DNA of 64,000 nt from Periplaneta americana (Eukaryota > Arthropoda > Insecta > Blattodea > Blattidae). Below are positions 1-64,000 of this stretch, piece by piece. The notes under the pieces are model-generated. The model worked only from the letters and a program-made list of their open reading frames with translations. It ran no database searches and was not told where the DNA came from. The first letter of the stretch is position 1; each line of letters opens with the position of its first letter. The DNA is taken from positions 199,501-263,500 of the forward strand of contig NW_027185502.1 of NCBI RefSeq assembly GCF_040183065.1. The letters run 5' to 3'. A program made the position numbers and the translations under genes.

Positions 1-2180
1 ATTCACAAAAAAGAGAAACCTGCTCATGATGTTAATAGTTATCGACCCATAGCACTATTAAGCATGATAGCAAAAACCATGGAGTCCATGATCTCCAACA
101 GATTAACTTGGCATTTAGAATCCCAAAATCTTTTATCACCAAGACAAGCCGGCTTTCGACAACTACACTCTACCAATGACAAGTCATACGCCTCGGCCAA
201 GAAATAAAAGACAGTTTTAACAAGAAAGAAGATATCTTAGAAATATTTATTGACTTTCAGCTAGCATATGACTCTGGAGAAATAAATTATTACTAAAACT
301 CCAGAAATTAGGTATCTCTAGCAATATGTTCAGATGGATATCAGAATTCCTTAGTCAACGATTCATTGCCACTAAATTCAATAACTCACTTTCTAGTTAG
401 AGACAAACATATCGAGGTCTACCTCAGGGTGCTGTCCTCAGCACAACTTTATTCAATATTTATATAAATGACTTACCCTCCCTATTAGAGGAATCAAACA
501 TGAAAACAGCACTATTTGCAGATGATATAGTTTTGTGGACTTCCGGATCTTACAGACATAGAGACAAAATTCAAAATTCTGCTTTTAAAGCTCTAAATCA
601 ACTACATGAATGGAATACATCAAATTTGATGACACTCAATTTAAGCAAAAGTAACTACCAAATATTTTCACTTGGTAAATAAGAAAGAGAATTCAATATC
701 CAATACAATGGCCAACACCTTCCTAGGACTTATGAATCCAAATATCTTGGAGTTATTTTCAATAGTAAGTTAACATGGAGCAACCATTTGAAATACATTT
801 CTGAAAAAGCTCGTAAAAGATTCTCCCTTCTAAAAAGACTAGCAGGAAAGAAATGGGGATGCTCTAGGAATACTTTGAACACTACATACAAAATGTTTAT
901 ATAGCCAGTGCTGACATACTGCGGAGAAATTTTAATTACTTCACCTTTCATAAACGAAATGGAATATGTTCAAAACCAAGCTCTCAGACTCATTACTGGT
1001 GGAATCAAAACAACTCCAATAGATTCTATGAGATTCCTCACTAATATTAACAGCATCAAAATGACAATAGAAGAAAAAGCACTAGTTCAATATGAAAAAC
1101 TTATTAGATTACCAGGAAACAATTGGCATTCATACAGTCCTCTCTGTAGATTGAAAACTCAAAAAAGTTTCATATCCATTGTTCAAGAATTAAAACAGAA
1201 AATCAATATCCCGAATTTAAAAGAAAACCTACAAATTAAACCAAACCCTTTAACTCTATTAAATATGGAATATAATCTAAATTTAACAGAAGAAATACTG
1301 AAATCAGAAGTAAACACTGAAATACTAAAACAATTGTCTTTAGAGACAATTAATATTAGATACCCTTCACAAAACTGGCTTCATTTATACACTGACGGAT
1401 CTTGATCTCCAGAGAACAAGGTGCCGGTGCAGGTGTTACGTGCTGTCTCTTCTCACTTTATAGATCTCTTGGGTATGGAACAACAAGTTTTGATGGAGAA
1501 ATCATTGCAATAAATGAAAGTCTCTGGAATCTTCTATGCCACATCAGTAAATTTAAAAATGCAGTTATATTGTCAGACTCCAAAGCAGCTATTCTATCAA
1601 TAGTCTCTAAACACACATCTTCATCTCAAACAGCAGAAATAACTAAAATGCTCTCTCAATTAATATCACTCAATAAAAGAATTGTATTCCAATGGATACC
1701 ATCCCATTGTGGAATCCTGGGGAACGAGAATGCGGATGCTTTAGCAAAGAAGGGCAGCACTGCTACTTACAGACCTGTAACTAAATCTACGTATTACTCT
1801 GTGAAAAGATTTATTAAATCTACATACTTAGACTTCAACAAACAATATTTGATAACACAATCCCAAGGGAAAAAATGGAACTCTCTGCATCAAAATCCAC
1901 AGTTAATTCCCGATTTACCACGAAAATCGTCTGTAGCTGCATTTAGATTGGCAATAGGCCATGATTGTTTGGCCAAACACCTGCATAGAATTGGAATATA
2001 TCAGTCCCCTAACTGTCCATTGTGCAACTCAAACCAAGAAATGGATTCGGAACACCTCAAAATCTGTGCTTCTGTGGCTGGTCATGATAATATCTTTGAA
2101 AAATATTGGAGTGCAAGAGGTCAAATGACTTTATTGTCAAACGCCTGGCATTAGAAAACACAACAACAACAACAACAACA
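1..2180 (+). mobile_element. LINE-A copy 1 (RNase H-bearing non-LTR retrotransposon, broken)
   Basis: Part of the ORF2 polyprotein of a non-LTR retrotransposon. It runs in from the left edge and ends at a (CAA)n tail (2156-2180). In order: an RT finger block with SYRPIALLSMIAK near 50-120; the palm block RGLPQGAVLSTTLFNIYIND near 415-470; the catalytic FADDIVLW near 518-541; and an RNase H domain with TDGS (1391-1402), DGEI (about 1492), SDSKAAI (about 1576) and ENADALAKK (about 1728). A C-terminal CxxC..HxxxC finger (CPLCN...EHLKIC) lies near 2010-2065. It is a pseudogene: a stop at about 208, a frameshift near 270, a stop at 680-682, and a stop plus frameshift right after TDGS at about 1403. 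The RNase H places it in the I/R1/LOA group; the exact clade is uncertain. Three more copies lie at 5914-7129, 49574-52250 and, on the minus strand, 61567-61877. Confidence 0.9.
908..2154 (+). pseudogene. LINE-A copy 1 ORF2 C-terminal half (RT thumb, RNase H, zinc finger)
   Basis: Two overlapping open frames (908-1405 and 1402-2154) carry the RT thumb/connection region and then RNase H. The frame changes at the first RNase H motif: the upstream frame ends LHLYTDGS then stop, and the downstream frame continues with GAGAGVTCC and the DGEI, SDSKAAI and ENADALAKK motifs. All four RNase H acidic residues survive, but in two frames, so no active protein is expected. The protein ends ANAWH-like (SNAWH) just before the (CAA)n tail, as in the other copies. 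No host promoter is visible. Confidence 0.85.
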
Positions 2181-2468
2181 TCTCATCTTTATGTTGTGGA
2201 GGTGTTTTCTAACAGGTTCAATAATTTGTGAAAGAGTAGGCCTATATTTTTCTTCTGGACCTCTCGCACATTATGTTAGTAGTTAGTAGATTAGTGTATG
2301 ATGTAATATTAAAATGTATTTTATCTGACAACATGAAATTCATTGCTTTGATTAAACAGTTTATGAACCACGAGACCTAACCTAAACATGTATTTTGTTT
2401 GATCACGTGAAATGATTAGTATGAATTCCGAAAACGAATGCCACTTTGAAATGTATGCTTTAGAATGT

Positions 2469-2679
2469 GGTTAAACGAGCGTTGAGCGGATTCCGCCGAT
2501 TTTGGAATAGATACCGACGCACTTAGGTTAGGTTAGGTTAGGTTAGTTTAGGCTTTTATTATCCCGTCAAGATGAAGATGAAAGCGATTGAGTGTGATTT
2601 TTTGTTTTCTATGTTGGCAGTTCAAGTACGTCGGTGTCTATTCCAAAATCGGCGGAATCCGCTCAACGCTTGTTTCACC
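2469..2679. mobile_element. hAT-type MITE with internal TTAGG units
   Basis: A 211-bp element with terminal inverted repeats of about 50 bp; the core GCGTTGAGCGGATTCCGCCG is identical in both arms. It is flanked by a perfect 8-bp target duplication, tagaatgt, at 2461-2468 and 2680-2687; 8 bp is typical of hAT transposons. No coding capacity. The left-centre (about 2523-2546) holds about five TTAGG units, the arthropod telomere repeat. Confidence 0.85.
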
Positions 2680-2689
2680 TAGAATGTTT

Positions 2690-3828
2690 ACTCCATTACT
2701 GTAATAAAAATCTAAACACGAAAGAAATTAATTAAAATGTGAAATGATATTTCTATCGATTACTCAAGGGCATGTATCACACGAAATATGTTATATTTAT
2801 TTATACTTAGCCTAGCTGACTATAATCTTGAAATTGTAACCACAACACAAAGCAACACATACAATAACTATTATGTATTAATATTAATACTGATATTAAT
2901 TAATTAATTATTAGTAATGGGCTCAGAAATCTAGAACAATTTGAATTTTCAGAATTTAAACTACTGACAACTTGTGTCACTGCTGCCAACATAACAGTTA
3001 TAAAATCACTATCAGTTGCAGTATTTCTCAGTACCGAATTTCGAAATGAAGTTGGCAAAAGAAAATTCAACCTGAAAACTAAAAAAAATCACCATAATCC
3101 ACTAGCTTATGTAGTAATGGGGGAAAAATGGTTAGGTTTCACCCTTAGCGTATTAAGTAAGCTGACCCGGACTATACTATGTGGCAGTAACTTACAGCGA
3201 TTACTGTAGAGTTAAAGTGAGGGGTTGATCAGTCCTCTACACAACGTCTATATTTTCCTTATTGGTCATTCGAGCTTTATGGTTTCGAAAACTGAATTTA
3301 GAAAAATACTCAATTATGAAAGACTGAATTGACAGAAGTATCATTCTTAAGCGTAGTAATAAGCTACAAATACTGGACAAGGAAAGAATGTAGGTTTAGA
3401 TACAACAACCACAAATCCACAGTAAGAACTGATGATGATACTTTCCATGTCGAGCTCAATGTCAATTTTTATCTTTAGTAGGTATCTCATCATTTAATTC
3501 TCACAATTTCTGAACTTAAACTTCTATTAAATCCACGATCTTTTTTTCATTTTCTTTCAACATTCACGTTAGTGTGTGCTTAATCACAGTCTGAAAACAC
3601 TAAAGTAAATTAAAACTGAAATTCAACTGAAAACATTAAACATTTTAATACGTATCTTCAGAGTTGATTTTCATTACTTACTTAGTACATCACTCTGTGA
3701 TTGTTTTTTTTTATTCGGGAAATGAGTTAAGAAAAAAAAAAGAATGAAAGAATTGGGCTGGCTTGAATAATTGCAACTGTGCTGTATCTCAACATTCTAC
3801 TTGGAATACAACTGTTTTAATAACTAGG
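2690..3828. other. AT-rich intergenic DNA, nothing recognised
   Basis: No open frame with recognisable similarity, no terminal repeats and no RNA gene seen. It holds short TAAT runs (about 2880-2915) and homopolymer A/T tracts (3706-3745). It may lie between exons of the minus-strand cobalamin-binding-like gene; I looked for its next exon here and did not find it. Confidence 0.4.
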
Positions 3829-3830
3829 TA

Positions 3831-4684
3831 CAGTAAAATCCCTCATATCCGGCACCCAAATAACTGGCAATACAAAACAATGGCACTTTTGGCTAGGTCA
3901 AAAAGAAAAAGTCATTCATGTGAAAGAGAAGAGTCTGACGAAGATGTGAGTGGTTCTCGTAGATCGCACATGCTGCATATCGTGTTTACTCTTTACACTG
4001 TTCACGTGTGAAAACATAGACAAAAAAGCCCGTTATGTCCCTGGAGTACAGGGTAGAATCGGTATCTGTCACTTGGACCTTGCAAACAATGCACGAAGAC
4101 AATATCTTTCAATCTAAAACTTGAACTTGCCCATTTCGAAGGAGTGTTGAATGAGTCTAAGTACGAAAGTGTGAAATTCTCTGTTCCTACAGTGCGTAAA
4201 AGTTTAATTTGAGTGATGGATAGTATCATGGTTATTACCGCTAAGTGCTGCTGCTGCACAATGGATTCCGGGAAATGCAAGCAAAATATTCTTATGCTCA
4301 AATCATCGAGTGCTACTTCATAGCTGCGATGTTGGCTACACTGCTCTTCACGTCACATGACTCACATGACAGCCACTCAAAATTGTCATAAGGTTACGAA
4401 AACTTTTAGTATTCTTACGCTATTTTGTATTACTGTATTACAATAATTATTAACTGATGAATGTACTGTACAGTACCTTATTCAGTACTAAAAATAAACA
4501 TTGTATGTATTTCAAAACTATTTTTAATGATCTATATGAAAATTACTCCATTTCAACATGGAAAAAAAATGTTTGTGCAGTAAAGTGCGTCTTTACATAA
4601 CCTATAAAAGTATTTTCGAATTATCCGGAAAAATCAGTTATCTGGCACGGCTTTGTCCCACAATTTACGGATGTGGTATTTAAA
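3831..4684. mobile_element. pogo/Tigger-like element, decayed
   Basis: The left end, preceded by TA (3829-3830), reads CAGTAAAATCCCTCATATCC, a pogo/Tigger-type terminus followed by a CCGGCACC block. About 840 bp later a degenerate inverted counterpart appears (TTATCCGGAAAAATCAGTTA, then ctggcacggc near 4642-4655), ending near 4684. No transposase could be read in between. The right end is eroded, so its boundary and TA duplication are uncertain. Confidence 0.55.
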
Positions 4685-4827
4685 TGAAGTGAATTATTTT
4701 ATCAAAATTAATGTGTTAGAGAACATCGGAATTCAGGAGGGTCTATACAGACTACATCACAGACCACATCTGGAGGCATCAGAATGTGGGTATCTATGTT
4801 TCAACAGTGGTAACAAATGATACTCAC

Positions 4828-5077
4828 ACATAGTGGGAATCTTGTTCTGCAGCTATTTGCATTATGTGATAAAAAGTCGAATTCTTCTCAGCTGTCACAC
4901 TGATGGTGAAATTCTCTGTCACGTTTGTTCCAACCCATAACGTATATGTCACAGTTGCAAGGTCATCTCCTTTAGGATTTTATCGAGGAGTCGTGCCTTC
5001 CACTGTCAAATTTGAATCCGCACTTGCCACAGCAGTAGGAGGAAGTGTTGTTGCTGTAGACGGCTGGAGTTTAGCTA
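4828..5077 (-). CDS. exon of cobalamin-binding/CG3556-like protein (linker and start of DUF4430-like domain), in-frame stop
   Basis: A minus-strand exon with a good acceptor (ctcttccag before 5077) and donor (GTGAGT after 4828). It begins with TA, which completes a Val codon (GTA) with the G ending the 8946-9180 exon, so the phase matches. It encodes a Thr/Pro/Ala linker (LQPSTATTLPPTAVASAD), then VTYTLWVGTNVTENFTISVT and FYHIMQIAAEQDSHYV, resembling the N-terminal strand and helix of the C-terminal beta domain in intrinsic factor/transcobalamin-like proteins. It contains one in-frame TAA at 4980-4982 between the linker and the beta domain, possibly a CAA-to-TAA change. Either the gene is dead, this is a nonsense allele or sequence error, or an alternative acceptor (ccctaaag-like, about 4969) skips it. 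Several NxT/S sites fit a secreted protein. Further 3' exons are not in the window. Confidence 0.75.
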
Positions 5078-5099
5078 CTGGAAGAGCAAAGATTTATCA

Positions 5100-5560
5100 A
5101 ATATGAGTGTTGTTTTGACTTTCCCTGAGTTAAACATTTTGGTTATATGTACAGTTTTCTTTCTACATTACATATAATACTTATAATATACCTAAAGAGT
5201 TATAAACATAAAATATGCAGACTAATAAAGGAAGAGAAATTAATAAAGTATAGAATAATAAATAAATACCACTCTGAAGATGGCCAGGTTGATAACCTCA
5301 ACCTGTCCACAATTTTGTGTTGGCGGAACTATTAATATATGAAAAATATTCTAATTCCTAGATGAAAATTTTCTGACAGGACTAGGGAATGTCTCAGAAC
5401 AAATGAAGACTATAATTTTATAGTGAAAATAACGAATAAAATGATATGCATATCTTTAAAGTCATTTTTGACATTTCATTTTGTCCTTGGAACAAAAGAC
5501 AAATCGTGTTTCTAGAGATAATTGCCGCTGTCTAACCTATACAAGAGAGTATAGTAAAAT
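5100..5560. other. intron-like AT-rich DNA, nothing recognised
   Basis: Lies between the 4828-5077 exon and the SINE fragment. No recognisable element. It contains an imperfect hairpin around 5282-5312 (aggttgataacctcaacct) of unknown meaning. Confidence 0.4.
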
Positions 5561-5567
5561 ATGGCAT

Positions 5568-5785
5568 CGTGATGCACTTGGGGAGATACGATAGGTAGCG
5601 AAATGTGGTTGCAAATACCAGCTATAACGGCTGGGGGGGGGGGGGGGGATCATCGTGCTAACCACACGATACCGCCATTCTGGTTGGATGATCGTCCACC
5701 TGTGCTTCAGCATGTGAGCATGAGGCCAGCAGCCAGCTGGTCAGTCTAGGCCCTTCACGGGCTGTAGTGCCATGGACTATTATTA
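5568..5785 (+). mobile_element. SINE fragment (same family as 31785-32112), 5' truncated
   Basis: Matches the body and 3' end of the SINE at 31785-32112: cttggggaga.acgataggtagcg, then ccagctataac.gctgg, the block catcgtgctaaccacacgat, ggttggatgatcgtcc, and the end gggctgtagtgccat. The tRNA-like head is missing. A run of G (about 5632-5648) replaces ggaggg of the other copy and looks like slippage. Confidence 0.75.
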
Positions 5786-5913
5786 TAGTAATATATAATG
5801 ATTACACATATTTCTCCTCCAAATTCATTATTATTGGCTGCTGCTGCTGCTTAAATAATTCCAATTTTTTTTCCTTCCTTTTCATTGCAATCTGTTTTAT
5901 ACTGTTCCAGTCT

Positions 5914-7129
5914 ATTTCGACAGTAAGTTAACATGGAGCAACCATTTAAATATATTTCTGAAAAAGCTCGTAAAAGATTTTCCCTTCAGAAAAGACTAGC
6001 AGGAAAGAAATGGGGATGCTCTAGAAATACTTTGAACACTACATACAAAACGTTTGTACAGCCAGTGCTGACATACTGCGGAGAAATTTTAATTACTTCA
6101 CCTTTCATAAACGAAATAGAACGTGTTCAAAACCAGCTCTCAGGCTCATTACTGGTGAAATCAAAACAACTCCAATAGATTCTATGAGATTCCCCACTAA
6201 CATTAACAGCATCAAAATGACAATAGAAGAAAAAGCACTGATTCAATATGAAAAACTTATCAGATTACCAGGAAGCAATTGGCATTCATACAGTACCCTC
6301 TGTAGATTGAAAACTCAAAAAAGTTTCATATCCATGGTTCAAGAATTAAAACAGAAACTCAACATCTCGAATTTAAAAGAAAAAATAACAAGGTGCCGGT
6401 GCACGTGTTACGTGCTTTCTCTTCTCACTTTATAGATCTCTTGGATATGGAACAACAAGTTTTGATGGAGAAATCATTGCAATAAGTGAAAGTCTCAGGA
6501 ATATTCTATGCCACATCAATAAATTTAAAAATGCAGTTATATTGTCAGATTCCAAAGCAGCTATTCTATCAATAGTCTCTAGCCACACTCCTTCATCTCA
6601 AACAGCAGAAATAACTAAAATGCTCTCTCAATTAATATCACTCAGTAAAAGAATTGTATTCCAATGGATACCATCCCATTGTGGAATCCTGGGAAACGAG
6701 AATGCGGATGCTTTAGCAAAGAACGGCAGTACTGTTACTAAATCTACATATTACTCTGTGAAAAGATTTATTAAATCTACATACTGAAACTTCAACAAAC
6801 AAAATTTGATATCACAATCACAAGGGAAAAAATTAAACTCTCTGCATCATAATCCACAGTTAATTTCCGATTTACCACGCAAATCATCTGTAGCTGCATT
6901 TAAATTGGCAAAAGGCCATGACTATTTGGCCAACACCTGCATAGAATTGGAATATATCTGTCTCCTAACTGCCCATTGTGCAATTCAAATCAAGAAATGG
7001 ATTCGGAACACCCCAAAATCTGTGCTTCAGTGGCTGATCATGACAATATCTTTGAAAAATATTGGACTGTAAGAGGTGAAATGACTTTATTGTCAAACGC
7101 CTGGCATTACAAAACAACAACAACAACAT
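5914..7129 (+). mobile_element. LINE-A copy 2, 5' truncated and internally deleted
   Basis: A close relative of copy 1. It starts within the RT region (cagtaagttaacatggagca near 5921, equal to copy 1 near 762) and ends at a (CAA)n tail (about 7111-7127). Relative to copy 1 about 185 bp are missing at about 6384, which removes the end of the connection region and the first RNase H aspartate (TDGS); DGEI, SDSKAAI and ENADALAK remain. Frameshifts and stops occur near 6130, 6435, 6787 and 6930. It is inactive. No clear target duplication was found. Confidence 0.88.
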
Positions 7130-7130
7130 A

Positions 7131-7506
7131 ATTATATGAAACAACAAGTCAAAGTCAGGATAGGAGAAGAAATGTCTGAAGAAAGTGAAATAGGGAGAGA
7201 AGTACGACAAGGATGCCCTTTATCACCTATCTGTTCAACATCTACTTGGAGAATTTGGTAAAGAACTGTTTTCAGAACATGGGAGGGGTGATAGTAGGAG
7301 AAAGAAGAATAAAGTGCATAAAATTTGCTGATAATATGTTGTTGTTAGTAGAAGAGGAGACAACACTAAGGGATATGCTACTGGAGCTAAATGACAGCTG
7401 TGAGCAATATGGGATGAAGATAAATGCAAACATGACGAAGACCATGGTTGTCAGAATAAAAATAAAGAAAACTTGCGAAATTGATTTGCTCATTAATCAT
7501 CAATAA
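7131..7506 (+). pseudogene. RT fragment of a second non-LTR family
   Basis: Directly after the LINE-A tail is a fragment of a different reverse transcriptase. In broken frames it reads VRQGCPLSP near 7202-7228, FNIYLENLVKNCFQNMGGVI (7236-7295), KFADNMLLLVEEE (7321-7359; the usual FADDM with the second Asp changed to Asn), then EQYGMKINANMTKT (7405-7446). One frameshift lies between RQGCPLSP and FNIYL. It is truncated at both ends, and the catalytic change and broken frame mean it cannot be active. Clade not assigned. Confidence 0.75.
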
Positions 7507-7887
7507 ATTTAAATGAAGTTAAAATTTGAAAACAAAGTCGGCATGGGTTAAAGCCATTCAATTAAGTAAAAATTTTACATGGGAGGAACTGTAATAAAAC
7601 AAAATTAGGGGGTACACGTTTCATACATAAAAAAAAAATCCCATATAGGGAAACCCTAATGTAGAGCTTCTCGCTTAATGGTTGATGTAAAATGATATTA
7701 ATTAAGACATTAAAACAGGGACTGAAATTCCTGAACTATTTACTTTTGTTCACAGGATGAACTTAGCAATGCTGTAGGCTACTTTATGTTCGTTATGTCA
7801 AAGATCAACCTGTGTTCATTATCATAACATTACCAGTGTTAGAGATACAAGTTAGTACCTAGGCCTAGCCTATTTTATATGAATATA

Positions 7888-8841
7888 CAGTAAAACCCCG
7901 ATAAGACGCTGTTCAAGGGACCACGTATTAGGCGGGTATACTAATTTTGACATATATACAGTATCTATTAGCATTTTTCTTTATTGAAATACATGAGCCA
8001 TGAAAGGTAATATAGTATTACTCCATTATGTAATTACTGTACTGTATGTCAAAGACATTTACAATATGTACTGTACTTAATTCTTTCGGAAAAAAAAAAG
8101 TCATTTATAGTTGTTTGCCGTGTGCATGTTCTCCAAGTCCTCATGTTTACCACACTTCAGTTTCTGCGATTACATCCTCCTGACATCGCAGCTGTAGTGA
8201 TTGAGTCGCGATTTTTTATTATCGTTCTTAATGTCGATGATGGGATTCCTAATGAATCAGAGAGTTGTTTCTGAGTAAGAGTACTGTTCTCATCATACTT
8301 TCGTAAGATTTTCAATTTTTCCGACAAATAAAGTGCTTTTCGTTTAACACTCATTGTAATCACATTCACAGACACTTCAATACACTAAAGGACAACAAAC
8401 TGACCAGCAAAAATTTCCAGAATTTTATTACGGCCGAGTGAGGAACGCTGTTTGAGAGAGAGGGTTAGCAAGAGGGTGGGGTATTGTAACTGTATGTAAA
8501 CTTTAACCGCGCAGGTAAGTAGTCGAATAAGAGAGTGTAACAAGAGGGTGAGGTATGAAGTATGAAGGTTTAAATGCGCAGGTAAAGGGTCGAATATCAA
8601 TACTTTTCAGGTTAATGGCACCAGTGAGTTCAATGACCAAGATGTTTCATTGCTGTTAAAGTACATTGCTGAAAATTACATCGAAAATATTCCACAAAAA
8701 CAGTGTATTATGCGGGACTTGAGCACAACAAACGGGGTATTTTATAAAGGCGTTATATATGAAATGTGCAGGGACCGGACAAAAAAAACGTATTACACGG
8801 GACAGCGTAATAAGCGGGCACGTCTTATCAAGGTTTTACTG
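7888..8841. mobile_element. pogo/Tigger-like deletion derivative
   Basis: A 954-bp element between TA dinucleotides (7886-7887 and 8842-8843). Left end CAGTAAAACCCCGATAAGAC; the inverted right end is CAGTAAAACCTTGATAAGAC. These are pogo-type (Tc1/mariner superfamily) ends. It contains a minus-strand remnant of the transposase DNA-binding domain (8157-8354) but no catalytic domain, so it is a non-autonomous internal-deletion product. It sits in the intron between the 8946-9180 and 4828-5077 exons. Confidence 0.85.
8157..8354 (-). pseudogene. N-terminal HTH of pogo/CENP-B-type transposase
   Basis: The frame from the ATG at 8354 reads MSVKRKALYLSEKLKILRKY, then LTQKQLSDSLGIPSSTLRTI near residues 30-50. 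This is the CENP-B N-terminal helix-turn-helix used by pogo transposases to bind their ends: basic start, LSEKLKIL helix, LGIPSSTL recognition helix. It stops after about 65 residues; the second HTH and the DDE domain are absent, consistent with an internal deletion of the surrounding TIR-bounded element. Confidence 0.75.
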
Positions 8842-8945
8842 TAATTTTATTGAATTCATACTGGTACCCATTTGTGGTTGATCTTGAATCCTTTCATTTT
8901 CTTGTGCTTGTAAACACTTGACTGTTTATTAAATGTTACACTTAC

Positions 8946-9180
8946 CACTAGTGGTGAAAGTTCCTCCAGAATTACCACTACCACAAATGAGGTCTCTAAC
9001 AGAGCTGAGTCGTCGTGGTCCCAAGCCAAGCACAACTTCAGTAGTTGTAAACACATCTCCAAACGAACCATCAGGAGCCTGACGAGATACCAAGTAGTTT
9101 ATAGCATTGCTGCGGTTCCAGTGCACTGGGCCAATGTTGCCACCATTGCCAGCAAGTTCACTATCTGCAGCCTCTAAAGC
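8946..9180 (-). CDS. exon of cobalamin-binding/CG3556-like protein (alpha/alpha-barrel repeats)
   Basis: A minus-strand exon with acceptor catattatag before 9180 and donor GTAAGT after 8946. Phase 0 at entry (joining CAG|GCT from the 16676-16836 exon) and phase 1 at exit, matching the 4828-5077 exon. It begins ALEAADSELAGNGGNIGPVH and contains NYLVSRQAPDGSFGDVFTT followed by EVVLGLGPRRLSSVRDLIC. The PDGSFG turn repeats in the upstream exon (HPDGSFGN) and is typical of the alpha6/alpha6 barrel of transcobalamin/intrinsic factor and the related insect CG3556 family. It has no stops and looks functional. Vitamin B12 binding itself is not shown. Confidence 0.85.
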
Positions 9181-9245
9181 CTATAATATGAAAATAGTTT
9201 TTCTGTCAGCTACACAGAGGACTGTGACAATTTGATGTTACTATA

Positions 9246-10010
9246 CAGTGAAACCTCTCCTTATGGACACCCCCAAAATAAGGACACTCCTCATATATGG
9301 ACAGATATTTATGTCCCAACTGAAATAATCTAAAAATAATGATAAATTTAACTCTCATTTACGGATACTCTCAGACAAAGACACGGACAGCTGTTTCACA
9401 TCCTAAAGCTTGATTTACCTCCTGATTGCGGACAGAACTGAATTTTAAGACCTAATGTGTTACAAAAATGGAAAATTTAGTTTTGAGAACTGTACAAAAA
9501 TTCCTTAACATGAAACATAACATAAGGGTCTCGTAGGCTACCACTAGCCCAGCCGACTACCCCTTGTTAGCTGCAAGTGGATGGATAAAAAAAATCATAA
9601 AATTTAATCGTGAAATTGTATTCGACACATAATAGGGTTAGTAGGATTATTCTCTTCACTTCAATCAGTTGTTCTGTTTCGAGAGACATGGCACCTGAAC
9701 GTAAAGGTTAAGTTGAAAACTGTAAATTACAGTACTGCATAACTGTAGACCTAGAATAAAATTGCATGGCACAGTACTGTATTTTCCTTTTTCGGTCTTA
9801 TCTACTGTACTTCAAAGTCGCAAGTAGTACAGTATACTGTATTTAGAGTTAAACTACAGTAATACATTTCACTTAAAGTGTGAAGGCATACATAATGCAT
9901 ATTATAAATTTACTGTTAGGTTGGGGAGCCTCCCTCCCAATACAGGACACCTCTCAGATGCTGACAGATTGTTACGTCCCTTCGATGTCCGTAAATGAGA
10001 GGTTTCACTG
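9246..10010. mobile_element. pogo/Tigger-type non-autonomous element
   Basis: A 765-bp element bounded by TA (9244-9245, 10011-10012). Left end CAGTGAAACCTCTCCTTATG and inverted right end CAGTGAAACCTCTCATTTAC, followed by GGACA blocks in both arms. A short MAPERKG frame with a stop (about 9688) may be a transposase start remnant. No catalytic domain seen. Its ends differ from those of the 7888-8841 element, so it is a separate family. It lies in the intron between the 8946 and 16676 exons. Confidence 0.8.
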
Positions 10011-10019
10011 TATTATCAA

Positions 10020-10555
10020 ATTGTTGGGAATAGTCAAGAGCTAATGACAGGGTAGGAAACTCTTCCATGTATTGAGCGATATATGCAACGTGCAAAACCT
10101 ACAAGTAGACCCTATTCCTAAAATTTCAGAAAAATCGAAAATCAATATAGATTGGCCTATTTCTATTGAAAGACAGAAAATTTTCTGCAAGACCTTATCA
10201 CATATTGTTCATTTGTGAGTGTTTTAATGTACCTATTTTTATATTTCTTTTAGTATATTTATATATTATTTTTATTTATGTATTTGTTTTGATTTGTGCT
10301 ATATAATTGTGTATGATTTACTGGATGAATGAACTCTGAAAGCCTAAAATCTCGTATGATGAAATCTTATTACTAGAGCCCGAATGTATATGCATTTATA
10401 ATACTTAAAGTAAGCAGGCATAAAGGGCAATTAAAAAATAAACAGGCACAATAGGCAGGCAAAGAGGCAATTAACTCTCGACATTTATCTGGGGTCTTTT
10501 CTGACCCCACACAATCTTTTATTGTTAATATCTACATTCATATACTCCGAAATGT
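10020..10555. other. intronic AT-rich DNA, nothing recognised
   Basis: No gene or element recognised. Contains a short region rich in GGCA motifs (aggcataaagggcaatt, aggcacaataggcaggcaaa, 10414-10471). Confidence 0.35.
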
Positions 10556-10559
10556 TTCA

Positions 10560-12170
10560 GTATAGGGTAACCAGACGTCTGGATTTTACCAGACATGTTC
10601 TGCTTTTTTAGTATTTTGTGAAGAGGAAATGTCTTTCAGTAACTTTGGGGATTTCAATAAACAGGTGTGAAATTTTTTACATGTAAAATGCTTCAAATTA
10701 TATTGTACTGTTACAATACCTTCCACTGCTTCTACTGATAGTCTGTTCCTTTCATCTGACCGTTGAGTGTTGATTAGTGAAAATATCCTGTCAAACTTAT
10801 CAAATTACATAGTGATAAACACAAATATACAGTTATTTACATCACCCCTCCCATGTTTGACGGCTTTAACAATAAATCTTTGATAACTTGTATGGCTTAT
10901 CGGACCCAACATGGTTTTTTAAATTTAAATGGACAAACTAGGCAAAATAAAAATTAACTCTACTCTGAAATAATCCTCTGAGGTTCTGGCTGATATGTAC
11001 ATCTATTATCAGGCAGTATATCTCACTTGACAATATGTCGGAGAAAGAACAATTATTTGTAATTTGTATGCATCTAAAGTTTGATTAGTGTAATACGTAG
11101 CTAGTCGGCAATGTATATAATGGAGGCAGAAAGAAACTGGCCATCCTACTTCATTATTTCCTGGCCTAGGCCTAATTGCCTCATAAATGGTGCCTTCTTG
11201 TATCACTTGTAAGGTTCAAACCTGTCTTCGGACAGTTGACTAAAGAACAACTCTGAAATACTCGAAATGCATTTACATCTGTATAACTTTGGTATATGTC
11301 TTATCACTGAAAATATTACAGAGCCTTCAAATAGAAGTTCATGAAGCACACTGTTTGCTGACAGAGTCGGGTATTCATAGCCCCTGAAGTCAAGTGCATG
11401 GATTTATCATGCAAATTACAGTAACCACCTACCTTTGTCATAGAAGATGTTGGAAATAATTTCATTGTGCTGCCACACATCTTTCATATCTTTTAAGAAA
11501 ATTTGTATTAACACGCATTATCTCTTCTTCTTGCTGCAATTTCCCTTCTTATATTGTCTTTCAGTTCTTCCAACATATGCGAGTTAATCCAATACAGTTT
11601 ACCTTTTATTTTAAGTTCTTCCATAAAAAGAAAATGTATACAGTTTTGCAAGAATATCCACTGTAAGATATAACAAACATGGACAACAAAACAGTTTATT
11701 TAGTTTTTTCGACCCTGCCAACCAATGCACATTGTTGTATTGAGCTGTACTGAACGAGCGCACATATTCTCTATAATGTCTGTCTTCTCTTGAATAGTCC
11801 TTCGGGAAAATGGATTTAATAATAAGGTTTCAATAACACACAATTCCGAACTCATTGCAATTCTTCAAATTAATGTTTAAGAATTAATAATACATGCAGC
11901 AGCTAACATATGCATTCCGCTCATACAATTACATTGCACTCGCAAATCACAGCACATTCTCACTGCCAATACTGGTCTGTGTAACGTTAAATAGTCGTTG
12001 GTGTAGCTCTCGGACCAGAGCTTCAAACAACACATAACAGAAGCATGTGCGCCTAGGATGGGCCAAGGAGGAAGGCACTTGCGCGCGCATCATATTCTCG
12101 CTATTTCTACGTCTTTCCTGTAGCTCCAAGAAACGATCAAGCATTGCAATATTTGCGGTTTGCAACCTGC
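10560..12170 (-). pseudogene. hAT-type transposase remnant
   Basis: Minus-strand fragments of a hAT-like gene. The C-terminal dimerisation segment is clearest (about 10630-10800): FSLINTQRSDERNRLSVEAV, then TVQYNLKH, resembling the ERxFS..WTDERNRLS..TVKSLVTVKYN block of one hAT group. Further upstream on this strand (about 11520-11650), EELKDNIRREIAARRRDN may be another piece, and 11947-12165 an N-terminal piece. Many stops; it is long dead. A possible terminus, gtaaccagacgtctggattt, lies at 10567-10590. Extent and superfamily are uncertain outside the C-terminal segment. Confidence 0.5.
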
Positions 12171-12199
12171 GGATGGTATTACGCCTATACAGTATTTAA

Positions 12200-13010
12200 A
12201 AAATCAAAATAAATTTTAATGTATGTAACGCCATTTTGAGAAATACACATTCTACGAAAATATTGGGCTTGCGCAGCAAGCATAGCATGCCCTGAGAAAT
12301 CACCCCTGGTAAACACCACTATCTTCTGTTAAAGGAGTGGAAATTTTCAATGGTTTTCATAAAACAATCATAGTCCAAATACTGACCAGGACGATGGTAG
12401 CATTTACAAATATCACATTCATATCATTTTAAACATTTATGCATACAATTTTAAACAGTAGTAGACTTGCAGTATTGCTTCTTATGTACACGGCAAAAGC
12501 CACCTCAAAGAAAAATACTTTAACATGCCAATTATTGTATTAGTTATGGACTCATCTTTAGGTACAGAAGTAACCCCATGGAAGAAATGTAAACAACAAA
12601 AGGAGAATAAATAGGATATAATAAAGAAAAAGAAGATTAAAAGAGGCGCACACTTCAGCCTCAACAGAGAATTTTCTCTTAAAACAACGATTGTCTACAG
12701 TTACCTACATTTACACATGTATTTCTATGAGGCAATTTAAGTTATAAATGTACTTCAGTTTTCCACAGTTTCTATAACACCGTAAGAAATGACATAATGA
12801 ATTTCATACTTGAAGTGTCAACAACAATCATGTCAGATAGTTTTTTGTTTTCTCCTGAAAATTTAAGTTTTTGTACTCTGGTTTTTTTTTTTTTTTTTTC
12901 AAAAAAACCCTTCAATTACTTTGATGGACTGTTTTTGAGACACTCCATATATTACCAATATAGAATTCTATCTTCAATATCAAAGAAAAATACCATTTAC
13001 ATACAAATAA
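12200..13010. other. intronic AT-rich DNA, nothing recognised
   Basis: No recognisable gene. Contains a poly-T run at about 12883-12899 and otherwise unremarkable sequence. Confidence 0.35.
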
Positions 13011-13016
13011 TCATGT

Positions 13017-13422
13017 AAATGAGGCCCACAGATTTATTCTCTCGTCCAATGAAAGTCGGTTTCTTCCGAGGTTTTGCCCAGCCATGAGACTGACACCGGA
13101 TGGTCTACAGCAAGTCCTCGGCCTCTTCATTTAACTCCCTTTGGTCTGATTACTGGTTGGAGGTTTTCCAAGGTTTCTCTAAACCATAAGGCAAATGCCA
13201 AGTAATCTTTTGGCGAATTCTCGGGCCTCACCTCATCTCACTACATCTCGCCAAAATATTGTAGAAAATTGCAAAATTGTAAAACTGTAAAAATTGTAAA
13301 ATACTGTAAAAATTGTAATTGTAATTGTAATATTGTAAAATTTGAACTTGTTCCACATCTTAAAACTTCATTGCTAATGTAAGATTTATGGAATATAATA
13401 AATGAAATGAAAATGAAAAAAA
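13017..13422 (+). repeat. interspersed repeat with A-rich tail (SINE or LINE 3' end)
   Basis: A G+C-richer block (ggttttgcccagccatgagac, tttccaaggtttctctaaacc, cgggcctcacctcatctcac) followed by tandem attgtaa units (13258-13340) and an A-rich tail (about 13405-13428). I recall the ggttttccaaggtttctctaaacc block as a common arthropod dispersed repeat. I see no tRNA promoter boxes, so the class is not assigned. Confidence 0.5.
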
Positions 13423-13568
13423 AAAAATCTTTCCATCCAAAAATCCATCATCCTATTCCAGGATTGAATTGAAATGCAAGCATAGTAACCACTAAATCAT
13501 CAAATATGCTTTTATTTATAATTATCACAGCTCTATTATTTTAAAATAATTACTTCTTAAGTAGATTT

Positions 13569-13803
13569 GAGCCGTTCAGAGTAAAAGTGGTGTAAGTCAG
13601 GAATGGGTAATGAGGTTTAAAGTAAAAATTCTGTAAAATACAGAGCAAAGTAGGAATTAATATGTCCTTCTTGCTATTCACTGAATACTAATAGTTTAAA
13701 TAAATTGAATATTAACTGTTACTTTGCTCTGTATTTTACAGAATGTTTACTTTAACCCTCATTACCCATTTTTGACTTACACCACTTCTGCTCTGAACGG
13801 CTC
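13569..13803. mobile_element. palindromic MITE
   Basis: A 235-bp element made almost wholly of inverted arms of about 85 bp each. Left arm begins GAGCCGTTCAGAGTAAAAGT; the inverted right arm begins GAGCCGTTCAGAGCAGAAGT. Both carry GTGGTGTAAGTCA, GGGTAATGAGG and the block TTCTGTAAAATACAGAGCAA. The spacer is about 65 bp. Flanks share only ATTT, so the superfamily is not assigned. Confidence 0.85.
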
Positions 13804-13809
13804 ATTTAT

Positions 13810-14400
13810 ATCAATATGTGAAGGCGGTACAATGGTCAATGTTAAATACACGTACCTGCCATAAAATAATCGATTTTATTAGGATAAATGTGATTACTTG
13901 ATACAGTGAATGAATCATTTACATTTCAGATTGATTACACTAGTCGACAAATTTTAACTTTTTGTCTGTCACAGAAATGAAATCAGCTGATTTTTACTAA
14001 ATCGACCCTGCTGATTACGAAAATGGCAGCGAAAAATCTGTAACACGTAACATTTTTGTGCGACAGAAGGGGAAATATTTTGATTAAAAAAAACGTTTTC
14101 GCGCATTTCAAAAGACGTAATTACAACAGTGAAAATAAATAAATTCCTAAGATGCAAAATTTATACACAAAATACACTGACGTTTCACAGAAAAATAATA
14201 ACGTCGCATAAATAATAACTACAATAAGAAAAAAATGGCATTATGTTCCTTTTTTCCCTTCAAAATAGGCTTTTACTTTATTAATTTAAAACTGGATCAA
14301 AGTAACTATAATTTTTTAAGGTTTATAAATTAAATTGATTAAAATATTGAAGTAAACAACCATATACAGATTTCAAGCTAGATTTTAAAAAAAAGTATTT
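13810..14400. other. intronic AT-rich DNA, nothing recognised
   Basis: Holds only the sequence downstream of the zinc-finger-family pseudogene. No element ends seen. Confidence 0.35.
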
Positions 14401-14412
14401 AGTTACTTAGAG

Positions 14413-16049
14413 TTATTTTTTCCTCTTGTAGTTTGAGTCACCTTCTCTGAACAAAAACCAACAGTAGTCCCCCATCATATTAGAATCCCACCTTCCTTGA
14501 TATCGTTGTTCTATCCTGTGTATATCTTGATGGAATCTTTCCCCTTTTTCATCGCTTACAGCTCCTAAGTTCTCTAGGAAAAAAGTCCAGATTGGAATGG
14601 AGGAAATGTATTTTCAATGACATTCGACAACCAAGCTTCTGGTAACTATGCAGGAGTTCTTGTACAAACTGTTGGTAATTGTCAGCACTTACAAAGGCAT
14701 TCCAAGCTTCTTGTTCCTCAACATTTAATTTTTTTTCAAAGCTCTCATCTTTCAAAAGTTTCCTAATTTGAGGGCCAACAAAAATTCCCTCTTTCACTTT
14801 AGTCTCACTAAGTTTCGGAAACATATTCCTTACATATGCAAAACCTTCTCCATTTTTATGGATAGCTTTAACAAAACTCTTCATTAAACTAAGCTCGATA
14901 TGTAAAGAAGGAAGCAGTAATTTTTCCGGTTTTACTAAAGGGACATACTTGATATTATGTTCTCCTGGGACATAGCTTTCTCTGGGAAGCCAGTCTTCAC
15001 TCTGTAGTGTTTTTCAGTCGCTCTACTACCCCACAAACAGAGAAAGCAACAGTATTTTGTGAATCCATCCTGAAGTCCGAGCAATAAGGCGACAATTTTC
15101 AAATCTCCGCAGAGTTGCCAGCAGTATATTTTATATTGGACTGCATCTAGTAACACTGACAAATTGATATAAGTTTCCTTCATATCTACTGAATACGCCA
15201 CTGGAATTGATGGTTTAGTGTTTCCATTGTGCAATAACACTGCTTTTAAACTTATTTTGGAAGAATCTATGAATAATCTCCATTCCTCTGGGATGTGTTG
15301 AAATCCTAGTTCTTCCATTAAGCCATCTATATTTACACACATTCACATAGAATTCTTCATTATAAAATACTTTGAAAACCGTTCATGTCTCTTCCTGCAC
15401 AATGAAATTTTAGTATCTCGTGCTAGCAGGTTCCATTGTTGCAGTCTAGACCCTAAAATCTCAGCTTGTTGTTTAGTGAGATTAAGATCTCTTATTAAGT
15501 TGTTCAGTTCACATTGTTGAATTAAATGGGGTTATTTATGATGTTCTGGGCTATAGGACGGATAGAGAATGTTGATGGTTGAGCTAAATCATCTGTTTGT
15601 TCTATTGGAAGAACCAATTCCTCCAATTGCGAAGGAGGATTAGGAACAGGCAGTTTTGGTCCAGGTGGTACAGGTCTTATTGCAGATGGAACATTAGGAT
15701 ATCCAATTGTAGATCTTGTTTTCTTTGAAAATCCCGTAATCTTTGTTAAACAGAAATAACAGTCTTCTGCATGGCTTGCCGGTTCACACCAGATCATTGG
15801 AACTGCAAACGACATACTTCGAGTCTTCTTTCCGTTCATCCAGTTTATCAGTTTTGAGTAACATGTTGTGCAGCACATATGGGGAGCCCATGATTTGTCC
15901 TCATCACACACATTACATTCAAAATAGTAATAATATGCTTGTTTTAACTAATCTGATAATGGCCGACGCTGCGATTTTGCCGTAAATTCTCCACATATGT
16001 AACAAAAGCTGTCCGGCGAATTTACAAATGCACGACGAGATTTTTTCAT
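14413..16049 (-). pseudogene. uncharacterised zinc-finger family gene, single exon, broken
   Basis: Reading the minus strand from the ATG at 16047-16049 gives MKKSRRAFVNSPDSFCYICG, then APHMCCTTCYSKL: two CxxC pairs like a treble-clef/ZAD-type finger. Next come FAVPMIWCEPASHAEDCYFC, YPNVPSAIRPVPPGPKLPVP, QCELNNLIRDLNLTKQQAEI, WRLFIDSSKISLKAVLLHNG, FTKYCCFLCLWGSRA, VKEGIFVGPQIRKLL and finally GERFHQDIHRIEQRYQGRW with a lysine-rich end. I recall this order from a large uncharacterised multi-copy family in insects and other invertebrates; its function is unknown and it may be transposon-borne. The copy is dead: in-frame TAG near 15950, frameshifts near 15530, 15350, 14930 and 14585. It lies within an intron of the cobalamin-binding-like gene, on the same strand. 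Confidence 0.7.
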
Positions 16050-16129
16050 TCTGAGAAAGAGTAAATGAATGCGAAGATAAACACTTAAAACCAGCGATAC
16101 AACTTGTCACAAGCTCAAATAATATTCAA

Positions 16130-16670
16130 CTAATCCTAAAATGCAATCTATTTCACTCTAAAAGCCCACCCTCTCAGTGCTTTCTGTCGGTCTAGCGTCA
16201 TAAAGCAATAAAATAATACAGGTATATATCATCCACTATGCACCTTATTAATGTAGACTCATGTATTTGAAAGAACCTATTCCTTAAAATACACTTTTAG
16301 TATATACTGAGCAACAATAAGTTATAAAACGTATGAATATACTGTGTAACCGTTTAAATAAAGTCCATAGTTCGATACCCGAGTTCTTTGGTAAATTCAT
16401 TCTTATTTTTTCACAATTTCCAATTTTCCTCTTAAATGGTGCGTGATGGAAAATTTTCAAGTTTAGATCTAGTATCAGCACACAAAAATTGATCTAAAAT
16501 GACCATTTTCACCCTTGTGACAAAAACCTTGTTGACTAGTGTTATTAATTCTTTATGTAGACGAACCACTTCAAAAACTCATCTTTGTAAACCTGTGTGC
16601 AAGGGAAATGAGATTTTCTTATGCACATCTCTCAAAATCCACCATCGCTTTGCATGTTTGAATAAGATCT
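16130..16670. other. intronic DNA next to the barrel exon, nothing recognised
   Basis: No recognised element. The sequence downstream of the 16676 donor is ordinary AT-rich intron. Confidence 0.35.
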
Positions 16671-16675
16671 TGTAC

Positions 16676-16836
16676 CTGTACTGCCAGAGCTGTGCTGTGG
16701 AGGTTTCCAAAGCTGCCATCAGGATGTTGCTGCTCTGCCAGACCTAGACTTGGCTTCTTTACGTAGTGGTCCAGATTTCGATTTCGGTGGTCACGAACAA
16801 TGCAGTTGAGAGCGAGCAATACCATAGACAGAGTAT
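16676..16836 (-). CDS. exon of cobalamin-binding/CG3556-like protein (alpha/alpha barrel)
   Basis: A minus-strand exon with acceptor gatttacag before 16836 and donor GTACAAG after 16676. It enters in phase 1 (AT completes a codon from an upstream exon outside the recognised sequence) and leaves in phase 0, so ALAVQ joins ALEAADS of the 8946-9180 exon. It encodes TLSMVLLALNCIVRDHRNRN, then KKPSLGLAEQQHPDGSFGNL and HSTALAVQ. The pattern is a helix pair, a PDGSFGN turn, then a TALAVQAL helix, as in the barrel of intrinsic factor/transcobalamin and CG3556-like proteins. No stops. The 7.5-kb intron to the next exon is filled with dead transposons. Confidence 0.85.
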
Positions 16837-16959
16837 CTGTAAATCACATCACAACCAATCAGAATGAAACAAAGAAATCTGAAATCTGATCTAAAATTGA
16901 ATTACAAATACCATATTTCTGTATAGACTGTATATAGTCTATGGAATATAATGGCCGAA

Positions 16960-17639
16960 TTTTGAATACCTTTGAAATTAATCAGATTATGTAAGATATG
17001 TATGGAAGATACGATAAGCAAAGTAGTAACAAATAGAATTATATCAGAAGAATTCGTAAATCAAACAGGATTAAAACAAGGTGACGCTCTCTTGCCAATC
17101 TTATTTAATATAGCATTAGAGAAGATAATACGACAGACTTAATACCAGCTGGAATAAACCTGGGTGGACACCACAAAATTTTTGCATAGGCTATGCTGAT
17201 GATTTATTATTAATAGGAAGAAATGAGCTTCAAATAAGACAGCTATTTATTGAATTAATGGAAAAGGCACAAAACATTGGATTAAATATTAACGAGAGTA
17301 AAACAAAATAGCCTATATGGTAATCACTAGAACAAAAAGGATTCCAATAGCTTTAAAATAAAAAATTATAGTTTTGAAATAGTCAATCAGTTCAAATATC
17401 TTGGTGTTTTGATAGACAATTCTAATAACAGAAAACATGAAACACTTAACAGACTACATAATGCAAATTTTTATGCTGAAGGCCACTGGGAAGTCCTCGA
17501 AGTAGATGGAAAGATGAAATTCAGAAGGAATGTATGGAAATGGGAATTACGGTACCAACTGGGAGAAACTAGCAAAAGACAGAACAGAGTGGAAGCGTTT
17601 TGTGAAATCGAAATGGAGCTGACATGCGCCATAATGTCC

Positions 17640-17700
<61 letters not shown>
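16960..17700 (+). mobile_element. RTE-like non-LTR fragment with ATTG-type tail
   Basis: Broken frames give GLKQGDALLPILFNIALEKI (17069-17128), a YADDLLLIGRNELQIRQLFI block (17190-17248), NIGLNINESKTK (17275-17310) and NQFKYLGVLIDN (17386-17421). After an internal deletion comes a C-terminal piece with SRWKDEIQKECMEMGI and DRTEWKRFVKSKW (about 17500-17620). It ends in a (TTGA)n array at 17638-17698. RQGD, YADD and a tetranucleotide 3' tail fit RTE-like elements. A frameshift lies between ALEKI and YADD and there are stops near 17142 and 17308. Confidence 0.75.
17638..17699 (+). repeat. (TTGA)n microsatellite, retrotransposon 3' tail
   Basis: About 15 perfect TTGA units directly after the C-terminal codons of the RTE-like fragment, so it is best read as the expanded 3' tail. 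The minus-strand frames here (NQSI repeats) are artefacts. Confidence 0.9.
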
Positions 17701-17701
<1 letters not shown>

Positions 17702-17829
17702 ATTTCTGTATAAGCCTTGCATGGAAGTACTGAGTGATCCATATAAACCTTTACCATTTTGATTAGTTATATCTTCCTTGTGGAATTCAATGTAATCTTT
17801 AAATAATTTATTGAATTTTATTATCACAG

Positions 17830-18425
17830 TGACTACGAGAATCAGTACAAGTGGTCATGACTGAAATAATACGACTGCCGACTTCCATTATTGTTGAGAA
17901 GTGTATTTAGTGAGAAGTTAGCTAACATACAGTACTCTTTTGTGCAGCATGTTGTTTTGGATAAAACCTACCGGTACTGTATTACAAGTTCCTTGATCAC
18001 AAAGCAAAAGACATTTCGAATAGAGTTTGCTGTACGTGATATTCCAAACAAGTCAACAATTCTATCATCTCCTCAGCGATAGTGGTGAAGACAGAACAGC
18101 AATGCCTCAAAATCATGTGCTGCATGATGATCGATAACATTTAATGTACTTACCATAGAAATCTTTATCTCAATTAAGCCAGAAATAGGATAGCCTACCC
18201 ATGTGGCAAGTATCAGAGAGTATAGAGGATTCCACGTTAAGAAAAAAGCATTGAGCATATGGGGGCTGTTCCATCAATTATTTATAAGTCATTTCTTCAG
18301 AACTGGGAATTAATATGATACGTCATAACACACAAACAACCAGCCCCCAACCATAAAGCAACATACCCCCACCCCTACAATCGACAAATGCACATCGCAG
18401 AATTCAAGATCACCAGTAGTTCAGG
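17830..18425. other. AT-rich DNA upstream of the ribozyme motif, nothing recognised
   Basis: A minus-strand donor-like site (ATG|GTAAGT, 18154-18160) was examined as a possible end of the previous barrel exon, but the matching phase has a stop close by, so it is not called. Confidence 0.35.
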
Positions 18426-18426
18426 A

Positions 18427-18471
18427 GACACTGAAGAAGACGTGACATCATGTCGAAACGGGCCGTCTGTC
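18427..18471 (+). ncRNA. type I hammerhead-ribozyme-like motif
   Basis: The core elements are in order on the plus strand: CTGAAGA (18431-18437, fitting CUGANGA), a 7-bp stem II (gacgtga 18439-18445 with tcatgtc 18448-18454, one G-U pair, 2-nt loop), GAAA (18455-18458), a short 4-bp stem III (acgg/ccgt with a 1-nt loop, 18458-18466), then C at 18467 as the predicted cleavage residue. A 4-bp stem I forms between gaca (18427-18430) and tgtc (18468-18471). One extra A (18438) lies between the core and stem II. Very short stem III hammerheads are known from Penelope-like retroelements and related repeats; no Penelope ORF is recognisable here. Confidence 0.65.
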
Positions 18472-18479
18472 GAAAGAAT

Positions 18480-18990
18480 ATACCTTTTTAAAAATTTTAA
18501 CACTTTTTAACGTATGACTAAATAATTTTATGTTTTTAACAAACAAAGTGTTAACGTGAACTTTAATCAATGGGAATTAATTAGTTTCCTGTAATCCATA
18601 GAACATAATTTCATTGAGAATTAGAGCGATTTCATGTGCTAAAATATTGTTACACCTCTAAAATTATCATAAGTTATATTTAATTTACGAATAATGGGGT
18701 AACAGCTAAATTGGTGGAATAGCCTTCCGCTTTTTTCCAAACATTCCGCTGAGGAATTTAACAGACACGTAGGGGTATTAGAGTTGAGGCTAAGATTTCA
18801 CACTGTTAAAACATATACAACATTGTCTGGGTTTATTATATAAAATATCGGTACACAAAATTTAACTGTCAGCAAGACAAAAAAGACATTAGGTATGTAA
18901 CTTAACTTCTTGTTTGATTATAGTGTGAAGTTAATAACGGAAAACGTGTGCTGCACATAATCTAAAATCAGTATTATAACCCTTCTTAAG
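18480..18990. other. AT-rich DNA, nothing recognised
   Basis: Ends in the block aaaacgtgtgctgcacataa (18951-18970), which recurs at 38987-39006, outside the other Mutator-like terminus. Confidence 0.4.
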
Positions 18991-18993
18991 GGG

Positions 18994-19010
18994 ACACTCT
19001 GCCATTATAA
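18994..19010 (+). repeat. left terminus of Mutator-like element
   Basis: GGGGACACTCTG directly after TTAA (18990-18993), followed by an AT-rich stretch. Its inverted match CAGAGTGTCCCC followed by TTAA lies at 38955-38970. The transposase pseudogene starts about 560 bp inside. Confidence 0.6.
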
Positions 19011-19569
19011 GAAACTTTTTTCCTATTGTTCCGATTTCAATCAAATATTCATAGTATGTTTAGCTATGCATTGTAAGTATATGCACAAGATTTCAATTTC
19101 ATTGCATACATACTTTTTGAAGAAAAAAAAACAAATTTTGAACACATAAGTTACTTTTGGGTCAAAAATTTAAATTAATTTTACAAAGTTGTAATATGTT
19201 ATACAGAAACGGCAGGAGAATAATGCCTAGCATCAATTTTGTCTTACTATTATTATTTTTAAAACTATATAATTAGGCCTAATTTTTAAATTTGTAATTT
19301 AAAATTAAATAAAAACTGTTTAAAAAATCATAAAATTGTTCAAAATCAAAATTTGGCAAAACCCATACTAGGTCATGTTTATGGGCAATGTATCTACCAA
19401 CTGTAAAAATTTCAAGAACATTGGATTATATTTACTATAAAAAGTACATGCCAGAATGATGAAAAAAAAAAGTTACGGAAAATTAGTTTTAAAGTTTATT
19501 GTATATATTACATGCTAATAATTGACACTCACCAATCAGAAGTCATCAGAACCATAAGTTTTTCCTTCC

Positions 19570-21860
19570 TTCTGCTTCAAAATGCTCTCCCTATGAATTC
19601 TGGCAACCCTTTCCTACTGTCTTCTGTGTTTCTCCATCTCCAAATAATGTCGAACACTTTGTTTGTGGCAGCAACTGTCTCATTGTTTGCAAATTTTCTT
19701 TTTTTATTTCTGAGACAGGTTGTGTTGGGTCCTGGAGAGTTCTCTTTGGTATGACCCCTGGTTGAACTGTACAACTGCTTCAATTACTGTCAGATGTACC
19801 TTTTTTTGGACACAAAATTTAGTTTTGGGCACTTTGCCCATCTGACACTATGCAAACTCTCATTTGGATTTTGTCATTTCTCTTGTACATCTGGCTAAAA
19901 TGGTATCTGATGACAATCTCTGCTATACAGGTAGTATTTTAGCCACTCAGGTGTCATTAAGGGGAGTACTGTCCATTTCTTTATGGGAATTTGGTTTTTC
20001 TCTCTTCGCTTTGGCTTTATTGTAGAGGCACCAAGAGTTCATTCCTTTAGGGCACTTATCATGTTCTGGCTTGGAATCTGTGCTTCTACAATGGTAAAGA
20101 GTGGCCAACACAGCAGTCTTCATGTTTACAACATCAGGAATATTGGATGCAATAGCCCCCCTATAGTAGTGTTCTAGCTTCACTATTGCTGTGTCTTTCA
20201 AGTTGTCCCGAGTATTGCCTCCAAAATTCGTACCTCTTGTCTTCCATTATTTTTATTTCACTTCTTATGCCTGAACCTAACCTCTTAGAAATATGGTTCA
20301 GGCACTCTTCTTTGATGATGGCATATGAATTACTGTATACATTTAGTTTCTGCAGATGGTTGAACGTCTTGGACTCACCATCTGACAAAAGTATAGTATA
20401 TCGAAACCCAGTTTCTCTGATCTTTTCCAGAGTCTCTCTCCAGCCTCAACCTCCAATGCTGGAGATGATCCTAAATAATTCCTGTCACATTTTGATTTGT
20501 CCCATATGGCGGAATAACAACATCTCATTGAAGACAAAGCTCAGACTGTTTAACATAAATGTAAAATCAGTCCTCCTCTATGGTTGTGAAACAAGGAAAA
20601 TTACGGATGTAATAAATAAAAAGATACAGACATTCGTGAACAGATGCCTGAGGTGTATTCTAAATATAAGATGGCCGGAAATAATAGCAAATGAAGATTT
20701 GTGGAGAAGAACTAACTAATCACAAATATATTATCAAATAAAACAAAGAAAATGGAATTGGATAGGCCACACGCTGAGAAAGCCAGATGGAGCTATTGAG
20801 AAGACTGCAATTGGCTGGAATCCACAAGGAGTAAGGAAGAGAGGACGGCCTAGAAAAATATGGAAACGATCGATAGAGGAGGAAGTAGAGAGATGTGGGA
20901 AAAGCTGGAAAGAGGTGAAACAGATGGCTGGCGACAGAGTACGCTGGAGGAACTTCACTGCTGCCCTATGTTCCACCTAGGAACAACAGGAAGAAGAAGA
21001 AGACATTTTGATTTGTGCCCAATATACAAAAAATGGAATTTTGGACTCTCACTGCCAAGACTTTTTGCTGTCAAAAAAACATGTATGGCAGTAAGCTTAA
21101 TTGGAGAGAATCTCAAAATCTATTACGAAGCCTGTCAGAATATCTATAACACAGCCTATCCCATAATTACTTGTAAACTCTCTCTTCATTCAACTCCCAT
21201 CAAAAGTTATACCAGTATCAATTATTTCTTTTCCTACAATTTCAGGGTTTTCTTTACAGTGTGCCCTTTTTACTTTTTCTCTAGCACGATTACAAACATT
21301 CTCTTGAAATGCTTCCGCTTCTCTAGAAATGACCGATAAATGATTATAATATGAGCACAATGTGTTCATGTTCATCCCTAAACTAAAATGTTCAATGGCA
21401 GCTTGTCCCTTTCCAAATGCATGTACAATTTTTCTATTGACATCAAACGATGGTTTACCCCTATGTTTATTTTCAGTTATTTTTGGACTGGAATAAGTGA
21501 GACACAACACACAACCACAACTCTGACACTTCACTATTACTTTGGTGCAAAACCCATGCTTTTCCCTGGTTTGTCACAGTTACTGCATAACACATTAGAA
21601 AATAGGGAATTCAGAGAGAGTGAGTGATTGAAGATATAGTCCACGTTGTCTGACACTGAATTATACTTTAGGCTTACCGGTACTTCAACATTTTTTGTAG
21701 TAGGTTCCAACTTTTTAATTGTTGTCTGTATAAATAGATTACTAGCAGAAGCAGGATTTGGAGAAGTTTCTTGGGTGGAATTATTTTTTGCCCACCTGAC
21801 AGCAATAAAATTGCAGATTTGGCTTTTGCCTTTTTAAAATTAGAATAATTTCCCATCACA
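19570..21860 (-). pseudogene. Mutator-like transposase, split by a LINE insertion
   Basis: Reading the minus strand from 21860: KSAILLLSGGQK; then LCSNCDKPGKSMGFAPK and CQSCG (CxxC pairs, 21600-21500); FDVNRKIVHAFGKGQAAIEH; IDTGITFDGS (first catalytic Asp region, about 21200); AKSLGSESPKFHFLYIGHKS (about 21030). The LINE insert 20501-21002 follows, then LGSSPALEVEAGERLWKRS, MSDGESKTFNHL (second Asp region, about 20370), ISKRLGSGIR, TDSKPEHDKCPKGMNSWCLY (about 20080) and VYQRLSSDTI-like and KKVHLTVIEAVVQFNQG pieces near 19900-19790. This order matches the Mutator-like transposase domain family. It is dead by frameshifts (near 21550, 20500, 19950, 19760), stops and the insertion. Confidence 0.8.
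20501..21002 (+). mobile_element. 5'-truncated non-LTR fragment with GAA tail
   Basis: A 502-bp insert flanked by a perfect 14-bp target duplication acattttgatttgt (20487-20500 and 21003-21016). It encodes an RT C-terminus in plus orientation: KTKLRLFNINVKSVLLYGCE (20530-20589), RCLRCILNIRWPE, then in another frame RKWNWIGHTLRKPDGAIEKT, GRPRKIWKRSIEEEVERCGK and MAGDRVRWRNFTAALCST. It ends in aggaagaagaagaaga. YGCET and WIGH..RKP are conserved C-terminal blocks of several non-LTR families; clade not assigned. There is one frameshift near 20720. It interrupts the Mutator-like transposase between HKSKC and DRNYLGSS. Confidence 0.88.
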
Positions 21861-22061
21861 GAAATTGATGAATCTTCCTTTTGGTACAGCCAGTATAGAG
21901 AATTGAAAAGAAAAACTTTTAGTTTACCTTAGTTTTGTAGTATGGAGTAGTAGAAACTCGATGTGATCACTGGGAGAGCTGTGGTACCACCCAACCTGCC
22001 CAAAATAGGTACCTTACTTATATAGGAAAATCGTCCTGCTTGAATGAAGAAGGCGGCCATA

Positions 22062-23704
22062 TAGTGAAACCTGCTTTTGCGGTCACTTTATTTAAATGGC
22101 CACCTGGCCAAAAGGCCAATTTTCTCTGGAAGCAATTGAATTTTCCATAAGAACAATACAAATTCTCCATTTATTTAGCGGCCACCTCATGCGCAGGACA
22201 GCGGCCGGGGTCTATTTGGATTGGAACCTGACTGTAACAGTCACTGTCCAACAAGAAATCTGACCTATTTTTTCGATGGTTAGAGGACAGAGAGCAATAA
22301 CACGAGGACAATACCTAATGTACAACAGTACAACCTCCATATCTTGGGGTTAGTTGTTTACTGTTTTATGACTCTTTTGTCACTTTCCACTTCGACCCTG
22401 CACAGCTATAAATTCTTACTCGTTTTTAAAGGATTGAAACACGGACGTTTTCTATCGAAAATGTCACAGTATGCTTCAGGTCAGTAGTTAACCGTTCGAA
22501 TTTTTTTCTCCTCTTTCTATCTTTCTCTATTTGGACCAGCTATTACGAATTTTTCTTTTCATTCAGTTGATTCAGAACTGTGAAGCTAGTTTGAGAGAGA
22601 AATCATGACTAACAATAAATCTAGAGTGGTGTTAAGTTTAGAGGTGAGACGAAAAATGATTGAAGAAAGTGAGAAGGGAACATCTGCGAGAGAAATTGCA
22701 GAAATATTCAAATGTGGAAGGACACAAATAAACGGTATAATTAAGAATAAAGATGAAATATTAGAAGAATTGGAGAAAAATATGCCAAAAAAGAAGACAG
22801 AATCTGTGTTTAGTAATGTGAATGATTTCGTTTACAAATGATTCAAGTGTGCGAGGGCGAAGAAATTGCCGGTAAGTGGGTCTATGATTCAAGAGTAAAC
22901 TCTTGAATTGCCAAAGAACTCAATGTAAGCAATTTTGTTTCTAGTAATGGGAGGTAAGAGAAGAATGCTTTAGAAAACGGCATAACATTGCATTTCGTTC
23001 TGTGTCTGGTGAAGGAGGTGACATTGCAACCAATGTTAATGAAGAATGGAAAAAATAGATTGCCTTCAATTCTTGCGGAATATGAACTCAGAGACATTTA
23101 CAATGTTGACGAAACAGGTTTTTTTCAGGACCCTCCCTAATAAAACTTTAAGTTTTAAGAAAAAGAGTGTAAAGAGGGGAAGTTGACAAAAGACAGAATA
23201 ACCCTGCTATTTTGTTGCAATGCTGCAGGAGGAAAAGAAGCACTCTTAATGATAGGAAAATCATTGAAACCGAGATGTTGGAAAAATGTTGACATGGGCT
23301 TGTTGGGGGTGAAGTGGACTGCCAACAATAAAGCTTGGATGAAATCACATTGTTTGAGAATTAGCTACTGTATGCGATTTCAATTCCAAGATTAAATGCC
23401 AAAATCGCAATGTGATCAGTGAAATTGGTGTTTCCTCCCCCAAATACATTACACCTCCAGCCCCTTGATCAAGGTATTATCCAGCCATTTAAATTGAGGT
23501 ACCGCAAGCGAGTTTTGAAAAGGCTAGTTGCAAGAATTGGAAGAGGCTGACATTAATATGCACGATTGTTGTACGCGCACAGTACTAAAAAGTCAATGAA
23601 ATTCAGTATTTTTATAAAAACAGCAACCTTAATCAAGTAGCCACCTGATAAAACGGCCATTTTACAAGGTAACTTCAGATGGCCGCTTTAGACAGGTTTC
23701 ACTG
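22062..23704 (+). mobile_element. Tigger-like (pogo) DNA transposon
   Basis: A 1643-bp element with TA on both sides (22060-22061, 23705-23706). Left end TAGTGAAACCTGCTTTTGCG; the inverted right end is CAGTGAAACCTGTCTAAAGC, with GGCCA-rich subterminal blocks on both sides. It encodes a decayed Tigger-type transposase (22605-23550) in the same orientation. Confidence 0.88.
22605..23550 (+). pseudogene. Tigger-like transposase pseudogene
   Basis: Opens with an intact N-terminal CENP-B/pogo HTH, MTNNKSRVVLSLEVRRKMIE and REIAEIFKCGRTQINGIIKN (residues 1-50). Then in shifting frames: KCARAKKLPVSGSMIQE (HTH2, about 22845-22890), an IYNVDETGFF block (first catalytic Asp, about 23097-23125), KTLSFKKKSVKRGS, DRITLLFCCNAAGGKEALLM (23190-23245) and KNVDMGLLGVKWTANNKAWM (23282-23341). 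The region around the second Asp (usually DNCPAHP) is missing after KIKCQNRNV, so an internal deletion is likely. A late fragment with PAI.IEVPQASFEKA resembles the C-terminus. Several stops after residue 78; inactive. Confidence 0.82.
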
Positions 23705-23833
23705 TATTTCGTCGTTGTGACGTAATTTGAAGTGGAGTGGGAGAATGATTGCAGTGTCGCTAACTGTGGTAAATGATGCGCGTAGTGTGAGATCTGAACT
23801 TGAAATGGCATGCGCGCGATATGATATGAAAGT

Positions 23834-24592
23834 ATGGATTTTGTAGGTATACTGCGAAATACAGTGGAGTGGGAGAATTTTCTAGTTTCACACAATATTT
23901 TCAGGCAGTCAGTGGCGTGTCCAACATGTGCCGATATCAGACAGGTAATAGGCAGGAACAACAGATGTTATTATAGGTGCAACAAACGCCACGGAATGGC
24001 ACTGAGATGTAATTTTGAACGTAGTGCTAGACGTGGTTCATTTGTGGGCGGAAGCAAGTTATCTGTAATCGAAATTGATGAGAGTAAATATGGACGCAGA
24101 AAATACAACTGGGGCAGACGCGTTGAGAGTCAATGGGTTTTTGGGGGGATAGAACGAGGAAATCCTGGTAACTTCTTCCTTGCCCCTGTACAGAACCGCA
24201 ATGCAGAAATGTTGCTAAATCTAATTACACAGTGGATTCTTCCTGGCACGACTATAGTGTATGACTGCTGGAAAGCTTATAATGTCTTGCAAAATGAAGG
24301 CTTCGTGCATCTCCGTGTTAACCATTCTGGTGAGTTTGTTGACACAGACGCCAGCGGCGAGATTCACATGGAAAATGTATCACGTCTAGCGAGACAAATC
24401 TTGCCCGTTCACACCCAGAACATTGAGAGGAAGTGGCTCTCCATCAAGTACTCGATGCATGTGTTCGGCCGAAGGAAGGAGCATTTCGAGGGCTACTTTG
24501 CTGAGCACATATTGAAGTCGAAATTCCCGAGGTCCCGTCTGTTGTGCGAGTTCTTCAAAAGGGCGGCACTGCTCTACCCACCACAACCATAA
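23834..24592 (+). CDS. Merlin-type (IS1595/ISXO2-like) transposase, open reading frame
   Basis: A 252-residue uninterrupted ORF. N-terminus: a zinc ribbon (CPTCADI near residue 29 and RCNKRH near 48). Catalytic domain: IEIDESKYGRRKYNWGRRVE (first Asp about residue 80), SQWVFGGIERGNPGNFFLAP, then ILPGTTIVYDCWKAYNVLQN (second Asp about 143), HLRVNHSGEFVD and HTQNIERKWLSIK (Glu about 202), fitting the DDE_Tnp_IS1595 fold of Merlin elements. Two oddities: the linker/HTH region that normally separates ribbon and catalytic domain is almost absent (RRGSFVGGSKL runs straight into VIEIDES), and about 16 extra residues (IHMENVSRLARQILP) lie before HTQNIER. The ORF is richer in G+C than its surroundings. 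No terminal repeats were found nearby. The start could be the ATG used here or later; the stop is followed by GTAAGT. Confidence 0.8.
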   Translation: MDFVGILRNTVEWENFLVSHNIFRQSVACPTCADIRQVIGRNNRCYYRCNKRHGMALRCNFERSARRGSFVGGSKLSVIEIDESKYGRRKYNWGRRVESQWVFGGIERGNPGNFFLAPVQNRNAEMLLNLITQWILPGTTIVYDCWKAYNVLQNEGFVHLRVNHSGEFVDTDASGEIHMENVSRLARQILPVHTQNIERKWLSIKYSMHVFGRRKEHFEGYFAEHILKSKFPRSRLLCEFFKRAALLYPPQP

Positions 24593-24599
24593 ATGGGTA

Positions 24600-25545
24600 A
24601 GTATTACTATTGGACCATCGGATCTGTGCCCCTTCAGCGCTGTCGTCGTTCTTGAAAAAGTTAACGCCTGTACTCACTCCATTCCACCCGCTTTCCTCCC
24701 ACCACGTCAAACAGCAGACCACGAACCTTGCCGAATAGGGATGTTGCCAAACTTCCATCAAACGTCGTCATACATAACTGGTCCTCCATGCTACAATATC
24801 ATTTCTTTCAATCAAAATACATCTTGTATTTCTACATTTTTTTAAACCTAAATTGCATGTCTCGAATCACTTTCCGTAGCGTTTCTCTCCAACCTTGGAA
24901 ATTATTGCTTCTCTCATAACCTTCAGTAATTTCTTCAATGTCGGAATTTATTTCTGCAAGGTATTAAATTCTTGTATCTTTTTTCTTAAAATATACATCG
25001 GTTCATATGATCTACAAGAATTAAAGGTTCTCTAGGTCTGTTCTTCCCTGGTGATTCTAATTTTTCATCTCCTCCACAGACTCTCCCTCTCCTGATTTTC
25101 TTTATTAGGCGCTCTGACCTGCCTATATAAATTACATAACATGTTGTATTAGTATTAGGTGAGTAAGTAATTTTAATACATAATCAATTGAAATAAAGTA
25201 AGTCTCACCAGTGATCGCAGCTCTTTTTATCGTTGCCTATAGGAAAGAGATGACCTGTTTGTTTCTCTTCATCGCAAAATGCTATTACTTGCTTAATAAT
25301 ATTTTTTCACCACTCCGTCACAGCCTAAGACTATGACTCCGTGCTGCAGTATTCATGTTGAGTTGACAATACTGGACTGCAAGTGCAAATAAACTGTCCC
25401 GCAAGAAGGCTCAAAATTGTGAATTGTGGGGGAGAGAAAGGGAGAGAGATAGATATGCAGGGAGAGAAATGAATTACCGAGGCTGAGAAGGAATTAGGGT
25501 TCAGTTCGCGTATCTTACGGGGGAACAGATCAGATGGTCCGACAA
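24600..25545. other. intergenic DNA, nothing recognised
   Basis: No recognised gene or element end. Contains a purine-rich stretch (gggagagaaagggagagaga, 25432-25452). Confidence 0.35.
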
Positions 25546-25550
25546 TATAA

Positions 25551-25760
25551 ACCTAACCTAACCTAACGTAACCATTCATATAATCTTATACACCTAATCT
25601 AATCTAACCTAACCTAACCTAACGTCTGAGAATAGTACACACTTAACCTAATCTAACCTAACGTCTGAGAATAGTACACACCTAACTTAACCTAACCTAA
25701 CATCTGAGAATAGTACTCACCTAACCTAACCTAACATAACATCTGAGAATAGTACAAAAT
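25551..25760. repeat. CCTAA-rich minisatellite (interstitial telomere-like)
   Basis: Runs of CCTAA (and CTTAA/TCTAA variants) alternate with a spacer reading acgtctgagaatagtacaca or close variants. At least four units of about 40-50 bp can be counted between 25570 and 25760. CCTAA is the complement of the TTAGG telomere repeat of most insects. It lies directly upstream of LINE-B. Confidence 0.8.
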
Positions 25761-25915
25761 GTAACGTTGAAACCTGTCAGAAAATACTACACACCTGTTC
25801 TAAATTTACACACCTAACCAAACCTAACATAACGCAATACACACGTTATGCAATCTAATGTAACATTATACTACACACCTATTGTAACATTCCTCACATT
25901 AGTTTCATTTCTTTT

Positions 25916-26939
25916 GCAGATATTGGCATCACTGCTACACCTATAGCCTGTCGTCTACTGGAAATCGAGAGTCATCTAGTGGAAGTGAACATTCAAGATA
26001 AGGAAATATTGCAGGCAGCCAAAATGGAAGGGGACGCAAAAATCACGCATATCCATTGTTTCAAAAAAAGGAGCATCAACCAGGATGGGCAAGTAGAATA
26101 TATCCCCACCCAAACAGTAGCAATAACATGTAGGTCACAGTCTCTGCCAAAAGCCCTCACTCTGTATTGCAACAGATACGAAATACAACATTTTCAAGCT
26201 TCCATATTACAATGCCTAAACTGCTACAAATTTGGACACCCAGCCAAATTCTGTAAAAATACACAGAAGTGCAGAAAATGTGGCAACACACATCCGATGG
26301 AACGATGTCCCAGCACCTGCATAAAATGTAGCAACTGTCAGGGTCCTCACACCCCAGTAGACAATAACTGCCCAAACAAAAAGCTGGAATCACAAATTTT
26401 GCAGATAGTAAATGAAACACGAATGTCACGATATGATGCCATGCAGCTACTAACTGGTCGCAAGTCCTACACAGCAGTTGCAATACAGAACAACTCAAAT
26501 ACAAGTAAAGATAACTTTCCGGAGCTACCAAAAATAAATACCACACAAACTGTACATAGCCCACAGGTAGAAAACAGTACACAACCAGAAACAAGTAGGA
26601 AGAAAAGAGACTCCACAGAAACACCTACATCAAAACTGGGGCTCCCCCTGAGTAGGAAGGTAGACGAAGAGGAAAACAACAAGCAGGTCCAGTGTCGAAC
26701 CACACCAGGCAAACAGTATAAAGAACTATATGGTAAAGAGATCCAATATACAGAATTAGCAGAAATCACAACAACCCAAGACTACAAGAAAAGTAGTGCA
26801 TCAACCCTACAATACCCAAAACACGCGGGAACAAACCCTCCTTACCAAGAAACAAAGCCAGAAAAGCCGAAGAAAATGGAAAATGAGAGACTAGAAATTT
26901 ACAAAATGATCCAACAAATTCTACCAAATGTTAATGAGA

Positions 26940-26944
<5 letters not shown>
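25916..26944 (+). CDS. LINE-B ORF1 (gag-like, CCHC zinc knuckles), 5' truncated
   Basis: An open frame extends from at least 25916 without an ATG near its start, so the N-terminus is missing by 5' truncation; the first in-frame ATG is at 26024. The central region carries three zinc knuckles: CLNCYKFGHPAKFC, CRKCGNTHPMERC and CIKCSNCQGPHTPVDNNC (26212-26373), the usual nucleic-acid-binding array of non-LTR ORF1 proteins, preceded by an RRM-like segment. The C-terminal third is polar and Thr/Lys/Gln-rich, ending QQILPNVNES. The stop at 26942-26944 runs into 29 A residues, after which ORF2 begins. This frame has no internal stop, unlike ORF2. Confidence 0.85.

Positions 26945-26971
<27 letters not shown>
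26943..26971 (+). repeat. A29 homopolymer between LINE-B ORF1 and ORF2
   Basis: 29 uninterrupted A residues begin at the last two bases of the ORF1 stop codon and lead into the ORF2 endonuclease region. Confidence 0.95.
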
Positions 26972-26974
<3 letters not shown>

Positions 26975-28066
26975 CAGCTCAAATCCCAGAAGGTCTTCGA
27001 GGTCTTAAACTAATCCAATGGAATGCCCGAAACATTCATAACAAAACGGTAGAATTCCAACAATTTATTATACAAGAAGAGCCTGACATAGTTTTCATAT
27101 CTGAAACATGGTTACACTCATCAACAAATTTACTATCCAGGGTTTCACAATCATACGCCTAGACAGACTACAAAGAGAAGGTGGAGGAATTTTATTCATG
27201 ATAAGAAAGGACATTCTCATCCACAATGTACGCACTGTCACCAATTACAATGACTCGTTTCAAACAATAGAAATAGATAAAGATGCTTACCAAATCATTG
27301 GATTCTACAACGCCCCAGGCAACCACATAACCCAGACTTTCTGGACAAATCACTTTCCTATAAATAGCAACAAAAAATATGTCATTATGAGAGACTTTAA
27401 TCTACACATCACAATAACTCGAAACAGCATCTCTTCGAGATACAAATTTGCCCAACACCTACAACAGGACATCTCCTTAATCAATGAAGACCACCCGACA
27501 CGTATAGGCCAATTAGGACAGCAAAATAGCTCACCAGACCTCACTTTCCTCTCACACAATCTCATTCCAACAACGACCTGGCAAATCAAAATGGATAATA
27601 TGAGCAGTGATTATTTTCCCATATCCATATCAATCAACCAAGTAATCAAGCGACAAACAATTCGCCAATAGAGCACAAAAGTAGTTATCATACAGGCAGG
27701 CACAGAAGTGGATATCGAGCAGCTCGTGCAAATCATAACAGACTACAGCCAATTTGAGGAAAATTGCAACAAACCAGCCAAATCGACCAAAAACTGGCAC
27801 AGTACTGTCAAACCCAAATGGTGGAGTGAGGAGATAAGGAAGGAAATCAACACGAGGAAAGAAATGGCAAAAACTTTCATCCGCCAAAAAAAATTTAACC
27901 AATTACATTGCCTACAAACGACAACATGCAAAGATATGAAGGCTCATTCTCTATGCCAAACGCAAGGCCTGGAAAACCTTCTGCTCCCAAATTATAGGCC
28001 ACACATCCACTTCAATGGTCTGGAAGCAAATAAAATGGTTTACCAGAAAAGAAAGTCCCCAAAACT
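26975..28066 (+). pseudogene. LINE-B ORF2 endonuclease (APE type) and linker
   Basis: Starts GLRGLKLIQWNARNIHNKTV (27000-27055; QWNARN is the APE start motif), then PDIVFISETWLHS (27080-27120, catalytic Glu). After a frameshift near 27120, it continues with REGGGILFMIRKDILIH, a YVIMRDFNLH block (normally GDFN, here RDFN) and NMSSDYFPISI (normally SDHxPI; the catalytic His is Tyr). Linker segments continue to 28066 with a stop at 27669-27671 and a frameshift near 27925. The catalytic changes and broken frames mean no active nuclease. Interrupted at 28066 by a hAT-type element. Confidence 0.8.
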
Positions 28067-29323
28067 CAGTAGCGGGTGGTGAGTTTGAAAGTTGGGGAGG
28101 CCAAGACGTGAATGATGAGAATATAAAAATATAAGGCCTGTGACATACCTCATTATCAAGCACAGAAGTTATAGGTTTTAAGAAATTAAAATTAGGTTTT
28201 CCAATTTATGTTTTAGGATTTTAAATCTTATGTTTAGGAATTTATATAATTTTACGGGAAAAAATAAAAATAAACAACATACTGTTAATATTATTATGAC
28301 GGCTTGGTAAAGATTGTCTCTCTTTAGGACACTCCAAGTCCTAACCTACGAATTAGGTCTTTTTAGGTCATATTGAATTTAAGAATGTTACGCTTTGCTA
28401 CATAAAACGAATAAGAAAAGCAATATTTCCAGAGTAAGGAGACAGCAACAAAATTGATTCGAACCTAAGAATCCGGGGCTTGCTCATTACTATTACATAG
28501 TCTAATTTTACAGCAAATTAACTCGATGTTCCTCTTTCTTTGCAAACCGATCAAATAGGTCACAGCATACTGAATAATTGCTACTAGAAGAAACTAGAGA
28601 CAAATCTGCATTTGTTTCTAAACTCTCGATATATTTAAAATACTGTAGAAGTAAATATATCATATACATCTCGTAACACAAAAGAATAAAATAACAAGAA
28701 CACCTGCAAACAAGAGAAAATCTAACAACATAAATGAAAACTTTTACGCAGGGAGAGAAAACTAACAACACGTGACTCAATTTTCTAAAATCAAGAAGAG
28801 AGAAAGAGAGAGAGCTTCCCAATACAGCCGAAACCAGCTGTGACTATAAGCAGTACAGTTGTCAGCGGTGGGTAGGACGTCTCCAAATCGGCTCCCCTCG
28901 CGTGTTTTATCAAGTTTAAACACTCTTCTAACCAGCTATCTTATTGGTTGAACTGCTGTTGCCATGGTTACTGGAGAGTAGCGTCATGTAGCCGACTCCT
29001 CTCTCCCGCTCTCGCATAGACACAGCAGGCTGCTAGATGTCGACTACACAGGTTACAGCGCTATCTGTTATTTTCCAGTGCGAATTATTTGTACTATCTA
29101 CAGTATTGCGAGCGGTCATCACAAACTGGATGTGGTCGACTTTACGTAACTTACATCTTAGTCATAGTGAATAGTAAAATTAATATAAAAGGAAAAATGT
29201 TCGTCATTTGCTGTAACTTGTCTGTGATGTTAATTCAGCTGGAATTATTATTGCCATATTGTGTTCTGGTAAAATATTAGGGGAGGCTCGGCCTCCCTTG
29301 CCTCCCCTGAAAATCCGCCGCTG
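28067..29323. mobile_element. hAT-type non-autonomous element inside LINE-B
   Basis: A 1257-bp element with ends CAGTAGCGGGTGG and (inverted) CAGCGGCGGATTT and a perfect 8-bp target duplication ccaaaact (28059-28066 and 29324-29331). Subterminal GGGGAGGC blocks are shared by both ends. No transposase was recognised inside. Confidence 0.85.
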
Positions 29324-29331
29324 CCAAAACT

Positions 29332-30425
29332 CCATTATACCCAGACACCCTAAGTTATAGGAGGATTTCATAAATATGATCGCACCAGATGAGGTCCAGA
29401 ATAAAAACCGCTTGCCACATTTCATTTATGACGGGGTGGCAGATAACCTCACAACAGACATCATACCTGAAGAAATTAAAATAGCACTACAAACAGTGCA
29501 GAAAGGAATGGTCACGGGATCTGATGAAATCTCTTACGAAATTGTGAAAAATTTGCCTGACAAATACTATACAATATTAGCAAAAGCATACACACATATT
29601 CTAAAACAAAATGCGATCCCTAATTCATGGAGACAATATTATTTCATACCCATACAAAAACCAGGAATGACAGGATTCCAGGCGCAAGATTTTCGTCCAA
29701 TAATCCTAACAAATACCGTAAGGAAAATATATGAAAAAATTCTATGAATATCATTCTATATGGAAAGAATGGGACAATGGCCCAAATGTCAATATGGATA
29801 TAGAAAGGGACACAATACAACACATTGTCTATTGCATATAGTCTTATATATTTTATCAGTATGGACCCAAAGACAACATCTCAATCTAGAAGCGATGCAC
29901 ATATCAAAAGCCTATGATTCAGTGATACTCTCAAGTCTACAACAAGAAATGGAAAAAAATTTTACTCCCTCCAGATATAATTAAAGTCATCATTAATCTC
30001 ATGACCAATAGAACTGTGTCCTTCCCGCCAGCCTATGGAAACACAACAACCAGAATTACCAACTTAGGAATACCACAGGGTTCGTCGCTCAGTCCAATAC
30101 TTTTCACCATTTACATCATGGACCTATCACAGCTCCCACTACAAAAAAGCAACATACTAATTTTCACAGATGACATATAAGCTTATATTATAACAACCAA
30201 AATCTCCAAGACAAACCTACAGAAAATCTCAAACAATACATTCAAGAAGACATTGAGACCATCCAGTTTTACCTTAATCAACAAGGACTATCAATAAATC
30301 CTAGGAAAAGTAAACATATCATATTCCATAAAAGACGAAAGCGCCCTTACTTATGGAATGAAACAGAAATCCAGAAACACAGACTAGATACCCAAACCTG
30401 TATCAAAATCCTGGGTGTAGATATG
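29332..30425 (+). pseudogene. LINE-B ORF2 reverse transcriptase, first part
   Basis: Resumes the interrupted protein: DEVQNKNRLPHFIYDGVADN (29390-29449), QKGMVTGSDEISYEIVKNLP (29500-29560), PNSWRQYYFIPIQKPG and AQDFRPIILTN (29620-29713), QYGYRKGHNTTHCL (29788-29830), a SKAYDSVIL block (29905-29933), LGIPQGSSLSPILFTIYIMD in shifted frame (30067-30126), then FTDDI (30165-30178; normally FADD) and a stop. ILGVDM (30410-30425) is the KYLGV-type block where the next insert begins. Stops at 29745, 29983 and 30178 and several frameshifts; dead. Confidence 0.82.
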
Positions 30426-30454
30426 GGGCCATATGAATAAAACTGAAGGATTTC

Positions 30455-30520
30455 CTTCGAAGCAAGAGGTTGAAGTATAAGGTTATGCTTCGAAGCAAGA
30501 GGTTGAAGTATGAGCATATG
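30455..30520 (+). repeat. tandem 32-bp subterminal repeat
   Basis: Two copies of cttcgaagcaagaggttgaa separated by tat-aaggttatg, near the left end of the Harbinger-like element. Related gaagcaag motifs recur near its right end. Confidence 0.75.
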
Positions 30521-31784
30521 CTTCGAATTGTAAGAATAACCTCTACCTTATCCTTCAACCTTCTGCTTCTAAGACAGGAGCATGTGCTCATAAAAGTTGT
30601 TGTGACGTTTCATGTTGCAATACTGTGTATTTGTCGGTGCTCTTTGTCAACTGAGTGCGGGTGTTCGGTTTCATAAAGAAATACGATAAGCAGCCACGGT
30701 AGGCCTCCCAATGACTCAGCAACTTTCCTTCTGATGCTAATAAACTACACTCATTTCAATCACAACTAGATAAAGATTCCGCGTGGTTAAAACTGGATCT
30801 TCTGATTCAGACGGCACGCCGCGGCAGTAGCTGTGCGCCCCTTGAAAGCACAATGACATTTGCAGGCTACACATCCCGGAATATTAGAAAAAAAAGTTAC
30901 AATTTCCGGAAGTGCAAAGGAGAAGAAAAAGAGACAGCATTTCAGAAAATGATAAAATATTTCGAAGAAAATTCGGCATACTAATAGCTACCTCCTAACA
31001 TGCGTCTTTGCAGTGGTCATAATAGCATTATTAAATATAATTGCGCCTACTATGAGTGTGAGAAATAATGATAGTTAATTAACGTTTCTGCGTTAATCTA
31101 TGTGCATCAATAAAATACGAGTAGAAAAATTATGTCAATGCAGTGACGTGAATACATTTGAAGTCCTTCCAGTGGCAGGTTCCTCAGGCTCTAAAGTATT
31201 TTCATCTTCATTTAAATCCTGTATATTTTCTGTAAAGTCACAGTCATGATCATGTAGGTACTTCTCTAGCCTACATTGTGCAACACAAAGCAACAAACAA
31301 TGATTGTTTGGACGTTTGAGGCAGCAATTGTACAGGCGTATTGTAGAATATAAAACCTCCTTCTTAGTTGGCCAAATGAAAGTTCTATTATAAAATAGCT
31401 GTCCCCTTATTTTAAAATCCGATTTCGATATGATACCATGAGCCATGGTTCCAAGCCGTCACCCAATAGGACAGTATTTTTAAATCCACTTCACACATCA
31501 CGAACTGATGAATTTTTCCTTATTCTACAGTCATGGACGGACCCTGGCCAACTAGCTGCAACACTCGTAAAGCGTTCTTTTGCATTGCATGTAGCCTGCA
31601 ACATGCTCATCATTTCATGATCATACCAGCATGCTGTGTAGGTTTAGGAATACACAAAAGTCCAGTCTAATACACTAATAGCATTCGGAAAACTAAATTT
31701 CTGTAACTATTCAGTTATTACAACAGTTGTACGTATCTTGTAATGATGTTGACAACTTGAGCCATATGTTCGCTTTTTCCGTTA

Positions 31785-32112
31785 AGGTCCCGCGCCGTGG
31801 CGTCGTGATCTAAGGAATCCTGCCTAGGACTCGCGTTACGGAATGAGCACTGGTTCGAGTCTTCATGGAGGAAGAAATTTTCTCATGAAATTTCGGCCAG
31901 TGTATGGGACCGGTGCTCACACTTGGGGAGCTGCGATAGGTAGCGAAAATCCGGTTTTGCAAACCAGCTATAACTGCTGGAGGGATCGTCGTGCTAACCA
32001 CACGATATCTCCATTCTGGTTGGATGATCGTCCATCTCTGCTTCGGCTTTGGGACGTGAGGCCAGCAGCCGGCTGGTCGGTCTTGGCCCTTCATGGGCTG
32101 TAGTGCCATAGA
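31785..32112 (+). mobile_element. tRNA-derived SINE (full-length-looking)
   Basis: The head gtcccgcgccgtggcgtcgt resembles a tRNA-like A-box region, and actggttcgagtcttc (31849-31864) is a B box. The body includes gaccggtgctcacacttgg, catcgtgctaaccacacgat-type and gttggatgatcgtcc blocks and ends gggctgtagtgccat. A truncated copy is at 5568-5785. The plus- and minus-strand frames here are not genes. Confidence 0.8.
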
Positions 32113-32154
32113 TTTACTTTTACTTTTACACTAAAATAACTGTTTTACTCATAG

Positions 32155-32525
32155 TGGTGCCATGTATAACCACCTCTTCCGCAATACCTGATTAGAATCT
32201 CGGATCGACCATAAACTGCAAAAAATAAATAATAAATAAAATAAAATCATCATCTTCATTTCCGAGGATGTCTGGCTGGCTTTAAGAGGGCTGGATCCGA
32301 TACGAGTCCGCACGCTTAGGCACGGTTTGGTCCACTGTGAGCTCTGTAGGCCTATATCCGATAAGTATCCAGTCCGACAGTGGCTTCGGTGGCATTCGTG
32401 AATCCGATGCTGATAAGTTGGCCAACCTGCCTCAGCTCCAGATGCAGCCAGGTCTCGTTTCACGACGAGTAGCCTTATGAACCCGAGAGCTCCAGGCCCC
32501 AACATCGGAAACTCCCAAGACTTTA
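32155..32525. repeat. G+C-rich dispersed repeat
   Basis: A block of distinctly higher G+C (gaggatgtctggctggcttt, gatccgatacgagtccgcac, gtagcc...gagctccaggccccaaca) between two SINEs inside the Harbinger-like element. It looks like an inserted repeat, but no class-defining ends or promoter boxes were found. Confidence 0.45.
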
Positions 32526-32529
32526 CACT

Positions 32530-32735
32530 AACCTATTTTTACTATTGCAGATAATAGATGAAATGAAATGATAGAGAGAAACGGGAGTATCCCGAGAAAA
32601 TCCTTTGCAACGTCTGATTTTTCCACCACAATTTCCATCATGATCTGGATGGGGATCGAATCCGGGCTTCCTGGATTGAAAACAGCACTTGGGCTAAAGA
32701 GGCGGCTATTTCCGAGAATGCCCCTACTCTTCTCC
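32530..32735 (-). mobile_element. tRNA-derived SINE, antisense
   Basis: The minus strand carries a B box (gattcgatcccc, complement of 32652-32664) after a tRNA-like head (aagccc..), then a body and an A/T-rich end near 32540-32570 (tcatttcatttcatct). The class is inferred from the B box and the fused unrelated tail. Confidence 0.6.
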
Positions 32736-33156
32736 CTTGTATTTCTTCCAGAAAATGGGTTAATCCATAGGTCATTTTCTTCATGAAGTGTATATAAACT
32801 CTTATACTGCTCCCTAACAGCACACCACCATAATTTGTAGTACTTTTCACGTCGTAATACGACTGGTAATTCAACCGTCACAGAGATGAGTCTGCTCCTG
32901 ACCAGACTTCACTTTTTAGAAGGATATGCTTCTGAATCGAAGGGTATGCTTCACTTTATTCATACATTTTTTTCTAATTTTGAAGCAAGAGATTGCTCTC
33001 CAAGCAAATGCTTCTTCCTGTGAAGCAAGTGCTCTTTTCCTGTTGCGTCATCAGGAGGAGAAGGTTGTGCTCTGCATTTTATTATTAAAATCTGAAGCAC
33101 ATCCTTCAAAATAGTAGAGTAAAAGGATATGCTCAACTTTATTCTTACGGCCCATG

Positions 33157-34316
33157 TAACTTCTCTGGAAAAACACATTACTCAAACCTCCTTCAGAAAT
33201 TAAAACGGAGAGCAATAATATTCAAGTATATGATCAGCAGATATTGGGGAAATCACCCTATGGTATTTCACCTACTATACAACAACGTCTTGATAGCACT
33301 ACAAGACTACACCATGGCCATATTACCAAAGCCTCAGGCCCAAATAGAAGCACAACTAAATTCAATCCACTACCAGGTAGCAAAACAAATCCTGGGTATA
33401 AGTGGCAAACCACATACCCTTTCTGTACTAAAGACAATAAACTACCAGTCGTTACATCACAGGAGAAAGTTAGCATGCCACAGGCCAATATACAACAAGC
33501 TCAAAGGAATCACACACTTAACCCAAAACAGCGAACATCCTATACCATATCAAATTCCCCAAATAATCCAAACTTTTACAGAATATTACCGCACTCTACA
33601 TTGTCCAATCTTTCCTCGCTTTCCACTGCATTGCATTCAGTATGAGGTTTTCCAAAAAAGCATACATACAGACACCACAACCTTCAATAAACAAGAGACA
33701 AATACGGGACAACGATTCTGAGAATTTATAACCAACATGGAAGAACAGGAGCCCAACAAAGTGCAGATTTACACTATGGATCCAAATCTGACATGGGGGT
33801 GGGTGCAGCATTTGTAAATACAACAACAGCAGGTAGAGGGAAAATCAAACTCCACAAACAGTCATCCATCTGCAGAGCAGAATTATTTGCAATTCGGCAG
33901 GTCCTATCTCAGCAAAGCACCTAACAGAAAAAGCAATACTCATATTCGTGATTCACTGAGTGCATTACAAAAAATAAAAAATAATGCCCTTTCTGTGAAG
34001 ACCCCCCTGGATAGTAATAAACATCAAACAGTTATATATAACATAGGAAAGGAGAACAAAATAAAATTAATTTGGATACCGGGACATAAAGGCATACAAG
34101 GTAATGAGATTGCAGACTCTCTTGCGAAAGCAGCCATAACGTCCAACCCTGCCTCATCAATAAATATTCAGATCACTGACTTAATAAAACAAAATATAAG
34201 ACAAACACAGAAGCCACACAGGCAGACAAACCATGGTAGGCCTATTTACACAAAAAATTAACACGACCATTCATTTCAGTAACAAACTAAAACATAATGC
34301 AACAGTAACTCCAAAA
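33157..34316 (+). pseudogene. LINE-B ORF2 RT end and RNase H
   Basis: After the Harbinger-like insert the frame resumes with KHITQ (33168-33185), KRRAIIFKY, SPYGISPTI and YTMAILPKPQAQIEAQLNSI (33307-33366) of the RT thumb/connection. RNase H follows in degraded frames: a HYGSKSDMG block (about 33772-33800), AELFAI (33880-33900), FVIHxxxSALQKIKNNALS (33945-34000; SDSxSAL has become RDSLSAL) and a better preserved IKLIWIPGHKGIQGNEIADS (34063-34122) with LAKAA. Interrupted at 34318 by a Tc1/IS630-type element. Confidence 0.8.
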
Positions 34317-34318
34317 TA

Positions 34319-35549
34319 CTGTTATCGCAAGTTATCTTGAACCTTCTGAGCGGGGTCAGAGGGGCAGAGGGAAGGAAGCGCATAACGAGGGTGGAGCCAA
34401 CTGAGTTGTTTGCGCATGCTCCACAGCATAATCTCTTGTCAAGAAACATAGTACTATTTCCTTCACTGCGTACCAGTAGTGTTACCATGGAGTAGCAACC
34501 ATAGGGTAGTAATTATGGTGAAATCACACCACTGCGGAGAAAAAGTAACGCTGTTATCTATAGCCGAGAAAGAGAAATTATCGCAAATATAATAAAATTA
34601 AGCGTTGCGAGGAGGAAAAATTAAACATATATTTGCTGGAACCTCTTGCTAAGGAATATGAGAGAGCAGCTAAATACTCTGGCAAAAGTATTAGTTCTGT
34701 GAACAGAATTAAAAATAATATTGAATTACAACCGAATGAACCTCACACTACTCCGGGAAAGAATAGGTATCTAATGTTTAAAAATTATTGCTATAATAGT
34801 TATGTAAAATAGTGTGTGTATTGAGAGCGACATAACGAATTACTGTTGCAAGTTATTATTTTCTTATAGTTCTACTAAACATATTATTTCATTCCAGAAT
34901 TAGACTTGTGTAAAGTTGAAGTGGACGACTTCGATCAACATGTTATTCGGGATACAATCGAAGAATTCTATCTTGTTCAGAAAGTAGTACCTACGATTAA
35001 GAAGATAATTCCGAATGAATGATGCCATTGGCGAAATAATTAATTTTGAAACAAGCGATGATGGCAGCAATGATAGGGATATGGATTGTGTATAATTGTA
35101 AAATAATGTAAATTCAAATAATAAGCCTGTAAAATATTGTTATAAGAATATGTACATATTAGCTGAAGGTATAAGTCATGCAGGCCTATATAATGTATAG
35201 AAGTAGCTGTAGTAACTCCTCCATTGCCGGTCCCCAGCCCGGATGAGAGAGGAGTGTACACACGATTATATATAACTACTTACTCATTACAGGTTAATTA
35301 AAGCTTGCTATGAAACTATGTTCTCCTCTCAAAACCGGAGTATCGAGAGAAGATGATGTCTGTATTGAACCAAGTTCTTTTACAGTAAAGAGCCGTAAGG
35401 TAGAAGAACCAACGTTTTTTGAAAAGAGTCACGTTACCCGAGGGAGGGGCATCTTTGCCATGTCGTTACGTTGATGAGTACACGCCATACCGAGCAGTTC
35501 CAAAGACAGACTTAGGGGATGTAAGGTTCAAGATAACTTGCAATGACAG
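34319..35549. mobile_element. Tc1/IS630-type element inside LINE-B
   Basis: A 1231-bp insert between TA dinucleotides (34317-34318, 35550-35551). Left end CTGTTATCGCAAGTTATCTT; inverted right end CTGTCATTGCAAGTTATCTT, both continuing GAACCTT. Inside, broken plus-strand frames read a KYSGKSISSVNRIKNN segment, TPGKNRY (about 34755) and CKVEVDDFDQHVIRDTIEEF (34910-34968), resembling the N-terminal DNA-binding region of IS630/DDE_3-type transposases common in insects. No catalytic triad remains. Confidence 0.8.
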
Positions 35550-35551
35550 TA

Positions 35552-35752
35552 CCTATACCTCATTGGAAGGGGAGAATCTTCTTTGTGTGACTGTCAACAA
35601 CAGTCAGGAGAAATAAACCATATGTTCTTTCAATGTCAACTACACAAACAATCCATAGACCAACTAATACACGACATCAGCCAAAAACTAGGATTTGGAC
35701 CCTGGAAGATTCCAGACATACCAGTTGAAAATGAAATCCAGATAGGAAAACC

Positions 35753-35753
<1 letters not shown>
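35552..35753 (+). pseudogene. LINE-B ORF2 C-terminal zinc finger
   Basis: After the Tc1-type insert: ESSLCDCQQQSGEINHMFFQ with CQLHKQ (35570-35645), a CxC..HxxxxC finger as found after RNase H in this group, then WKIPDIPVENEIQIGK. It ends against a long (TA)n tract at 35755. Confidence 0.75.
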
Positions 35754-35754
<1 letters not shown>

Positions 35755-35824
<70 letters not shown>

Positions 35825-35883
35825 TGAAGATTTGTAAAATGTAATTTAAAAAAATACACAGTCAGACTCTCAATATATATATA

Positions 35884-35929
<46 letters not shown>

Positions 35930-35985
35930 TGAAGATTTGTAAAATGTAATTTAAAAAAATACACAGTCAGACTCTCAATATACTT
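35755..35985. repeat. (TA)n microsatellite with a tandemly duplicated flank
   Basis: (TA)n at 35757-35815 and 35876-35919. Each is followed by the same roughly 60-bp block (acacacatgaagatttgtaa ... agtcagactctcaatata), at 35816-35875 and 35920-35981. The near identity suggests a recent tandem duplication by slippage. Confidence 0.9.
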
Positions 35986-36059
35986 TGAAATTACAGTGAT
36001 AATTGTTTCACAAGACACTCACGACACCAAAAACGAAAGAAGGATCGATATAGCATCGG

Positions 36060-36136
36060 GAAGAAGAAGAAGAAGAAGAAGAAGAAGAAGAAGAAGAAGG
36101 AGGAGGAGGAGGAGGAGGAGGAGGAGAAGAAGAAGT
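36060..36136 (+). repeat. (GAA)n/(GGA)n purine tract
   Basis: About 75 bp of nearly pure purine: GAA units (36062-36100), GGA units (36100-36124), then GAA again. ORFs of poly-Arg or poly-Phe/Ser here are artefacts. Confidence 0.95.
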
Positions 36137-36224
36137 GGCTGTGATAAAAGTGTTCAAAATTTATTTCCAGCGCCACAATCCCAGTAATTAACGTGTAAAT
36201 ATTCGTTACGAGTCCGTTGGAAGT

Positions 36225-36345
36225 GGCTGTTGGAAACTCTAGATTGACCCTATTTTTTGTCCGCCTGGCAGCAATAAAATTGCACATTTGGCTTTTGCCT
36301 TTTTAGAATTAGACCAATTTCCCATCACAGAAATATTAATAATAC
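36225..36345 (-). pseudogene. second Mutator-like transposase N-terminal fragment
   Basis: Shares with 21780-21860 the blocks gcagcaataaaattgca, atttggcttttgccttttta and aatttcccatcacagaaat, at clear but imperfect identity. It is therefore the N-terminal coding and leader region of another member of the Mutator-like family, in the same orientation, and probably belongs with the right-hand terminus near 38955-38966. Confidence 0.65.
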
Positions 36346-37439
36346 ACTAGATAATAGATAGCACAGTACACACCTTGTTTTTACTAACCTAATGAAGAAA
36401 TACACACTATATACACTGTTAGCCTACATTTGAGGTGAGTGTAACCTAACCTATATTCCTAAAAATTATTTACTCTGTACGTACTATACACACTGCCTGT
36501 GAACTATTCACATTATGCCTACTAAATATATTGCCTCTCAACTATTTATCCTATCATTGTATTTATACTAAAACGGTTTAAAATTATAGTTTACAACATA
36601 TACAATATTATAAAGCCGTATTGCGCAAAACAATAACAAATAATTATCGCGCCAACAACACCAAAACAAACCACAAACTCATTTGTTTCAACTTCTCACA
36701 CAGATGTAGATACTGTACTGTAGCGTTTTCAGGATAGGCAACACTTGAAAACTAATACAGCAAAAGACTATGGCACTGACGTGAGACCACAGTCTTGTGA
36801 CTGAGACCCATGATCTAGGGCCTAGGCTGAGACACAGTCTACTGAGATCGAGCTCTTCTCAAAACTGCGATAAATTACTGATTTTGACAGCTGTCATTAT
36901 ATACCATACTCCTGTAAGCAGGGGCGGACGAAAGGGGGGGGGGGATTATGGGGATATATCCCCTCCCGAAATTTTGAGAAAAATACGAAACAAGAAATAA
37001 AAATAATATTGATTTTAATTCGTGAATGTACGTAGGAATTAGAGGGTTTTCCACGTAAATTCTCTTTGCTAAAATTTTAAATAAACGTATCTTTGCATTG
37101 AAAGAAATCCCTATATCTGGGATTTTTCGTGCCTCTGCTTCACAACTCTGATCCACTGCCCACTGGAGATTAGCACTGTTCTCTGAACTTACTGCAAGAG
37201 ATCCAACGCAAGAGGACTAATAATATAACTCATTATGAGTGACTAAGTGGCCAGGATCCGACGGAATAAGCACCATCTTAAATCACAAAGTGATTATTTT
37301 TCGCATATCATGATATGCACCTCTGCATATGTATGGACATTGTGCCATTGTCATACATCTCTATGACGTAGTGCATGAGGGTAGGCCACTAGAGGGAACC
37401 CAAGAAGTGGAACTTAAACTGAAAGGATTCGATCTGACA

Positions 37440-37620
37440 TCGGGATGGGAATCCAGTGTGGCTTAGTGGATAAAGCATCAGCACGTAGAGCTGAAAACCC
37501 GGGTTCAAATCCCGTTGCCGGAGAGAATTTTTCTCTGTTCCACTCTTCCATCATCATATGATGACGGAGAATTTCTGCACTGAAATATTATCATATGCAC
37601 TTCGGTACATCGTAATATAA
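37440..37620 (+). mobile_element. tRNA-derived SINE in the hAT element
   Basis: A box gtggcttagtggataaagc (about 37456-37474), B box gggttcaaatcc (37501-37512), then gccggagagaatttttctct. The same post-B-box sequence (ggagctaatttttctcc, agaacaatttttccctc) occurs at 53612-53634 and 54737-54757, defining a SINE family. It is not a functional tRNA: the acceptor arms do not pair. Confidence 0.75.
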
Positions 37621-37715
37621 GCCATACAGAAACCAACATTTTTAGTGTCAATGATTGTAGCTAGTCATGTTTTTAGCCTGTCACATGGTTTAGCCATCTA
37701 CTACAGTCAGAACAG

Positions 37716-38400
37716 ATGGACTTTAAGACATGCATTGAACTATGTGAGGATCTAGAAAGAGAACTGGAAGATTTTCGTTTAAATTTTCAGGCAGTGAACC
37801 TAGAGGCAAAAAGTGTTGCTGAACTTACTGGAATTATGCTGGAAATTCCAAGAACTGCAGGGAGACAAACACAGCATTCTAACTTCAAGACAGAGAGTCC
37901 TGAAGAGTATTTTAGGCTTTCAATTCTCCTTCCCTTCTTAGACTATTTAACTTAAGGACAGGTTTTTAAATCATAAGGAAATCCTGAAGTCCATACAAAC
38001 TTTGCTGCCTAAAAACATAGTGCGAGCATCAGATGAAGATTTAGAAACTGCTGTTGAGGCTATAGTAAATCAGTGGCCCAATGATGTTGATGCATCACCA
38101 GAGTCTTTCTTCAATGAACTGAAGACGTGGAGAAGAAATTTCCTTGATCAGAAAAATCTTCACCTAATGCCTACTGATTTTATATCATCTTTGAACAGGT
38201 GCAATGAAATTATTTTTCCCTACACTCACAAGGCAATAAAACTTTTCTGCATGTTACTGTAACTACAGCAACACCAGAATGGTCGTTCTCAACATTGCAG
38301 TGTTTGAAGACTTACTTGAGGAGCGGACAGATTAAATGGACTGGTCTTGATGATGATACATAAAAATGTAGAAATAAAAGCTTATGAAGTACTGGATCAA
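37716..38400 (+). pseudogene. hAT transposase remnant
   Basis: Starts MDFKTCIELCEDLERELEDF (37716), a short coiled segment, then PRTAGRQTQHSN and YFRLSILLPFLDYLT (to 37955). After a frameshift come IVRASDEDLETAVEAIVNQW and the C-terminal dimerisation block: LVTVTTATPEWSFSTLQCLK, TYLRSGQIKWTGL (38262-38350), in which the usual AERSFS has become PEWSFS. The N-terminal BED finger and catalytic core are missing. Resembles the ZMYM1/DUF4371-type hAT group. Confidence 0.7.
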
Positions 38401-38496
38401 ATGTCTAAGAAGCCTCGTCACCTTCTTCTGTAAATATCACTCTGTCATTGTTTTTGTATTGCAGTCATTGTAAATATTAAAATTTAAAAATTGTGG

Positions 38497-38705
38497 TTTA
38501 TTTAACAACGCTCGCAATTGCCGAGGTTATATCAGCGTCACTGGTGCGCCAGAATTTTTTCCCACAGGACTTCTTTTACATGCCAATAAATTTACAGATA
38601 TGAGGCCTGTCACATTTAAGCACACTTAAATGCCATCGAACTGTGCTGGGATAGAACCCGCAACTTTGAGCATAGAAGGCTATACCGACTACACTACTCA
38701 GGCCA
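38497..38705 (-). mobile_element. tRNA-derived SINE, antisense (family of 56842-57079)
   Basis: The reverse complement matches the SINE at 56842-57079: a B box (gggttctatccc), then gatggcatttaagtgtgctt, ttactggcatgtaaaag, the cctgtggg segment and aacctcggcaattgcgag..gttaaataa. It lies near the right end of the hAT element. Confidence 0.8.
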
Positions 38706-38944
38706 ACTTGTGAATGTTTGTGACTCGGAAACAAATTGTGAGGATAATAAACTTATTTCTCATTATTCCATTTTTACTATCTCCTCAAATTCCTCCCCGA
38801 AAAAAAATCCTGCGTCCGCCCCTGCCTGTAAGCATTTCATAAATAATTTTTAACACACAATTGGAGTTTTGTCAAATCCTTTGCAGATATGTTTCACAAC
38901 ATATTAAAGATGCGATTTAAAAAAAAAAACCTAAAATTCAAATT

Positions 38945-38966
38945 TTTTATCCAGAGTGTCCCCTTA
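38945..38966 (-). repeat. right terminus of Mutator-like element
   Basis: ccagagtgtcccc followed by TTAA is the inverted match of the terminus at 18994. The flank just outside (38971-39040) resembles the flank just outside the left terminus (tgtgctgcacataatct, cttcttaa). Confidence 0.6.
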
Positions 38967-39072
38967 ACAGAACAGTTAGTGACAGAAAACATGTGCTGCA
39001 CATAATCTTAAATATGTTTTATAAATGCTTCTTAACCAAATAAAATAACTATATTGATGTTTGACACAGTTC

Positions 39073-39073
<1 letters not shown>

Positions 39074-39115
<42 letters not shown>

Positions 39116-39343
39116 AGTAGGTTATTTTACGACACTGTATCAACATCTCAGGTTATTTAGCATCTGAATGAGGTGAAGGTGATAATGCCGGTGAAATGAG
39201 TCCAGGGTCCTGCACCGAAAGTTACGCAGCATTTGCTCAAATTGGGTTGAGGGAAAACCCCGGAAAAAACCTCAGCCAGGTAACTTGTCCCAACCAGGAT
39301 TCGAACCCGGGCCACCTGGTTTCGCGGCCAGACGCGCTAACTG

Positions 39344-39400
<57 letters not shown>
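39074..39400 (-). mobile_element. tRNA-derived SINE, antisense, flanked by (ATT)n
   Basis: On the minus strand: the head ttagcgcgtctggccgcgaa, B box gggttcgaatcc (complement of 39298-39309), then a body with gggttttccctcaacccaat and ggaccctggactcattt. (ATT)n arrays lie on both sides (39074-39112 and 39344-39398); the one at its 3' side is probably its tail. The plus-strand ORF at 39196 is its antisense. Confidence 0.75.
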
Positions 39401-39401
<1 letters not shown>

Positions 39402-39631
39402 GCAGTAACTTTTTAGGTACCTAAAACTGTATTTCAGTGCCTACTCATGATCAGTTTAGAGCCTAGTTTAGGTGTCTAAAAGTAGATTAATGGCCAAAAT
39501 GTCTGAAGTCTACTTATAATGTATATTTTTTTTCAGGTATCATTATGGCATTAATTTATCTTTTTTTTTTTTTTTTTATCATTTAAGCGGACTCAGCGTA
39601 CCTATCTTGTGCAATAAACTTGCGAGAACAC

Positions 39632-39700
39632 TGTACGTGTTAGGAAGAGAGTGAGACAAAGGTACTGTATCTCACTCTTTCTTCTAACGGAGGTATCTTA
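39632..39700. other. hairpin
   Basis: gttaggaagagagtgagaca pairs with tctcactctttcttctaac across an 11-nt loop. Unassigned; could be the core of a small MITE. Confidence 0.5.
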
Positions 39701-39962
39701 AGGCAACAGTGTACAGTACTAGCCAAGCCCCGTAAGACTAATGCTTTTTTCTTAATCTGGAATCCTCTATAGTAGGCCTACACGCAGTGCAAGCATTGAA
39801 GGGACCAGACAACAAAATGAGAGTGCAAATTGCCAATAGTTCTTGATTCTTCTTACGTCAATATCATTGGAGTAATAATTACTCTAAATCTGAGACATAC
39901 AGACACACGTGTTCTTAAATATGTTGTTGCTCTTCTGAATATATTACATAATTAATAAAGAA

Positions 39963-39963
39963 C

Positions 39964-40011
<48 letters not shown>

Positions 40012-40012
40012 T
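39963..40012 (+). repeat. (AAT)n microsatellite
   Basis: About 16 uninterrupted AAT units. Confidence 0.95.
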
Positions 40013-40341
40013 TTTATAATTTATCAGTTCTATCAGCAGTCTAGTTTACTATAGCTCAATAGACAGAAAAATGATAAATTTTGGTCATTTATATTTTTTT
40101 CTAGTGAAAATACTTAATATAATTGTCCAAAAGAACGATTCATATACCTCGTTGATTTTAATTTGATCCTCTGTCTGCGGTAAATGTAGGCCTACTACAG
40201 AATAGCTTCATTATAGTTTGCGAAAATGTTTTTATGTATTCACCCTTGAACTTGGGTGTTCACGATACATATTGGACTATCTATCACCCAACTTCTGGAA
40301 GACCGGCACGACATCTAACTTGTGTTTTTACAGAGTATTAT

Positions 40342-40523
40342 CACAGTCTAGTATATACAGTCACGAAGCTCTATACGTAGTAAATATGCATCCATAGATA
40401 GTTGCTAACCACTAGGATCGCTGCTATCACCCCATTACAGACAATGCGAAATAGTACCTGCACAGTCTATTGTTCCTAGCAACCTCACAACTCAAGCTTC
40501 GTGACTGTATATACTAGACTGTG
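40342..40523. mobile_element. MITE with 7-bp target duplication
   Basis: A 182-bp element; ends CACAGTCTAGTATATACAGT and the identical inverted copy, extending to CACGAAGCT. Flanked by gtattat (40335-40341 and 40524-40530). It shares both ends and the internal block atagatagttgct.accac with the 1535-bp element at 41434-42968, of which it looks like a deletion derivative. Confidence 0.88.
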
Positions 40524-40621
40524 GTATTATGCTGACAGAGGATAGATGCCTATGACCGAAGCGGATGCAAATACAAGACTGTGAATTTCACACAACATTA
40601 AAACTTCGACTTTATACTTAC

Positions 40622-40956
40622 GGCGCGTATCCACGAAGCGAGGCTGTCACGCGCGGCAGCCTCGCTTGTTGTTTGCCTTGCGGTTTGGTTCTTTTGGTAG
40701 CGAGGCAGGAACGCGAAGCAGCCGTCAGCCACCATTAGTGCGCGGCAATTGAAGCAGTTAACGTCGGGTTGCTTGATATCATCTTTATCAACGAATAGTC
40801 CACATGGAGCAAGTTAATCACTGCGAGACACCTTTGATCCCATCCAAAAACAGGCTTGATTTGGCTCATAGGTGAGGCAGCCGCGCACTATTGCGAGGAA
40901 AATTATCCACTGAGCGAAGCAAGCATCATGAGGCAGCCTCGGTTCGTGGATACGCG
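40622..40956. mobile_element. MITE with G+C-rich ends
   Basis: A 335-bp element. The left end GGCGCGTATCCACGAAGCGA and inverted right end CGCGTATCCACGAACCGAGG share about 22 bp. Flanked by acttac on both sides (40616-40621, 40957-40962). The left part is G+C rich with repeated GAGGC/GCCTC motifs. No coding capacity seen. Confidence 0.75.
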
Positions 40957-41153
40957 ACTTACATCAGAGACTAGTACGCCTATTAAGAAGTATCCAGAGT
41001 TATGGAAATGTTTACTGAATTGTGCAGATCACCGGAAAGTAACTCAAGATTTTACTGAAATATACTTTCACAGGTTACAATAGAAGAAAAACGACGGCTG
41101 AAATGTCATTGATCTATATCCCCTTCTCCAGTGTTTCGTTTGTGGCCTTAGGG

Positions 41154-41433
41154 TACGGCCACATGAGCTACATTTATCGCAGGTTTTCTGCTACAAATGT
41201 AGCTGCCGTAATTGTCGCAAAATGGGTGGCCACACGGGCACGACAATTATTACTGCTCAGTTTCTGCGTTAAATTTTGCTAAGTGTGGCCACATGACATG
41301 CCACACATAGCGACATTTGTAGCTAGTTCTTTTGCGTTTTGCAGCACTCAGCAGTAGCATAGTGGAAGCTTTCTTCCGAGATGGATTATGAAGCCAAAGT
41401 CGCTTTGTGTGTATTGTTAGTGTACATTATTAC
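41154..41433 (+). mobile_element. left end of a GGCCACA-type TIR element
   Basis: Begins GGTACGGCCACATGAGCTAC and contains several tgtggccac motifs in both orientations. A short frame starts at 41381 (MDYEAKVALCVLLV) and is cut by the 41434-42968 element. The inverted end GGTGCGGCCACACGAGCTAC occurs at about 53437-53456. Confidence 0.55.
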
Positions 41434-42968
41434 CACAGTCTAATATATACAGTCACGAAGCTCAATACTAACTAAATATGCAAACATAGATAGTTGCTCA
41501 CCACCAGGATCGCTACTATCGCCTCATCACAGTCTCTTTCCCTAGCAGATGATAAAATGTATTGTACTTTCGACATAGTGTTCTTCTGAAAAAATTAACA
41601 TCTTCCTTCCACTATTGAAATATGAAATACATCAGGTTTATATATTATTTTCATAAAATATATATTATATTCTATAAACTCATCTTCCTGGATCTTTAGG
41701 AAGAAGGATAACTCTAACCTATTTTTCTTACAATTTATAGTACTACAAACGTCTCCTTGTCCAATATTATTATTCAAATTATTGTATTTAGCCATTTACA
41801 GTTATCACAACCGATAACGAACATTTCACAGTTTACATAGCTTTTCATAAAAATGAGAAATACGGCACAGTCAATGCCTTTGTGATCTAGACCAGGCCGT
41901 AATGTCTGTTCGGGTTTTCTATTTCAGTGTATGGATCTCAGTGAAATATTATATTATAACTTTATTGCGTATCATTGCTAAGTTTTATTTAATGCAATGT
42001 GTCCATAACTTATGTTTACTTCTTGTTACATAATATGTTGCAGAAATAATTACAAAACTGTGTTATTTTAATGTGAAGAGAATTTTACGTGTTAAAATAA
42101 GCTGTTCGCATCAACATTTTAAGTTTAGAATGGAAACTATTTTGAGGTTTATTAAAAAAGAATTTATATTGTGATTTCAATTTAGCACATCTACCTTCCT
42201 TAATTTTAGACAAAACATTTACCACACCACTCCTATGAAATTAGTGTACGTACGTGTTACTTCGTCTCTTAAGTAGATAAATACAACAATTCAGTATTCA
42301 ATTGTAGTATTAAAATACAGACAAATTGAATGTCTGGGGTATCATACATGACATTATGGTTAATTATAATGTATGATTGCGAATTTAGGAATATAAGTTA
42401 AATATAGTAAACATAACCTATAATTTTCATATGAATGGCAAGGCATTGGAGATCACTAAATTTACACAGAAAGGAGCAACTGGTACAGTAAACGTAACCT
42501 ATAATTTCAATATATCTAAATATCCGTGCGGTGCAATTGAAAATTATTGAATCATGCATAAATGAATGTACAAGAATTTCGCAATATTTAATCGAAATAA
42601 AGGCAGGTATTACACATACGAACAACGTAATTTTCACACAAAAAATAATATTACACTTTAACTCACAAGGAATTACGTCTGAAGTGTCCCCTAATCACTA
42701 TTTTAAATTTTATTAATGCAATTACACTACATTTTAGAGAAATATACTGTAGGTTACTCTTTACGCATTCCAATTAATTTATATGGTTGAAACGCCACCC
42801 TTCGTGATCAAGTTAAGCGAGTCACATGGTCTGCCTTACGGCCTGTATTAGATCACGATGGCAGTGACACAGTCTATTGTTCCTATTACACACAGCAACT
42901 ATCGCAAGAAATGCAACTCGTTGGCAAAAAATCATCCCAAGCTTCGTGACTGTATATAGTAGACTGTG
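41434..42968. mobile_element. 1.5-kb TIR element, source-like relative of the 40342-40523 MITE
   Basis: Ends CACAGTCTAATATATACAGT and (inverted) CACAGTCTACTATATACAGT, both continuing CACGAAGCT; flanked by a perfect 7-bp duplication ttattac (41427-41433, 42969-42975). Secondary inverted blocks tttgtgatctagaccaggcc (41880) and ggcctgtattagatcacg (42838) lie inside, perhaps another element's ends. No readable transposase; a P-like or other 7-8-bp duplication superfamily is possible. Confidence 0.8.
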
Positions 42969-42979
42969 TTATTACGGTC

Positions 42980-43285
42980 ACACACAATTGTAATACACAT
43001 GAGAAGAAAATTTATAGCAGTGCCATAAAGTTGATTTTTATTCCTAGTGTCGATTTTACAACAGGCAATATTGTTTGTCAGTAACAATCGGAAGTACGGT
43101 GTGGGTGAAGGGTTTGCTGAAAGGCTGTATGAAGACCTAATTTCTCGTAGTTCTGTAGAAGGGTCATTGGGATTTACAACAGATTAGACATGCTCTTCCC
43201 TTGTCAATACATGAATTTCTAAAGCATCTCCAAGTAAAAAGGAGTTTTAAACAAGACCCAAAACACAACACAAAGAGGCAATCTG
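42980..43285. other. intergenic DNA, nothing recognised
   Basis: No recognised feature. Confidence 0.35.
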
Positions 43286-43289
43286 TTTG

Positions 43290-43800
43290 TAACATATTTG
43301 AGAGATCTGTCTTGTAAAAGATTTTTTTTTCTTTTTTTTTTTTTTGTTTTTACCAAATGAAGTCACTGTGAAGGGTTTACTGGAATGCTATTGTATAGAT
43401 TTTATTATTGAAGGATGGTTCGAAAATGAAAAAATATGTACTCTCAAAGAGCGATATTTTGAAAAGAGTACAAATAAACACATCTATTATAAAAGTTCTC
43501 TTTTTCTTGGTTTTGCAGATTGCTTATTGGACGTTGCAGCAATTTAAACTTGACCCTTATATCCCAAAATACAACTCAAAGTGAAAATGTTTTTATAATA
43601 CAACAATATTTATAAACAATACTGATTTGTGAGGTCTGTCCTGCAAAAGAATTGTACGTTTTTTACCAAACAAACTTGCTGTGAAAGGTTTGCTAGAACG
43701 TTTTTGTATACATTTTATTATTGAAGAATTCTTTAGGTCGAAATTGAAAGAAGAAAAATGTATGTACTTTGAAAGAAAGATATTTTGAAGAGAGTTAACA
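43290..43800 (+). repeat. diverged tandem duplication
   Basis: Two blocks of about 160-180 bp (43302-43475 and 43643-43800) share the order gag.tctgtcctgcaaaag, ttttaccaaa, gtgaagggtttgctggaa, ttttattattgaag, gaaaaatatgtact.t.aaagaa and atattttga.gagagt. Both retain short open frames but no recognisable product. Confidence 0.6.
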
Positions 43801-44009
43801 ATAGGGCAACTTAGCCTGGACTATACATAAGCGAAGCAATATTTATTGGCACCGTATTGTTAGTAACAAAATATGTCATATATATATTGGCATCCGATTG
43901 TTATAAATCTGTCATGATAATAATTTCCCATCTACAAGTCAATCTCCCTCTCTACTTCACTCCCTCATAAACACAAGTTGATTCTGTTGTTATGATTACA
44001 TATGAGCTA

Positions 44010-45145
44010 TTCCATCTCAAATCGACCGAAATATAGAGAAAATTGACCTTACAATTTCTAAATACAATGAAACCTTTTTTGTACGTAGAGAACTTGATAC
44101 AATGCTTTGTGCAAAGTTTGAGGCATCAGAACTTCATAGTGTTTAAATTAAAAATATTTAAATTTATTGCATTTTCATAAAATTTGCAAATTTTAACTGT
44201 TGTAACTCCGAAACTCTTTCAGCCAATGATCAAAATCATGGTTTATTTTGATGCTGAGAAATTAAAGTTTATATTGACATATAAACAGATTTTCTTACTT
44301 TTTATGGAAATGGAGAAATTTAGATTTTTCCTCATTAAGACGCCTTTGCCTAGGAAAAAATATTTTAAAAATATATAGTCATATTCCGCATTGAAATTAC
44401 AAATAAACACATATTTTTTACTGATGGTATGTTGATAAGAAAGTATTGAAAATATCAAATAAAGAAAATAAATAGTATGTGACTGAACTAACCAGGTGAC
44501 TGTGAGACAGGAGCTAGCCGAGACAGGCAAGGCCAGGAGACAAACACGTGATGTTTCGTCTAGTAGCGCATAGCTGGGCTAGCTTTATCACAAATTTTCA
44601 TAAACATAGGAGTAAAATGACGCCCAACGCTTGCTTATCATCATCTCTCGGCCAGTGCGTGCGGTACTGCACTGTTCAAATCTAGGCGTGTGAAAATAAT
44701 TTATTTAATACCCTCGAAACTTATTGCCATACCACTAAGCAAACAATGCCGAATTCCTCTTAATAATGCTAGGTTTTTTCTCAATATATTTTTACATTTT
44801 TACAAATTGGCAAAAAGCCTAAAAGTAAGTAAAATCAGATTATCTGTCTCTCTGTACACAATAAAAATAAGGATTACTTATCATAACCTACCAAATGTCA
44901 GCTTCAAAATGAGCTCTTGTTCAATGTTCTACAGTAAATGGTTCCAGAGTTCTGAGCGCTGAAAGAGGCTTGTTTTTCTAAAATACGCTAAATTTGTCGC
45001 TCAACAATACGAAAACCATTTGACTTTCGATAGTATATTTTTGCAAATGCACTCCCCTCAGCACCTTCTATAAATAGGGGAAAAAAATTAGAATATAAAA
45101 AAATGCGAGGATTTTTACTGATCGATTTCATATGGAATAGCCCAC
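44010..45145. mobile_element. TIR element of unknown superfamily
   Basis: The left end GAGCTATTCCATCTCAAATC is matched by the inverted right end GGGCTATTCCATATGAAATC (45120-45145); both continue GA.C. About 1.1 kb of AT-rich sequence lies between, with no recognisable protein. Target duplication not resolved. Confidence 0.65.
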
Positions 45146-45149
45146 ATAC

Positions 45150-45955
45150 ATACTGAGAATTTCAACCATTTAAAAAAGAGTTTACGTTATCTTAAACATG
45201 ATAGATCACGTTTCTCAGATTATTAAATTTCGAGGGAGGGGGAAACTGAAAGGTGAATCTTAGGGTATGTTACAGTCTCATATCTCAAAGTTTTTCACAA
45301 ACAAAAGATATTCTAACATTATAAGATAAGCGGGGTGGTACAAATTGCGATATCTTAGAGCTAATTCGAGAGTCAAATTTCACTGCACTCATCAATATCA
45401 CTTGTTTTATTTTTTAATACATTAGGCCTGAATAAAATGGCAAAGTATTGTAGCCTGGCTGCAAATTCAATTACCAAAAGGGAACTTAGTGGCGATATTT
45501 ACTTTTCCTTCTGATGAAGTAACAAAAAACAGGAGTAAGATTAAGAAAAGTATTTACAATTAACTTACGCATGTATTCATATGCATTTGTAAATTTACTT
45601 TGCACTAAATTATTGTAATTCTCTACTGTAAAATGAATAACTTTGATTTGTTATTTCACTCTTTTTAAAGTCTTAATCTGTGTGTCCTTTACATGACATT
45701 TGAGTTTCGCTTTCTATCTCATTCCTAAAAAATTAAAGCATAACCATTCATTTTACACGGTTGTTTGTACTTTTACTACAATTTTTTTTTTGTTTTCGTT
45801 TGCATGATATTTATTCTTAATTTATTGTCAGTTAGTAGATAAAAGTCTTTTGACTTGTATATTCTTTGACTCGCTGAGTTTCCTTTGGGAATTACTAAAG
45901 TGGAAAGAAATATATTAGGGAAAATTAATTTTAGAAACAACGAATAATTATAGTA
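45150..45955. other. intergenic DNA, nothing recognised
   Basis: AT-rich, no recognised feature. Confidence 0.35.
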
Positions 45956-45982
45956 ATCTTCTTAATATATAAAATTGAATGT

Positions 45983-46068
45983 GGGTATGTATGTATGTAT
46001 GTATGTATGTATGTATGTATGTATGTATGTATGTATGTATGTATGTATGTATGTATGTGTGTATGTTC
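45983..46068 (+). repeat. (TATG)n microsatellite
   Basis: About 20 TATG units near the Helitron 5' end; copy 2 has only two to three units at the same point, so the array expanded in copy 1. The minus-strand HTYI repeats are artefacts. Confidence 0.95.
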
Positions 46069-46458
46069 TCTATACAAATCTATATGCATTGACCAATATG
46101 TGCCAAAGTTTGCACATTTAACCTTCATAACCAGGAGAAGAACATAGGCCACATTAAAATTGTGCAAATGGACCATAAGTTAATTAAAAAATAAAAAATA
46201 GAAATAAATACGATTAAACATTCATTTATAATATTAAAATGCAATCTTCTATAGTCAATTGTTTTTTATTATTGTCTGTTGTATTCAATATCGAATTTCA
46301 CGAGGCCATGGAAATTATAACACGAAATGGAATAACATTGTTGATATACATCATGAAGGCCAAAATCTAGATAATTCATGCAATAAGTATCTTTACGCAG
46401 TCCAGGACCATAATAATATTGCGAATTTCTCGATGCAGTTGTAGATAGTGACCAGACT

Positions 46459-46865
46459 GTGTTTTATCCAAATGAATTCTTGAATTCTTTGAAACCACAA
46501 AGATTGCCACCATATAATTTAATACTTAATATGAATCACCAATTTGTACTATTGCGAAATATTGATCCACCAAAATTATGCAGCGGAACAAGAATTGGCG
46601 TGAAAAAAACTCATTCAAAACGTAGTAATAGAAATGGCAATAGGTATTAACTGGCAAAACAAAAGGAGAAGATGTTTTTATCCCACGCATTCCTATGATA
46701 CTCACTAGCATGCCTTTCGATTTTAAGTAACAGCAATTTCACTGCGACTAGCATTTGTAATAGCCATATTAAAATGAAGCTCAAGGACAGTCACTCAAAG
46801 TTGCAGACATTAACTTAAAAACTGAGTGTTTTTCACATTCTCAACTATAGTTTATACAAAGAAGT
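46459..46865 (+). pseudogene. Helitron Pif1-like helicase C-terminus, copy 1
   Basis: Reads EFLNSLKPQRLPPYNLILNM (46471-46530), then FVLLRNIDPPKLCSGTRIGV (46543-46602). After frame changes, GEDVFIPRIPMI- and PFEFK-like pieces (46668-46727) and AQGQSLKVADINLKTECFSH (46778-46838) follow. The order PP..L.LK, LLRN.DPP.LCNGTR, F.PRIPM and GQS.KVA is that of motifs V-VI of Helitron helicases. Only this C-terminal segment remains, with stops; the Rep domain is gone. Confidence 0.8.
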
Positions 46866-47498
46866 AGGAGAAAAAATTTTTACACACATCAAAAAGCAAT
46901 TCAATGATACTTTTATTATGTTGCTAATGTATGTGAATGTATGTAAGGCGACTGAAAATAACACATTATTAATTCTAAAATATACGTCTCTCAAAATATT
47001 GTTGTTCATGTCCGAAAATGTGTTACTGCAAAATTCTAACTGTATAATCACGTTGCCAATTTAGTATGTTATGCATTGTGGAAATAACAATCTCTTAATT
47101 TCTGGGGGGGAAAAAAGGTATACGTCTTTCAGAATATTAGTCTTTATGTTAAAAAAATGACATTGCGAGTTTATATTGTACCTGTATTCGGTGTATAAAA
47201 TAAGAATTAATATTATAATACAGTATGTTCTGAATCTGTGAGATACAGTTTTTCAAGTCATATTAAAAAAAATAGGTGTACAGCGGTCAAGGGGAAAAAT
47301 CTTCTAATATAAATTAAATTATATATGTTTATATTCATTCTTTTTTGCTACGACAGATAGAGAGATAAATTTTGGCTCTTAATGACACCTCAACGGGTTC
47401 AGACTGGGTACAAGGGAATTCCCTGTATATCGTCAGCTGTATCTGAAATTCAAGTGAAAGCACACAGACATGAAATTACGTGAAATGCACAGCTTCAG

Positions 47499-47689
47499 AT
47501 CAATGTACAGATCTTATAATTATTTTATCTCTGCCTCTGTGCAACGTCACATTTACGGGGGAAGAAAGGAGACAGGAGAGAGGTTGTAATGCTTTTTAAT
47601 ACGTTGACTCCCACGACTAAGATAAGTCACTTGAAACTTAACAGTCACAGATCGGCAGAGATAAAATGTAAGATCTGTAGAACATTGAT
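47499..47689. repeat. inverted repeat in copy-1-specific Helitron segment
   Basis: Arms of about 36 bp (47499-47535 and 47654-47689), sharing acagatctta and ttttatctctgcc blocks, around a 118-bp spacer. It lies in the part of Helitron copy 1 that copy 2 lacks, so it may mark a separate small insertion. Confidence 0.6.
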
Positions 47690-48589
47690 ACAATGCTAAG
47701 TGGACTTATAGGGACCGAGGGATTGTTTTTGTTTTGATGAACTTCAAGACAATGCTAATTCATTTAAAGTTTGTGTGACCGTAGCCTATATAACTTATAT
47801 GTTAGTTTGGTTTTAGTTTATTTACAGTTTGATACTTTTATTAGTTTATTTGTATGTACATACATACAAATTAAAAAACATTTGAAAGTAAGGCACGTGA
47901 TGAAATGTTTTCTTTCGTTGCCTGATCTGCAGTTGTTTTAAATTGAGTTAATCCTTTCAGTCATTTGGCTAAGGAGTTCATCAATTCATGTAAGTGATGC
48001 TATGTAAAGATTCATCTTTGTGGACGAGGAAAGCTTATTAAAGATAATTCTTTTTGATTATTTATAGTTGAGTTTCTGAGATTTCCGAAAAGTCTAACAG
48101 CCAGTTTAATTGAAAAAAGAAGCAAAAAGGGCAACCCGGGCAACGCCAGGTGCTTTCAACTGGTCTTAATATATAAAATTGAATGTGGGTATGTATGTGT
48201 GTATGTTCTCTATACAAATCTACACGCTTTGACCGATATGTGCCAAAGTTTGCACATTTAACCTTCAAAACCAGAAGAAGAACATAGGCTACATTAAAAT
48301 TGTGCAAATGGAAGTTAAACTAATTAAAAATATAAAAAATAAAAATAAATATGGTCAAACATTCATGTGTAATACTAAAATGCAATCTTCTATAGTCAAA
48401 TGTTTTTTTATTATTGTCTGTTGTATTCAACATCGACTTTCACGAGGCCATGGAAATTTTAACACGAAATTAAATTACACTGTTGTTACAGATCATGAAG
48501 GCTAAAACTAGATCATTTATGCAATAAGTATCTTTACGCAGTCCAGGACCGTATTATGAATTCCTCGATGCAGTTTTGTAGATAGTGAG

Positions 48590-48965
48590 CAAACTGTTTT
48601 ATACAACTGAATTCTAGAATTCTTTGAAACTACAAGGATTGCTACCACATAATTTACTTAATATTGAATAACCAATAGTACTATTGCGAAATATTGACCC
48701 ACCAAAATTATGCATGAATAAGAATTGGTGTGAAAAACTCATACGAAACGTAATAGAATTGGCAAAATTAACTGCAAAAATAAAAGGAGATGTTTTTATT
48801 CCACGTATTGCTAGGATACTCATTCAATTTTAAGCAACTGCAATTTCAATGCCACTAGCATTTGTAATGGCCATATTAAAATGAAGCTCAAGGACAGTCG
48901 CTCAAAGTTGCAGACATTAACTTAAAAAACTGCGTGTTTTTCATATCCTCAACTATATTTTATAC
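48590..48965 (+). pseudogene. Helitron Pif1-like helicase C-terminus, copy 2
   Basis: The same segment as in copy 1 with further indels: an LLRNIDPPKLC-type stretch (48675-48715), GDVFIPRIARI-like (48788-48818) and AQGQSLKVADIN (48889-48924). More frameshifts than copy 1; no function. Confidence 0.72.
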
Positions 48966-49504
48966 AAAGAAGTGAAAAAAAAAAAAAAGACTTTACACAT
49001 ATAAATAAGCAATTCAATGATACTTTTGTCATGTTGCTAATGTAGTATGTGAATGTACATAAGCCCACTGAAAATAACATTGTATTAATTTTCAAAATAT
49101 TGTTATTTACGTTGCAAATTTAGTATGTTAAGTGTTGTGGAAATAAAAATCTCTCAATTTCTAAAATACCGGTAAGCCTATACGTTTCTCAGAATATTAG
49201 TCTTTACGTTAAAAAATGACTTATTGCGAGTTTATATTGTATCTGTATTTTGTGTGTAAAATTAGAATTAATATAATATGTTCTGAGTTTATGAGATATA
49301 ATTTCAAATTATATTAAAAAAAAACTGGATATGATATAAGTGGGTGTACAGCGGTCAAGAGGTAAAAAAATCTTCCAATATACATTAAATTATATATGTA
49401 TATATTGATTCGATGCTGAAACTGATCAGAAAGAGGAGAAGGAATTATATTTTCGTTGGGTTTTACTTTGTTTATAGTTTGACTTTTCTATTACTTTATT
49501 TGTA

Positions 49505-49575
49505 TTTCTGGCGGTGTGGAAGAGAAGGCCTAATGGCCTTAACTACACCAGAATAAATAAATAACATAAATAAGT
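49505..49575 (+). mobile_element. 3' fragment of another retroelement with AAAT tail
   Basis: The block tctggcggtgtggaagagaa, ggcctaatggccttaactac, accagaataaataaataa is a known-looking arthropod non-LTR 3' end with an (AAAT)n tail. LINE-A copy 3 inserted into this tail, and the tail continues at 52251-52312. Confidence 0.55.
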
Positions 49576-52250
49576 AATTACAGCAAAGAAGACCAGTTTC
49601 GCAAATTTTGTAGAACATATGGACTATAGGAAAGACGGAAATAAAATCTACAAATTTCTTAATAAAACAAAATTATCAAAAAAATACAACAGAACCATTA
49701 AAATATAATAACAAAAGCTAAACTACACATAGGGAAATAGCAGACTCCCTTAACAAATTTTATGCTCAGTCTCAAAGAATACCCCAAGCTTACAAGAAAG
49801 AAGATAAAACTATCCAAAAAACTATTAGAGAATCTAATAAACCAAAAGATATACAAAATGATATTTTCAATCAAGATTTTAACGACATAGAACTGGATCT
49901 AGCAATAGAACAATTACAGAACAAAAAATCTCCAGGACCTGACAAGATCCACCCAGAGTTTATTGAACACCTTGGCAGGAAAGGAAAAGAAATCCTACTT
50001 AAACTGTATAACACATGTTGGAAAATGACTACCATCTGACTGGAAAAAAAGCCATTATCATCCCGATTTTAAAGAAAAATAAACCTTCAAACAATATTAA
50101 TAGCTTCAGACCAATATCTTTAACCAGCATTATTGCAAAAGTGATGGAAAGAATGGTAGCATCTAGACTTAACTGGTTCCTAGAATACTACAACCTACTT
50201 AATAGTTCAGACTGGCTTCAGACAGAATCATAGTACAAGTGAAAATGTACTTCTACTAAGCCAAGACATCAAGGAAGCTTTCAATAGACAAGAGGACACC
50301 TTAGCAGTATTCATTGATTTTCAGTCAGCATATGACTCAGTCTGGAGAAATAAATTAATTGAGAAGTTGCAATCAATAGGTGTGAAAAGTAACATGCTGA
50401 AATGGATAACCCAGTTTATTTCACAAAGATTTTGTGCTACAAAATATAATACATACATTTCCAAATATAAACAAACACACCGTGGACTTCCACAAGGTGC
50501 TGTTCTGAGCACAACACTCTTTAATATTTATATAAACGACCTTCCATCAATAACAAAAACTTCAGAAACCAAAATAGCTTTATTTGCTGACGACGTAGTC
50601 ATTTGGACTCCAGGCTCTCCAAAAAAAAAACCTAAATTAATTAAAGACAGAATAGAAAAAGCCCTAAACAAAGTACATGAATGGAGCTCCAAAACCCTCA
50701 TGACTATTAATGTAGAAAAAACAACTTATGAATTATTTACACTAAAATATAAACCAGTGACTATTAATATAATTTATAATGATAAACCACTCAAAGCAGT
50801 TGATGATGCCAAATACTTGGGCATCACTTTCGACAGAAAACTTAGTTGGAAAAAACATATAACAAACATCTCAGAAAAGATTGAAAAGAAACTGCAAATC
50901 CTGAAAAGGTTAACTGGTGCTAAATGGGGCTGCTCAAGGAGAGTCCTAATACAACATACAAAATGTATATTAAACCAAACCTCTTGTACTGTTCTGAAGC
51001 ATTAATAACAGCAGCAAATGCTAACATCAATAAACTTGAACAACTACAAAATCAGGCTCTTCGCCTAATCACTGGAGCAGATAATTCCACACCTGTTGAT
51101 GCCATGCTTGCCTTAACACGGATCCCATCAATTACAACAAAAACAGAAGAACAAGCACTGCTCCAACATGAGAAAATGTTACGACTGCCAAACTCTAAAT
51201 GGACAGAAAAGAACCTCCCTTCTTCAATCCTTAAAACTCATAGTAGTTTCCTAGAAAAGGTAACACAGATTAAATCCAAATTGAACATTCCTAACATCAG
51301 AGAAAATTTACTCATAAGAGAAAATCCATTGGAATTATTGCAACCTACCTTCAGTTTGGAATTAACAGAGGAAATAAGTAAATCAGACACACCAAAAGAA
51401 ATACAAAAACTTCTAGCACTGGAAACGATCAATACTAGATACCCTACAGAAGAATGGCTACATATATATATACCGACGGATCCACCACAGAAAACCCTAC
51501 TGGAGCTGGGTTTACATGTACACATTTTTCCTTTTATCATTCTGTTGGCAGAGACACAACAAATTATGATGGTGAAATAGAGGCTATACACATTGCTCTC
51601 CGACAATTATTAAATCTTCCCTTAAATAAATATAACAAGACAGTAATTCTTTCAGATTCTAAAGCTGCAATTCGGGGAATATGTTCAAATGCTACAAAGA
51701 AGTCAACAAAAATAAGAGAATGCTACAAAATGTTAACACAACTCCAAAAAGTTAATAAGATTGTCCATCTCCAGTGGATTCCAGCACACTGTGGAGTCAT
51801 GGGGAATGAAACCGCAGACACACTTGCCAAGAAAGGCACAACAATAAAACAAAAATCTAAATTTAATATCTCATATTCCTCAATAAAACGCTTGATCACT
51901 ACAAAATTTTCTCATTCATACCTACAAGAAATAGAATCAAATGCTAAAGACAAAAAATGGATTACACTACTTTCCAACCCAGATATAATCCCCCAGAGAC
52001 CAAGGAAAACAGCAGTTGCAGCCTTCAGACTATTGACAAATCATGACTGTCTAGCAAGTCATCTCTACAGAATAGGTATCTCAGCTTCACCAATATGTGT
52101 CCTGTGTAACGATCCAGCAGAAATGAATGAAGATCACTTGAAGACCTGTGAAGCATTAAGATCAGAAGAAATTACAGTTCAAAAGTATTGGAAAGCACGA
52201 CTGCTAATGGCTTCATTGCCAGATGCAAGGCACTAGACAACAACAACAAC
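49574..52250 (+). mobile_element. LINE-A copy 3 (longest, best preserved)
   Basis: 5' truncated upstream of the RT; ends in (CAA)n at 52237-52250. A candidate 11-bp duplication aacataaataa flanks it (49563-49573 and 52248-52258), inside an (AAAT)n tract, so some overlap with the tail is possible. Coding content is described with the pseudogene 49880-52236. Confidence 0.88.
49880..52236 (+). pseudogene. LINE-A copy 3 ORF2 (RT and RNase H)
   Basis: RT starts with NKKSPGPDKIHPEFIEHLG (49921-49977), then KKAIIIPILKKNKPSNNINS and FRPISLTSIIAKVMERMVAS (50046-50165), VFIDFQSAYDSVWRNKLIEK (50305-50364), the palm block HRGLPQGAVLSTTLFNIYIN (50478-50537), FADDVVIWTPGSPKKKP (50584-50634) and the AKYLGITFDRKLSWKKHITN thumb (50809-50868). 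RNase H: YIYTDGSTT, YDGEIEAIH, VILSDSKAAIRGI and QWIPAHCGVMGNETADTLAK (51453-51830), all four acidic residues present. C-terminal finger CVLCNDPAEMNEDHLKTC. Only four lesions are evident: frameshifts near 50020, 50205, 50930 and 51475. The protein is therefore nearly complete from the RT fingers on but broken. Confidence 0.9.
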
Positions 52251-52312
52251 ATAAATAAATAAATAAATAAATAAATAAAAACAAATAAATAACAATAAAT
52301 AAATAAACAAAT
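52250..52312 (+). repeat. (AAAT)n microsatellite
   Basis: About 14 AAAT-type units with a few CAAAT variants, the continuation of the tail at 49552-49572. Confidence 0.9.
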
Positions 52313-52910
52313 TTAAAACAACAGTTTAACATCAGGCACATAATGAAATGTTTTCTTTTCGGTGCCTGATTTACAACTGTTTTAAATTGAATTAACACTG
52401 GCAGGCATTTGGCTAAGGAGTTCATTAATTCATGTAAGTGACGTTAAGTAAAGATTCATCTTTATAGGCGAGAAAAGCTTAGTAAAGACAATTCGTTTTG
52501 GTTGTGTATAGTTAGGTTTCCGAGATTTCCGAAAATTTAATAACCAGTTTAATTATAAATAGAAGCAGGAAGGAAAACCCAGGCAATGCCAGGTTCTTTC
52601 AGCTAGTAATAATATAAAACTTAAGGACAAGCATCTAACACGTTAGGCCTATTCGTGACCAATAATTTTCCTCCTTGAACGAAGTAACATTGTTGTTAGT
52701 TACTGGGAATTTCTTATTATGAAATCCATATTTTTAAACTTTAACTTTATACTAACAATGGATTGTTATTACGTGCGGGTAGTCTAATGAGAGGAAATTT
52801 TTGTAGAATAACTTTACAGGATATTTAAATAACTTGAAAGTTTTTCGTTGAATAAAGAGACACATGAATATCACTTTATTAATGACTTTATCGCTGATCA
52901 TTGCTTGCTA

Positions 52911-52941
52911 TTATTACTACTACTACTACTACTACTACTAC

Positions 52942-52999
<58 letters not shown>
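52911..52999 (+). repeat. (CTA)n(TTA)n microsatellite
   Basis: CTA units (52914-52942) followed by about 19 TTA units. Long poly-Ile/poly-Thr frames across it are artefacts. Confidence 0.95.
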
Positions 53000-53067
53000 G
53001 TAAAATTAAGAAATGTATATAAAAAGTTTATACAAGATTTTCCTACGTATGATTTAATAACTACAAA

Positions 53068-53456
53068 ATGCCAGATTGTGCCGCGTTCGGATGCAACAAT
53101 TATGCGAAGAAAACCAAAGGCAGAGAAGCCATATACTTCCAGGTTACAAGGAATGATGACCTGGCTACAATATGTAACGAAATGACAAACATACTGACAC
53201 ACCGCACATCTCAGCAACATTTGTAGCCGCACGTGTAGCCACCCAGTGTCGCTACGTGTGGCCACCCAACAGCAGTAAATGTCACAGAAGAAATGGACCC
53301 GGACCCATTCGAGTTGCGATACGACCTTGGGATGCGCCAAACTTGCTACATTTACTGCTCCATGTGGCCACTTGCATTTAACTCAATGCAGTCTATAATT
53401 CAGCTACATTTGTCGCAGAAAACTTGCTACAAATGTAGCTCGTGTGGCCGCACCTC
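53068..53456 (-). mobile_element. right end of a GGCCACA-type TIR element with a THAP-like start
   Basis: The inverted end GGTGCGGCCACACGAGCTAC (53437-53456) and multiple tgtggccac motifs match the left end at 41154. Just inside, in plus orientation, MPDCAAFGCNNYAKKTKGRE (53068-53127) has the CxxxxC spacing and basic stretch of a THAP zinc-finger start. It may be one element with 41154-41433, separated by everything between. Confidence 0.5.
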
Positions 53457-53462
53457 TTGTTT

Positions 53463-53815
53463 GACATATTATATGTTGACTATTAAGTCAACTGCCATTA
53501 TACAAGAAGTGCACTCAACTTAGTGACTTGGTGGCCGGGATTCCACAGTATATATACAGCTAAGTGTTAGAGCGCTTGGTACGTAGAACCAAGAACCCGG
53601 GTTCGATCTCCGGCGCTGGAGCTAATTTTTCTCCTCTAATAACCATTGTTACCATAACAGATATATTCTGTAGGACTAAAAATCAATCTTTACGTAGATT
53701 CTTCGCCCAACAGTGCATAATACTGTGGAATCCCGGCCACCAAGCCACTCAATTGAGTGCGCTCCTTGTATAATGGCAGTTGACTTAATATATCTCAACA
53801 TATTATATGTTGAAC
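53463..53815. mobile_element. palindromic MITE with a tRNA-like core
   Basis: Inverted arms of about 90 bp (acatattatatgttga, taagtcaactgccattatac, tggtggccgggattccacag) close around a central segment holding a SINE-type B box (gggttcgatctcc, 53599-53611). The arms match with only scattered differences. Target duplication not resolved. Confidence 0.8.
53555..53645 (+). mobile_element. tRNA-derived SINE fragment
   Basis: gctaagtgttagagcgcttggtacg (A-box side), gggttcgatctcc (B box) and ggagctaatttttctcctct match the SINE families at 37440 and 54680. It sits in the spacer of the palindromic element. Confidence 0.65.
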
Positions 53816-53884
53816 ATGGTGTAAGACCACAAAGGAAAACACTATAAAAGGGGGATTCAATCCGGTGCTCTGAACTGAACTTCT

Positions 53885-53955
53885 GCGTAACTCATTGGTT
53901 AAAGTGTTTGGTATGTAGAACCAAGGACCCGGGTTCGATCATCTAAAGCTTTTCA
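53885..53955 (+). mobile_element. tRNA-derived SINE fragment
   Basis: aactcattggttaaagtgtttggta then accaaggacccgggttcgatc: the same A/B box arrangement as at 53555, cut right after the B box. Confidence 0.6.
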
Positions 53956-54071
53956 CGGCGAGTCCTATTGAATTGCTGATCGCCTAACAGTAATGGATTT
54001 CACTCGAAAAACAGAGTGAATGAAACAAGAGGAATATGAGATTGAAGCACGAGAATCTTCTGAGCTGTGAA

Positions 54072-54100
54072 TTGATGATGATGATGATGATGATGATGAT
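54072..54100 (+). repeat. (GAT)n microsatellite
   Basis: About nine GAT units. Confidence 0.9.
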
Positions 54101-54220
54101 GTTTTATGTGAAACACCTTCAAAGAAAGTTTTATACTTGCATGGATTATGAGGAATTATTTATATAATCATATAGAGAGAATTTGCATATTTAGGTTATC
54201 ATGAAAGATTAGTAACTTAC

Positions 54221-54364
54221 CAACATTATGGTCACTGGCCCTTACAACGATATCCAGGATACACCGTATCTGTCGTTTTCTAACATGTGCTCCGGAGCTA
54301 CAGACAGCCAAAGAAGAAAATGCAAACTCAAAATCCAGCTCCACCTCATGATGCTGAAGAGACC
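54221..54364 (-). CDS. putative coding exon, gene not recognised
   Basis: A minus-strand 144-nt open segment between a good acceptor (tttacttttag before 54364) and donor (GTAAGT after 54221), entering in phase 2 and leaving in phase 1. It encodes LQHHEVELDFEFAFSSLAVC, then SSGAHVRKRQIRCILDIVVR, then ASDHNV. The composition and helical pattern look like an ordinary helical-repeat protein rather than a transposon. I do not recognise the family. It lies on the same strand as the polymerase alpha exon at 60439-60578, but the sequence does not fit that protein as I know it, so it is probably another gene. Confidence 0.45.
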
Positions 54365-54479
54365 CTAAAAGTAAATAAATTACATGTTTTATAGTATTAA
54401 ATGCGGAGTTGGATGAAGAACAAAAACTGCAGTACTCTTTTATACGATTATTCAACAAAGTCATCTTAAGATCTTATCC

Positions 54480-55670
54480 TCGAAATTATTCAAATCAACT
54501 TTACAGGGAGTTATACCTGAAAGCTTGATTTGCATAATACACGTCACTGTTCATTAACAGAAAACCACAATTTAAGTCACATAGAGTTATTGTGCACTCA
54601 ATGTTGTTTGCTTGACGGTTGTCAGCCCACTTTGAGGTCTGTGGATATAGAGGGAAAAATTGGATCGGTGTCTGGTAGAGTTCCCGGGTAGCTCAGTTGG
54701 TAGAGTGTTGGTACGTTAAACCAAAGGTCCCGGCCCCAGAACAATTTTTCCCTCGAAATTATTCATAGTTAGTATTGCTTTGGGCAACAAATGTCTCCTC
54801 TCGTTTACAAAATACATGTGTTTTCTATCGAAATGTGCGGAATACAAAACACTATGTATTGTGGGAAATCATTTCTCTCTCTTCATTTTGAAACCCACTG
54901 CTTAGTTAACATATCATTTTTTCAGTGGGAATCTGTAAAAACAATGAACATGTTACAGACAGCGAAGTTAAAGAACTAAGAGCTCCTGGAAGGAGAACAA
55001 CGAAAATTTAGAAAATGAAAATAGTAAGAAGTACCAGCAAAACAAATTTAAAGAATGGGATTACCTTCGTCGCCCATTTTCATTGCGTCTCATCCCAATA
55101 TTTGTCTTAGCGTCGAGGAAAAAAATTAAGAATGCTGGCTTCACTACAAGGAACTGGTTTCAAACCTCAGCGGGTGCAAGTCAAATTCCTGGTAAAAAAA
55201 ACGCTATACAGAGTGATTTATAAATCCCTCTGGAGTTTCGGAAGTTGATAGCTCAATAATCATAACCTACACAGCAAAAACACTCAATCAGTAGATAATA
55301 ATCTATCCAAGTTTGTATTCGTAATAGGTGTCATAGTATACTTATAAATTTAACCACTAGGTGGGAAGTCATAACGAAAACATGATGTTCACTGATGAAA
55401 AGTAAAAAATTTCCAGCGTCTTAAAATTCGCTAAATGTGAGTCGATTGCTTCTACTGTGTCTTATGATAACTGTGGTATCGATTTCCGAACCCTAGTAGG
55501 AATTTATGAATCATCCTGTATGTACTGTAGATTGGTTTCCCAAAGTAATTCTCTTTTTATTGTCATTCTTTCACATTTTTCAGAAATGAAAAAGAAATTC
55601 GCCGTCCCAAATTATCTTTCCATGAAATCAACTCAATGAATGCGTTCGATGTGTTTTGTATGCAGCAAGT
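54480..55670. other. intergenic/intronic DNA with one SINE head
   Basis: Apart from the SINE-like segment at 54680-54760, nothing recognised. Confidence 0.35.
54680..54760 (+). mobile_element. tRNA-derived SINE fragment
   Basis: gttcccgggtagctcagttggtaga has a clear tRNA A-box region (TAGCTCAGTTGGTAGA) followed by acgttaaaccaaaggtcccgg; the B box proper is deleted (cccggccccagaac). It continues with agaacaatttttccctcg as in the family at 37440. Not a functional tRNA. Confidence 0.7.
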
Positions 55671-56841
55671 TACAGTGGCGTGCATTCTGGGTAGGCTAGG
55701 TCTGCTGCGCCTACCCAGACAGACAGGAAGAAATTTATTAAATTTGTATTTAAAAGTAATACTGTTAATTTAAGAAAGTCTGCAGAGTCCTTAACTAATT
55801 TCAGCAAACTTCGGCTTGGCATCCTATTTTCATTTCCTTTTGGCTAGTACTGTACGTCGCATTTGAATTATTGTCCTCTGTGTGCTCGCCCTCGCGTCAT
55901 CTTTCGTCACTGGAGAGTTGGGCTCCCGGCACCACAGCCTACCCGGCCCTGCAGTGAGCATAGTGTTTCCCTTCATAGTCAGTACATTAAAACAGCTGGC
56001 GCATGCGCCCTGATTTATGTGTCTTACCCATTGCCGTAATACGCTAGGCTGGTAGGTGCTATTGAAAGCGCTTTGGTGATGAAATTACTGTATTATAGTG
56101 TTTATTTGAACTTCTGGTGGTAAAGTGAGTGTGTTATAGAGTTTATTTGAACAAAGTGAGGTATAACTAGTGCGATATTGTTGTAATATGGCAGAAGATC
56201 ACTGTATAATTGAACAGATTTTTAAAAAGCCTTTCGGTTGTAGATCATTTAGCGAAAAAGTTGAAATTGTAACTGTGGGAGAAGACCAGTGCTGGCGCTT
56301 CCGAACTTAAAGTTTTTACATAAAGAAAAGAGTAGAGAATATTTACGTTATTTCAATGTGAACCAATATGTGAAAACTAATTGGGTAACCGGATGCTGTC
56401 ATCTTAATAAATTATTTTGTTGGCCATACTTATTATTTTGTAACGAACAAAGTGTGTGGAACAAAGAGGGTTATTTAAATTTAAATAATTTCAGCAATGC
56501 CATTGTCAAACACGAACGATCGCAGTGTCATTTGCATTCGGTTGTTCAGCTTTCTTGTTTTGGAAGTGTTCGTATTGACATCCAACTTGATCAACAATTG
56601 AAATTGGATGTGGCATGTCACAATGAAATGGTGAAGAAGAACAGAGAAATATTGAAACGCCTAATTGACGCAATGTGCTTCTTAGCCATGCAAGAACTGC
56701 CATTCAGAGGGCATGGCGAAAGTGAAGATTCACTTAACAAAGGCAACTATATAGAACTTTTACATTTGTTGAGCAGCTACGACACTACTCTTCGAGAGCA
56801 TCTAGAGTCGTCTACAACATTTAAGGGCACATCGAACAGAA

Positions 56842-57079
56842 CTGTCGACCTGGTTGGCGAGTTGATATAGCGCTGGCCTTCTATGCCCAAGGATGCGGGT
56901 TCGATCCCGGGCCTGGTCGATGGCATTTAAGTGTGCTTAAATGCAATAGCCTCATGTCAGTAGATTTACTGGCATGTAAAAGAACTCCTGCGGGACAAAA
57001 TTCCGGCACATCTGGCGGCGCTGATATAACCTCTGCAGTTACGAGTGTCGTTAAATAAAACATAACATTTTAACATTTA
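56842..57079 (+). mobile_element. tRNA-derived SINE in the hAT transposase
   Basis: 238-bp insert with a 13-bp duplication acatcgaacagaa (56829-56841 and 57080-57092). Head ggttggcgagttgatatagc (A box side), B box gggttcgatccc (56897-56908), body gatggcatttaagtgtgctt, 3' end gttaaataaaacataac. Another copy lies antisense at 38497-38705. Confidence 0.9.
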
Positions 57080-58054
57080 ACATCGAACAGAATTCAAAAT
57101 GACCTGATAACTGCTATCAGTGGCGTGTTGATGGAATCTATTAAGAATGACATTTCCATGGCCCAGCATGTTGCAATTATTTTAATGAAACATCCAATGT
57201 AAGCAACAAATCACAACTATCCACCACTCTCAGGTATGTCCATGACCAGACAGCACAGGTTCAAGAAACGTTTATTTCCTTCATTGATGTGAGTGCAGAT
57301 AGATCCGCTAATGGTTTATTTAATCATGTAATGGACATAGTGGCATCTTATGATATCAGAGACAAATTAGTTGGTCAAACATATGACGGTGCGGCAGTGA
57401 TGGTTGGAGAAATAAATGGACTTACAACCAAAGTTCAAGACATTTATCCTAGAGCTCTATTTGTTCATTGTTTCAGTCATGTCCTAAATCTAGTCTTATC
57501 TCAGTCAGCTATGAGTATTAAGGAGTGCCGGATCTTTTTTCAAACATTGAATGAAGTAAGTAGCTTCTTCTCCAAGTCTACAAAACGCGCGCATGCTCTT
57601 ACTGAATATTCTAACAGAATAATTCCAAGAAATGCACCCACAAGATGGAATTTCTCTTCCTGAATAGTCAATGTTGTAAAGGAGAACCGTGAATTGCTGG
57701 TGGACTTTTTTAAAAATATACTCAACAACTCATCAGACTGGGAAAGTGAAACTGTTGCTCTTGCACGTGGATATTTGTCTTTCCTTTCAGAGTTTGAGAC
57801 CAAATTTCTTATAAATGTGTTATCAAAGATCTTTGCATACACTGATATTCTGTACAAAATTCTTCAAACGAAGCATTTGGATATTCTGTATTGTGTAGAA
57901 AAAATTAATGAAACAAAACGTATTGTTCTACACGAGAGAGACAGATTTGATGCATTTGTAATGAAGTCGAATGTGAAGAAGTGCAGCGAAAAAGAAAATG
58001 ATGTCATAAAATACAGGAGAATATTTTTTGAAATAATAGACAATGTGACAAACC

Positions 58055-58316
58055 ATATCGTCGTGTGAATGCAAGAATTAGGTAACTCGAAATTTGCGTT
58101 TTTTAGTTAGCTCTTTTATAGCATAGCAAAAATCGCACAAAATGTAATGCAAGAACTTGGTACCTGATTGAACGATACCAGCAACATCTATTTTCCAATA
58201 TAACAATAGGTGAATGAAAACGAGACTTATTCCTTAGTGCAATAAATAAGTAAATAGGCAATGTCACAAAATATGAAAAATCAAGTTACCTAGTTCTTGC
58301 ATTCACACGACGATAT
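58055..58316. mobile_element. palindromic MITE in the hAT transposase
   Basis: Arms of about 36 bp: atatcgtcgtgtgaatgcaa, gaattaggtaactcg and the inverted copy (cgagttacc-type, ttgcattcacacgacgatat) at 58282-58316. The spacer of about 190 bp is AT rich. The hAT protein is interrupted between NVTNHIV and DITDRFGNL, so this is a real insertion; the exact duplication is obscured because the arms run to the edge. Confidence 0.8.
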
Positions 58317-59049
58317 TACAGATAGGTTTGGAAATCTCCCTCAGTTGGAATTTATTTCATTGCTTGATCCAACCAAATTTCAGTCTTATAAATTAAATTT
58401 TCCTAATTCCGCCCTGGATGCGCTGAATTTAAAGTACAGTGCAATGTTTGACATAGTCCGTCTAAAAAATGAACTGACAGTCCTATATTCAATGGAGGAG
58501 TTTCGTGGAAAATATCCTCATGAACTGGTAACACATTTAAAATCAAAACAACTCCACACCGCATTTGTCGAAAAATTGACCCTACTGGTCTTGACCATAC
58601 CAAGCACATCTGCATCTACTGAGAGGTCATTTTCTGCCCTTAAGCAGATTAAATCATTTCAAAGATCAACTCAAGGGCAAGAAAGATTGAGCAGTCTAGC
58701 CTTGATGTCCATGGAGAAAAAAAAAGCTGAAAGAAATCCGAAAATCCCCTACATTCCACAGCGATGTCATTGAGGAGTTTTCTAAAAAGGGACGCAAAAT
58801 GGAGTTCACCTTCAAGTAAATAAGGTATGATTTATTTAATTACTAATTTATTTTATCATTAGTTTCCGAAGGTTTCCGTTTTCTTACCCTCCTTCTGGCT
58901 GCTGCTCTGGTTTGATGTCAGAACTCACTAAAATTATATCAAATATAAAATTATTATCAATATGTTCGAGATATTGTAAGTTGTATACCTATGTAGCATG
59001 CAAACATGAAGAGCCTACCCTAATGCAATAGGATCCGCACGCCACTGCT

Positions 59050-60430
59050 GTAAGTGAGTTATTATGAAATCTGTAAGTTACTGTAATTTTATATAAAATC
59101 ATTTCCTTGGATTTGCACTTTCCCTCAATTTACACCATGTTTCCCCTGGTCCCTTAGAAGTGTAAAAGAGAGGTTGTACTATGCAGGATGATTCCAGACG
59201 AACAGACGATGCTAGAGAAGACAAGATTGCAGCCAGAAACTTGCTAATGAGTGGACATAAAGTGATATTAAATGTGTGCATAGCAATGTATGTTAAACAG
59301 TGATGTTTATGGACGTTGTAAAAATAGTGTTGTTGAATGTATTGTAAAGTAATAGTAATATAATAAATTGAACTATGTAAGTAGTTTTTGCAGAATTTCC
59401 ATTGCGCTGTACACTAAATACCCAAAGAATATAATCCCAATTATCTAACCTTTTGCTTAATTTTCTGTCTCTGTTTGGTTATATTTTAATTGGGTAGTGT
59501 AAAAAAGATCATCTCTTTACTCTTCCTGCTGGCTCTGGTAAGAATTTTCAGTGGAAGATGGTGTGAGAAATAAAAATGTAAATGTTTTATTTTAAAGTGG
59601 GTTAGTTGAGAATATCGATGAGGGTGGAAGAGAAGGAATATTTTCTGCATAGTTTAACATTTTCGTCACCAGGTGCGTTGCTAGATGTAATAATTTTTCC
59701 ACCGTCCAACAAATGGCAGCAAGATCAGTTTCTACATTAGCACCTCTAGCATGTGTTACGGGAAACTCAGCAAGTTTCGCATCCTATTATATATTCATCC
59801 ATGAAAAATTATTAAAAATTACTGTACTGGTATTAAACAGAAACTAAGCAAATTTCAGTTTGAAAGCACATTTTCAAATATTCCTCCTTCCACTTCATGC
59901 ACTTTGTGGCACAGATGTGAATCACTAGCATAGCATTTCGTAGCTCAGTCTAGTTGATAAGCACAGTAGTGTTCACAATATCAGTAACTAATTGTTCTCA
60001 AGTCTGTACTTTCGTAAGTGAACTGCTACTACACGAGGAAAGTGAAGGGAGACACCATCATGATGATAATACATTCATCGCCTGGTCTCTAATGGGACCT
60101 CTTCCAATGTAACATCACAAAATGGTTGTTAGGCTACTTATCGACAACTGATGTCACCAGACCTGACCTCTCTGTATTTCACGTTTCAGCAGAATCTCAC
60201 TCTCCTTAGTCTGGCCACGCTATTTATTAAGATGAAAACATGTTACAAGCTTGATTCATAGTACAACATATGGATTTTTACAGTGTTCATATAACATGGT
60301 TTGTTCGAATTACCTTGCATATTCAACTCTTTTCCAAGTGTCACTTAATTGATGAAAGTATCTCCTACAATCATAGTTTAATTTACGCATTCCAAAATAT
60401 GTTGTATATCTAAGTCTTAATGAGATGATT
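59050..60430. other. intronic/intergenic DNA, nothing recognised
   Basis: Lies downstream of the polymerase alpha exon on its strand. The next exon of that gene was sought here and not found. Confidence 0.4.
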
Positions 60431-60438
60431 GTACATAC

Positions 60439-60578
60439 CTTGTGGCCTATCTTGAAGATTTGATCGTAATCCAGACAGTTTGTATTGATCATGATCGAAT
60501 CTGTGTCACCATAAATAACTTGAAAATTCATCTTCTCCACGAGGTCCTTCGTGTTCATTAATATTTCTCTGCCTTTTG
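60439..60578 (-). CDS. POLA1: exon of DNA polymerase alpha catalytic subunit
   Basis: A 140-nt minus-strand exon encoding [20 protein letters not shown], then [20 protein letters not shown] and FKIGHK. YGDTDS is region I (motif C) of family B DNA polymerases and holds the metal-binding aspartates; the surrounding residues follow the alpha catalytic subunit, which extends primase-made primers in the nucleus at replication start. Acceptor cgttttaag before 60578, entering with two bases of a codon (the alternative acceptor at 60573 is also in frame); donor GTATGT after 60439. All key residues are intact, so the exon looks functional. The neighbouring exons are not in recognisable range; a 1.4-kb nested repeat lies just upstream in the intron. 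Confidence 0.88.
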
Positions 60579-61281
60579 CTTAAAACGAGAAAAAACAAAT
60601 GAAAAATAACAAAGCATAAACTTCCTTTCCTTTCTTACAAAACTGTACCTGACTACAAGTATATGGTGTTTTTACAAAGTTTAGGGACACCTTATAATTC
60701 TGTTACCTTATAATCCTTATAATAAGGACTGTTGTCCTTATCGAGAATTTATAAGTTTTTCAAACAAAATAAACAGTCTTACATTTTCAGCATTAAAGTT
60801 GAAAATGAATGAATAACTAATCGGTGCATAATTCTCAATTGTTGATGGATGATGTAGGATATATTACTCTTTAAATTAGTAAAGATCAACTATTTGTAAA
60901 AAAACTTTTCTTTGTGAATGTCCTAGCACTTTCTAAAGTTTTAAGTTTAAAAAAAAAAAGGGGACATTTTGTTATTGGTTGATTCATCTGTAACTCTTGA
61001 ATGGAGCTGCGTTCCTAGGGATTACAGTGGTAGGGAGGCGCAGCTGTGCAAACCTCATAACTATTACTGTACTGTCTCTATTCAGCAGTCACAGAAGAAC
61101 CGACTATTAACAAAAGTCCCCATTTTTTAAAACTTCAAACCTTAGAAAGTGCTAGGACATTCACAAAGAAATTGTTTACAAATATTTGAGCTTTACTAAT
61201 TTAAAGAGTAATATATCCTACATCATCCAGCAACAGTTGAGAATAGTGCACCAATTAATTAGGTTACCCATTCATTTTCAA

Positions 61282-61537
61282 TGTTTGAAATGGGTAGGGC
61301 ATGTAGCACGTATGGGCGAATCCAGAAATGCATATAGTGTGTTAGTTGGGAGGACGGAGGGAAAAAGACCTTTGGAGAGGCCGAGACGTAGATGGAAAGA
61401 TAGTATTAAAATGGATTTGGGGGAGGTGGGATATGATGATAGAGACTGGATTAATCTTGCTCAGGACAGGGACCAATGGCAGGCTTATGTGAGGGCGGCA
61501 ATGAACCTCCGGGTTCCTTAAAAGCCAGTAAGTAAGT
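61282..61537 (+). mobile_element. 5'-truncated non-LTR fragment with AAGT tail
   Basis: 256 bp with a 12-bp duplication attcattttcaa (61270-61281, 61538-61549). It encodes a retrotransposon C-terminus, LKWVGHVARMGESRNAYSVL, GKRPLERPRRRWKDSIKMDL and GYDDRDWINLAQDRDQWQAY, ending MNLRVP and stop, then ccagtaagtaagt. I recall this C-terminus as extremely common in cockroach sequence. Too short to be active. Confidence 0.88.
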
Positions 61538-61566
61538 ATTCATTTTCAACTTTAATACTGAAAATG

Positions 61567-61877
61567 TTGTTGTTTTCTAATGCCAGGCGTTTGACAAAGT
61601 CATTTGACCCCTTGCACTCCAATATTTTTCAAATATATTATCATGGTCAGCCAATGAAGCACAGACTTTGAGCTATGCAGGTGTTTGGCCAAACAGTCAT
61701 GGCCTGTTGCCAATCTAAATGCAGCTACAGACGATTTTCGTGGTAAATCGGGAATTAACTGTGGATTATGATGCAGTGACTTCCATTTTTTCCCTTGAGA
61801 TTGTGATATCAAATTTTGTTTGTTGAAGTCTAAGTATGTAGATTTCATAAATCTTTTCACAGAGTAGATTTACTAAA
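61567..61877 (-). mobile_element. LINE-A copy 4, 5' truncated, antisense
   Basis: The minus strand reads the C-terminal part of LINE-A (STYLDFNKQNLISQSQGKKW, LPRKSSVAAFRLATGHDCLA, ending at the conserved CTGGCATTAGAAAACAACAAC tail, here 61567-61590). Flanked by a 13-bp duplication aatactgaaaatg (61554-61566 and 61877-61889). Close to copy 1 in sequence, with a short internal deletion at the zinc finger. Confidence 0.9.
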
Positions 61878-62425
61878 ATACTGAAAATGTAAGACTATTT
61901 ATTTTGTTTGAAAAACTTATAAATTCTCGATAAGGACTAACAGTCATCATATAAATACCGAAACTGCACTAAAAATTAGTCTTTGCTATTGTTAATCAAC
62001 AGTTATAAACATGTTCGTTTCTCTAATAATTTAAGGCCATGACAGCATTTCATAAGAATTATAAGGTGTCCCTAAACTTTCTAGCAACACTGTATTTAAA
62101 TTAGAATGTTATTGTTGTGACAACTGGTATGTGTGGATAAATTGATGACTGTTTGAATGTAGATCAGATTGCCAGGCATTAACAATTCTCATGCATGTGC
62201 AATAATTTTAGACAGTACAAGGTAGAGAGAAACATATGTTCTCATTCACTTTGCTACCAGAATTCTGAATAGTGGTAAACGCAGAAGCTAAAAGAACTAA
62301 TGAACTGACCACAATATACCAAGCACACATTAGCAACAAGTCTATTAGTGAATTCTTTAAGAAGGAAAAAATGTTTCTAGAATTTCATTAGGGTATTAGA
62401 ATGATTGTCAATCCTACACAGTATA

Positions 62426-62452
62426 CGTGTGTGTGTGTGTGTGTGTGTGCGC
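62426..62452 (+). repeat. (GT)n microsatellite
   Basis: About 12 GT units followed by GCGC. Confidence 0.9.
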
Positions 62453-62504
62453 GCCTGTGCACACAAGTGAGTGCATGTGTACGTATCAGAAAAAATAAAA
62501 TCTA

Positions 62505-63979
62505 CTCCCTCTGTCCCATAATAATTGTCCAGTACGCCGAAATGGTATTATAGTAATTACAGACGACGGGGCAAATGAGAAGTGCACGCATGAGGAGAAG
62601 CGCTGTAGATCAGTGCACAAGGTTATGCAGAGCAATAACGTGATTTTATCGAGACAAGCAACACACACCACCCAGAAGATTACCGAAAGTGGGTATTGGT
62701 TTTCAACTCACCGGTGTGTCACTATATACAAACAATTGTAGCAAAGCAAGCTGGAAATCGTTAGTAGAGCATACTCCTGCAGTGAGTACGTACGTTTGAA
62801 CAGACATGAACATTCTGGGAACACAACTGGCGGTAGTGAATGACAGGGGTAGCAAGAACCTTACAGACAGTGAACGGCAGGCGGTATAGGAGTTTTTGTT
62901 AAAAAACACTACGGCTGACGTAGTGAAGAAAGGTGCCATAACAGGTGCGGCCGAGAAATTTCATGTCAGTAAAAGAACAGCATGCTGCATTTGGCAAAAG
63001 GGGAGGCAATCTTTGGAAAGTGGATTCATGCCCATCACCAAATTAATCCCAGCAATAAATGCAAAATGGCCTCCTGGACCGCGCACAGGGAGAATTCAGG
63101 TGTCAGTTCAGCAGGACAATGTGCGTCCGCATATTGCTCCCAATGACCGCACCTGGATGGACGCTGCAGCAGCCAGTGGAATCACTTTGGAACTCGTGTG
63201 CCAACCGCCAAACAGTCTGAATACGAATGTTTTAGATCTGGGGTACTTCCGGGCAATTCAGTCTCTCCAGCATCAGGCAGCTCCACAAACTATTGAGGAG
63301 TTGATCGCCGCCATTGAAACAGCTTTCTCTCAGCTGACACGCGACAAGCTCAACAATGGAGTCCAATCTCACTGAAATAATAAAAGTCAATGACGGGAAC
63401 AACAACAAGATTCCCCATATGCAAAAGGGGCACCTGGACCACCTCAACATCCTGCCATCTCGCTTGCAGTGTCCTCGAAACATTTACAACGAGGCTACAG
63501 TAGCACTGCAGCAATAGGTCTGTGGTTCTAGGCAAGCTGTTAGAATGACAACCTTCCTGGTCTAACAGGCAGTTTTTTCGTCTTTACTCGTAGGAGAATG
63601 TTTTTCTTTGTTTCACTTCTTGGTCAATTTGTACTACTCCTGGAGTTAATAAAGTTGCACTCCTAGGAGTATTTATTTTCGGCTCATTGACTAGCCAATT
63701 TGTACTGATCCTGGAGCCATAAAGTTGTACAAGTAGTATTCATGTTCTTTTTTTGGCTCAACGATTGGCCAATTTATACAGATCCAGGACTAATAATTCT
63801 TTTCTTTTGCTAATTGAGTGACAATTTTGCACTGATTCTAGAGTAATACAGTTATATTACTCATTCATGTGTTTCATTTTGCTCCTATGTTAACGTCAGT
63901 GTAAAATTAAGGACATCGGACAATTATTATGGGACAAGAAATAAAAGCGTACCGGACAATTATTATGGGACAGAGGGAG
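62505..63979 (+). mobile_element. mariner of the plant/DD39D type with Stowaway-like ends
   Basis: 1475 bp between TA dinucleotides (62503-62504, 63980-63981). The inverted ends, 33 bp with one mismatch, read CTCCCTCTGTCCCATAATAA then TTGTCC.GTACGC. They closely resemble the CTCCCTCCGTCCCAnAATA ends of plant Stowaway/mariner elements. A second copy of the end motif (cggacaattattatgggaca) lies inside the right end at 63916-63935. It carries a plus-strand transposase remnant (62807-63375). Confidence 0.88.
62807..63375 (+). pseudogene. mariner (DD39D-type) transposase, internally deleted
   Basis: Begins MNILGTQLAVVNDRGSKNLT (62807), a stop at 62887-62889, then FLLKNTTADVVKKGAITGAA and KFHVSKRTACCIWQKG (N-terminal HTH). 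A large deletion follows about residue 75: the segment with the first catalytic Asp (HIDEKWF-type) is missing, and KLIPAINAKWPPGPRTGRIQ runs on to VSVQQDNVRPHI (second Asp) and LVCQPPNSLNTNVLDLGYFR (third Asp). From QQD to NVLD there are 39 residues, the DD39D spacing of plant-type mariners. AIQSLQ..AP.TIEELI follows. Inactive through the deletion and the stop. Confidence 0.85.
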
Positions 63980-64000
63980 TATTAAGTTTCCATACTTATA

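Follow-up and report, generated by a model that had tools for sequence, protein, structure and literature searches.

Penelope-like elements (PLEs) are marked by the combination of a reverse transcriptase (RT), a C-terminal GIY-YIG endonuclease domain and terminal repeats (pLTRs), and an inverted form of these repeats occurs among them. Minimal type I hammerhead ribozymes are reported to lie in the pLTRs of such RT and GIY-YIG elements, to stand in tandem at some loci and to have a stem III that is palindromic and very short (Cervera and de la Pena 2014; Lunse, Weinberg and Breaker 2017). Where copies stand in tandem, they are described as acting as double hammerheads joined via this palindromic stem (PMC6466107, citing Lunse 2017), and their activity and role in vivo were still called 'a mystery' in a further paper (PMC7761336). 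In the Poseidon PLE of Anolis (PAc) the hammerhead lies at the boundary between pLTR and open reading frame (ORF), the ORF starts at stem II with the cut site 26 bp inside it, and reverse transcription starts within the transcript, beyond the ribozyme (PMC11167929). Animal non-LTR retrozymes also carry a type I hammerhead; they are non-autonomous and stand in tandem, each unit measuring a few hundred bp (PMC7229834).

Here we describe a hammerhead motif in a stretch of 64,000 nt of Periplaneta americana DNA (the window), and its relatives in the same genome. The cockroach family shares with the published PLE hammerheads the core, the type I layout, the placement in a pLTR of an element with RT and a GIY-YIG-like domain, the tandem arrangement at some loci and the very short palindromic stem III. 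As in PAc, the hammerhead lies at the pLTR-ORF boundary and reverse transcription appears to start within the transcript, beyond the ribozyme; in contrast to PAc, the cut site of the window copy precedes the presumed ORF start by 98 nt. The window unit resembles retrozymes in ribozyme type and size, but it is a truncated copy of an RT-bearing element. We conclude that the motif is very probably a minimal type I PLE hammerhead that a 5'-truncated copy carries in its pLTR, this copy having arisen from one insertion and been duplicated later. A literature search joining hammerhead ribozyme, Penelope and cockroach listed a single paper, on delta-like RNAs.

Layout of the motif and its scores in the window

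The letters and coordinates given for the motif in the first-pass annotation proved correct on reading the sequence (Table 1). All type I core letters (CUGANGA, GAA, A15.1-U16.1 and a cleavage H) are present; stem II comprises 7 bp including one G.U, stem I is an open 4-bp helix, and no canonical loop 1 was seen in the motif. Stem III had been drawn as 4 bp closed by a 1-nt loop, which is impossible in cis: the same letters give 3 bp around a 3-nt loop, or else pair as a palindrome between two copies in a dimer helix.

Table 1. Features of the hammerhead motif and of the inserted copy that carries it (window positions)
Feature	Positions	Strand	Basis or remark
Left copy of 11-bp target-site duplication, TGGGAATTAAT	18304..18314	.	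Exact repeat of 18571-18581
PLE ORF end: last 13 codons and stop, MIRHNTQTTSPQP*	18315..18356	+	Aligned to L043 and L034
pLTR 3' untranslated part, AC-rich	18357..18426	+	Unbroken alignment to L043, ~3557 to 3625
Stem I 5' strand, GACA	18427..18430	+	Partner 18468-18471; model R1
Catalytic core box 1, CTGAAGA (C3 to A9)	18431..18437	+	Direct sequence reading
Extra residue between A9 and stem II, A (relatives A, T or C)	18438..18438	+	71-row alignment
Stem II, 18439-18445 (GACGTGA) with 18448-18454 (TCATGTC); loop CA, 18446-18447	18439..18454	+	Covariation among relatives
Core box 2, GAA (G12 A13 A14)	18455..18457	+	Sequence and core-free match listing
Stem III, ACGG-G-CCGT, palindromic	18458..18466	+	Self-duplex -13.0 kcal/mol
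C17; predicted cleavage 18467/18468	18467..18467	+	Place within core
Stem I 3' strand, TGTC	18468..18471	+	Direct sequence reading
pLTR 3' of ribozyme, to A of presumed start codon (AATCAATG)	18472..18570	+	L043 1051-1145
Right copy of target-site duplication	18571..18581	.	Script-found exact repeat

The window data alone are insufficient to settle the hammerhead identity. The Rfam match above threshold that had been proposed as a check was not obtained, with RF00163 (Hammerhead_1) scoring 10.9 bits (E = 7) at the motif against a gathering threshold of 34; no hammerhead family reached Rfam gathering in the whole 64-kb window, and a permissive search gave none acceptable. Folded by itself, the 45-mer has its energy minimum (-10.4 kcal/mol) in a structure other than the hammerhead, which comes to -6.5 kcal/mol, and this minimum is no better than those of shuffled sequences (z = -0.29). 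Among five sequences folded, the hammerhead was the minimum-energy fold only in the subfamily D sequence, and none of the five clearly beats its shuffles.

A loose hammerhead descriptor retrieved this single site from both strands of the window. The same descriptor retrieved 22 sites from 200 Mb of order-3 Markov sequence, corresponding to 0.014 expected per window, and one of these 22 equals the window motif in stem lengths (at least 7 bp in stem II and at least 4 bp in stem I). The pattern CTGANGA..CGAAACG matched once in the window, with 0.01 matches expected.

Recurrence in the genome

The genome searched comprises 3,231,669,367 bases (3.23 Gb) in 91 contigs, of which the window is C21:199501-263500. 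Genome-wide, the exact core pattern CTGANGA...GAAACGGGCCGTC has 1,982 matches (979 + 1,003) and its reversed control none; a looser pattern with stem III left free has 2,480 (1,222 + 1,258; control 1), and a pattern anchored only outside the core has 863 (425 + 438; control 0). Since matches can overlap (for example C1:106018855-106018913), the copy number is somewhat below these counts. Among the matches listed for the core-free pattern, 100 rows (contigs C1 and C2 only) gave 98 that were distinct and readable, one of the other two being a repeated place and one truncated; by eye, all twelve core letters are present in 84 of them and not in the other 14. The search for genomic recurrence suggested at first pass was thus strongly positive for both core patterns, and the call of a minimal type I hammerhead of the PLE kind was right. 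More generally, a weak single-copy ribozyme call lying below the Rfam threshold can be settled via genomic recurrence.

The idea of a loose motif matched by chance, to which the sub-threshold Rfam score would lend itself, is refuted by this genome-wide recurrence: against it stand the small number of sites expected per window and the thousands of core-intact matches in the genome, which together leave it a practically negligible probability. In viral contigs the core pattern occurred at five loci, with middle segments unlike those of the PLE hammerhead family.

Covariation in stem II and the extra residue

From 100 rows of the looser pattern (among the matches listed; all on contig C1) we aligned 71 distinct sequences, the window row excluded. 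Under the hammerhead structure, 87.7% of cells pair (85.1 in shuffles), 50 cells are changed on both sides (24.7 +/- 4.0 in shuffles) and the covariation score amounts to 0.170 (0.126 in shuffles; 0.004-0.082 in slid controls), values each reached by 0 of 500 shuffles, a count that is not a probability because the aligned rows are related. Pairs with a change (188/500) and pair types (234/500) showed no excess over the shuffles. Three of the five measures thus show stem II to covary between subfamilies, with variants such as GACGT/ACGTC, GACGC/GCGTC, GATGC/GCATC and GACACC/GGTGTC. Decay of CpG (C to T, G to A) can produce what looks like compensation at pair 3 of stem II; in our judgement it does not explain most of the change at pair 5. 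The search pattern itself fixed the core, stem I and the bases just before the cut, which are thus uninformative in this alignment; A15.1 was left free and is A in 71/71 rows.

The extra A between A9 and stem II had been regarded as unusual in this copy. It is no private defect: a residue is present at this place in all 71 aligned relatives (T in 38, A in 27, C in 6), one row (C1:187903662) being ambiguous owing to a core gap that allows another reading, and it is therefore a family feature. Compared with the published PLE hammerheads, the 71 cockroach relatives add this residue; a family-wide extra residue may already be in print. The plus-strand hammerhead of chrysanthemum chlorotic mottle viroid is reported to have an extra A in its catalytic core (De la Pena and Flores 2001, as cited in PMC6155905 and PMC3705267). 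That A lies between A9 and helix II. There it belongs to a viroid RNA, whereas here the extra residue is common to the copies of a retroelement lineage.

A family model built from the 71 rows without the window (R1) recovered 18427-18471 at 68.3 bits (E = 1.5e-12) as its sole hit in the 64 kb; since the rows of R1 were chosen by the core pattern, this hit shows family membership and not activity.

The carrier element and the window copy

Relatives of the motif lie within the pLTRs of elements with PLE features. In L043 an RVT_1 domain (E = 1e-16) is accompanied by a GIY-YIG match (PF01541, E = 7.6e-4) whose 20.2 bits fall under the Pfam cut-off of 22.6; its ORF is split into several frames, and two hammerheads stand on one strand at 1010 and 3630, 2,620 nt apart. 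L034 likewise carries RVT_1 (E = 4.8e-12), with one hammerhead 75 nt downstream of an ORF stop and a second one inverted. Its last ORF had no GIY-YIG match even at E 10, and its RT ORF matched no solved structure at E 0.001; the GIY-YIG motif FYIGQTGRSFHTRYNEH is readable by eye in both elements. The terminal repeats are direct in L043 and inverted in L034-L040, L044 and L045. A search of viral contigs for relatives of the PLE RT found none.

The window unit, 18315-18570, measures 256 bp and aligns at ~84% with the ORF end and pLTR of L043. Its ORF remnant aligns with the ORF end of L043 (IVRHSIQTANP...) and with the ORF end and stop of L034 (VRHSIQTTNPPP*). The first-pass statement that no Penelope ORF is visible was thus nearly right, in that only the final 13 codons and the stop persist; with the ORF reduced to these, the unit is a 5'-truncated PLE copy, and not the solo element or new host repeat that had been considered. 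We call the start codon at its 3' end presumed because the L043 ORF is broken, and its TG may be the element's own or part of the duplication.

Seven sister copies were read, and the insertion is common to all of them and to the window copy. Both duplication copies are found in six of the seven, L003 having one right-side mismatch, and a ninth place of the same family lies at C15:151920858. No empty insertion site was found among five loci (94-95% matches, probe 31000-31400), from which the surrounding stretch is absent. A DNA-transposon end was considered and rejected, as the flanking matches to 38974-39771 come without paired ends.

The window copy is single, R1 having no other hit in the 64 kb, and no tandem repeats were found at the locus; being single and without an ORF, it is most likely a relic that is inactive now, and could at most be a weak cutter of a host transcript. 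Its conversion into a domesticated ribozyme regulating a host transcript would agree with the unbroken core letters of the window copy and of 7/7 sisters; as the copies are recent duplicates, however, this intactness requires no selection. Stem-loop II is altered in three of the seven (the loop in L005, the stem in L006 and L008), as drift would give, and Pfam matches, found in five of the ten window ORFs scanned, were above cut-off only for transposon-type domains or DUF4371. We therefore hold domestication to be extremely unlikely.

The small size of the unit could also suggest a stand-alone metazoan retrozyme, that is, a small non-autonomous tandem repeat of ~170-400 bp, or ~150-450 bp taken broadly, with a type I hammerhead, spread via circular RNA. 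Direct hammerheads at two other places speak in the same direction. At L042:997-1271 two of them, 238 bp apart, are connected by a PLE with an almost wholly deleted ORF, and at L041:1061-1269 three stand in tandem with a spacing of 86 bp. However, the window unit begins inside a PLE ORF and stops at a presumed start codon, has no tandem copy, and belongs to a family whose members extend into RT and GIY-YIG-like ORFs and vary in their 5' limits. On these grounds the retrozyme origin appears very improbable, and we retain the truncated PLE copy. The retrozyme-like size and layout of L042 hint that retrozyme units may derive from PLEs by deletion.

Ends of the copies

We read the ends of 53 distinct hammerhead copies, many of them retrieved by the core pattern and the seven sisters of the window copy excluded. 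Of the 53, 25 carry a strict 3' motif whose end is AATCAAT or AATCAAG, one of the 25 being the first pLTR of L043, which is internal to its element. The base after this motif is G in 20/25 and the next one A in 19/25, and the true end of some copies may thus lie a few bases later. Among the other 28 are inverted copies whose left arm ends earlier, cases in tandem or cut off, and three that narrowly miss the strict motif (L028, L042 and L044). The 5' limit of homology among the copies varies from 1918 to 3624 on L043; in inverted copies this limit is a strand switch, and in L047, L049 and L051 the edge of the fetched stretch.

Among 32 rows, the window family, L026, L038, L044 and L048 show exact flanking repeats of at least 8 bp in suitable positions. 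L015 has a repeat of this length within simple sequence, and those of L043 and L051 mark no true 5' end; in the remaining rows a flanking repeat was absent or just 6-7 bp long. To judge from these sequences, the ends of the copies fit target-primed reverse transcription with 5' truncation. The copies run ~100 nt past the cleavage site, and their template RNA was therefore uncut at that ribozyme, in agreement with the Anolis PLE, for which cleavage is reported to be unnecessary for insertion in vitro (PMC11167929).

Traces of cutting were sought in one subfamily, where the base immediately before the segment that follows the cleavage site is C17 in 796 places and something else in 22. A strand switch from an antisense hammerhead accounts for 12 of the 22, a point change for one and an internal deletion for one. 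Starts exactly at the cleavage site, counted only where three upstream bases do not match, occur in 10 places, as compared to three starting two bases upstream and two starting two bases downstream; of the eight site starts inspected among the 10, one is an internal deletion and two are arms of one inverted pair. The excess of starts at the cleavage site is a weak hint that may reflect cutting.

In L089 and L091 inverted PLE arms both begin at the predicted cleavage site (TGTCG), and in L091 they are directly joined. Strand switches at TGTCG microhomology were observed in 12 other places.

A possible mode of action

In another subfamily stem III reads ACGGG-N-CCCGT and is also palindromic; the self-duplex energies of the stem III forms tested are -13.0 and -19.6 kcal/mol. 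Taken together with the double hammerheads described in PMC6466107, the palindromic stem III leads us to infer dimeric cutting; cleavage itself, a role in the PLE cycle and the start codon are likewise inferred, whereas the anatomy, family, recurrence, 3' end, duplication and covariation are shown by the sequences. The truncated copy stems from a single insertion event and later travelled within a larger duplicated stretch. Where elements stand in tandem, read-through RNA would contain one hammerhead per unit, and two hammerheads could pair via the palindromic stem III, forming a 4+4-bp helix between copies. The paired hammerheads would then cut the RNA ~100 nt upstream of the next ORF.

Alternatively, PLEs might keep the motif for another role, such as RT-protein binding or a start structure, with RNA cutting having been lost. 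This would fit the low predicted stability of the hammerhead fold, the extra residue beside stem II and the position of the 3' ends of copies past the ribozyme, as well as the Anolis PLE, whose hammerhead cut only with protein and was dispensable for insertion in vitro (PMC11167929). Against it, the common forms of subfamilies A and C in the core-free listing have identical core letters, stem I and stem III, their differences being confined to N7, the extra residue and stem-loop II; the core constancy of the 71-row alignment is no evidence here, because the search pattern fixed the core. We consider a purely non-cutting role unlikely.

A further, rather doubtful proposal is that of a whole PLE lineage, present here in many copies, with an obligatory extra residue between A9 and stem II and a palindromic stem III, in which activity would be delayed until tandem copies or protein join. 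If true, this would represent a dimer-gated hammerhead variant conserved across subfamilies. The genome provides a large natural set of PLE hammerheads, which share one insertion and can be used to ask why PLEs retain a poorly folding ribozyme.

Surroundings of the locus

The window (1-64000, within C21:190000-270399) sits in a very large duplicated stretch, which a segmental duplication may have produced or which may itself be a giant mobile element. Window ~8-28 kb has counterparts at 97-98% in five other copies. For two of the five, on C15 and C9, short probes gave ordered matches from 0.2-0.5 kb to 45.6 kb (92-99.7%), resuming at 59.2 kb, as if the window had ~8.8 kb extra relative to both. 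On C15 the match persists beyond the window, 10 kb to its left and ~7 kb to its right; at 30 kb to the left and 36 kb to the right no match was found.

An ORF at 23834-24592 encodes an ISXO2-like transposase domain (E = 7.9e-15) and may represent a Merlin-type DNA transposon. Arrays of the CTAAC/TTAGG type, TTAGG being the insect telomere repeat, lie at 25550-25756 and 2523-2552. Two tRNA-like matches at Rfam gathering, at 37452-37523 (44.8 bits) and 54682-54741 (29.0 bits), may each be a gene, a pseudogene or a SINE head.
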